DNA of 32,646 bases, taken from NCBI GenBank assembly GCA_020053945.1, contig JAGVME010000090.1:1-32646 (forward strand), read 5' to 3'. The notes beneath the pieces were generated by a model that saw only the letters and a list, made by a program, of their open reading frames with translations, was not told the DNA's origin and made no database searches. The DNA is from Gammaproteobacteria bacterium (GTDB taxonomy: Bacteria; Pseudomonadota; Gammaproteobacteria; Ga0077554; Ga007554). Positions 1 through 32,646 of the stretch are shown piece by piece (position 1 is the first letter of the stretch; each line of letters opens with the position of its first letter). The translations under genes were made by a program, and so were the position numbers.

Positions 1-769
1 CAACTACCCTTGCACCGTTTTTGCACCAGTCACTAACCTTGGCCGACACAAATTTTCGGCGTAGTCAGCCAGGTGATCAGCGTTCAGATGGGCGTACCGG
101 CGTACCATTTCGACCGATGACCAGCCAGCCATCTCCTGGAGCGCGTACAGCGGCGTTCCGGCTTGGACAAGATGCCCAGGTATGGCGGAGATCGTGGAAC
201 TTGAAGTCTTCAATGCCGGCTCGCTTGAGAGTTTTGCGCCAAGCGTGGTTGTTGGCGCGGGTGACGCGGTTGCCCTGGTAAGTGAACACCCAGCGGTCAT
301 GTTGGCCAAGTTGACGACGGAGGATCAGCACGGCTTCGGCATTGAGAGGCACGGTAATGGCTTTACGCGCTTTGGCCTGGTCAGGATGGATCCAGGCGAT
401 GCGGCGCTCAATATCTACCTGCGACCATTCCAGCCCGGGGATATTTGATTCTCGCAAACCTGCCGCCAACGCAAAACCGGCCATGGCCGTCAGGTGAGGT
501 GGTAGCGCCGTTAAAAGACGTTCGGCTTCTTCGCGTGTCAACCAGCGAATGCGGCGCTTGGATTCGGCCAGCATACGCACAGTGGGGGATTTATCCAGCC
601 ACGTCCATTGATTGGCAGCGCAACGCAGAATCGAACGAATGAGGGCAAGCATACAATTAACACGTGCCGTGGATGCGCCATCATCAAGTTTGGCTTGTGT
701 GATGTTCTCCAGGCGATGGGGGGTGATATCGATAAGTTGAATATCGTGCAGGTAATGATAGAGCCAGCG
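1..769 (-). pseudogene. Tyrosine recombinase (phage-type integrase) remnant, N-truncated and frameshifted
   Basis: Read on the minus strand, this encodes most of a phage-type site-specific integrase: the end of the core-binding domain, then the catalytic domain. The catalytic Arg (GLRES), Lys region (QAKARKAI), HDLRH box and tyrosine (MVRRYAHL) are all present, but the frame shifts just after HDLRHTWAS near position 182. The C-terminal part with the nucleophile Tyr continues in another frame down to about position 4. The N-terminal part is missing: at about 769/770 the integrase reading runs straight into a transposase fragment. A single minus-strand reading frame (77-1579) therefore fuses the two by accident. 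Seen: motifs and frame break. Inferred: inactive. Confidence 0.8.
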
Positions 770-1500
770 GAGCCTCTTGCAAAAGTCCCCGAATGGACAA
801 ATACGGCCCGGCCTGGACGACCTTGAAGGCTGCTTTTTTGGAGCCGCTCGGCGTGCTTCGACGATTACGGCGGTGGAATCACGTATTTCTCCAAGGGTGG
901 GCGATGCCTTTCCCAACCCACGCTTTTCACGGGGACAAAGAATGGTTTTGCAGGGGTTGCGCTCATTGCACAATCGCATCAACTGATCCGCCGTCAGGGC
1001 CAAGAGGCCGAACATCAGATGGCCCATCACCTTGGCGTGTCCCTTGGCCCAGACATTTTTGCCGCCGAACTCGTCCTTGAGCCGCGCATTCATCCGTTCT
1101 GCTACGGTGCGTTCGTTATAACGCACCGCCTCGGCGGGGTCGAATTCGATCTTCTCGCCGCCGCGCGGGTTGTGGTCGATCCGGGGGATGTGGCCCCGAT
1201 TGTGGCTGTCTTCCCGTAGCGAGACGCTGCAATAGGCCGCGTCCATGACCTCGTAGAGGTGCGTCACCCGACCTGCCGTCATGCGGGACAGGGGAACCGC
1301 AGCCTGACTGTCATGCATTGAGGCGCGGCTCAAGAGCGCGCTCACCGGCACGCCGCCGTCGGCGGTATCCAGGTGCAGCTTGTAACCCTTCCAGCTCACC
1401 TTGTAGCCTTGGGCATTGCACTTCGTGCCTCGATCGCAGGCGCGGGGCAATTCTTCGAGCATTGTGTCCAGGGTCTGCCCGCGTTGCCGCTCGATACGCC
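770..1500 (-). pseudogene. IS4-type DDE transposase fragment (N-terminus lost)
   Basis: The minus-strand translation holds the C-terminal half of a DDE transposase. An Asp lies in KLHLDTADGG, a second in VMDAAY, and the Y-(2)-R-(3)-E-(6)-K signature of IS4-type enzymes is present in YNERTVAERMNARLK. The probable IS end is the GAGCCTCTTGC sequence at 770-780, next to the interrupted integrase. The other end is missing: upstream of TMLEELPRACDRG the sequence meets the IS630-type remnant at about 1500, and roughly the first third of a typical transposase is absent. The exact left boundary is approximate. It is probably inactive. The IS family call rests on the signature alone. Confidence 0.7.
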
Positions 1501-1502
1501 AC

Positions 1503-1796
1503 CTCAATGCCAAGATCGTCATGGTGCTTGATGGCGCTGGTCGGCACGTCAGTAAGTTACTCAAACCGCCGCCGAACATGTAACTGCTGCCTTTGCCACC
1601 CTATGCCCCTGAACTCAATCCGGTCGAGCATGTGTGGGACGAAGTATGAGAGAAGCACTTCCATAACCGCGTCTTCGATAGTCTTGACGCCCTGGAGGAT
1701 CAACTCGAAGTGGCCTTGCGTACCTTTGAGGGGAATGCACCCAGGGTCAAGTCCATTGTGGCTTGGGAATGGATTATTAATGCTTTATTGAATTAG
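1503..1796 (+). pseudogene. IS630-type transposase C-terminal remnant with two in-frame stops
   Basis: Frame-3 translation from 1503 gives about 97 codons typical of the IS630/DDE_3 C-terminus. They include VMVLDGAG (second Asp of the triad), then LLPLPPYAPELNPVEHVWDE (catalytic Glu region), and end WIINALLN-stop. Two in-frame stops break it: a TAA at 1581 just before LLPLPPY and a TGA at 1647 just after VWDEV. The N-terminal half is missing, cut where the oppositely oriented IS4-type fragment begins. This is a nonfunctional relic. Because both IS remnants end at about 1500, one probably inserted into, or recombined with, the other. Confidence 0.8.
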
Positions 1797-1891
1797 AAAT
1801 TGAATAAGACATTAAAAACGGGTCGAAACTATAGCACAAATAAGGCTATTTTTATAGAATAATCAATTTGTTAGGTGTTTTTCAGGGGCGA

Positions 1892-2731
1892 CTATTTAGC
1901 TAAGGCAGGCGCGGCGTGGCCGGTAGGCACATATTTTGACCAATCATATCGCGCATCGCCAAATACCAGAAACGAAGGATTAAGCAGGGATTCCTTGGTG
2001 TTGTAGCGTAACGGCCGCAGGCCGGTATCTGTAAGCTGGCCACCGGCTTCCTCGACGATGCATTGCGCCGCGGCCGTATCCCATTCGGAGGTGAGCCCGA
2101 GGCGGGGATAAATATGTACTTTACCTTCGGCCACCAGGCAAGATTTGAGTGAACTGCCAATGCTAATCACCTTGCAGTCACCGACATTGGCAAGAAAAAT
2201 ATCAAAATCATTGCTGCGGTGTGACTGGCTCCCCGCCACAATAAGCTGTTCACCATTCCAGGTGCGCGTATGGATGCGGGAAGCGGCCGGGGTCTTATCC
2301 GCTTCTTGTTTGTATGCCCCCTGCCCTTGGCGGGCGTAATAGCAAATGCCGGTAACAGGCACATACACTACGCCCAATACCGGTTTGTGATTTTCAATCA
2401 AGGCAATGTTTACGGTGAATTCGCCGTTGCGCTTGACGAATTCACGCGTGCCATCCAGCGGATCCACCAGCCAGTAACGGTTCCAGGTGGCGCGGGTGGC
2501 AAAGGGCAGGGCGGCGGATTCTTCGGATAACACCGGCAACTCCGGCGTCAGTTTTTCCAGGCCGGCGACAATGATGTGGTGCGCGGCCATGTCCGCTTCG
2601 GTGAGTGGGGAAAGGTCATCTTTTTTGGCTACGCTAAAATCCTGCGCATATATTTTCATGATGGCATGGCCGGCTTCGATAGACAAGGCGATTGCGGTAT
2701 CAAGGAGTACGCCAGCATCTTTAACGGTCAT
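1892..2731 (-). CDS. cysQ: 3'(2'),5'-bisphosphate nucleotidase CysQ
   Basis: A 279-residue member of the inositol-monophosphatase-like, Mg-dependent, Li-sensitive phosphatase family. CysQ removes the 3'-phosphate from 3'-phosphoadenosine 5'-phosphate, the by-product of sulfate assimilation, and is usually associated with the inner membrane. Metal-binding motifs are visible: SPLTEAD near residue 40, SEES near 70, the WLVDPLDGTREF box around residues 87-98, and EWDTAAAQCIVEEAGG near the C-terminus. The length is slightly above the usual 245-270 because of a short C-terminal extension. The start ATG overlaps the end of nudE by 11 bp, so the two are co-transcribed. It is the last gene of the run headed by thiC. 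Confidence 0.9.
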   Translation of the reverse strand: MTVKDAGVLLDTAIALSIEAGHAIMKIYAQDFSVAKKDDLSPLTEADMAAHHIIVAGLEKLTPELPVLSEESAALPFATRATWNRYWLVDPLDGTREFVKRNGEFTVNIALIENHKPVLGVVYVPVTGICYYARQGQGAYKQEADKTPAASRIHTRTWNGEQLIVAGSQSHRSNDFDIFLANVGDCKVISIGSSLKSCLVAEGKVHIYPRLGLTSEWDTAAAQCIVEEAGGQLTDTGLRPLRYNTKESLLNPSFLVFGDARYDWSKYVPTGHAAPALAK

Positions 2732-3269
2732 TTTTCAATAATTCCTTTACTATAAATAGCGCCGCAATGCTGCGCGCTTCGGTACAATCGTCGCATTGCA
2801 ATAATTCGTTAAGCTGGCTTAATTTCCACGGCACTACCTCAATTTCTTCAGGTTCATCACCGATGGCGGTGCAGGGATACAAATCTTGCGCCAGTATCAC
2901 GTGGGTGGTGTGGCTCAAATAGCCCGGCGCGACGGTGAGCGAGGTGATGTGGCGCAATGTGTGGGCGGCATATCCGACTTCTTCCATGATTTCACGGTTG
3001 GCGGCTTCAATGACGCTTTCGCCATGTTCAATGCGGCCTTTGGGCAAAGCGAGTTCATACCGTTGTACACCCGCCGCGTATTCGCGGATCAGCAGTACCG
3101 TGTCAACATCCAGCATCGGCACGATCAATACCGCGCCGTGCGCTGAGCCGCGCAGCCGTTCGTATTGCACTGTCACGCCATTGGAAAACTCCAGGTCTAA
3201 CTGCTCGACATGGAAGAGCCGTGTTTTAACGAGGGTGGATGCGCCTAATATTTTGGGAAGTTTCCGCAT
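2721..3269 (-). CDS. nudE: NUDIX hydrolase, ADP-compounds hydrolase NudE
   Basis: A 182-residue Nudix enzyme, close in length to E. coli NudE (186), which cleaves ADP-ribose, Ap3A and NADH-type substrates. The full Nudix box GX5EX7REUXEEXGU is visible from GRIEHGE through REIMEEVGY. The ALPKGRIEHGE context and the N-terminus MRKLPKILG match the NudE subfamily. I chose the ATG at 3269 because the family starts with this Met. An upstream ATG at 3314 would add 15 unrelated residues overlapping the YkgJ gene. Neighbours are the YkgJ-type gene upstream (8 bp gap) and cysQ downstream (11 bp overlap). The nudE-cysQ pairing is common in gammaproteobacteria and fits nucleotide housekeeping. Confidence 0.88.
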   Translation of the reverse strand: MRKLPKILGASTLVKTRLFHVEQLDLEFSNGVTVQYERLRGSAHGAVLIVPMLDVDTVLLIREYAAGVQRYELALPKGRIEHGESVIEAANREIMEEVGYAAHTLRHITSLTVAPGYLSHTTHVILAQDLYPCTAIGDEPEEIEVVPWKLSQLNELLQCDDCTEARSIAALFIVKELLKNDR

Positions 3270-3277
3270 GGATAGTG

Positions 3278-3679
3278 TTAATCCGCCCCCCAGCGCTTGA
3301 AGCGGTTTTTGCAATAGCGCAACAGTGATTCGTAGCCATCAAAAAACAGTTCAAAGCCGTCTTCTGCCGACGCGTCATATTCGCAATAATCATTGGAATA
3401 GACGCGGCATACCTGGGGGCGGGTGTCGTAAATGCCGCAACGGCCGTCTTTTTGCAGGTGATTGCAGCGGCTGTTTACCAGCAGAAACCAGCCGTCGGTG
3501 TCTTTGTAATATTGTACGCCCTGGTGCGAGATTTGCCACAGCATATGGTCAAAATCATTTTTGGCGCGCGGTGTGGGCACCTGCTGGGTAATGTAGGTGC
3601 AACACTTCGAATTAGTGCAAAATCCGCATTTGGTTTCGGGTGTGATGCCGACAGGATGGATGGGTATGATGTGCGCCAT
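3278..3679 (-). CDS. YkgJ-family cysteine-cluster protein (putative metal-chelating domain)
   Basis: A 133-residue small protein with the Cys-cluster signature of the YkgJ (CxxCxxxxCC) family. CGFCTNSKCC lies near residues 19-28, followed by CNHLQKDGRCGIYDTRPQVC, giving about eight conserved cysteines with the R-P-x-x-C context. The family is predicted to bind zinc or iron, possibly as a cluster, but has no firmly established reaction. There is no signal peptide, so it is cytoplasmic. It lies 11 bp after the small unknown gene at 3691 and 8 bp before nudE, in the middle of the minus-strand run headed by thiC. The family assignment is firm. The biochemical role is unknown. Confidence 0.85.
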   Translation of the reverse strand: MAHIIPIHPVGITPETKCGFCTNSKCCTYITQQVPTPRAKNDFDHMLWQISHQGVQYYKDTDGWFLLVNSRCNHLQKDGRCGIYDTRPQVCRVYSNDYCEYDASAEDGFELFFDGYESLLRYCKNRFKRWGAD

Positions 3680-3690
3680 AGCCTAGTAAT

Positions 3691-3993
3691 TTAATCCTCA
3701 TCATCCATTGAAGGTGGCCAGCCGAGTGTGCGTGCCTTGGCAATGGCAGCCTCGTAAATGCGTGTGTGGCGTTCGCGCAACTCGGGTGGCAGGTTACTTA
3801 CCATGCTTCCATGGGGTGCCCAGGCCGCCACCACTTTTTCGTTGAGTGCGAGCATCTGGGCATGTCCCCAGCCTTTGCCATCTTCACTTTCCGGGAGTAT
3901 GCCGAACACCCAGGCATCTTTGATCAAGGCACCGGCGGGTGTCATGCCGCCGTAAGTGTCTTCGTGTATGCCCATATAGCGAATGTCTTTCAT
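3691..3993 (-). CDS. Conserved-looking small protein downstream of thiC, function unknown
   Basis: A 100-residue acidic protein. The ATG at 3991-3993 is separated by one base from the thiC stop, which points to translational coupling. An upstream ATG in the same frame (4113) lies wholly inside thiC and gives an Arg/Trp-rich shadow sequence, so I rejected it. I see no signal peptide, membrane segment or known catalytic motif. Notable stretches are YMGIHEDTYGG at the N-terminus, a central Trp-containing helix region and an acidic tail SMDDED. I do not recognise the family. Its position between thiC and the YkgJ gene suggests co-expression under the TPP riboswitch. Confidence 0.7.
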   Translation of the reverse strand: MKDIRYMGIHEDTYGGMTPAGALIKDAWVFGILPESEDGKGWGHAQMLALNEKVVAAWAPHGSMVSNLPPELRERHTRIYEAAIAKARTLGWPPSMDDED

Positions 3994-3994
3994 C

Positions 3995-6011
<2,017 letters not shown>

Positions 6012-6052
6012 TGTATCATCAATATGATTCACGGTACTACCGCAAAAGTTAT

Positions 6053-6081
6053 ATTATACTCCAGTGATTTGCAAGTGACAC
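6053..6081 (-). promoter_or_regulatory. Possible sigma-70 promoter for the thiC run
   Basis: On the minus strand a perfect TATAAT (6058-6053) has a weak TGTCAC about 16 bp upstream. It would start transcription about 35 bp before the riboswitch. The -35 match is poor. Confidence 0.45.
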
Positions 6082-6135
6082 CGGGTATTTGTTGCTTGGT
6101 GCGGATAAACCGCTTACTCTTGATATATTATCCCT

Positions 6136-6182
6136 TATGTCATTTCGACCCGCGGGAGAAATCTTGGGATCCCGCGTGCAAA
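6136..6182. repeat. Partial copy of the TGTCATTTCGACCC dispersed repeat
   Basis: TGTCATTTCGACCC followed by GGGAGAAATCTTG matches the left half of the complete palindromic copy at 7336-7460. The right half is absent here. It lies between the divergent thiC and pcm genes. Confidence 0.6.
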
Positions 6183-6207
6183 AATGGCTTACAAAAAATG
6201 GTGAATT

Positions 6208-6858
6208 ATGAATATAGAACAAGCCCGTTTTAATATGGTTGAACAGCAAATACGTACTTGGGAAGTGCTGGATCAGCGGGTGCTGGATCTGATAGGCCAG
6301 ATGCGCCGCGAAGAGTTCGTGCCGCCGCAATACCGCGATCTGGCCTTTGCCGACATCATGATTCCACTTGGTCATGGTCAAGTGATGATGGAACCCAAGG
6401 TCGAAGCCCGTTTGTTGCAGGCATTGAGCATTGCGCCCACTGACGTGATTCTGGAAATCGGTACGGGCAGTGGCTTTTTCACAGCGTTGCTCGCCCAACT
6501 CGGCAAGCATGTCTACAGCGTTGATATCATGCCCGACTTCACTGAAAGCGCCCAGCGTCGCCTGGCCGGGCACGGCATTCGCAATGCCACCCTGGAAACT
6601 GGCGATGCCGCCAATGGCTGGGACAAGCACGGCCCCTATGACGTGATTGCCATTACCGGTTCATTGCCGATCATTCCCAAAGCGTTTGACCTGAGCCTAA
6701 AGCCGGGTGGCCGCATGGTGGCGATGGCGGGTACCGCCCCGGTCATGGAGGCGATTTTGGTGATGCGCGATGCGCGGGAAGGGTGGGGACGTGAGAGTTT
6801 ATTTGAAACTAACATGCCCGCTTTGCTGCATCTTGCGCAGCCTCGGTTTGTGTTTTAG
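6208..6858 (+). CDS. pcm: Protein-L-isoaspartate O-methyltransferase
   Basis: A 216-residue SAM-dependent methyltransferase of the PCMT family, which methylates isoaspartyl residues in aged proteins as the first step of repair. The N-terminal RFNMVEQQIRTWEVLD is followed by SAM motif I LEIGTGSGFFTALLAQLG around residues 82-99. The acidic end of strand 2 (YSVDI), GDAANGW and the LKPGGRM loop come next. The length fits the family. The family contains short proteobacterial paralogs next to tolC with less certain substrate, so the isoaspartate activity is inferred from homology. The rhodanese and TolC genes follow on the same strand, a typical proteobacterial neighbourhood. A stem-loop begins at the stop codon. 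Confidence 0.87.
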   Translation: MNIEQARFNMVEQQIRTWEVLDQRVLDLIGQMRREEFVPPQYRDLAFADIMIPLGHGQVMMEPKVEARLLQALSIAPTDVILEIGTGSGFFTALLAQLGKHVYSVDIMPDFTESAQRRLAGHGIRNATLETGDAANGWDKHGPYDVIAITGSLPIIPKAFDLSLKPGGRMVAMAGTAPVMEAILVMRDAREGWGRESLFETNMPALLHLAQPRFVF

Positions 6859-6932
6859 CAGGCTGTTGAAAAACAGCCTGCATACAGCCCACGGATGTTG
6901 AAAAGGCCATGGAAAGGGTTTTTCAACATCCG
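6858..6932. repeat. Two consecutive hairpins between pcm and the rhodanese gene
   Basis: First hairpin: GCAGGCTG (6858-6865) pairs with CAGCCTGC (6874-6881) around TTGAAAAA, overlapping the pcm stop. Second hairpin: CGGATGTTGAAAA (6892-6904) pairs with TTTTCAACATCCG (6920-6932). Both contain TGTTGAAAA, so they look like related repeat units. Neither has a clean T-run, so a terminator role is only possible. Confidence 0.6.
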
Positions 6933-6972
6933 TATAGTGAAACCAGCTATTACTTTATAAGCGGAGCGTGGT

Positions 6973-7293
6973 ATGCGTGAGATCAGCGCACAACAATTAA
7001 ATGAATACCTGCAAGTTGCCGCGCCAGCGCCCCTGTTGCTGGATGTGCGCGAGCCTTGGGAATATCAAATTTGCCACATTGAAGGGGCCCAGTTAATGCC
7101 CATGCAACAAATATCCCAGACGCACAAAACCCTCGACCCTCAGCAAGAAATTGTTGTGATTTGCCATCATGGCCGACGCAGCTTGCAGGTAGGCAATTAT
7201 CTTGAACGAGCGGGATTTACCCGTATCGTTAATTTGACGGGCGGCATAGATGCCTGGGCGCATGACGTTGATCGGTCGATGGCAACGTATTGA
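6973..7293 (+). CDS. Single-domain rhodanese-like protein
   Basis: A 106-residue single rhodanese domain. The CDC25/rhodanese signature DVREPWEY lies near residue 24, and the active-site loop CHHGRRS carries the persulfide-forming cysteine near residue 64. The C-terminal NLTGGIDAWAHDVD is typical. Such proteins move sulfane sulfur in the cytoplasm, to thiamine/molybdopterin-type or detoxification partners. The partner here is unknown. It lies between pcm and the TolC-like gene. A role in thiamine sulfur transfer is not implied by the divergent thiC. Confidence 0.9.
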   Translation: MREISAQQLNEYLQVAAPAPLLLDVREPWEYQICHIEGAQLMPMQQISQTHKTLDPQQEIVVICHHGRRSLQVGNYLERAGFTRIVNLTGGIDAWAHDVDRSMATY

Positions 7294-7335
7294 AGCATCC
7301 TATATGTATGTCATTTCGCCCGGAATATAGTCCCA

Positions 7336-7460
7336 CTGTCATTTCGACCCTTACGAAAGCGGGAGAAGAAATCCTTGTCTCGAGTGCCGGACGAAGGTAA
7401 TGGAACTTTGGGAGACTTTGCAGGATTTTCTCACTGCTTCCACGAGAGCCGAAGTGACAG
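7336..7460. repeat. Palindromic dispersed repeat upstream of tolC
   Basis: CTGTCATTTCGACCC begins the element and GAAGTGACAG ends it. Inner complementary segments (GAGAAGAAATCCTTG and CAGGATTTTCTC) can fold it into a long hairpin. A truncated start of the same motif (TGTCATTTCGCCC) lies just upstream at about 7309. A half copy is at 6136. A reading frame extends tolC backwards through this repeat but is not coding. Confidence 0.75.
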
Positions 7461-7497
7461 CCCGTTAAACATCTTAACCCCTCTCAAGGATTTATTC

Positions 7498-8838
7498 ATG
7501 AAAACACGCCCACTTGTCCTGGCAGCCGCAATGGCGATGTTTGCAGGGAACGCCGCACAGGCGGAAAATCTGCTTGATGTATATCGCCTCGCGCTTGCCA
7601 GTGACCCGCAAGTCAAAGCGGCTGAAGCGTCGTGGCAGGCGGTGCAGGAAACACGCCAGCAAAGCCGCGCTTTGTTTCATCCAAAAATCAGCCTGGATGG
7701 CAATGCCACGCGCAACCGCCAAGAGATTACCAGTTCTTCCAGTTCATTGTTCCCGTCAGGCAGCACGTTTTATTTTACCAATAAATCGCTGAGCCTTAAT
7801 TTAAACCAGCCACTCTACCATCGCGACTACTTCGTGCAGTTGCGCCAGAGCGATGCGCGCATCCGCCAAGCCGAAGCGGAATATCACGCTGCACAGCAAG
7901 GATTGTTACTGCGGGTTTCGGAGCAGTATTTTACCGTGCTGGCTGAAACCGATACCCTGGGCTTTGCGCAAGCCGAAAAGCAGGCGATTGCGCGGCAGCT
8001 AGAGCAGATCCGTCAGCGTTTTGAAGTGGGTTTGGTGGCGATTACGGATGTGCATGAGGCGCAAGCACGTTTTGATCTGGCCAGCAGCCAGGAAATTGAA
8101 GCGCAAACCCGTCTTGCCAGCAGCCGCGAAGCATTACGCGAGATTACTGGCACATTGCCTGCAACGCTCGGTGGATTAACTGACACCGCACCGCTGGTGT
8201 CGCCCGAGCCACAAAATGCCGAGGCGTGGGCAGACACCGCGCGCAACCAGAATTTTCAGATCATCGCCACGGAAGCCGCCGCCGATGTAGCGGCGCAAAA
8301 TATCGAAGCGCAACGCGCCGGGCATTATCCCACGCTTGATGCTGTAGTGAGCCACGGTTATGGTTCGTCGGGCGGTGCATTTGGAGGCCGTGAAACCGTT
8401 GATAGCGCCATTGGCGTACAACTGAGTGTGCCGTTGTACAGCGGTGGCGCCGTTAACTCGCGGGTGCGTGAGGCGCGGTACCGGCTTACACAAAGCAAAG
8501 AAGTGTTGGAACAACAACAGCGCACCACTGTGCGTCAAGCCCGCGACAGTTATATGAACGTGCTCGCCAGCATCAGCCGCATCAACGCCCTGCGGCAGGC
8601 CACGGTATCCAACCAAAGCGCTCTTGACGCAACGCAAGCAGGTGCCGAAGTAGGCACGCGCACCACTGTCGATGTACTGAATGCGCAGCGTGACGTATAC
8701 CGCGCACAACGCGATTTGTCACGCGCACGATATGATTACGTGCTTAACATGGTACGGCTGAAGCAGGCGGCGGGCATGTTGGCGCTAGCCGATCTGGAGC
8801 AAATCAATGGGTGGTTACAAGCGCCGCCCGCACCTTAA
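7498..8838 (+). CDS. tolC: TolC-family outer-membrane efflux channel
   Basis: A 446-residue outer-membrane factor that forms the trimeric channel-tunnel of type I secretion and RND efflux systems. It has a signal peptide MKTRPLVLAAAMAMFAGNAAQA, with cleavage before ENLLDVY. Two tandem OEP repeats follow with the long helical segments: DPQVKAAEASWQAVQETRQQ, then LRVSEQYFTVLAETDTL, the second-repeat SVPLYSGGAVNSRVREAR and VDVLNAQRDVYRAQRDL. I chose the ATG at 7498 because it has an AAGGA site 7 bp upstream and opens the signal peptide. The open frame to 7375 runs through the palindromic repeat. Type I TolC-family members usually lie beside pcm and rhodanese genes as here. No inner-membrane partner genes are in the window. 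Confidence 0.92.
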   Translation: MKTRPLVLAAAMAMFAGNAAQAENLLDVYRLALASDPQVKAAEASWQAVQETRQQSRALFHPKISLDGNATRNRQEITSSSSSLFPSGSTFYFTNKSLSLNLNQPLYHRDYFVQLRQSDARIRQAEAEYHAAQQGLLLRVSEQYFTVLAETDTLGFAQAEKQAIARQLEQIRQRFEVGLVAITDVHEAQARFDLASSQEIEAQTRLASSREALREITGTLPATLGGLTDTAPLVSPEPQNAEAWADTARNQNFQIIATEAAADVAAQNIEAQRAGHYPTLDAVVSHGYGSSGGAFGGRETVDSAIGVQLSVPLYSGGAVNSRVREARYRLTQSKEVLEQQQRTTVRQARDSYMNVLASISRINALRQATVSNQSALDATQAGAEVGTRTTVDVLNAQRDVYRAQRDLSRARYDYVLNMVRLKQAAGMLALADLEQINGWLQAPPAP

Positions 8839-8885
8839 GGAAACTGAATCATTATTTTTTCTTCCCGAGGTGAAGAATAGTTTCC
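8839..8885. repeat. Hairpin immediately after the tolC stop codon
   Basis: GGAAACT (8839-8845) pairs with AGTTTCC (8879-8885), enclosing TTCTTC/GAAGAA. It begins directly after the stop codon, so it may stabilise or end the tolC transcript. No clear T-run follows. The rest of 8886-9049 shows no gene. Confidence 0.5.
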
Positions 8886-9049
8886 GCGTGAAATTCGAAG
8901 CGGATCAGATGTGGTGATTGGATATCTGAGGATTTTTAATCTCGTCTGATTAAGGGCGGTTGAATAACGTCTGGAACATGTTCGCCATTTTTACTTGTTT
9001 CCTCTCTCCGTAAGGTAAAAACTGCATACGCGCTTTAGAAGGCGCTTCT

Positions 9050-10474
9050 TTATTCATCTTCGTGGTCATCATCACTTCCCATGCCCAGCTCCTTGATTTT
9101 ACGTGTCAAGGTATTGCGTCCCCATCCCAGTAGGCGCGCCGCTTCCTGACGGCGGCCACCGGTGTGCTGCAAGGCGGTTTCAATCATGATGCGCTCAAAT
9201 AGGGGCGTGGCGCTGTCCAGCACACCAATTTCACCACGCGCAAGGCGCTGCTCGGCCCAGCTTTTGAGCGCGGCTTCCCAACTGTCACCGGACACTGCTA
9301 CACTTGATTCCAGTTTCAATTCCGGTGGCAGGTCGTCGATATGGATCTCGCGGCCTGACGCCATGACGGTCAGCCAGCGGCACGTGTTTTCAAGCTGGCG
9401 CACATTGCCGGGCCACTCAAGCCGGCAGAGGAACGCTTCGGCATCGGCACGTAACACTTTAGGGTCAACATTCAATTCACGCGCCGCATTATTCAGGAAG
9501 AAATTCAGCAACAAGGGCATATCGCTGCGCCGTTCACGCAAGGGCGGAATATGGATGCGGATCACATTCAGGCGATGAAACAAATCTTCGCGGAATAACC
9601 CTTCACGCACGCGGCGTTCCAGGTCTTGGTGCGTGGCGGCGATGATGCGCACATCCACCTTGATGGGGGTATGTCCACCGACACGGTAAAATTCCCCGTC
9701 AGCCAGCACCCGCAATAAACGCGTTTGCAGCTCGGCGGGCATATCGCCAATTTCATCGAGAAATAATGTGCCGCTATCGGCCTGCTCAAAACGGCCACGG
9801 CGCATGGTCTGGGCGCCGGTAAAAGCGCCACGTTCATGGCCAAATAATTCAGACTCCAGCAAATCGCGGGGGATGGCCGCCATGTTCAGCGCAATAAAGG
9901 GCTTTGAAGCACGTGGGCTATGGCGATGCAACGCCAGCGCCACCAGTTCTTTGCCGGTCCCCGACTCACCATTGATCAACACCGTAATATTTGAACGCGA
10001 CAGGCGGCCAATCGCACGAAACACCTCTTGCATCGCCGGTGCTTCGCCAATAATTTCCGGCGTGTCCATTATTTTACTGGGGGGTTGCGCATTGCGGTTA
10101 CGTTGATTTTGCTGGCAGGCGCGCCGCACCAGATCCACCGCCTCATCCACGTCAAAGGGTTTAGGCATGTATTCAAACGCACCGCCCTGATACGCGGAGA
10201 CGGCGCTATCAAGATCCGAATGCGCCGTCATGATAATCACCGGCATCTGCGGGTAATCAGCCTTGACCCGCTCCAGCAGTTTTATGCCATCCATCCCTGG
10301 CATACGGATATCGGTGACAATGACATCAGGCCGGTTATCTTCCAGCGATTCCAGCGCGGTGGTGGCACTGTCAAAACTGGTAACATCAAGATCGGCCTGG
10401 CGCAGCGCACGCTCCATCACCCAGCGAATTGCCCGGTCATCATCTATTACCCAAATATGTTCCCGTCCACTCAT
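9050..10474 (-). CDS. ntrC: Nitrogen-regulation response regulator NtrC (GlnG)
   Basis: A 474-residue sigma-54 enhancer-binding protein. The receiver domain (1-120) has DDD at 11-13, the phosphoacceptor in VTDIRMPG (Asp55) and the Lys in MPKPFD. The AAA+ domain carries Walker A GESGTGKE, the sigma-54 contact GAFTGA in ELFGHERGAFTGAQ, and FLDEIGDMP. The C-terminal Fis-type HTH is ALQHTGGRRQEAARLLGWGRNTLTRK. I chose the ATG at 10474 because GGAGAAGGAAA precedes it and the receiver starts there. A longer frame to 10537 enters a repeat-containing spacer. NtrB phosphorylates it under nitrogen limitation, and it then activates glnA and related promoters. Confidence 0.96.
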   Translation of the reverse strand: MSGREHIWVIDDDRAIRWVMERALRQADLDVTSFDSATTALESLEDNRPDVIVTDIRMPGMDGIKLLERVKADYPQMPVIIMTAHSDLDSAVSAYQGGAFEYMPKPFDVDEAVDLVRRACQQNQRNRNAQPPSKIMDTPEIIGEAPAMQEVFRAIGRLSRSNITVLINGESGTGKELVALALHRHSPRASKPFIALNMAAIPRDLLESELFGHERGAFTGAQTMRRGRFEQADSGTLFLDEIGDMPAELQTRLLRVLADGEFYRVGGHTPIKVDVRIIAATHQDLERRVREGLFREDLFHRLNVIRIHIPPLRERRSDMPLLLNFFLNNAARELNVDPKVLRADAEAFLCRLEWPGNVRQLENTCRWLTVMASGREIHIDDLPPELKLESSVAVSGDSWEAALKSWAEQRLARGEIGVLDSATPLFERIMIETALQHTGGRRQEAARLLGWGRNTLTRKIKELGMGSDDDHEDE

Positions 10475-10520
10475 TTTCCTTCTCCATAATGATTGCCGCC
10501 CCACCCCGCGCCTGGTGTGG

Positions 10521-10593
10521 CGGCCGCTCCTGCGCATCCTGCGTCCACGGCACTTGCAGAACCCTTCGCTAACGCTCTTCCCTGTGCGGCGGA
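10521..10593. repeat. Short dispersed repeat in the ntrB-ntrC spacer
   Basis: GGCCGCTCCTGCGCATCCTGC, GCACTTGCA and the terminal TGTGCGGCGGA match, in order, the in-frame insert in glyS (17090-17143). A middle segment ACCCTTCGCT..CGCTCTTCCCT recurs at 31727-31747. The spacer between ntrB and ntrC (about 156 bp) is therefore built of repeat pieces. The frames crossing it look like shadows. Confidence 0.6.
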
Positions 10594-10630
10594 AAAATCC
10601 ATCTGTTTTATCCTGGCCCGATATTCATGT

Positions 10631-11758
10631 TCACGGTACCAGTGGCAACAGCAATGTAAATGTCGTTTGTCCGGGACGGCTGGTGCACTCAATTAAGCCC
10701 TGATGCTGATTAATCAGCGACTGTGCGATTGATAACCCCAGTCCAGTGCCCTCCGGCCGCCCCGTCACCATGGGATAAAAAATACTTTCAAGCATATCTG
10801 CCGGAACGCCCGGTCCGTTGTCCACAATGTCTATGCGCACCGCAAGTTTGTAGCGATGCTGATTAATGGTCGCCTGGCGTTGGACACGCGTGCGCAAGGT
10901 GATGTCGCCTGAATCGCCAACAGCCTGTACCGCATTGCGTACGATGTTCAACACGGCCTGGATCAATTGATCCTGGTCTGCCTGAAAATCCGGGATACTG
11001 GGGTCGTAATCGCGGATGATACGCAGGCCGGCCAAGGCGGTATTGATCGGGTTGGCATGGGCATGATCCACCCTGCCCGAGGGCGTATCCGCCAGTACCA
11101 CGCTGCGCACCCGCTCTAACACATGATGGATATTGATCAGTGTTTTCTGCGGCAAGGTATTCGGCCCCAGCATGCGGTTCACCAGATTCCGCAGCCGATC
11201 CGCTTCACCAATAATGATTCGGGTATATTCCTTGAGCGACCCATCGCTCAGCTCACGTTCTAATAACTGCGCAGCTCCGCGCAGCCCTCCCAAAGGGTTT
11301 TTGATTTCATGTGCCAACCCCCTTACTACGGCACGTGCGGCCTGATGTTGCGCCAGCAGGTTTTCTTCGCGGGCGATGCGCAAATGCCTATCTACCTGCA
11401 CTAACTCCACCAATAATCCTGTAGTGTACGAATCGCTCATGGGCGTCACCGTAAGATCCACTGTGATGGGCCGCCCATTGGTATGCCCGGCCGATCCGCC
11501 CGGCAATAACAACGGAAACTCATGCTCGGTAAAAGGATGTCCGCTGACCAATGCGTTCCGCATGGCGGCAATCGCCACCCCGCCCATCGGTCCTGGCATC
11601 AGCTCCTGTGCGAGAATGCGATGGGCGCGCCGCGCACTTACCGCAAATAACATTTCACCGGCAGGGTTCAGATAAACCAAACGCAACTCATTATCAAACA
11701 GCAACAACGTCGTATTTTGATTGTCTACAATGCGCCGGTAAATCGCACTGGAGGTCAT
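10631..11758 (-). CDS. ntrB: Nitrogen-regulation sensor histidine kinase NtrB (GlnL)
   Basis: About 375 residues from the ATG at 11758. It has an N-terminal PAS domain (LLLFDNELRLVYLNPAGEMLF) and a HisKA domain with the phosphoacceptor His in GLAHEIKNPLGGLRGAAQLL. The HATPase domain has N-box NIVRNAVQAV, G1 DNGPGVP and G2 GTGLGLSIAQ. No transmembrane segment is present, as expected for the soluble NtrB that PII controls. In-frame ATGs at 11773 and 11785 are alternative starts. None has a convincing ribosome-binding site. The candidate sigma-54 promoter just upstream would favour 11758. It lies downstream of glnA and upstream of ntrC, the classic glnALG order. Confidence 0.94.
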   Translation of the reverse strand: MTSSAIYRRIVDNQNTTLLLFDNELRLVYLNPAGEMLFAVSARRAHRILAQELMPGPMGGVAIAAMRNALVSGHPFTEHEFPLLLPGGSAGHTNGRPITVDLTVTPMSDSYTTGLLVELVQVDRHLRIAREENLLAQHQAARAVVRGLAHEIKNPLGGLRGAAQLLERELSDGSLKEYTRIIIGEADRLRNLVNRMLGPNTLPQKTLINIHHVLERVRSVVLADTPSGRVDHAHANPINTALAGLRIIRDYDPSIPDFQADQDQLIQAVLNIVRNAVQAVGDSGDITLRTRVQRQATINQHRYKLAVRIDIVDNGPGVPADMLESIFYPMVTGRPEGTGLGLSIAQSLINQHQGLIECTSRPGQTTFTLLLPLVP

Positions 11759-11786
11759 GATGTCAGGTAACATGTAATGGTGCAAA

Positions 11787-11801
11787 GCAAGAAGTGAACC
11801 A
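11787..11801 (-). promoter_or_regulatory. Candidate sigma-54 promoter for ntrBC
   Basis: On the minus strand TGGTTCACTTCTTGC keeps the invariant GG and GC with the required 10-base gap. TTGC is perfect, but CAC of the -24 box is TTC. The predicted start at about 11775 leaves a 17-base leader to the ATG at 11758, which is short. Inferred only. Confidence 0.4.
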
Positions 11802-11983
11802 TGCTGCCAATAACCTCTTTAATTTTTTCTAAATATTTCCAAAAAATATTTAGAGGTTTAAATATAATAAATATATTCAGTATGTTACTAACAAAGATGG
11901 CTATCCGCCGCCAGTGAAAAAAATCGCGGTAGGATAGAAGAAAAGGGTGAAGTCCATTAAAGATAACGTGAATCGAGGGGGAT

Positions 11984-11999
11984 TGCACCACATCGGTGC
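11984..11999. promoter_or_regulatory. NtrC-type binding site in the glnA-ntrB spacer
   Basis: TGCACC-ACATC-GGTGC matches the NtrC dyad consensus (GCACC-N5-GGTGC) perfectly on both arms. It lies about 215 bp before the ntrB start region and could serve autoregulation of ntrBC by activation or repression. A 100-codon frame covering it (11755-12057, minus) looks non-coding. Confidence 0.6.
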
Positions 12000-12058
12000 C
12001 CCAAGGGCAAAATAAGTGCGTTATGCCTTTGCGGACGCCCTGTTGTAAAGCGCCCATG

Positions 12059-12099
12059 AAAAAACGCCCCCTCCATGCTGGATGGAGGGGGCGTTTTTT
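12059..12099. terminator. Rho-independent terminator after glnA (bidirectional form)
   Basis: CGCCCCCTCCAT (12065-12076) pairs with ATGGAGGGGGCG (12082-12093) across a 5-base loop, flanked by A6 on the left and T6 on the right. It lies about 30 bp past the glnA stop. It should separate most glnA transcription from ntrBC. Confidence 0.92.
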
Positions 12100-12130
12100 A
12101 TACCTATATGTAGATTAAAACATGTTGTAA

Positions 12131-13540
12131 TTAAAGGCTGTAATACATATCAAACTCTACCGGGTGGGTGGTCATGCGGAAGCGTGTGACTTCCTTGAGT
12201 TTAAGGTCGATATAAGCATCAATCATGTCATTGGTAAAGACGCCACCGGCCGTAAGGAAGGCGCGGTCTTTATCGAGGTGATCCAGCGCCATATCCAGTG
12301 AGTGACAAACCTGGGGAATTTCCTTGGCTTCTTCTGGAGGAAGGTCGTACAGGTCTTTATCCATGGCTTCGCCCGGGTGCAATTTGTTCTTGATGCCATC
12401 TAATCCTGCCATCATCATCGCGGCAAACGCCAGATAGGGATTGCTGGATGCATCCGGGAAACGGATTTCAATCCGGCGCGCCTTGGGGCTGGGCACATAC
12501 GGAATACGCACGGAAGCCGAGCGGTTACGTGCCGAGTAAGCCAACATCACCGGAGCCTCAAATCCCGGCACCAGGCGCTTGTAGCTATTGGTGGTGGAGT
12601 TGGTGATGGCGTTCAGTGCGCGGGCGTGCTTGAAAATACCACCGATGTAATACAGGGCGGTTTCAGACAGGCCACCGTAGAGGTTTCCGCTAAACAAGTT
12701 TTGGCCACCCTTGGCCAGCGATTGGTGAACGTGCATGCCGCTGCCGTTATCGCCAACGATGGGTTTGGCCATAAACGTGGCGGTTTTGCCATAGGCATGC
12801 GCCACATTCTGCACTACGTATTTGAGAATCTGCACTTCATCCGCTTTTCTCACCAAGGTGCTGAAGCGGGTGCCGATTTCGCACTGACCCGCCGTGGCGA
12901 CTTCGTGGTGATGGGTTTCAACTGACAAGCCCATATCTTCCAGTGCCAGGCACATGGCAGACCGCACATCCTGCAGCATGTCTACTGGTGGCACGGGGAA
13001 ATAGCCGCCCTTGACGCCCGGACGGTGCCCGGTGTTGCCATCGGGGTATTTCTTGCCGGAGTTCCAGGAGGCTTCTTCAGCGTCAATCTTGCAGAAAGAA
13101 CCGCTGATGTCAGAACCCCAGCGCACGTCATCAAAAATGAAAAATTCAGGTTCCGGACCAAAATAGGCCGTGTCAGCAATGCCCGTGGATTGCAGGTAAG
13201 CTTCGGCACGCTTGGCAACTGAACGGGGGTCGCGGTCATAGCCTTTCATGGTGTGCGGCTCAAGTACGTCACAACGCAAAATCAGCGTGCTTTCATCAAA
13301 AAACGGATCCATGACGGCACTTTCGGCGTCCGGCATCAGCACCATGTCGGACTCATCAATACCTTTCCAGCCAGAGATCGACGAACCGTCGAACATCTTG
13401 CCATCTTTGAAGGCATCGGCATCCACGGTGGATGCGGGGACGGAAACGTGGTGTTCTTTGCCGCGGGTATCGGTGAAGCGAAAATCAACGAATTTAACTT
13501 CGTTGTCTTTGATCATTGCAAAAACTTTTTCTGCGGACAT
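12131..13540 (-). CDS. glnA: Glutamine synthetase type I (GlnA)
   Basis: A 469-residue glutamine synthetase that makes glutamine from glutamate, ammonia and ATP as a dodecamer. It has the beta-grasp N-domain ([17 protein letters not shown]) and catalytic signatures [46 protein letters not shown] and [14 protein letters not shown]. The adenylylation-site Tyr is in [11 protein letters not shown], so activity is probably controlled by GlnE. The start has a strong GGAGGGGAG site. Upstream are a sigma-54 promoter and two NtrC-type sites. ntrB and ntrC follow downstream. Confidence 0.98.
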
Positions 13541-13599
13541 GTAAACTCCCCTCCAGGGTACTCTTTGAAAAATTTATTATCGTCAACAAATACAGGGCA

Positions 13600-13614
13600 G
13601 CATGAATCATGCCA
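13600..13614 (-). promoter_or_regulatory. Sigma-54 promoter of glnA
   Basis: Minus-strand TGGCATGATTCATGC has the -24 TGGCA and the -12 GC at the invariant spacing. Transcription would start near 13588, giving a leader of about 47 bases to the glnA ATG. The two dyads upstream at 13680 and 13709 fit NtrC control. Confidence 0.7.
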
Positions 13615-13679
13615 CTCTAACATTAATCATTTGTTTCAGCAGGTTACATAATGAATGGTCGATAGCCTAGGGGCTAAAA

Positions 13680-13694
13680 GCCCCAGAATGGTGC
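13680..13694. promoter_or_regulatory. NtrC-type site, promoter-proximal (glnA enhancer)
   Basis: Minus strand GCACC-ATTCT-GGGGC is one base off the GCACC-N5-GGTGC dyad. Its centre lies about 99 bp upstream of the predicted glnA start. A short hairpin GGGGCT-AAA-AGCCCC (13670-13684) overlaps its edge. Confidence 0.55.
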
Positions 13695-13708
13695 GACCTT
13701 CTGAAAAA

Positions 13709-13725
13709 TGCTCCATTTTGGAGCA
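13709..13725. promoter_or_regulatory. NtrC-type site, promoter-distal (glnA enhancer)
   Basis: TGCTCC-ATTTT-GGAGCA is a perfect dyad with the NtrC spacing, differing from consensus by the symmetric A-to-T change. Its centre is 30 bp (about three helical turns) from the proximal site. This resembles the paired glnA enhancer of enteric bacteria. Positions 13726-13963 show no other gene. Confidence 0.55.
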
Positions 13726-13963
13726 ATCATGACCGTTGTATAGAGAGCTTATCTAAGCTGATGTTCACCACTTTTTGAAGATTACTCCCAACGCATTCAA
13801 ATTGGCAAGTAGTTGCCTTGAAAATTGATGATTTTTTTGTGGTGGTTCTGCAGAATTGTGTAAAGGTATCGGTATTTAATCCGATGCTTTAGGGAGGAGA
13901 CTGCTATATTTTACAGGAAGATGATATAGGGTTCGGTATTGGAAAAAATCATTTGGTGAACGA

Positions 13964-14995
13964 ATGAAAAAACATGGTTGGATTGCGGCCTGCCTATTGG
14001 GGTATTTGGCATTGCTGTACACCCCCCAAGCCACCGCTGGGCAGATTGTAGAACCGGAGCTGCAGCATGCGCTGTTGGTGTCGCTGCTGGCAACGCTGCC
14101 AGCGATAAAAGCATCCACGGGGATGCCGATGAATATCTCGGTCAGCGTCGGTTACCGGGAAGATAATCTGGACTGGAATATCGCGGGGGGCGGGGTGGAT
14201 GTGCTATCCGAACTTTCATGGAAAAATTTGGCGATGGCCCAAATGCAGGCTGCCGCCCAAGTCAACATGAAAAATGACTGGCGGATCCGCGCCGATCTGG
14301 GATATGGGGAAATCAGCTCGGGCGCTAATCAAGATTCAGATTATAGCGGCAATAACCGTACCTTGGAGTTTTCCCGGTCAAGCAATAAAGCCGGCGGGAA
14401 TATGGGCGATGTAAGTATTGCGCTGGGTAAAACCCTGCGGCTGCTTGATCAAACGGTCGGAAAATTTATTTATGTCACGCCGAGCATCGGCCTGTCTGTG
14501 CATCAGCAAAACCTTACCATGACGGAGGGTGTGCAAACCGTATCCAGGCCTGATTTAGCGCCCCTTGGGATAGGGGTGGCGCCGCTCGGCCCGTTTGCGG
14601 GATTGAACAGCCGCTATGCCGCACAATGGCAAGGCCCCTGGATAGGCATAGAGGCGTTAATTGAAGCGGGGAGCAATCTATCGCTGACCGCCAGCGCCGA
14701 ATATCACGTGGCGGATTATTTAGCAAAAGCAAATTGGAATTTACGTAATGATTTGGCGCATCCCGTCAGTTTCAAGCACACTGCAAAAGGGCAAGGTATT
14801 GTCGGATCTGTGGGCGCCTCCTACCCGATTGCCAAAAATTGGACGATGAACCTTATCCTTAAGTATCATCAATGGTCTACCCGCGCGGGCAGTGACCTGA
14901 TTTATTTCTCTAACGGTTCAGTGGGCCGTACACGCCTTAATTCGGTTAATTGGGAATCTACCGCTTATAACCTGGAAATTGTCCATCAATTCTAG
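13964..14995 (+). CDS. Predicted outer-membrane beta-barrel protein, family uncertain
   Basis: A 343-residue exported protein with signal peptide MKKHGWIAACLLGYLALLYTPQATAG. The mature part is made of alternating amphipathic strands (MNISVSVGYREDNLDWNI, RIRADLGYGEIS, FIYVTPSIGLSVHQQNL, NLSLTASAEYHV, WTMNLILKYHQW) and ends in YNLEIVHQF. The terminal Phe is the usual BAM-recognised outer-membrane signal. The strand count suggests a 10- to 12-strand barrel, somewhat like omptin-size barrels. I do not see the omptin catalytic signature clearly, so no protease function is claimed. It is transcribed alone, between glnA (divergent) and glyQ. Confidence 0.75.
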   Translation: MKKHGWIAACLLGYLALLYTPQATAGQIVEPELQHALLVSLLATLPAIKASTGMPMNISVSVGYREDNLDWNIAGGGVDVLSELSWKNLAMAQMQAAAQVNMKNDWRIRADLGYGEISSGANQDSDYSGNNRTLEFSRSSNKAGGNMGDVSIALGKTLRLLDQTVGKFIYVTPSIGLSVHQQNLTMTEGVQTVSRPDLAPLGIGVAPLGPFAGLNSRYAAQWQGPWIGIEALIEAGSNLSLTASAEYHVADYLAKANWNLRNDLAHPVSFKHTAKGQGIVGSVGASYPIAKNWTMNLILKYHQWSTRAGSDLIYFSNGSVGRTRLNSVNWESTAYNLEIVHQF

Positions 14996-15113
14996 CGGTG
15001 TTGCCAGAATGTATGAGGCGGCGGTTTAAATGCCGCTTTCCCCTCGTCATCCGCACCCGCCATATCTTATGTGGCGCACTCCTGAACGGTTTCTAAGGGC
15101 ATGCCCTTCCACG

Positions 15114-15138
15114 CGGTATACTTGCCCGGTATACTTGC
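15114..15138 (+). repeat. Tandem 12-bp direct repeat upstream of glyQ
   Basis: CGGTATACTTGC occurs at 15114-15125 and again at 15127-15138. Each contains TATACT, a good -10 box, so two offset -10 elements or a small operator are possible. No matching -35 is obvious. Confidence 0.5.
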
Positions 15139-15171
15139 GGCCACACTTTCTGGTTGGACGCAGGGCTTATT

Positions 15172-16116
15172 TTGAACAACAATGATAACACTCCGGTGGA
15201 TGCCTCTACTTTCCAGGGCTTGATCCTGGCGTTGCAAAACTATTGGGCCGCGCAGGGCTGCGTGCTGCTGCAACCCTATGATATGGAGGTGGGCGCGGGC
15301 ACATTTCATCCTGCCACCTTCTTGCGCGCGATTGGCCCGGAACCCTGGCGCACTGCTTATGTGCAACCCTCGCGCCGCCCGACGGACGGGCGTTACGGCG
15401 AAAATCCCAATCGCCTCCAACACTATTACCAGTTTCAGGTCATCATCAAACCTTCGCCGCTGGATATTCAGGAGCTGTATTTGGGCTCGCTGAAAATGCT
15501 CGGCATTGATCCGCTGGTGCACGACATCCGCTTTGTCGAAGATAACTGGGAATCGCCAACGCTGGGCGCCTGGGGGCTGGGTTGGGAAGTGTGGTTGAAT
15601 GGCATGGAAGTGACGCAGTTCACTTATTTTCAACAGGTGGGCGGGCTGGAATGCCAGCCGGTGACGGGTGAAATCACTTACGGCCTGGAGCGCATCGCCA
15701 TGTATTTGCAGGGCGTGGAAAGTGTCTATGACTTGATCTGGACGCGCGGCCCCGGCCCCCAGGCTGTCGTGACTTACGGCGATGTGTTTCATCAAAACGA
15801 AGTGGAAATGTCCACTTACAATTTCGAGCATGCTGACACGGCAGCGCTGTTCGCGTGGTTTGACACCTGCGAACGCGAGAGCAAAAAACTCATCGGGGCC
15901 GGGCTGCCTTTGCCCGCTTACGAAATGGTGCTCAAGGCATCCCACACATTTAATTTGCTGGATGCACGCCACGCTATTTCCGTGACTGAACGCCAACGCT
16001 TTATCTTGCGCGTGCGCACTTTGGCACGCGCCGTGGCCGAAGCTTATTACCAACGCCGCGAGGCATTGGGTTTTCCCATGACGCAAAGGGCACAGGAAAA
16101 GGGAGGTGCGGCATGA
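15172..16116 (+). CDS. glyQ: Glycyl-tRNA synthetase alpha subunit (GlyQ)
   Basis: About 314 residues, the alpha subunit of the heterotetrameric bacterial glycyl-tRNA synthetase; it carries the class II catalytic core that activates glycine. The protein shows [43 protein letters not shown] (motif 2 region), [24 protein letters not shown] and [12 protein letters not shown] (motif 3). No ATG is available at the N-terminus. I prefer the TTG at 15172 because GCAGGG lies 6 bp upstream and the family begins close to here. TTG at 15154 is an alternative adding six residues. It overlaps glyS by four bases (ATGA). Confidence 0.95.
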
Positions 16117-18368
16117 CCCTGCACCGCGACTTATTGGTGGAAATCGGCACGGAAGAACTGCCACCCAAGGCACTGAAGACGTTAGCCAAGGCGTTTTGTT
16201 CTGGGATTGTTCAAGGTCTTAAGGACGCCCAAATTGAGTTTGGAGTGGGAAATCAAGGGAGAGCGACCCAAGACATCGTTGGATCTGGGGAAGCACATAG
16301 CATATGGAAAGCCACACATGGCATTGACGACAGAGAGTTAGATACAGGTGTTGCTTATTACGCTACCCCGCGACGACTAGCCGTCATCGTGAAAAATGTC
16401 GCCACCCAACAGCCCGACCGTCTGGTGGAACGCCGTGGCCCGGCGTTGAATGCCGCATTTGACGACAATGGCCTGCCCACTAAAGCGACCCAGGGCTTTG
16501 CGCGCTCGTGCGGTGTTGAGGTGGAACAACTCAAAAAACTCGAAACTGACAAAGGCGCGTGGCTGGTATTTCGCTCTACCCAGATTGGCCGCGCCACTAC
16601 TGAATTATTATCGGCCATTATCGAGCAATCGCTGGCGGCATTGCCTATCCCCAAGCGTATGCGTTGGGGTTCGTCGCGTGTTGAATTCGTGCGTCCGGTG
16701 CATTGGGTCGTGTTGTTATTTGGTGATGACGTAGTCGACACTGAAATTCTCGGCGTGCGCACCGGGCGTGAAACGCGCGGGCACCGCTTTCATCACCCTG
16801 CTGCAATGTACATTACTAAACCCTCCGACTATGCCTCACTACTGAAAGACGAAGGCCACGTTTTTCCTGACTTCGCTGTGCGGCGTGATAAGATTCGTGA
16901 GCAGGTCATCGAAGCCGCCATCTCTTTCGGTGGCACTGCCGTCATTGATGAGGCACTGCTGGATGAAGTCACTGGCCTGGTAGAGTGGCCTGTGGCGCTG
17001 ACCGGTAAATTCGAGAAACGTTTTTTAGACGTGCCGCAGGAAGCGTTGATATCCACCATGAAAGGCAATCAGAAATATTTTCATGCGGTGGCCGCTCCCG
17101 GCATCCTGCCTCTCGCAGCACTAGCACATCCTTGTGCGGCGGATGGCAACAACAAATTACTGCCTTACTTCATCACTATTTCCAATATCGAAAGCCGCGA
17201 CCCTGACAAAGTGCGTCAAGGCAATGAGCGTGTAATTCGCCCACGCTTTACCGACGCGGCGTTTTTCTGGGAACAGGATTGCAAGCATCCACTGCACAGC
17301 CGCCTCGAAAAACTCAAGTCCGTGGTATTCGAAGAAAAGCTCGGCACACTTTACGACAAAACCATGCGCATCAAAGCCCTCGCTGGCATGATCGCGGAAG
17401 GGACAGGTAACACCCCGTTTTTCAAAAGCGCAAAACAACATGCCGCACATGCTGCGGAACTCTGCAAATGCGATCTTTTAACTTCCATGGTCAGCGAGTT
17501 TCCCGAATTGCAGGGTATCATGGGGCGTTATTACGCCGGGCGTGACGGCAAAGACCCGCAAGTGGCGCAAGCCATCGAGGAACATTATCTGCCACGCCAT
17601 GCAGGCGATGCGCTACCACAAACCATCACTGGCAAAATCGTGGCGATTGCCGACCGGCTGGATACCCTAACAGGCATCTTCGCCATCGGCCAAGCACCCA
17701 GTGGCGACAAAGACCCTTACGCGCTGCGCCGTGCGGCGTTGGGGGTGTTGCGCATCATCATAGAAAGTAACTTGGATTTGAATATAGACCTGCAACAGCT
17801 ACTCATTGCCGCCATAAAAAATCTGCCTGACACCTTGAAAAAAGACAGCACCGCACAACATGTCTTTGACTTCATGATGGAACGCCTGCGTGGTTACTAC
17901 CATGAACAAGGCATCCACCCCACGGTGTTTGACGCCGTGCTGGCCAACCGCCCCACACAGCCACTGGACTTTCATAAACGCATCCATGCCGTCACGGCAT
18001 TTTGCGCGCTGCCCGAAGCAGAAAACCTGGCGGCGGCGAACAAGCGTATCCGTAACATTCTCAACAAAACCAACGGGAACATACCTGAGACCCTAAACGA
18101 AACGCTGCTTACTGAACGGGCCGAGCACGATCTCTTCAAAAAAATTAATGAATTGCGTGGCGACGTCATGGGATTATTCGAAAGAAGAAACTATGAGGGC
18201 GCCATGAAACACCTGGCTGGCCTGCGCGAACCGGTCGACACATTCTTTGAGAAAGTCATGGTCATGGCGGAGGATCCCGCATTACGCGCCAACCGCCTCG
18301 CGCTGCTGAAACAACTGGGAGACTTGATGAATCATGTGGCAGATATTTCTAAATTGGCGACGGCCTGA
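16113..18368 (+). CDS. glyS: Glycyl-tRNA synthetase beta subunit (GlyS), with two insertions
   Basis: A 751-residue beta subunit, longer than the usual 685-700. It provides the HD-like and anticodon-recognition parts of the alpha2-beta2 enzyme. Conserved stretches include [42 protein letters not shown]-type [60 protein letters not shown] and [16 protein letters not shown]. Relative to E. coli GlyS there are two insertions. One of about 36 residues (about 43-78) lies before the YATPRRLA motif. One of about 15 residues (329-343) lies after [10 protein letters not shown] and matches a dispersed repeat. Both keep frame, so the gene is likely functional. The start overlaps glyQ. Confidence 0.95.
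17090..17143. repeat. Dispersed repeat inserted in frame in glyS
   Basis: The segment GGCCGCTCCCGGCATCCTGC ... GCACTAGCA ... TGTGCGGCGGA corresponds in order to the repeat in the ntrB-ntrC spacer (10521-10593), with a shorter middle. It codes for an Ala/Pro/Leu-rich peptide absent from ordinary GlyS proteins. Confidence 0.55.
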
Positions 18369-18441
18369 GCCTATTCAATATCTCGCTGACGGGTAGATAT
18401 ACCCTACGGATATAATCGGCCCACACGGACAATCCCACTCC

Positions 18442-19164
18442 ATGCTTTTTTTCCGCTCCCTGCTTTTTTCGTTGGGCATGATCGCCGCCACGCTGGTGTT
18501 TGCGCCGCTGAGCCTGCTCACGTTTCCGTTGCCGTTGCGGCAACGCTATGCTTTCATCAGCCAATGGGCACGCTTTAATTTGTGGTGGCTGGCGGTAACA
18601 TGCAAGTTGCGCTACAGCGTGGAAGGCACGGAAAATATCCCTGACCATCCCTGCGTGATCCTGTGTAAACATCAGTCAGCGTGGGAAACCTTGGCGTTGC
18701 AGATGATCTTTCCGCAGCAGGTATGGGTGATTAAACGTGAGTTATTATGGGTGCCGTTTTTCGGTTGGGGGCTGGCGATGCTCAAGCCCATTGCCATTAA
18801 TCGGCAGGCGGCGCGTCAAGCCTTGCGGCAACTGGTTGAACAAGGCACGCAGCGTCTGAAAGACGGCCTGTGGGTGGTGATTTTTCCTGAGGGTACACGG
18901 GTCGCGCCGGGTGAAAAACGCGCTTATGCGCCCGGTGGCGCGATGCTGGCTCACCGTACCGGGCAAGCCGTGGTGCCTGTTGCCCATAATGCTGGGGAAT
19001 TCTGGCCAAAGCGTGGTTTTTTGAAGCGGCCGGGAACGATACGCCTAGTGATTGGTTTGCCGATTCTCACCAGCGAGCGCCATGCCAGTGAAGTCAATAC
19101 CCTGGCTGAGCAGTGGATTGAAAATACCATGGCGCATATCAGTAATCCTGCCCCAAAACTATAG
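18442..19164 (+). CDS. plsC: 1-acyl-sn-glycerol-3-phosphate acyltransferase (PlsC family)
   Basis: A 240-residue membrane-associated acyltransferase that adds the second acyl chain to lysophosphatidic acid. One hydrophobic segment lies at residues 5-32. The acyltransferase motifs follow: CKHQSAWETL (H-x4-E in place of the textbook H-x4-D, a variant known in some proteobacterial PlsC proteins), the KRELLWVPFFGWG block, FPEGTRVAPGE (motif III) and VVPVAHNAG (motif IV). It follows glyS by about 70 bp. In many gammaproteobacteria gmhB lies between the two, and here it is absent. The stop codon lies within a 31-bp palindrome. Confidence 0.92.
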   Translation: MLFFRSLLFSLGMIAATLVFAPLSLLTFPLPLRQRYAFISQWARFNLWWLAVTCKLRYSVEGTENIPDHPCVILCKHQSAWETLALQMIFPQQVWVIKRELLWVPFFGWGLAMLKPIAINRQAARQALRQLVEQGTQRLKDGLWVVIFPEGTRVAPGEKRAYAPGGAMLAHRTGQAVVPVAHNAGEFWPKRGFLKRPGTIRLVIGLPILTSERHASEVNTLAEQWIENTMAHISNPAPKL

Positions 19165-19187
19165 TTCAAATTTTTTGAACTATAGTT
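19157..19187. repeat. AT-rich palindrome over the plsC stop codon
   Basis: AACTATAGTTCAAA (19157-19170) and TTTGAACTATAGTT (19174-19187) are perfectly complementary around TTT. It could act as a terminator-like hairpin or as an operator-like dyad for the next gene. No T-run follows. Confidence 0.7.
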
Positions 19188-19261
19188 CCAAAAAAGTTTG
19201 CTATCAATTAATAAATTCTTTTTGTAGCATATCGTTAATACTTCAAAAAGGTTAAATCATC

Positions 19262-20086
19262 ATGGATGAATTATTAGTTAATCCCGCCGTACAAGCGGCG
19301 GTAGTGCCGTTTATCGCCGCGTTGGTGGTCGGGTTACTCCTCAAGCCTGTGGGCTGGTACTGGGCCGGGCTGGCGGTGATTGCGGGCTTCTACGCCAGCG
19401 TATCGCTGATTACCGGCTTCGAATTTACTCCGCTCACCAGCACCCGCAAATTGGTGCTGATTGGCATGGGCGCCGCCGCCGCAGGTTTGGCGTTTGATTA
19501 TCTGGCAGCGAAACCACGCCCGCTTTACCCGCTGCTTGCCGCGCTTGGCGGCGGCTCCGTATTATGGCTGATCTGGCCGCCGCTGATGCGCATGGAAGGC
19601 GCGGCATTGTGGCTGTATGGCGCGGGCAGCGTAGCTTATGTGGTATGGATGGTATTGTCGCTCGAAGCCTTGCGTAACCGCGCGCTGCGCGCCGTGACCG
19701 CGCTCACGTCACTCGGGCTGGGCACTGGCATTGCGGCGCTGATGGGCGCATCGGCATTGCTTGGGCAACTGGCCTCGGCGCTGGCCGCCGCCACGGGTGC
19801 ATTCCTGTTGCTCAGCGTTTTCAAAAGGACGTTGACAGTAGGCTTGTTAATGCTACTGCCCGCCGCTTTGTTGGCTGGCTTGATAGGCGTTAGCGCCATG
19901 ACATACGCCACACTGCCGTGGTATAGCCTGCTGGCGCTGGCAATCATACCTTTGTTGGCACGCGTACCGCTGCCGCAAAAACTGCCTTTATGGGGTCAGG
20001 CTGCCGCGCTGTTGGCGCTGACCCTGCCTGCGGCGGCAGGCGCGATTTACCTGGTGTGGCGGGAAGCTGGCGCACCACCCATGTAA
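19262..20086 (+). CDS. Polytopic membrane protein of unknown function
   Basis: A 274-residue, strongly hydrophobic protein with about seven to nine predicted membrane helices, rich in Ala, Leu and Gly. Examples are AAVVPFIAALVVGLLL, WAGLAVIAGFYASVSLI, GASALLGQLASALAAATGAFLLL and LGLLMLLPAALLAGLIG-like segments. Short charged loops include TSTRKL, AAKPRPLYP and FKRTL. No signal peptide separate from the first helix and no catalytic motif were seen. I do not recognise the family. It starts after an AAAAGG site and stands between plsC and the YceI gene on the same strand. Confidence 0.75.
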   Translation: MDELLVNPAVQAAVVPFIAALVVGLLLKPVGWYWAGLAVIAGFYASVSLITGFEFTPLTSTRKLVLIGMGAAAAGLAFDYLAAKPRPLYPLLAALGGGSVLWLIWPPLMRMEGAALWLYGAGSVAYVVWMVLSLEALRNRALRAVTALTSLGLGTGIAALMGASALLGQLASALAAATGAFLLLSVFKRTLTVGLLMLLPAALLAGLIGVSAMTYATLPWYSLLALAIIPLLARVPLPQKLPLWGQAAALLALTLPAAAGAIYLVWREAGAPPM

Positions 20087-20206
20087 TACACGAATAATCC
20101 GTTCACTGTTTCGTTGACATCTAGACTGTAGATATCTTGGAAAACCGCTACAGTCGCCCGAAATGACACGGTTGTAATTTTTAAAACCACCACGAGGAGA
20201 ATATAC

Positions 20207-20779
20207 ATGCGTAAATTAATACTTGCTGCTGCACTTACGGGCCTTTCTTTTTCCGCTTTTGCTGCGGAAACTTACACGATTGATCCGGACCATACCTATC
20301 CCCATTTCACGATTAACCACCTGGGGTTTTCCACCATGCATGGCCGCTTCAATGCCACCAAAGGCAAAATCGTGCTGGACAAAACCGGCACCACCAGTGC
20401 CGTAGACATTGTGATTGATGCCGCCTCTGTCGACACCGGCATGAAAAAACGTGATGATCACCTGCGTTCTCCGGACTTCCTGAATGCCACGGAATTTCCG
20501 GGGATTACATACAAATCCAGCAAAGTGACGTTCAGCGGCGCAAAAAAAGCCACTGTGGACGGCACGTTAACCATTGCAGGTGTCAGCAAACCCGTGAAGC
20601 TGGATGTGCAAAGCATCAACTGCGGTATCCATCCTATGGATCCGAAAAAAGAAAAGTTCGTATGTGGCTTTGACGCCACCGCCAAAATCAAGCGTTCTGA
20701 TTTTGGCGTAAAATACGGATTACCTGCGATTGGCGATGAAATGGTGATATCGCTGGAAGTTGAAGCCGTACGCAATTAA
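20207..20779 (+). CDS. YceI-family periplasmic lipid-binding-like protein
   Basis: A 190-residue exported protein with signal peptide MRKLILAAALTGLSFSAFAA. The mature protein shows the YceI lipocalin-like pattern: TYTIDPDHTYPHFTINHLGFSTMHGRF at the start, VDTGMKKRDDHLRSPDFLNATEFPGITYKS in the middle and DFGVKYGLPAIGDEMVISLEVEAV at the end. The family forms a beta-barrel that binds polyprenoid or amphiphilic lipids; the physiological role is often unclear. GAGGAG precedes the start. A GC-rich hairpin follows the stop. Confidence 0.92.
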   Translation: MRKLILAAALTGLSFSAFAAETYTIDPDHTYPHFTINHLGFSTMHGRFNATKGKIVLDKTGTTSAVDIVIDAASVDTGMKKRDDHLRSPDFLNATEFPGITYKSSKVTFSGAKKATVDGTLTIAGVSKPVKLDVQSINCGIHPMDPKKEKFVCGFDATAKIKRSDFGVKYGLPAIGDEMVISLEVEAVRN

Positions 20780-20786
20780 ACGCATG

Positions 20787-20827
20787 CCTTTGCCGGCGGC
20801 GGTGATCCGCTCCGCCGCCGGCAAGGG
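20787..20827. terminator. GC-rich hairpin between convergent genes
   Basis: TTGCCGGCGGCGG (20790-20802) pairs with CCGCCGCCGGCAA (20812-20824). It sits between the YceI stop and the converging PEP-CTERM gene and could end transcription from both sides. It lacks a T-run, so the mechanism is uncertain. Confidence 0.65.
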
Positions 20828-20828
20828 A

Positions 20829-21545
20829 CTATCGTGCGCCCACTTTTTTACGGTTGGCGAATGCCAGCAAACCCAATCCTGAAAGCAGTATAGGCAAGGT
20901 CGCGGGCTCAGGAACCGCATCAATACGAAACCCTACCGATGTGGTATTGTTCGCGGCGCTGTTGAAATCACTGCTGAGGCTGGAGAGGGTAATGTCGAAT
21001 GTCCCCAACAAGCCCGCAGGCAAATCAAAAGTACGCAAAAATACTTGTTCCTGGTCATCTGTTCCGGAAAACAGGAGATCTTCATTAAAGAGAATATTGC
21101 CGTCGCCCGCCAAAGAAAAACTCAGCAACGCCTGCGTGATGGAATCAGCATTTCCCGCAAAGGCATCATTGGCAAAATCAAGCCGTAATTGGGTCTTTCC
21201 TCCCGGGGTAATAAAACTGCCGGAAAAATTTGTGGCTGTGGTCGCAGTGGCAAACTCACCTAACCCCACCGTGTCAGACGCAGCTACCAATATGCCTTGG
21301 TCGGCTATGGCAAAAGATATGGCGCTACTGTTCAGCGGGGATGTAACGGATGTGGTGCCGAATAACGGAAGGGTTGAGGGCGGACTTGTGTCAGTAAAAT
21401 TATCTGAAAATAAATTCCCTGCGCCATCCAATACGCTAACTCCTCCACCGATGAAATAACTGCCATTCAATGCAACGGGAGCGGCCCAGGATACGGATGC
21501 CGATCCAGCTAATATTAACAAAGTAAAACACAGTGTCTTTTTCAT
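20829..21545 (-). CDS. PEP-CTERM sorting-signal protein
   Basis: A 238-residue secreted protein. It has an N-terminal signal peptide (MKKTLCFTLLILAGSASVSWAA) and a C-terminal PEP-CTERM signal: VPEPATLPILLSGLGLLAF, then the basic tail ANRKKVGAR. The middle is Ser/Thr/Asn-rich, beta-like and nearly Cys-free, as is usual for this group. An exosortase (EpsH-type, elsewhere in the genome) is expected to cut at PEP and process the protein during export linked to exopolysaccharide. The function of the body is unknown. It is separated from the beta-helix gene by a terminator-like hairpin, so it is probably transcribed alone. Confidence 0.9.
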   Translation of the reverse strand: MKKTLCFTLLILAGSASVSWAAPVALNGSYFIGGGVSVLDGAGNLFSDNFTDTSPPSTLPLFGTTSVTSPLNSSAISFAIADQGILVAASDTVGLGEFATATTATNFSGSFITPGGKTQLRLDFANDAFAGNADSITQALLSFSLAGDGNILFNEDLLFSGTDDQEQVFLRTFDLPAGLLGTFDITLSSLSSDFNSAANNTTSVGFRIDAVPEPATLPILLSGLGLLAFANRKKVGAR

Positions 21546-21583
21546 GACTTAATCCTCAAAATATCTGGCTCCGATGTGCCGCG

Positions 21584-21614
21584 AAAGCGGCGGGGATAAA
21601 ATCCCCGCCGCTTT
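21584..21614 (-). terminator. Terminator-like hairpin after the beta-helix gene
   Basis: AAAGCGGCGGGGAT (21584-21597) pairs perfectly with ATCCCCGCCGCTTT (21601-21614) around AAA. It lies 13 bp past the beta-helix stop on the minus strand and ends in TTTC. It may also form the leader side of the PEP-CTERM gene. Confidence 0.75.
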
Positions 21615-21626
21615 CCAACCTATGGC

Positions 21627-22472
21627 CTAGAAAAATGACCCTACCGGTGGCCGGACGCCGATAAAGTTCGGGTTGTTATCGAACACTACAGCGGTATTGG
21701 CGATCTTTACTGCCTGCGGGTTACCGGTAGCATTTGCAATACCGGCGGCAAAACTTCCGCTAATGGTGGTGGAAGCCACTACACCGGAAGACGCGCCTTC
21801 AAACTCGATGCCGATGCCCGGAATAGGCGTGTTGACAATACCAGCGCCATTCCTGAAGCCTGATCCAACCACTTGGCTGTTGGTGATGGTGGCTTTGGCC
21901 GACCCCATGACATGGATGCCGTAATCTTTGTTATGTTCGACGCGGCAATTATCAATAATCACCCGGGAATTTCCGGACACAAGAATGCCCTCCGTCCAGT
22001 TGCGGCTCACAATATTGCGGATGGTAACAATGCGGTTGCTTGGCGCATTGATAATGATGCCAGGTGCGGCCTGACGTTGCGTATTCCCTGCCGCATCACC
22101 GGCCCGTACCGCTTCGATTTCCGCTTCCACTCCCGGCGCGGCCTGCAGCGTCACGTCGCCATTCGCGGCGGTAATGTTCACTATTTCCAGGAAACGCCCG
22201 GATGTGACAATGATGACGTGCCCATTTTGGTTGGCGCCCCGGTTCGCAGCGCCCAATGCGGCATTGATGGTGCCGAATACTTGATCCAGGCCATCATTAT
22301 CCTCATCCACGCCAATGCGCCCGTCACCGTCAAAATCGCTTTCACCTTCCACCAACACGGGATGGTTCGCCAAAGAAACTGACGAATATCCCAGGCATGC
22401 GAACATTACCGCAGTGGCCAGTGTTAACTTGTTTTTAAAAATTTTGTGTGTATATCCATATCGCGCTTTCAT
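21627..22472 (-). CDS. Secreted right-handed beta-helix repeat protein
   Basis: About 281 residues. An N-terminal signal region (KNKLTLATAVMFACLGYSSVSLA) is followed by an Asp-rich calcium-type loop (DFDGDGRIGVDEDNDGLD, resembling EF-hand/thrombospondin-type-3 loops). The rest is a pectate-lyase-like parallel beta-helix with repeating coils such as NRIVTIRNIVSRNWTEGILVSG, SRVIIDNCRVEHNKDYGIHVMG and AKATITNSQVVGSG. It probably binds or modifies polysaccharide or surface structures. No catalytic residues are recognised. The ATG at 22472 has AGGGGTG upstream and is preferred to the TTG at 22490. It lacks its own PEP-CTERM signal. Confidence 0.82.
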   Translation of the reverse strand: MKARYGYTHKIFKNKLTLATAVMFACLGYSSVSLANHPVLVEGESDFDGDGRIGVDEDNDGLDQVFGTINAALGAANRGANQNGHVIIVTSGRFLEIVNITAANGDVTLQAAPGVEAEIEAVRAGDAAGNTQRQAAPGIIINAPSNRIVTIRNIVSRNWTEGILVSGNSRVIIDNCRVEHNKDYGIHVMGSAKATITNSQVVGSGFRNGAGIVNTPIPGIGIEFEGASSGVVASTTISGSFAAGIANATGNPQAVKIANTAVVFDNNPNFIGVRPPVGSFF

Positions 22473-22605
22473 CTCAACACCCCTGATCAAAAAATTGTTA
22501 ATGTATGGAAAATGATAATCTGCGCGCCAGGGATTATTTTTCCTGGCCCGACATATACACTACGTTGCGTTTGATCTACTGGATGTGGGTTTTTGAAAAT
22601 TTTTC

Positions 22606-22760
22606 AGAGCCTATTCCAACTCTCACTGAAGGGCGCATCGCGGTGTTGCCATGATATATAAAGGCGGGCTCAAAATGCTCATGTACTGCATGTACACTCC
22701 GCTTTTTCGCCCGTTTCCGCCTTGCGCCGCATCCCTTGAGTGAGAGTTGGAATAGGCTCT
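22606..22760. repeat. Intergenic palindromic repeat, intact copy A (155 bp)
   Basis: The ends AGAGCCTATTCCAACTCTCACT (22606-22627) and its exact complement (22739-22760) form a 22-bp inverted repeat. The interior starts GAAGGGCGCATCGCGG and holds GGGCTCAAAATGCTCATGTA and CCGCTTTTTCGCCC. The last base is part of the stop codon of the YheT-type gene. A related copy B, split by the OLD-family gene, lies at 29697-31770. Nothing else is evident in 22473-22605. Confidence 0.85.
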
Positions 22761-23881
22761 CAGGGAGAAGCAAGAGGGAAAGCGTAGCGGGGGGATAACC
22801 TAGCGGGGAGCTTATCATTAACTTCTGAAAAGAACGCCAGGATACGTTCAGGAAGCCATGCATGCTTGCCAGGAAAGGATCCTGAAATAAAACCAACATG
22901 GCCGCCTTCATCTGAAAATTCCAATGTCACTGAAGATGACACTTCTGCGGGGGTAGGCAAGGCGGTTTCAGGAAGAAAAGGATCATTACGGGCATGGATG
23001 AGCAATGTAGGAATGCGGACGTCAATCAAATGGGGTTTGCTGCTGGCCTTTGTCCAATAATCATCGGTATTTTTGAAACCGTGCAAGGGGGCGGTCACAA
23101 GATCATCAAATTCCCTCAGTGTCTTGATATTTTCAATGGCGTTCCCGTCAAAAAGCCCAGGGAATTGTTCCAATTTATGCGCGGCTTTTTTCTTCAGGCT
23201 ACGCAGGAAGTGATCCGTATAAAACTGGTTAAATCCACCCTCGTCCAAGGTGTTGCCCATCGCTTGCAAATCAATGGCGGCAGAGACAGTAACGACCCCA
23301 TCAATAACATCGCCAGCCTGCGTTCCTTGTTCACCCACCCATTTCAATAACGCGTTGCCGCCCAATGAAACGCCGGTCGCGAACAAAGGCGCAGTGGGAT
23401 ACTGCGTGCGCAACCGGCGTAATATCCAATCAATCTCGGCGCTATCGCCCGCGAAATAAGCGCGCGGCAAGCGGTTTGGTTCACCACTGCAACCCCGGAA
23501 ATTTACCGCGATGCCACGCCAGCCCTTATGTTGCAATTCATCCATGAGGCTGCGTACATAATGCCTTTCGGAGTTTCCTTCCAGGCCATGAAAAAATACC
23601 ACGAGCGGCTTATCAGCCCCGTCAATATTGGCGTTTTCTGCGGTCCTATCCTCAGCGTTATCCAACCAATCAACATCAATAAAATCGCCGTCGGGCGTTT
23701 CCCAACGCTCACGTTTATAACTGACCTGCGGAACGGGCGTAAACAGCGCGGAATAAATGGTCTGCAAATGGCCGCCGGGCAACCACCAAGGGGCCTCATA
23801 GGGCTGTGCATGTGTGGGCAGGGCCATCAGCATAAGGAGTGCCGCCAATACAGTGGAAAATGGCGCATTACGATTATTCAT
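22760..23881 (-). CDS. YheT-family alpha/beta hydrolase with signal peptide
   Basis: A 373-residue hydrolase of the YheT/COG0429 type. WWLPGGHLQTIYSAL at the start of the mature domain is the family hallmark. The triad is visible: Ser in GVSLGGNAL, Asp in HARNDPFLP and His in EGGHVGFI; the oxyanion region is FFHGLEGNSERHYV. Family enzymes are esterase-like with uncertain substrates. Unusually, it begins with a signal peptide (STVLAALLMLMALPTHAQ), implying a periplasmic enzyme. It starts 12 bp after the HupE-like gene with GAGG as binding site, so it is in that operon. Its stop codon uses the edge of repeat copy A, and the last residues may be repeat-flank derived. Confidence 0.88.
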   Translation of the reverse strand: MNNRNAPFSTVLAALLMLMALPTHAQPYEAPWWLPGGHLQTIYSALFTPVPQVSYKRERWETPDGDFIDVDWLDNAEDRTAENANIDGADKPLVVFFHGLEGNSERHYVRSLMDELQHKGWRGIAVNFRGCSGEPNRLPRAYFAGDSAEIDWILRRLRTQYPTAPLFATGVSLGGNALLKWVGEQGTQAGDVIDGVVTVSAAIDLQAMGNTLDEGGFNQFYTDHFLRSLKKKAAHKLEQFPGLFDGNAIENIKTLREFDDLVTAPLHGFKNTDDYWTKASSKPHLIDVRIPTLLIHARNDPFLPETALPTPAEVSSSVTLEFSDEGGHVGFISGSFPGKHAWLPERILAFFSEVNDKLPARLSPRYAFPLASP

Positions 23882-23893
23882 TAACCTCGTGCC

Positions 23894-25024
23894 CTACACA
23901 AACAGTTTCATGTCGAAGGACCTTTCCAGGAACCAAACAAACCCCATGGCCGCAATCAGCAACGAACCCATGGCCAACACCAGGCGGCGGTAAAAAACCG
24001 AGCGGCATAGCCCGTATGCAAGTGGCACAAACACGGCAACGATAGCCAGTTGGCCTGTTTCCACTCCTACATTAAACGCCACCAGGGCCAGCCACAGGGA
24101 ATTTCCTGCCAAGCCAAGATCCAGCAACGCACTGGCGAAACCCATGCCGTGTATTAAACCAAAAATAAAAGCGACAATCCATCGCTGCCGCTGAAAAACA
24201 GGATAGATATTGTTTAGCGCCGCTAAAACAATCGAAAAAGCGATGGCAGACTCCACCCAACGCGTAGGCAGTGAGATTACCTGCAGCGTAGCCAGGCTCA
24301 GGGTAATGGAGTGGGCTAGCGTAAAGGCGGTAACAATTTTAAATACATCCCATAAAGCAGTACGAAGTTGGGTGACCGCCTGCCATTGCGCCTCCTCACG
24401 GCGCAGCACCGACGGCAGCAACAATGCCAATAGAAATAAAATATGGTCCAATCCGATGCTGATATGCCATATTCCCATTTCGGCATAATCGAAAAACTGA
24501 CGAAGTAGGTCCGTGCTATTCAAATTAAATTTTTGCGTGGATTGCCCAGGGCTGAATATAACGCTTTGCGTAACAGGGGCGCTTTTATCAGGATAGGTAA
24601 GGCGCATCAAACCCCTGTGCTGGGGATCAATATCAAAAAATAAATTATAGTTAATTGCCAATACATAGGGTTCATTGGCGCAATCCGCGACGAAACGTAT
24701 TACGGCATACGCGCCATCGCTGTGATTATCCACTAAGTGCTGTTTGATTCGGATGGGGCAAACTTCGCCATCCGCATATAACCTGAGCCGCGCAAGGGCA
24801 TAGGCGGCCACATCGGCGTGATGCGCCCGCAACTCTCCCCAACTGATTTCACCATCGCCATTTTCATCCAAGCCAATGGCATACTCAAGATCACGCACGG
24901 CAATGTCCCACTGCCCTGCAATGGTTGTCTTCTGGATATCCAAGGTAAGATAGCTGTCACTGGGCTTGTGGGCATACACAGCATTTGAAAATAACAACGC
25001 CGCCCATAAAATTAACCGTAACAT
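23894..25024 (-). CDS. HupE/UreJ-like membrane protein with exported N-terminal domain
   Basis: A 376-residue protein. It has signal peptide MLRLILWAALLFSNAVYA followed by a HKPSDSYLTL exported domain with an EF-hand-like loop DENGDGEISWGEL. The C-terminal membrane domain (about residues 185-365) is of the HupE/UreJ type: GIWHISIGLDHILFLLALLLP, then FTLAHSITLSLA and FGLIHGMGFA, with conserved His residues in the helices. HupE/UreJ proteins are linked to nickel uptake, but this longer version has no proven metal. The ATG overlaps the TPR gene stop by one base (TGATG), so translation is coupled. It lies between the TPR gene and the YheT-type gene. Confidence 0.83.
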   Translation of the reverse strand: MLRLILWAALLFSNAVYAHKPSDSYLTLDIQKTTIAGQWDIAVRDLEYAIGLDENGDGEISWGELRAHHADVAAYALARLRLYADGEVCPIRIKQHLVDNHSDGAYAVIRFVADCANEPYVLAINYNLFFDIDPQHRGLMRLTYPDKSAPVTQSVIFSPGQSTQKFNLNSTDLLRQFFDYAEMGIWHISIGLDHILFLLALLLPSVLRREEAQWQAVTQLRTALWDVFKIVTAFTLAHSITLSLATLQVISLPTRWVESAIAFSIVLAALNNIYPVFQRQRWIVAFIFGLIHGMGFASALLDLGLAGNSLWLALVAFNVGVETGQLAIVAVFVPLAYGLCRSVFYRRLVLAMGSLLIAAMGFVWFLERSFDMKLFV

Positions 25025-26226
25025 CAGAGCGTAACACTATTTAATAATTGCACGTGGCGCTCTATATGGATATCTTCCAGATGATTTTCCGCGAGCCAGG
25101 CCAGCACCCCGCGAGCCTCGCTATAGCGCTGAGCGGCAATCGCGGCTTCCAGGACGAGACGGGCGTCCCACAGTTCCCGCTGTACCATCCAATTTTCTTG
25201 CGCCAGCTTCAGCGCCCGTTGCGGATTTTTTAACAACACCAAGGTGAAGCGCGCCTCTTCACGCCGATGCACAATATCCCCCCGCAAGCGGCTTGCCCCA
25301 AACCGTGCGCCCAATGCAGCTACATGTGTCGGTAAGCTGGGCAAATTGAGCTGCTGCTCCGCCAACGCCAGGCGCAACAATAATCCATCGGCACGTACCT
25401 TATCTTTCAGCAAAGAAATAACTTCCTCAGGCCGCCCCTGGTCCAGCAAAAAATCACTGTAGGCACCTAATAAGTAGCTATCCTGAATGTTCAGCGCCAA
25501 GGCCGCTTGATAATGGGTTTCTGCGGCCTGTTTCCGTCCTGCCCGGGCTGCCATCTCGGCAAGATCAATTAAGACCCAGAGTTTTTCATCCGGCGACAGC
25601 CCAGTCGCCGGCGATTTTTTAAAAACTCCCAGCAATAAATTATAACTTTCTAACAGCTTGCCATTTTGGCCCGCAACACCGCTGATACAATTGGCCGAAA
25701 TAATTTCGTTTGTAAGCCTTAATAGCTTTAAACAATCATGGCTGGCTTTTTGATAACTTCCCACTACCCGGAAAATAGATGCGCGTGTAAGCCATGCTTG
25801 GGCATTATTGGGTTCCCGCCGCAAAACCAGCGATAAATCGGCCAAAGCATCTTTAAAGTTGTGATTGCTTTGGTTGATGATTGCCCGCAATACCAACACC
25901 TGCGAGGGGGGACGTTCCATTTTCCACCAAGGGGCAAGTACTCCCTGGGCATATCCAAGATAGCGTGGATCCGCCTCTGCCCGAGCCTGCCCAATGTACC
26001 GCCGTGCCACCTGTACCGCCAAGGGTAAATTATCCGGTTGAACCAGCAATTGGGCGCGTTTGTGGCGCAACTCACGCGTGGCAGGGTTGTTTGGGGTGGT
26101 TTGTAGTTTCTCCAGAATTTGTGATTCGTCACTGGGCACAAAGGGCGCTGCCATTGCATTTTGTGAACCCAAGTTTGCCATGGATCCCAGCATAAATATG
26201 CACGCATATCGGATTGATTTATTCAT
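25024..26226 (-). CDS. Exported TPR-repeat protein
   Basis: A 400-residue protein with a signal peptide (YACIFMLGSMANLGSQNAMAA) and tandem helical repeats of TPR type. Examples are DALADLSLVLRREPNNAQAWLTRASIFRVVGSYQKA, AAETHYQAALALNIQDSYLLGAYSDFLLDQGRPEEV and PQRALKLAQENWMVQRELWDARLVLEAAIAAQRYSEA. It probably acts in the periplasm as a scaffold for protein partners. It is coupled to the HupE-like gene by a TGATG overlap. A terminator upstream at 26304-26338 separates it from the lipoprotein gene, so it needs its own promoter in 26227-26303, where I see no confident box. Confidence 0.8.
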   Translation of the reverse strand: MNKSIRYACIFMLGSMANLGSQNAMAAPFVPSDESQILEKLQTTPNNPATRELRHKRAQLLVQPDNLPLAVQVARRYIGQARAEADPRYLGYAQGVLAPWWKMERPPSQVLVLRAIINQSNHNFKDALADLSLVLRREPNNAQAWLTRASIFRVVGSYQKASHDCLKLLRLTNEIISANCISGVAGQNGKLLESYNLLLGVFKKSPATGLSPDEKLWVLIDLAEMAARAGRKQAAETHYQAALALNIQDSYLLGAYSDFLLDQGRPEEVISLLKDKVRADGLLLRLALAEQQLNLPSLPTHVAALGARFGASRLRGDIVHRREEARFTLVLLKNPQRALKLAQENWMVQRELWDARLVLEAAIAAQRYSEARGVLAWLAENHLEDIHIERHVQLLNSVTL

Positions 26227-26303
26227 TTCTGAAAAGTTAGGGTTGATAGTTTCGTAATTAAATTTAATTCGGATGTTCCATAAAACCGCGCGCTCCGTTC
26301 ATT

Positions 26304-26338
26304 AAAAAAGCGGCTGGTGAAGATACCTTACCAGCCGC
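26304..26338 (-). terminator. Rho-independent terminator after the lipoprotein gene
   Basis: Minus strand GCGGCTGGT (26338-26330), an 11-base loop, then ACCAGCCGC (26318-26310) followed directly by T6. It lies about 10 bp past the lipoprotein stop and ends the DUF4331-lipoprotein transcript. Confidence 0.9.
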
Positions 26339-26346
26339 CGCGCCAT

Positions 26347-26568
26347 TTAAAGCATCCTGGGTTCGGCATTCTCAGGAGCGGGTATGGCCATGTTTTCAAC
26401 ATTCACCGGTGCAGCGTCCTCTGGAGAAGTGGCCACCGCTCTATTCACGATCTCTGTCATGTCGTTGGGCTGTGCTGCGTTCGACGGTGTTGAACCGCCG
26501 TTGTCATTGCAAGCGGATAACAGTAACAACCCAGCAAGGCTGATACATACACGTGGCATGGTTTTCAT
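26347..26568 (-). CDS. Small predicted lipoprotein
   Basis: A 73-residue protein with a lipoprotein signal: MKTMPRVCISLAGLLLLSAC with lipobox LSAC, so the mature Cys20 would be lipidated. The remaining about 53 residues are Asn/Pro/Ala/Glu-rich with no secondary-structure signature (NDNGGSTPSNAAQPND, then acidic). It follows the DUF4331 gene by 17 bp and precedes a terminator, so the two form a short operon. Function unknown. Asp/Asn after the Cys (CNDNGG) does not by itself fix the membrane. Confidence 0.75.
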   Translation of the reverse strand: MKTMPRVCISLAGLLLLSACNDNGGSTPSNAAQPNDMTEIVNRAVATSPEDAAPVNVENMAIPAPENAEPRML

Positions 26569-26585
26569 AAATACCCCTTATCAGC

Positions 26586-28031
26586 TTAGTTAGGTGAGCC
26601 AGGCAATGGCATTTTCAGGTAAGGAAAGGCGTTGTCGAACATACCGGCATTTACTAGCGCGCCATCGGTATATGCGCGTTGGCCATCCGGGGCGTCCGTC
26701 AAGGGCAGCAATACGCCCATCGCCACACGCAGTTCAATATCCACTACGTCATCACCGGGGCGTCGGCCATTAGGAAATCCGGCGCTATCACCGCCGATCA
26801 CACCAAGATTATTTTGGCCCGCGCCAGGAGTGGCGGGTGTGCTGGTATTAAGGCGTAGCATTTCTGCAGTGGCCGCCGTTTGGTTAAGGCCCGGAATGCC
26901 GGTCAGGAAAGCAGCAACCAAGTCAGAACGTGGGAACTTGGTAGGCGCCTTGACACCAAACAACACCTCTAATAACGCTGGCAGGGTTGGATTGGTGACA
27001 TAATCGGCGAATTGCCCATCATCCTGCGGTTTGCTGGCATTGAATTTGTCCTTGTCTTTAAGGCCAACCACCACTTCATTCACCAACGGCATACCGAGGC
27101 GTGACACCTGCGTCCATGCGCCACCTTCAATAGCAGGCCTGTTGTAGCTGGGTATGGGATTCAATAAACGTGCCTGGCGTAAGCTGGCAGTGGTCCACCC
27201 CCCTATAACAGGATTTTTTGCGGTCAGGCAAGACGCTGGAACTTCGAGGATCATGGAGGTTACATTGGCATCCGCCAAGTCATCTTTTTCTCCATTAACT
27301 GGGCCCAAGGGGTTGGTGTTGACCAGATCAAAAGTTTCCCCCAAATTCACCACAAAGGAATCTTTACGCTGCCCAACAAACATTCTGCCTGTACCGCAGC
27401 CGGGAATGTTTACGTCGTAGATATGGGATGCCGCATACGCCGCATAATCGGGAATCGATTTATTGCCGATATTGTCTACCGGCTTAGCAAAAGCGTTGGA
27501 GCCATTAGCGGTATTTGTAATAGCTTGCGCATTACCCATACGCCGATCCCCTTTCACCATAGTGACGGTATAACTTTCTGTGATATTCAGGTTCCCGGTA
27601 TTGCTTGCCGCGACCGCACCCACATTTAGCAAAGGTACCGAAATTTGTTTTTCTTGGCCGGGCGAACCTATTTTTAAGGCAAGATCCTTAAGCTTGTTAT
27701 TAAAACGGAATTGAAAAGTAATATCTTCTTTTGCGTCACCATTACTGTCGACATGTATTTCATACAGCGCATCGGGATCCAGGCTGAAATAGTTGGGGCC
27801 GCCATACGGGGCTTGCAATGGGAGATAGTTGGCCACTAACGTCACATACCCGGTACGCCCGGGTTCATAACTGTTAAACATATAAAAATCTGTGGCGTCC
27901 ACCTTGGGGTGTTCTGTAATGAAGGGCGCCTCACGATGGCTGGAAGCCAGGGTGCTCACAGGCAACGCCAGTGTAGCCGCGCCCAGTATAGCTAGGGGTG
28001 CGGTGATGGGGATCAAGCGATAAATGTTCAT
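26586..28031 (-). CDS. DUF4331 family exported protein
   Basis: A 481-residue protein with signal peptide (LIPITAPLAILGAATLALPVSTLA) and the DUF4331 opening SSHREAPFITEHPKVDATDFYMF. Other family-like stretches are YVTLVANYLPLQAPYGGPNYF, YEIHVDSNGDAKEDITFQF, GQRKDSFVVNLGETFDLVN and a C-terminal FPNGRRPGDDVVDIELRVAMG. No enzymatic activity is established for the family. The start at 28031 has AGGAAAAG just upstream. The frame remains open to 28187, but that extension is Arg/Pro-rich leader and not signal-like. It is divergent from the ECF/cupin pair and followed by a lipoprotein gene. Confidence 0.88.
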   Translation of the reverse strand: MNIYRLIPITAPLAILGAATLALPVSTLASSHREAPFITEHPKVDATDFYMFNSYEPGRTGYVTLVANYLPLQAPYGGPNYFSLDPDALYEIHVDSNGDAKEDITFQFRFNNKLKDLALKIGSPGQEKQISVPLLNVGAVAASNTGNLNITESYTVTMVKGDRRMGNAQAITNTANGSNAFAKPVDNIGNKSIPDYAAYAASHIYDVNIPGCGTGRMFVGQRKDSFVVNLGETFDLVNTNPLGPVNGEKDDLADANVTSMILEVPASCLTAKNPVIGGWTTASLRQARLLNPIPSYNRPAIEGGAWTQVSRLGMPLVNEVVVGLKDKDKFNASKPQDDGQFADYVTNPTLPALLEVLFGVKAPTKFPRSDLVAAFLTGIPGLNQTAATAEMLRLNTSTPATPGAGQNNLGVIGGDSAGFPNGRRPGDDVVDIELRVAMGVLLPLTDAPDGQRAYTDGALVNAGMFDNAFPYLKMPLPGSPN

Positions 28032-28535
28032 GACTTTTCCTGCTCCTTGAAAAATGGTTATTCGGTTACTTCGTGGATATATACGCAGGAAAATATTTAC
28101 TGGATGCGGTCTACGCCATAAAAATATCGGGGCCGCCGATATTGAATACCCGGGCCCTTTGTGGGATGCGTCTTGAATTGCTTCCACACAGGCGGATGTG
28201 GTCGCCCCGATGGAAAAGAGCGCCGGGTGAAAAATGCGTAAACGGCGGGGCGATTTGCCGATAAATACATCTGTTTCTTTATCGGGTACGTATTACCTTT
28301 ACTCTTTAGGAAATGATGTTTTTAATCGGAGGCGGTCGCCTTCAATAAATTCCGGCGCTAAGACGCTCATAGGATCTGAGGAAGCTTTTTATAAATACAA
28401 TATTTTCATCACTCCTCCGCCGCTTCGGCGGGACAAAGCCACGGGGTTTCCAAGGGGGGAGGGCAGTCTCCCCTTTGGTCGCCGTCGTGGCCTTATGCCG
28501 CGACGGGCGAAATTCAAATTGATTTATAAAATCCC
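28032..28535. promoter_or_regulatory. 504-bp divergent intergenic region with hairpins
   Basis: No gene is seen here. CCGATAAA (28258-28265) and TTTATCGG (28278-28285) form a spaced dyad that could be an operator or hairpin. CCGCCGCTTCGGCGG (about 28416-28430) and AAGGGGGGAGGGCAGTCTCCCCTT (about 28453-28476) form GC-rich hairpins ahead of the sigma gene. I could not find one promoter motif shared by both flanks with confidence. Confidence 0.5.
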
Positions 28536-29213
28536 ATGGAATCTAGCTATATGATGCCAATTTATGGTTATAATCAGGGCATGTCGAACATAGATCCCCA
28601 GCCAGTATGCATGGAGATACCTCCTGCATTTGATGAGCAAGAAACACGTTTAATTGTTTGGTTGGAGAAAATAGCCGCCAAAGATGAAAATGCCTTGGCC
28701 GCGTTTTACGATGCCACGGTAAACCGCGTGTATGGCCTTGCGCTGCGTATCACGCGCGCATCCCCTGTGGCGGAGGAAGTAACATCCGATGTTTATTGGC
28801 AAGTATGGCAACAGGCGGACCGTTACGACGCCACCCGGGGTAAAGTACTTACGTGGCTCCTTACCTTATGCCGCAGCCGCGCGCTTGATACGCTGCGCCG
28901 CCGCGATTCCGCGGAATCCTGTGCTGAACCCGAACTGCTGATTACCGGCGCCCATTCCAGCGATGACGATCCATTGGGTTTATTGCTCATGGTAGAGCGC
29001 GATAACACCCTGCATGCCGCACTCAAAACACTCGATTCGACCCCGCGGCAATTATTGGCGTTAGCTTTTTTCAAAGGTTTGAGCCACCAGGAAATCGCAG
29101 ATTATACCGGAATGCCTTTAGGCAGCGTAAAGAGCGTATTGCGCAATGCAATGGGGACATTAAAACCCCTATTGCATCACAGTGTTCTTCCTTTCCGAGG
29201 GGAATTATCATGA
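28536..29213 (+). CDS. ECF-type RNA polymerase sigma factor
   Basis: Up to 225 residues. It has sigma region 2 (AFYDATVNRVYGLALRITRASPVAEEVTSDVYWQVWQQADRYD, with KVLTWLLTLCRSRALDTLRRR) and region 4 (LKTLDSTPRQLLALAFFKGLSHQEIADYTGMPLGSVKSVLRNAM). There is no region 3, which places it in the extracytoplasmic-function group. The start is unsure: ATGs at 28536, 28551/28554 and 28581 are possible. The N-terminal extension before about 28600 is not conserved-looking. The ATGA overlap with the cupin gene fits a sigma/anti-sigma pair of the RpoE-ChrR type. The likely target, by position, is the divergent DUF4331 operon and itself. Confidence 0.9.
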   Translation: MESSYMMPIYGYNQGMSNIDPQPVCMEIPPAFDEQETRLIVWLEKIAAKDENALAAFYDATVNRVYGLALRITRASPVAEEVTSDVYWQVWQQADRYDATRGKVLTWLLTLCRSRALDTLRRRDSAESCAEPELLITGAHSSDDDPLGLLLMVERDNTLHAALKTLDSTPRQLLALAFFKGLSHQEIADYTGMPLGSVKSVLRNAMGTLKPLLHHSVLPFRGELS

Positions 29214-29692
29214 CGCGCCTGGAGAATCCTAATCAAGACCTGGGTGACGAGGACATCATCAGCAATGACCTGATGGCAATCCTGCTGGATGCCGCTCCTT
29301 CGGTAGCCCCGCCCAGTACGTTGCGTGCCAAGGTATTGGCGCGGATCAATGGCCCAGCTTCAATGAAAGAACTGATTACCCTGCGCGGCAATGAAGGCAA
29401 TTGGATACAAGTCCGCCGCGGTATCGAGGTCAAGCTGTTATTCCGGGACCAAGATAGCAAAAGCCGCTCGTTCTTGATGCGCGTCCATGCGGGAGCCAGC
29501 TTTCCTGCCCATACGCATGATGGTGTCGAGGAGTGCCTGGTGCTGGAAGGTGAATTCAACATGGGAGATTTAACCTTGCGGGCAGGTGATTACCACCTCG
29601 CGCCACAAGGGGCAGTCCATACGGAGCTAACCAGCCGCACGGGAGCGCTGCTTTTTTTCCGTACCTCTGTTACTGAATATCCCTTCGGCTGA
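29210..29692 (+). CDS. ChrR-like cupin anti-sigma factor
   Basis: A 160-residue protein. The N-terminal about 50 residues (LMAILLDAAPSVAPPSTLRAKVLARI) resemble the anti-sigma helix bundle of ChrR-type factors. It has none of the H-x3-C-x2-C zinc ligands found there; its only Cys is in EECLVLEG. The C-terminal cupin is complete: motif 1 G-x5-H-x-H-x3-E-x6-G in GASFPAHTHDGVEECLVLEG, and motif 2 GDYHLAPQGAVH. By family knowledge it binds the sigma factor and releases it on a signal such as singlet oxygen or peroxide. The signal here is unknown. It is translationally coupled to the sigma gene. Confidence 0.85.
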   Translation: MTRLENPNQDLGDEDIISNDLMAILLDAAPSVAPPSTLRAKVLARINGPASMKELITLRGNEGNWIQVRRGIEVKLLFRDQDSKSRSFLMRVHAGASFPAHTHDGVEECLVLEGEFNMGDLTLRAGDYHLAPQGAVHTELTSRTGALLFFRTSVTEYPFG

Positions 29693-29696
29693 GTTA

Positions 29697-29747
29697 GAAC
29701 CCGTTTACGATCTCGCTGAAGGGCGCATTGCGGCGTTACCCTGATAG
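29697..29747. repeat. Palindromic intergenic repeat copy B, left part
   Basis: CGTTTACGATCTCG with flanks (29697-29723) is complementary to the right arm at 31744-31770. GAAGGGCGCATTGCGGCGTTACC CTGATAG aligns base for base with copy A up to 22657. The repeat is then interrupted by the cassette-like insert. Confidence 0.8.
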
Positions 29748-29770
29748 ATGGGCTTCATAAAGGATCGTCT

Positions 29771-31537
29771 GTGAAGATTGAATCACTTTCCATTTCTAAC
29801 TGGCGTTCGATCAAGCGCCTAGATATTGCGTTTCAGGATCTGATGATATTCATCGGACAGAACAATCACGGAAAGTCGAATGTCCTTTCCGCGCTGCTCT
29901 TCTTTTTTGGAGAAATAAAACCTCAAGACCTGGATTTCAATAAAGGCTCACAAGAATTGTTTGTTGAAATCACTTTCTGCGACCTAGATGACACAGACAA
30001 GTTAACCTTCAAGAAATACGTGACGGCGGATGGAAAGATAAAGGTTAGAAAATTTGCATACGTTGGTGGCAATTTCGAGTATCGAGGATACATACAGAAT
30101 CCCGTAGATGATTGGTTGCGTGAAGCGAATTCCTCAAATTACTCAAAGAGAGAAGTTGCTCAAAGCTTGCCGTTTTATCCATTTTTGCCAGCCTCTGGCC
30201 GTCTTTCAAAACAAGATATCGTAGATGCTCAAACTAAGTACATCGAACAAAATATTGGAACCGTCGCACTTAACTTTGAAATCGAGGAAACAAACTTCCT
30301 TGGGTTGAAGTCGGTTGCCAAGGGTATTTTTGGAGACATCTACTTTATCCCGGCAGTCAAAGACGCAACGGATGACTTTTCGTCAAAAGAAGCAAGCGCA
30401 TTTGGGAAGCTGTACTCAAATATTATCGAGTCAATGTCTGTCAACAATCCCGATTGGAATGAAACAAAAATTAAATTATCCTCGCTATTCGGTACGTTAA
30501 ATCGATTGAATAAAGATGGCGAAAGCAATCCGAACAGGCCAAAGGAATTGGCAGCTTTCGAAAGAGCACTTGGTTCCGAACTCAAAACATGGGGCGCGGA
30601 AATTGACGTCGAAGTCCTCCCACCAAATATCGACGATGTTTTCAGAGCTAATACACAAGTCTGGGTTAATGACGGAGTAAGGACCGATATTCGCCGCAAG
30701 GGGCACGGCCTTCAAAGAGCGCTCACTTTTGCTCTAATTAAGGTTATCTCCGACAGCCTGAAGGCGGAACGAGAAAAGGCCGCACCAGAACAAAATACGA
30801 CGCGAACAGCTTCGGCTTCCACATATTTTATACTTGAAGAACCAGAGCTTTATCTTCACCCGCAAGCGCAACGCGCGTTGTTTGATTCGTTGGTTGCACT
30901 ATCTGAATCCAAGAATCAAGTGGTACTGTGTACCCACTCCAGCGCCTTGATTGATGTTGAGCGGTACAAGTCAATTTGCATCGTAAAGAAAGACTCGGAT
31001 ATGATCGGAACCCAGATTTGTCAATGTACTGACGACATATTTACTGGTGATAAAAAGAAAGACTTTAACCTTTCTTACTGGATCAACCCGGACCGAAGCG
31101 AACTGTTTTTCGCAAGGAAAGTTCTTCTTGTGGAAGGTCCCACAGATAAGACACTCATACCGTTACTTGCAAAGCAGCTAGGTGTGTTTCGGTTCGATCA
31201 TACAGTTGTCGACTGCGGATCGAAAGACAATATTCCTCTCTACTGTCAGCTACTAAACAAATTCAAAATACCTTATGTGGCTGTTTACGACAAAGATCAT
31301 CAGACTTCCAAAACCCCGGATGGCGTCGCTTCCGCTAACAAGAGTAGCGCCAATATTGAGGCCGCCATTGACCAAGGAACCGGCGCCAGCATCGTCCTCG
31401 TAAACGACATAGAGGAAGAAGTAGGAATAGTTTCTGGCGAGAAAAGCAAGCCTTATGTGGCACTAACACATATTGCATCGCCTGGCTTCAAAATCTCAGA
31501 TGGCCTGTCTGCAAAGGTCAAGTCAATGTATCAATGA
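29771..31537 (+). CDS. OLD-family ATP-dependent nuclease (ABC ATPase plus Toprim)
   Basis: A 588-residue protein starting at GTG with AAGGA six bases upstream. The N-terminal ABC/SMC-like ATPase shows Walker A GQNNHGKS (residues 29-36), a signature region GHGLQRALTFALIK, Walker B YFILEEPELYLHPQAQ and the H-loop VVLCTHSS. The C-terminal Toprim nuclease shows LLVEGPTDKTLIPLL (catalytic Glu) and VYDKDH (Asp-x-Asp). This is class 1 OLD architecture, as in phage P2 OLD and Gabija GajA. No UvrD-like helicase (GajB) or other partner is adjacent, so it would act alone. Base composition is visibly more AT-rich than the flanking genes, which with the cassette setting points to transfer. Defence function is inferred. 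Confidence 0.88.
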   Translation: MKIESLSISNWRSIKRLDIAFQDLMIFIGQNNHGKSNVLSALLFFFGEIKPQDLDFNKGSQELFVEITFCDLDDTDKLTFKKYVTADGKIKVRKFAYVGGNFEYRGYIQNPVDDWLREANSSNYSKREVAQSLPFYPFLPASGRLSKQDIVDAQTKYIEQNIGTVALNFEIEETNFLGLKSVAKGIFGDIYFIPAVKDATDDFSSKEASAFGKLYSNIIESMSVNNPDWNETKIKLSSLFGTLNRLNKDGESNPNRPKELAAFERALGSELKTWGAEIDVEVLPPNIDDVFRANTQVWVNDGVRTDIRRKGHGLQRALTFALIKVISDSLKAEREKAAPEQNTTRTASASTYFILEEPELYLHPQAQRALFDSLVALSESKNQVVLCTHSSALIDVERYKSICIVKKDSDMIGTQICQCTDDIFTGDKKKDFNLSYWINPDRSELFFARKVLLVEGPTDKTLIPLLAKQLGVFRFDHTVVDCGSKDNIPLYCQLLNKFKIPYVAVYDKDHQTSKTPDGVASANKSSANIEAAIDQGTGASIVLVNDIEEEVGIVSGEKSKPYVALTHIASPGFKISDGLSAKVKSMYQ

Positions 31538-31538
31538 A

Positions 31539-31619
31539 GCCCAACAACGCCATAACCGGCAGTGAAAAGCAGTGCGACGACGAAGGAGCGCCGCTTTTCA
31601 CTGCCGGTTATGGCGAGCG
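31539..31619 (+). other. attC-like site / stem-loop directly after the OLD-family gene
   Basis: GCCCAAC (31539-31545) starts one base after the stop codon and fits RYYYAAC. A 23-bp perfect stem follows: CGCCATAACCGG..AAAAGC (31548-31570) with its exact complement 31593-31615, around a 22-base loop. AGCG then leads to the junction, giving GCG|AT as in typical attC ends (GCG|TTRRRY). Unusual for attC: the stem shows no extrahelical base and the R' box reads GATGGGC. It could otherwise be a plain transcription terminator, but it lacks a T-run. Confidence 0.6.
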
Positions 31620-31770
31620 ATAGGGGTGGCCTCAAAAGTGCTCACATACTACCTGCATGCTGCGCTTTTTCGGCTCCCTGTTATATAAAGGGAGCCTTGC
31701 CTTGGGAACCCTTCGCTTTGCTAAACCCTTCGCTGGCGCTCTTCCCTTGATCGAGATCGTAAACGGATCC
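31620..31770. repeat. Palindromic intergenic repeat copy B, right part
   Basis: ATAGGGGTGGCCTCAAAAGTGCTCA and TGCGCTTTTTCGG match copy A from 22658 onward. An extra segment follows with GGCTCCCTGTTATATAAAGGGAGCC (a hairpin) and two ACCCTTCGCT units. The last 27 bp are the inverted partner of 29697-29723. The element ends directly at the rsmA stop codon. Confidence 0.75.
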
Positions 31771-32547
31771 TTACAGAGGAACATTGCTCAGCGCGGCAAA
31801 TTGCTCCAAGCTCAACGTTTCGGCGCGCCATGAAGGGTCGATTCCTTGCGCGCGAATCTGGTCTTCGCTCACTAAACCTTTCAAGGTATTGCGCAAGGTT
31901 TTGCGCCGTTGCGAAAACGCCTGTTTGACGACGGCAGCAAAACGGGTGGTGCTGGTGACCTGTACGTGTGGTTGCGTATGCGGCACTAAACGCACCACCA
32001 TCGACTCCACTTTTGGCGCGGGCGCAAACGCCTCCGGGCCGACCAAAAACAGGGGGTCGACATAACAGTAATACTGCACCATGACGCTGAGCCGCCCGTA
32101 ATCAGCATCACCCGGCGTGGCGGCCATGCGCTGCACAACTTCTTTTTGCAGCATGAAATGCATGTCTTGCACACACTTTACTTTTTCCAGCACATGGAAC
32201 AGCAACGGGGTTGAGATGTTGTAAGGCAAATTTCCGACCAGGCGCAACGGCCGCCCGTCTGTCGCCAGTGACGCAAAATCAAAACGCAGCACATCAGCGC
32301 TGTGCACGCGCAACTCACCTAATCCCTCGCACGCCCTTTGGAGCAAGGGTATCAAATCGCGGTCAAGCTCGATGACATCAAGAACGCCCGTTTCTTTCAG
32401 CAGATATTGGGTGAGCGCACCTTTGCCCGGGCCAATTTCAACGACATGCTGGCCAGGTTCAGGGCCCACCAGTGAAACAATGTGCTGAATAACACCCACA
32501 TCATGCAAAAAATTCTGGCCGAAGCGCTTACGTGCGGTGTGTGGCAT
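31771..32547 (-). CDS. rsmA: 16S rRNA dimethyladenosine methyltransferase RsmA (KsgA)
   Basis: A 258-residue SAM-dependent enzyme that dimethylates the two adjacent adenines in the 3'-terminal hairpin of 16S rRNA (A1518/A1519 in E. coli). Visible motifs are the N-terminal RKRFGQNFLHD, motif I VVEIGPGKGALTQYLL, the ELDRDLIPLL acidic loop, motif IV NLPYNISTPLLFH, and the C-terminal PAPKVESMVVRL, FSQRRKTLRNTLKG. The length is normal (about 260-275). In gammaproteobacteria it usually ends the lptD-surA-pdxA-rsmA operon, whose upstream members would lie beyond the window edge. Its stop codon directly abuts repeat copy B. Confidence 0.97.
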   Translation of the reverse strand: MPHTARKRFGQNFLHDVGVIQHIVSLVGPEPGQHVVEIGPGKGALTQYLLKETGVLDVIELDRDLIPLLQRACEGLGELRVHSADVLRFDFASLATDGRPLRLVGNLPYNISTPLLFHVLEKVKCVQDMHFMLQKEVVQRMAATPGDADYGRLSVMVQYYCYVDPLFLVGPEAFAPAPKVESMVVRLVPHTQPHVQVTSTTRFAAVVKQAFSQRRKTLRNTLKGLVSEDQIRAQGIDPSWRAETLSLEQFAALSNVPL

Positions 32548-32580
32548 AGGGAAAAATCATCAGGCGGGCAATACAATTAA

Positions 32581-32627
32581 ACCGCAGGGAGGATCACAGG
32601 GCACTGCCCTGTGATCCTCCCTGCGGT
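32581..32627. repeat. 47-bp near-perfect palindrome upstream of rsmA
   Basis: A 23-bp arm ACCGCAGGGAGG..GGGCA (32581-32603) is followed by one base and its exact complement (32605-32627). On the plus strand it is followed by AATTATTTT. It could end the upstream gene or process the rsmA transcript. It has no copy elsewhere in this window that I noticed. Confidence 0.85.
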
Positions 32628-32646
32628 AATTATTTTATACGATAAC

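What the first reader, a model, noticed from the sequence alone, without database searches (positions are those of the whole stretch)
29748..31619. OLD-family nuclease carried as an integron-cassette-like unit inside an intergenic palindromic repeat
Aligning the repeat at 22606-22760 with the split copy at 29697-29747 plus 31620-31770 gives continuous homology across the junction (TGATAG|ATAGGGG against TGATAT|ATAAAGG). The insert is therefore exact and has no target duplication, unlike an IS. Its compact form (23-bp leader, one CDS, then GCCCAAC one base after the stop, a long stem-loop, end at G|AT) is cassette-like. Known integron chemistry (IntI cutting G|TT of attC, with secondary GWT sites) would explain both G|AT junctions. 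A lone defence nuclease spread in this way outside an integron would be notable.
Basis: partly seen in the sequence, partly recalled or inferred. Interest (0 to 1): 0.88.

Follow-up and report, generated by a model that had tools for sequence, protein, structure and literature searches.

The report
Defence-gene cassette outside its integron
A gene for a phage-defence type nuclease, packaged as an integron gene cassette, sits alone inside a short repeated sequence of a bacterial chromosome away from the integron, which looks like a natural case of an integrase dropping a cassette at an off-target site.

Summary
A 1,872-bp unit (29748-31619) splits one copy of an abundant palindromic repeat. Other copies in eight genomes of the same family run through the junction point without interruption. 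The unit is built like an integron cassette: a 23-bp leader, one class 1 OLD-type nuclease ORF, then GCCCAAC one base after the stop and a long hairpin. When the ends are joined, the cassette start (G|ATGGGC) pairs with GCCCAAC at 6 of 7 positions. Homologues elsewhere are complete integron cassettes: three have perfect 7/7 R''/R' pairing plus attC-like sites. A Solimonas homologue starts G|TTGGGC, the exact partner of GCCCAAC. The window's own genome encodes an intact integron integrase with adjacent cassettes on another contig, and a second small cassette cluster holds a relative of the window's hairpin. All eight family genomes carry the integrase. Best explanation: IntI-mediated insertion of a cassette at a non-attI/attC G|AT site (an attG or secondary site). 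This mechanism is known, and so are integron-borne anti-phage cassettes, so this is a new member of a known kind. Caveats: GAT at both ends (a 3-bp duplication cannot be excluded), no extrahelical bases in the hairpin, no strain-level empty site, a fragmented MAG.

The parts
29748..31619 (+). inserted unit, reads as one integron gene cassette
   Evidence: flanks are two halves of one repeat; ends G|ATGGGC and ...GAGCG|ATAG
29748..29753 (+). cassette start; with G it forms R' GATGGGC (Solimonas homologue L070 has GTTGGGC)
29771..31537 (+). OLD-family nuclease, 588 aa, AAA_15 ATPase (Walker A GQNNHGKS) plus OLD-like TOPRIM
   Evidence: Pfam, PADLOC Old 2.6e-73, nearest solved structure 6p74 'Putative ATP-dependent endonuclease of the OLD family'
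31539..31545 (+). R'' (inverse core site) GCCCAAC, consensus RYYYAAC
   Evidence: consensus as given in PMC12901181
31548..31615 (+). attC hairpin: long perfect outer stem, 28-bp arms 93% complementary, 12-nt spacer, no extrahelical base in the outer stem
29690..29747 (+). left half of the host palindromic repeat; ends TGATAG
31620..31774 (+). right half of the host palindromic repeat; starts ATAGGGG; outer arm pairs with 29693-29723 (84%) and overlaps the last bases (31771-31774) of the rsmA gene
22606..22760 (+). intact copy of the same repeat family in the window
28536..29692 (+). sigma-70-type factor and ChrR-like cupin genes, co-directional and directly upstream; possible source of transcription (inferred)
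   Evidence: Pfam
31771..32547 (-). rsmA (rRNA adenine dimethylase), downstream flank, convergent
   Evidence: Pfam

Best explanation
The unit is a single integron gene cassette carrying a class 1 (stand-alone) OLD nuclease. An integron integrase, most simply the one encoded elsewhere in this genome (contig C4), joined the cassette's attC site, cut at G|WT, to a G|AT triplet in the middle of a pre-existing palindromic repeat between chrR and rsmA. This target is neither attI nor attC; such targets are called secondary or attG sites. Shown here: the unit interrupts a repeat; its two ends are complementary in the way cassette ends are; homologues are cassettes; an intact-looking integrase and other cassettes are in the genome. 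Inferred: that IntI did it, that the cassette came as a circle from an integron array, that the single-base difference GTT to GAT arose by mutation or from the target triplet, that the gene is read from the upstream sigma/chrR operon, and that the protein defends against phage by ATPase-gated DNA cleavage, as described for OLD and Gabija GajA enzymes (family knowledge).
For: Continuous homology of repeat copies across the junction. R'' GCCCAAC and R' GATGGGC pair 6/7, against 1% of random flank pairs reaching 6 in the same search. Folded bottom strand of the joined attC gives -37.3 kcal/mol with the R box paired, -32.7 as inserted with the R box unpaired. Homologues L044, L045 and L047 are cassettes with 7/7 pairing, and L042, L043 and L076 have attC-like sites directly after the stop. 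Solimonas homologue L070 starts CTG|TTGGGCTTCTTGAGGATCGTCC before the same ORF, matching the window's G|ATGGGCTTCATAAAGGATCGTCT. IntI at C4:1449-2558: 490 bits against a cut-off of 265, confirmed by NCBIfam, with cassette-like units beside it. All 8 family genomes have an IntI above cut-off, with 0 of 14 control genomes matching at that E-value. C92 holds a DUF4160/DUF2442 unit and an attC-like site, plus a sister of this hairpin. IntI1 cleavage between G and A of GAT at secondary sites is described in PMC10127599.
Against: The outer stem is a long perfect palindrome without the extrahelical bases usual in attC, which should weaken strand choice. R' is GAT, not GTT. The target G (29747) is T in most repeat copies, so the site either differed before insertion or was changed by it. 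No exact empty site from a near-identical strain. The genome is a fragmented MAG, so a misassembly cannot be checked against reads. Most OLD homologues show no cassette ends in my simple test, so the gene family is not confined to integrons.
Confidence: 0.87

Rival explanations
1. The unit is a cassette, but it reached this place by another route, such as illegitimate recombination or transformation with 3-bp microhomology (GAT), without integrase action.
For: GAT is shared by both ends; the attC lacks extrahelical bases; a 3-bp match between arbitrary ends is not rare.
Against: Both breakpoints fall exactly at the cassette ends as defined by R''/R' pairing and by the L070 start. An illegitimate event would have no reason to respect G|WT at the cassette boundary. 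An integrase is present in the genome.
Confidence: 0.08
2. A transposon-like or hairpin-recognising element (IS200/IS605-like, IS110-like or a non-autonomous relative) carries the OLD gene, and the hairpin is its end.
For: One terminal hairpin, insertion in a palindromic repeat, at most 3 bp of duplication.
Against: No terminal inverted repeats, no hairpin at the left end, no transposase in the unit. Homologues share integron cassette ends, not IS ends.
Confidence: 0.02
3. The unit is the last relic of an integron array that once stood here and was deleted.
For: Clusters of attC sites without an integrase are common in bacteria (CALINs, general knowledge).
Against: Both flanks are the two halves of one repeat copy with no leftover attI, integrase or neighbouring attC between them, which points to a single insertion into the repeat.
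Confidence: 0.03

Closest known systems
Integron cassette insertion at attG sites (Loot et al. 2024, doi 10.1038/s41564-023-01548-y; paper itself not held, cited through PMC12901181, PMC12444791 and PMC11200725)
   Same: cassette inserted in the genome outside attI/attC, at a short G-containing site
   Different: here a natural chromosomal case, in a bacterium with its own chromosomal integron, and in a palindromic repeat
aadB cassette at secondary sites in RSF1010 and in an Acinetobacter plasmid (Recchia and Hall 1995; Segal and Elisha 1997, cited in PMC10127599)
   Same: single cassette precisely inserted outside an integron
   Different: resistance gene on plasmids there; defence-type nuclease on a chromosome here
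Integron-borne anti-phage cassettes (Darracq 2025, Getz 2025, Kieffer 2025, cited in PMC12444791)
   Same: defence genes carried as cassettes
   Different: those lie in integron arrays; this one lies alone outside
Class 1 OLD nuclease (solved relative 6p74) and Gabija GajA
   Same: N-terminal ABC-type ATPase and TOPRIM nuclease domain
   Different: no GajB, AriB or reverse transcriptase beside it, so a stand-alone OLD; sequence match to 6p74 is limited (best stretch 353-562)

Membership tests
integron gene cassette | single compact ORF with short leader and a 3' attC | tested here: met
   23-bp leader, one ORF, 82 bp from the stop to the end of the unit
integron gene cassette | R'' RYYYAAC complementary to the cassette's own first bases (GTTRRRY) | tested here: met
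   GCCCAAC with GATGGGC, 6/7; control 1%. R' is GAT rather than GTT
integron gene cassette | attC bottom strand folds to a hairpin with paired R and L boxes | tested here: met
   z = -8.5 for the hairpin
integron gene cassette | extrahelical bases in the attC stem (strand choice) | tested here: not met
   outer stem is perfect. Some described cassettes lack at least one of these bases and still move (PMC12901181), so I treat this as a weakened site and not as a defining failure of the cassette reading
integron gene cassette | homologous units in integron or attC contexts | tested here: met
   L042-L045, L047, L076
integron gene cassette | score with an attC covariance model | tested here: inconclusive
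   no published attC model available; own alignment of 16 attC-like sites gave no consensus structure, so no model was built
attG / secondary-site insertion | target is not attI or attC, cut at G|WT, target halves otherwise intact | tested here: met
   TGATAG|ATAGGGG; repeat halves contiguous in other copies
attG / secondary-site insertion | integron integrase available | tested here: met
   C4 IntI 490 bits
attG / secondary-site insertion | integrase-dependent recombination at this site | not testable with these tools
   needs a plasmid recombination assay
OLD nuclease, class 1 | AAA/ABC ATPase plus OLD-like TOPRIM, no partner gene | tested here: met
   neighbours are sigma factor, ChrR and RsmA
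OLD nuclease, class 1 | anti-phage activity | not testable with these tools
   family knowledge only

The most novel reading that the evidence does not exclude
The abundant palindromic repeats of this bacterial family act as preferred landing sites for cassettes released from its conserved chromosomal integron, so the repeats scatter cassettes, defence genes included, over the chromosome.
Probability: 0.1. Interest if true: 0.68.

Novelty: new member of a known kind. Interest (0 to 1): 0.45.

Why it matters
It is a clean natural example, in a bacterium with its own chromosomal integron, of a cassette leaving the array and settling alone elsewhere on the chromosome with a defence-type gene. The interrupted repeat supplies a family-wide reference for the empty site, which most suspected off-target insertions lack. 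It links two recent ideas: attG insertion and integrons as stores of anti-phage genes.

Tried and rejected
(1) An attC covariance model: MAFFT alignment of 16 attC-like sites aligned only the core sites and gave no consensus structure, so no model was built. (2) A pattern-plus-fold scan for attC over whole loci was too loose to be useful, because in arrays the neighbouring R' belongs to the next cassette; I replaced it with the own-end pairing test. (3) Looking for an integrase next to the Solimonas homologue L070: none in the locus, and its 3' part is lost at residue 346. (4) Plasmids: only remote relatives, the best nearly full-length ones below 30% identity. Viral contigs: one relative at 58%. 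(5) Close relatives of the OLD protein (E at most 1e-60): absent from all 55 related genomes searched. (6) Exact empty site next to rsmA: G001 has a different palindrome there, G002 only the rsmA-side arm of the same repeat and another gene, and the rsmA loci of the g2 genomes (G003, G005-G007) have another gene directly after rsmA. (7) Other split repeat copies: in the copies fetched and searched, none showed a large insert.

Full report
What is there. The window is the whole of contig C106 of a 2.14-Mb, 155-contig genome assembly, 85.6% complete. Between a sigma factor/ChrR pair (28536-29692, +) and rsmA (31771-32547, -) lies a palindromic repeat whose two halves, 29690-29747 and 31620-31774, are separated by 1,872 bp. 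The insert holds one ORF of 588 aa with an AAA_15 ATPase domain and an OLD-like TOPRIM domain. PADLOC ranks it first as 'Old' (2.6e-73), and the best match among solved structures is 6p74, an OLD-family enzyme. There is no partner gene of Gabija, PARIS or a retron beside it.

The insertion is real as far as sequence can show. Joined flanks were compared with copies of the repeat from the window's genome and its relatives. The alignment table has 49 rows crossing the junction, two copies being listed twice, and the copies run through it without such an insert; G003 alone gives about 40 matches. The best-preserved form is CCCTGATAT|ATAGGGG. The window copy reads TGATAG|ATAGGGG, so one base differs from most copies. 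Because GAT stands at both ends, the border is known only to within 3 bp, and a 3-bp duplication cannot be told from none.

The unit is an integron cassette. One base after the stop stands GCCCAAC, matching the R'' consensus RYYYAAC (PMC12901181). Then comes a hairpin with a long perfect outer stem (z = -8.5). When the ends are joined as in a free circular cassette, the first bases G|ATGGGC pair with GCCCAAC at six of seven positions. The same test on random flank pairs reaches six in about 1% of draws. The folded bottom strand of the joined site is -37.3 kcal/mol with the R box formed, and -32.7 as inserted, where the R box is not formed.

Homologues decide the matter. Of 36 relatives found in bacterial and archaeal genomes, L044, L045 and L047 are complete cassettes whose ends pair 7/7, and L042 (84% identical), L043 and L076 have attC-like sites directly after the stop. 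The Solimonas relative L070 (84% over residues 1-346) begins CTG|TTGGGCTTCTTGAGGATCGTCC before its ORF, against G|ATGGGCTTCATAAAGGATCGTCT in the window. GTTGGGC is the exact complement of the window's GCCCAAC, so the likely ancestral cassette had the canonical GTT and the window's version differs by one base, which happens to match the GAT of the target. Many other relatives show no cassette ends, so the gene family also lives outside integrons.

The machinery is at hand. Contig C4 encodes an integron integrase of 490 bits against a cut-off of 265, next to recG, with cassette-like units on its other side. All eight genomes of the family have such an integrase. Contig C92 holds a second small cassette-like cluster: a DUF4160/DUF2442 unit, an attC-like site, a truncated ATPase fragment and a sister of the window's hairpin. 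No close relative of the OLD protein was found in the 55 related genomes searched, which fits a recent arrival.

Mechanism. IntI is known to use secondary sites with little sequence demand, and cleavage between G and A of GAT has been noted (PMC10127599). Insertion of cassettes at non-classical attG sites was described by Loot et al. 2024, which I could cite only through later papers. The present case fits: attC of the cassette joined to a G|AT in the loop of a small hairpin within the repeat. That IntI did this is inferred, as are the source of the cassette, expression from the upstream operon and the defence role.

Weak points. The attC lacks extrahelical bases. The G at the target is unusual for the repeat. 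The exact empty site was not found: G001 keeps rsmA and chrR adjacent but with another palindrome, and G002 keeps the rsmA-side arm of the same repeat next to a different gene. The assembly is a draft. No attC covariance model could be applied.

Verdict. The finding is correct in observation and largely in interpretation. It is a new member of a known kind, off-target cassette insertion, made more useful by the interrupted repeat and by the defence-type cargo. A role of the repeats as landing sites is not excluded but rests on one case.

Noticed in passing
window 32581-32627: A perfect 23-bp inverted repeat with a 1-base loop just upstream of rsmA; G002 has a different palindrome with similar words at the matching place (L099 about 5830-5900).
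   Followed up: no
window 22606-22760 and relatives G001-G007: Abundant palindromic repeat family, 100-200 bp with long complementary ends (about 40 matches in G000 and in G003), shared by all genomes of the family; it looks MITE-like.
   Followed up: partly
L086 (C4) 1-2558: Chromosomal integron next to recG with repeated GTTAGGGTG-like words between integrase and first cassette; the first two units carry an unknown protein and an RNA ligase-like protein in reverse orientation.
   Followed up: partly
G001-G007: Every genome of the family held has an integron integrase above cut-off, suggesting an old, vertically kept integron.
   Followed up: partly
L035 (C92) 600-1550: Cassette-like cluster without an integrase in the stretch read (1-4000 of an 8.1-kb contig): DUF4160/DUF2442 pair, attC-like site 948-1007, and a truncated ATPase reading through a half hairpin related to the window's attC.
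   Followed up: partly
L070 6038-6315: The Solimonas OLD homologue is broken at residue 346 by what reads like the start of an IS3-type transposase gene.
   Followed up: no
window 5916-6018 (-): TPP riboswitch, above the Rfam gathering score.
   Followed up: no
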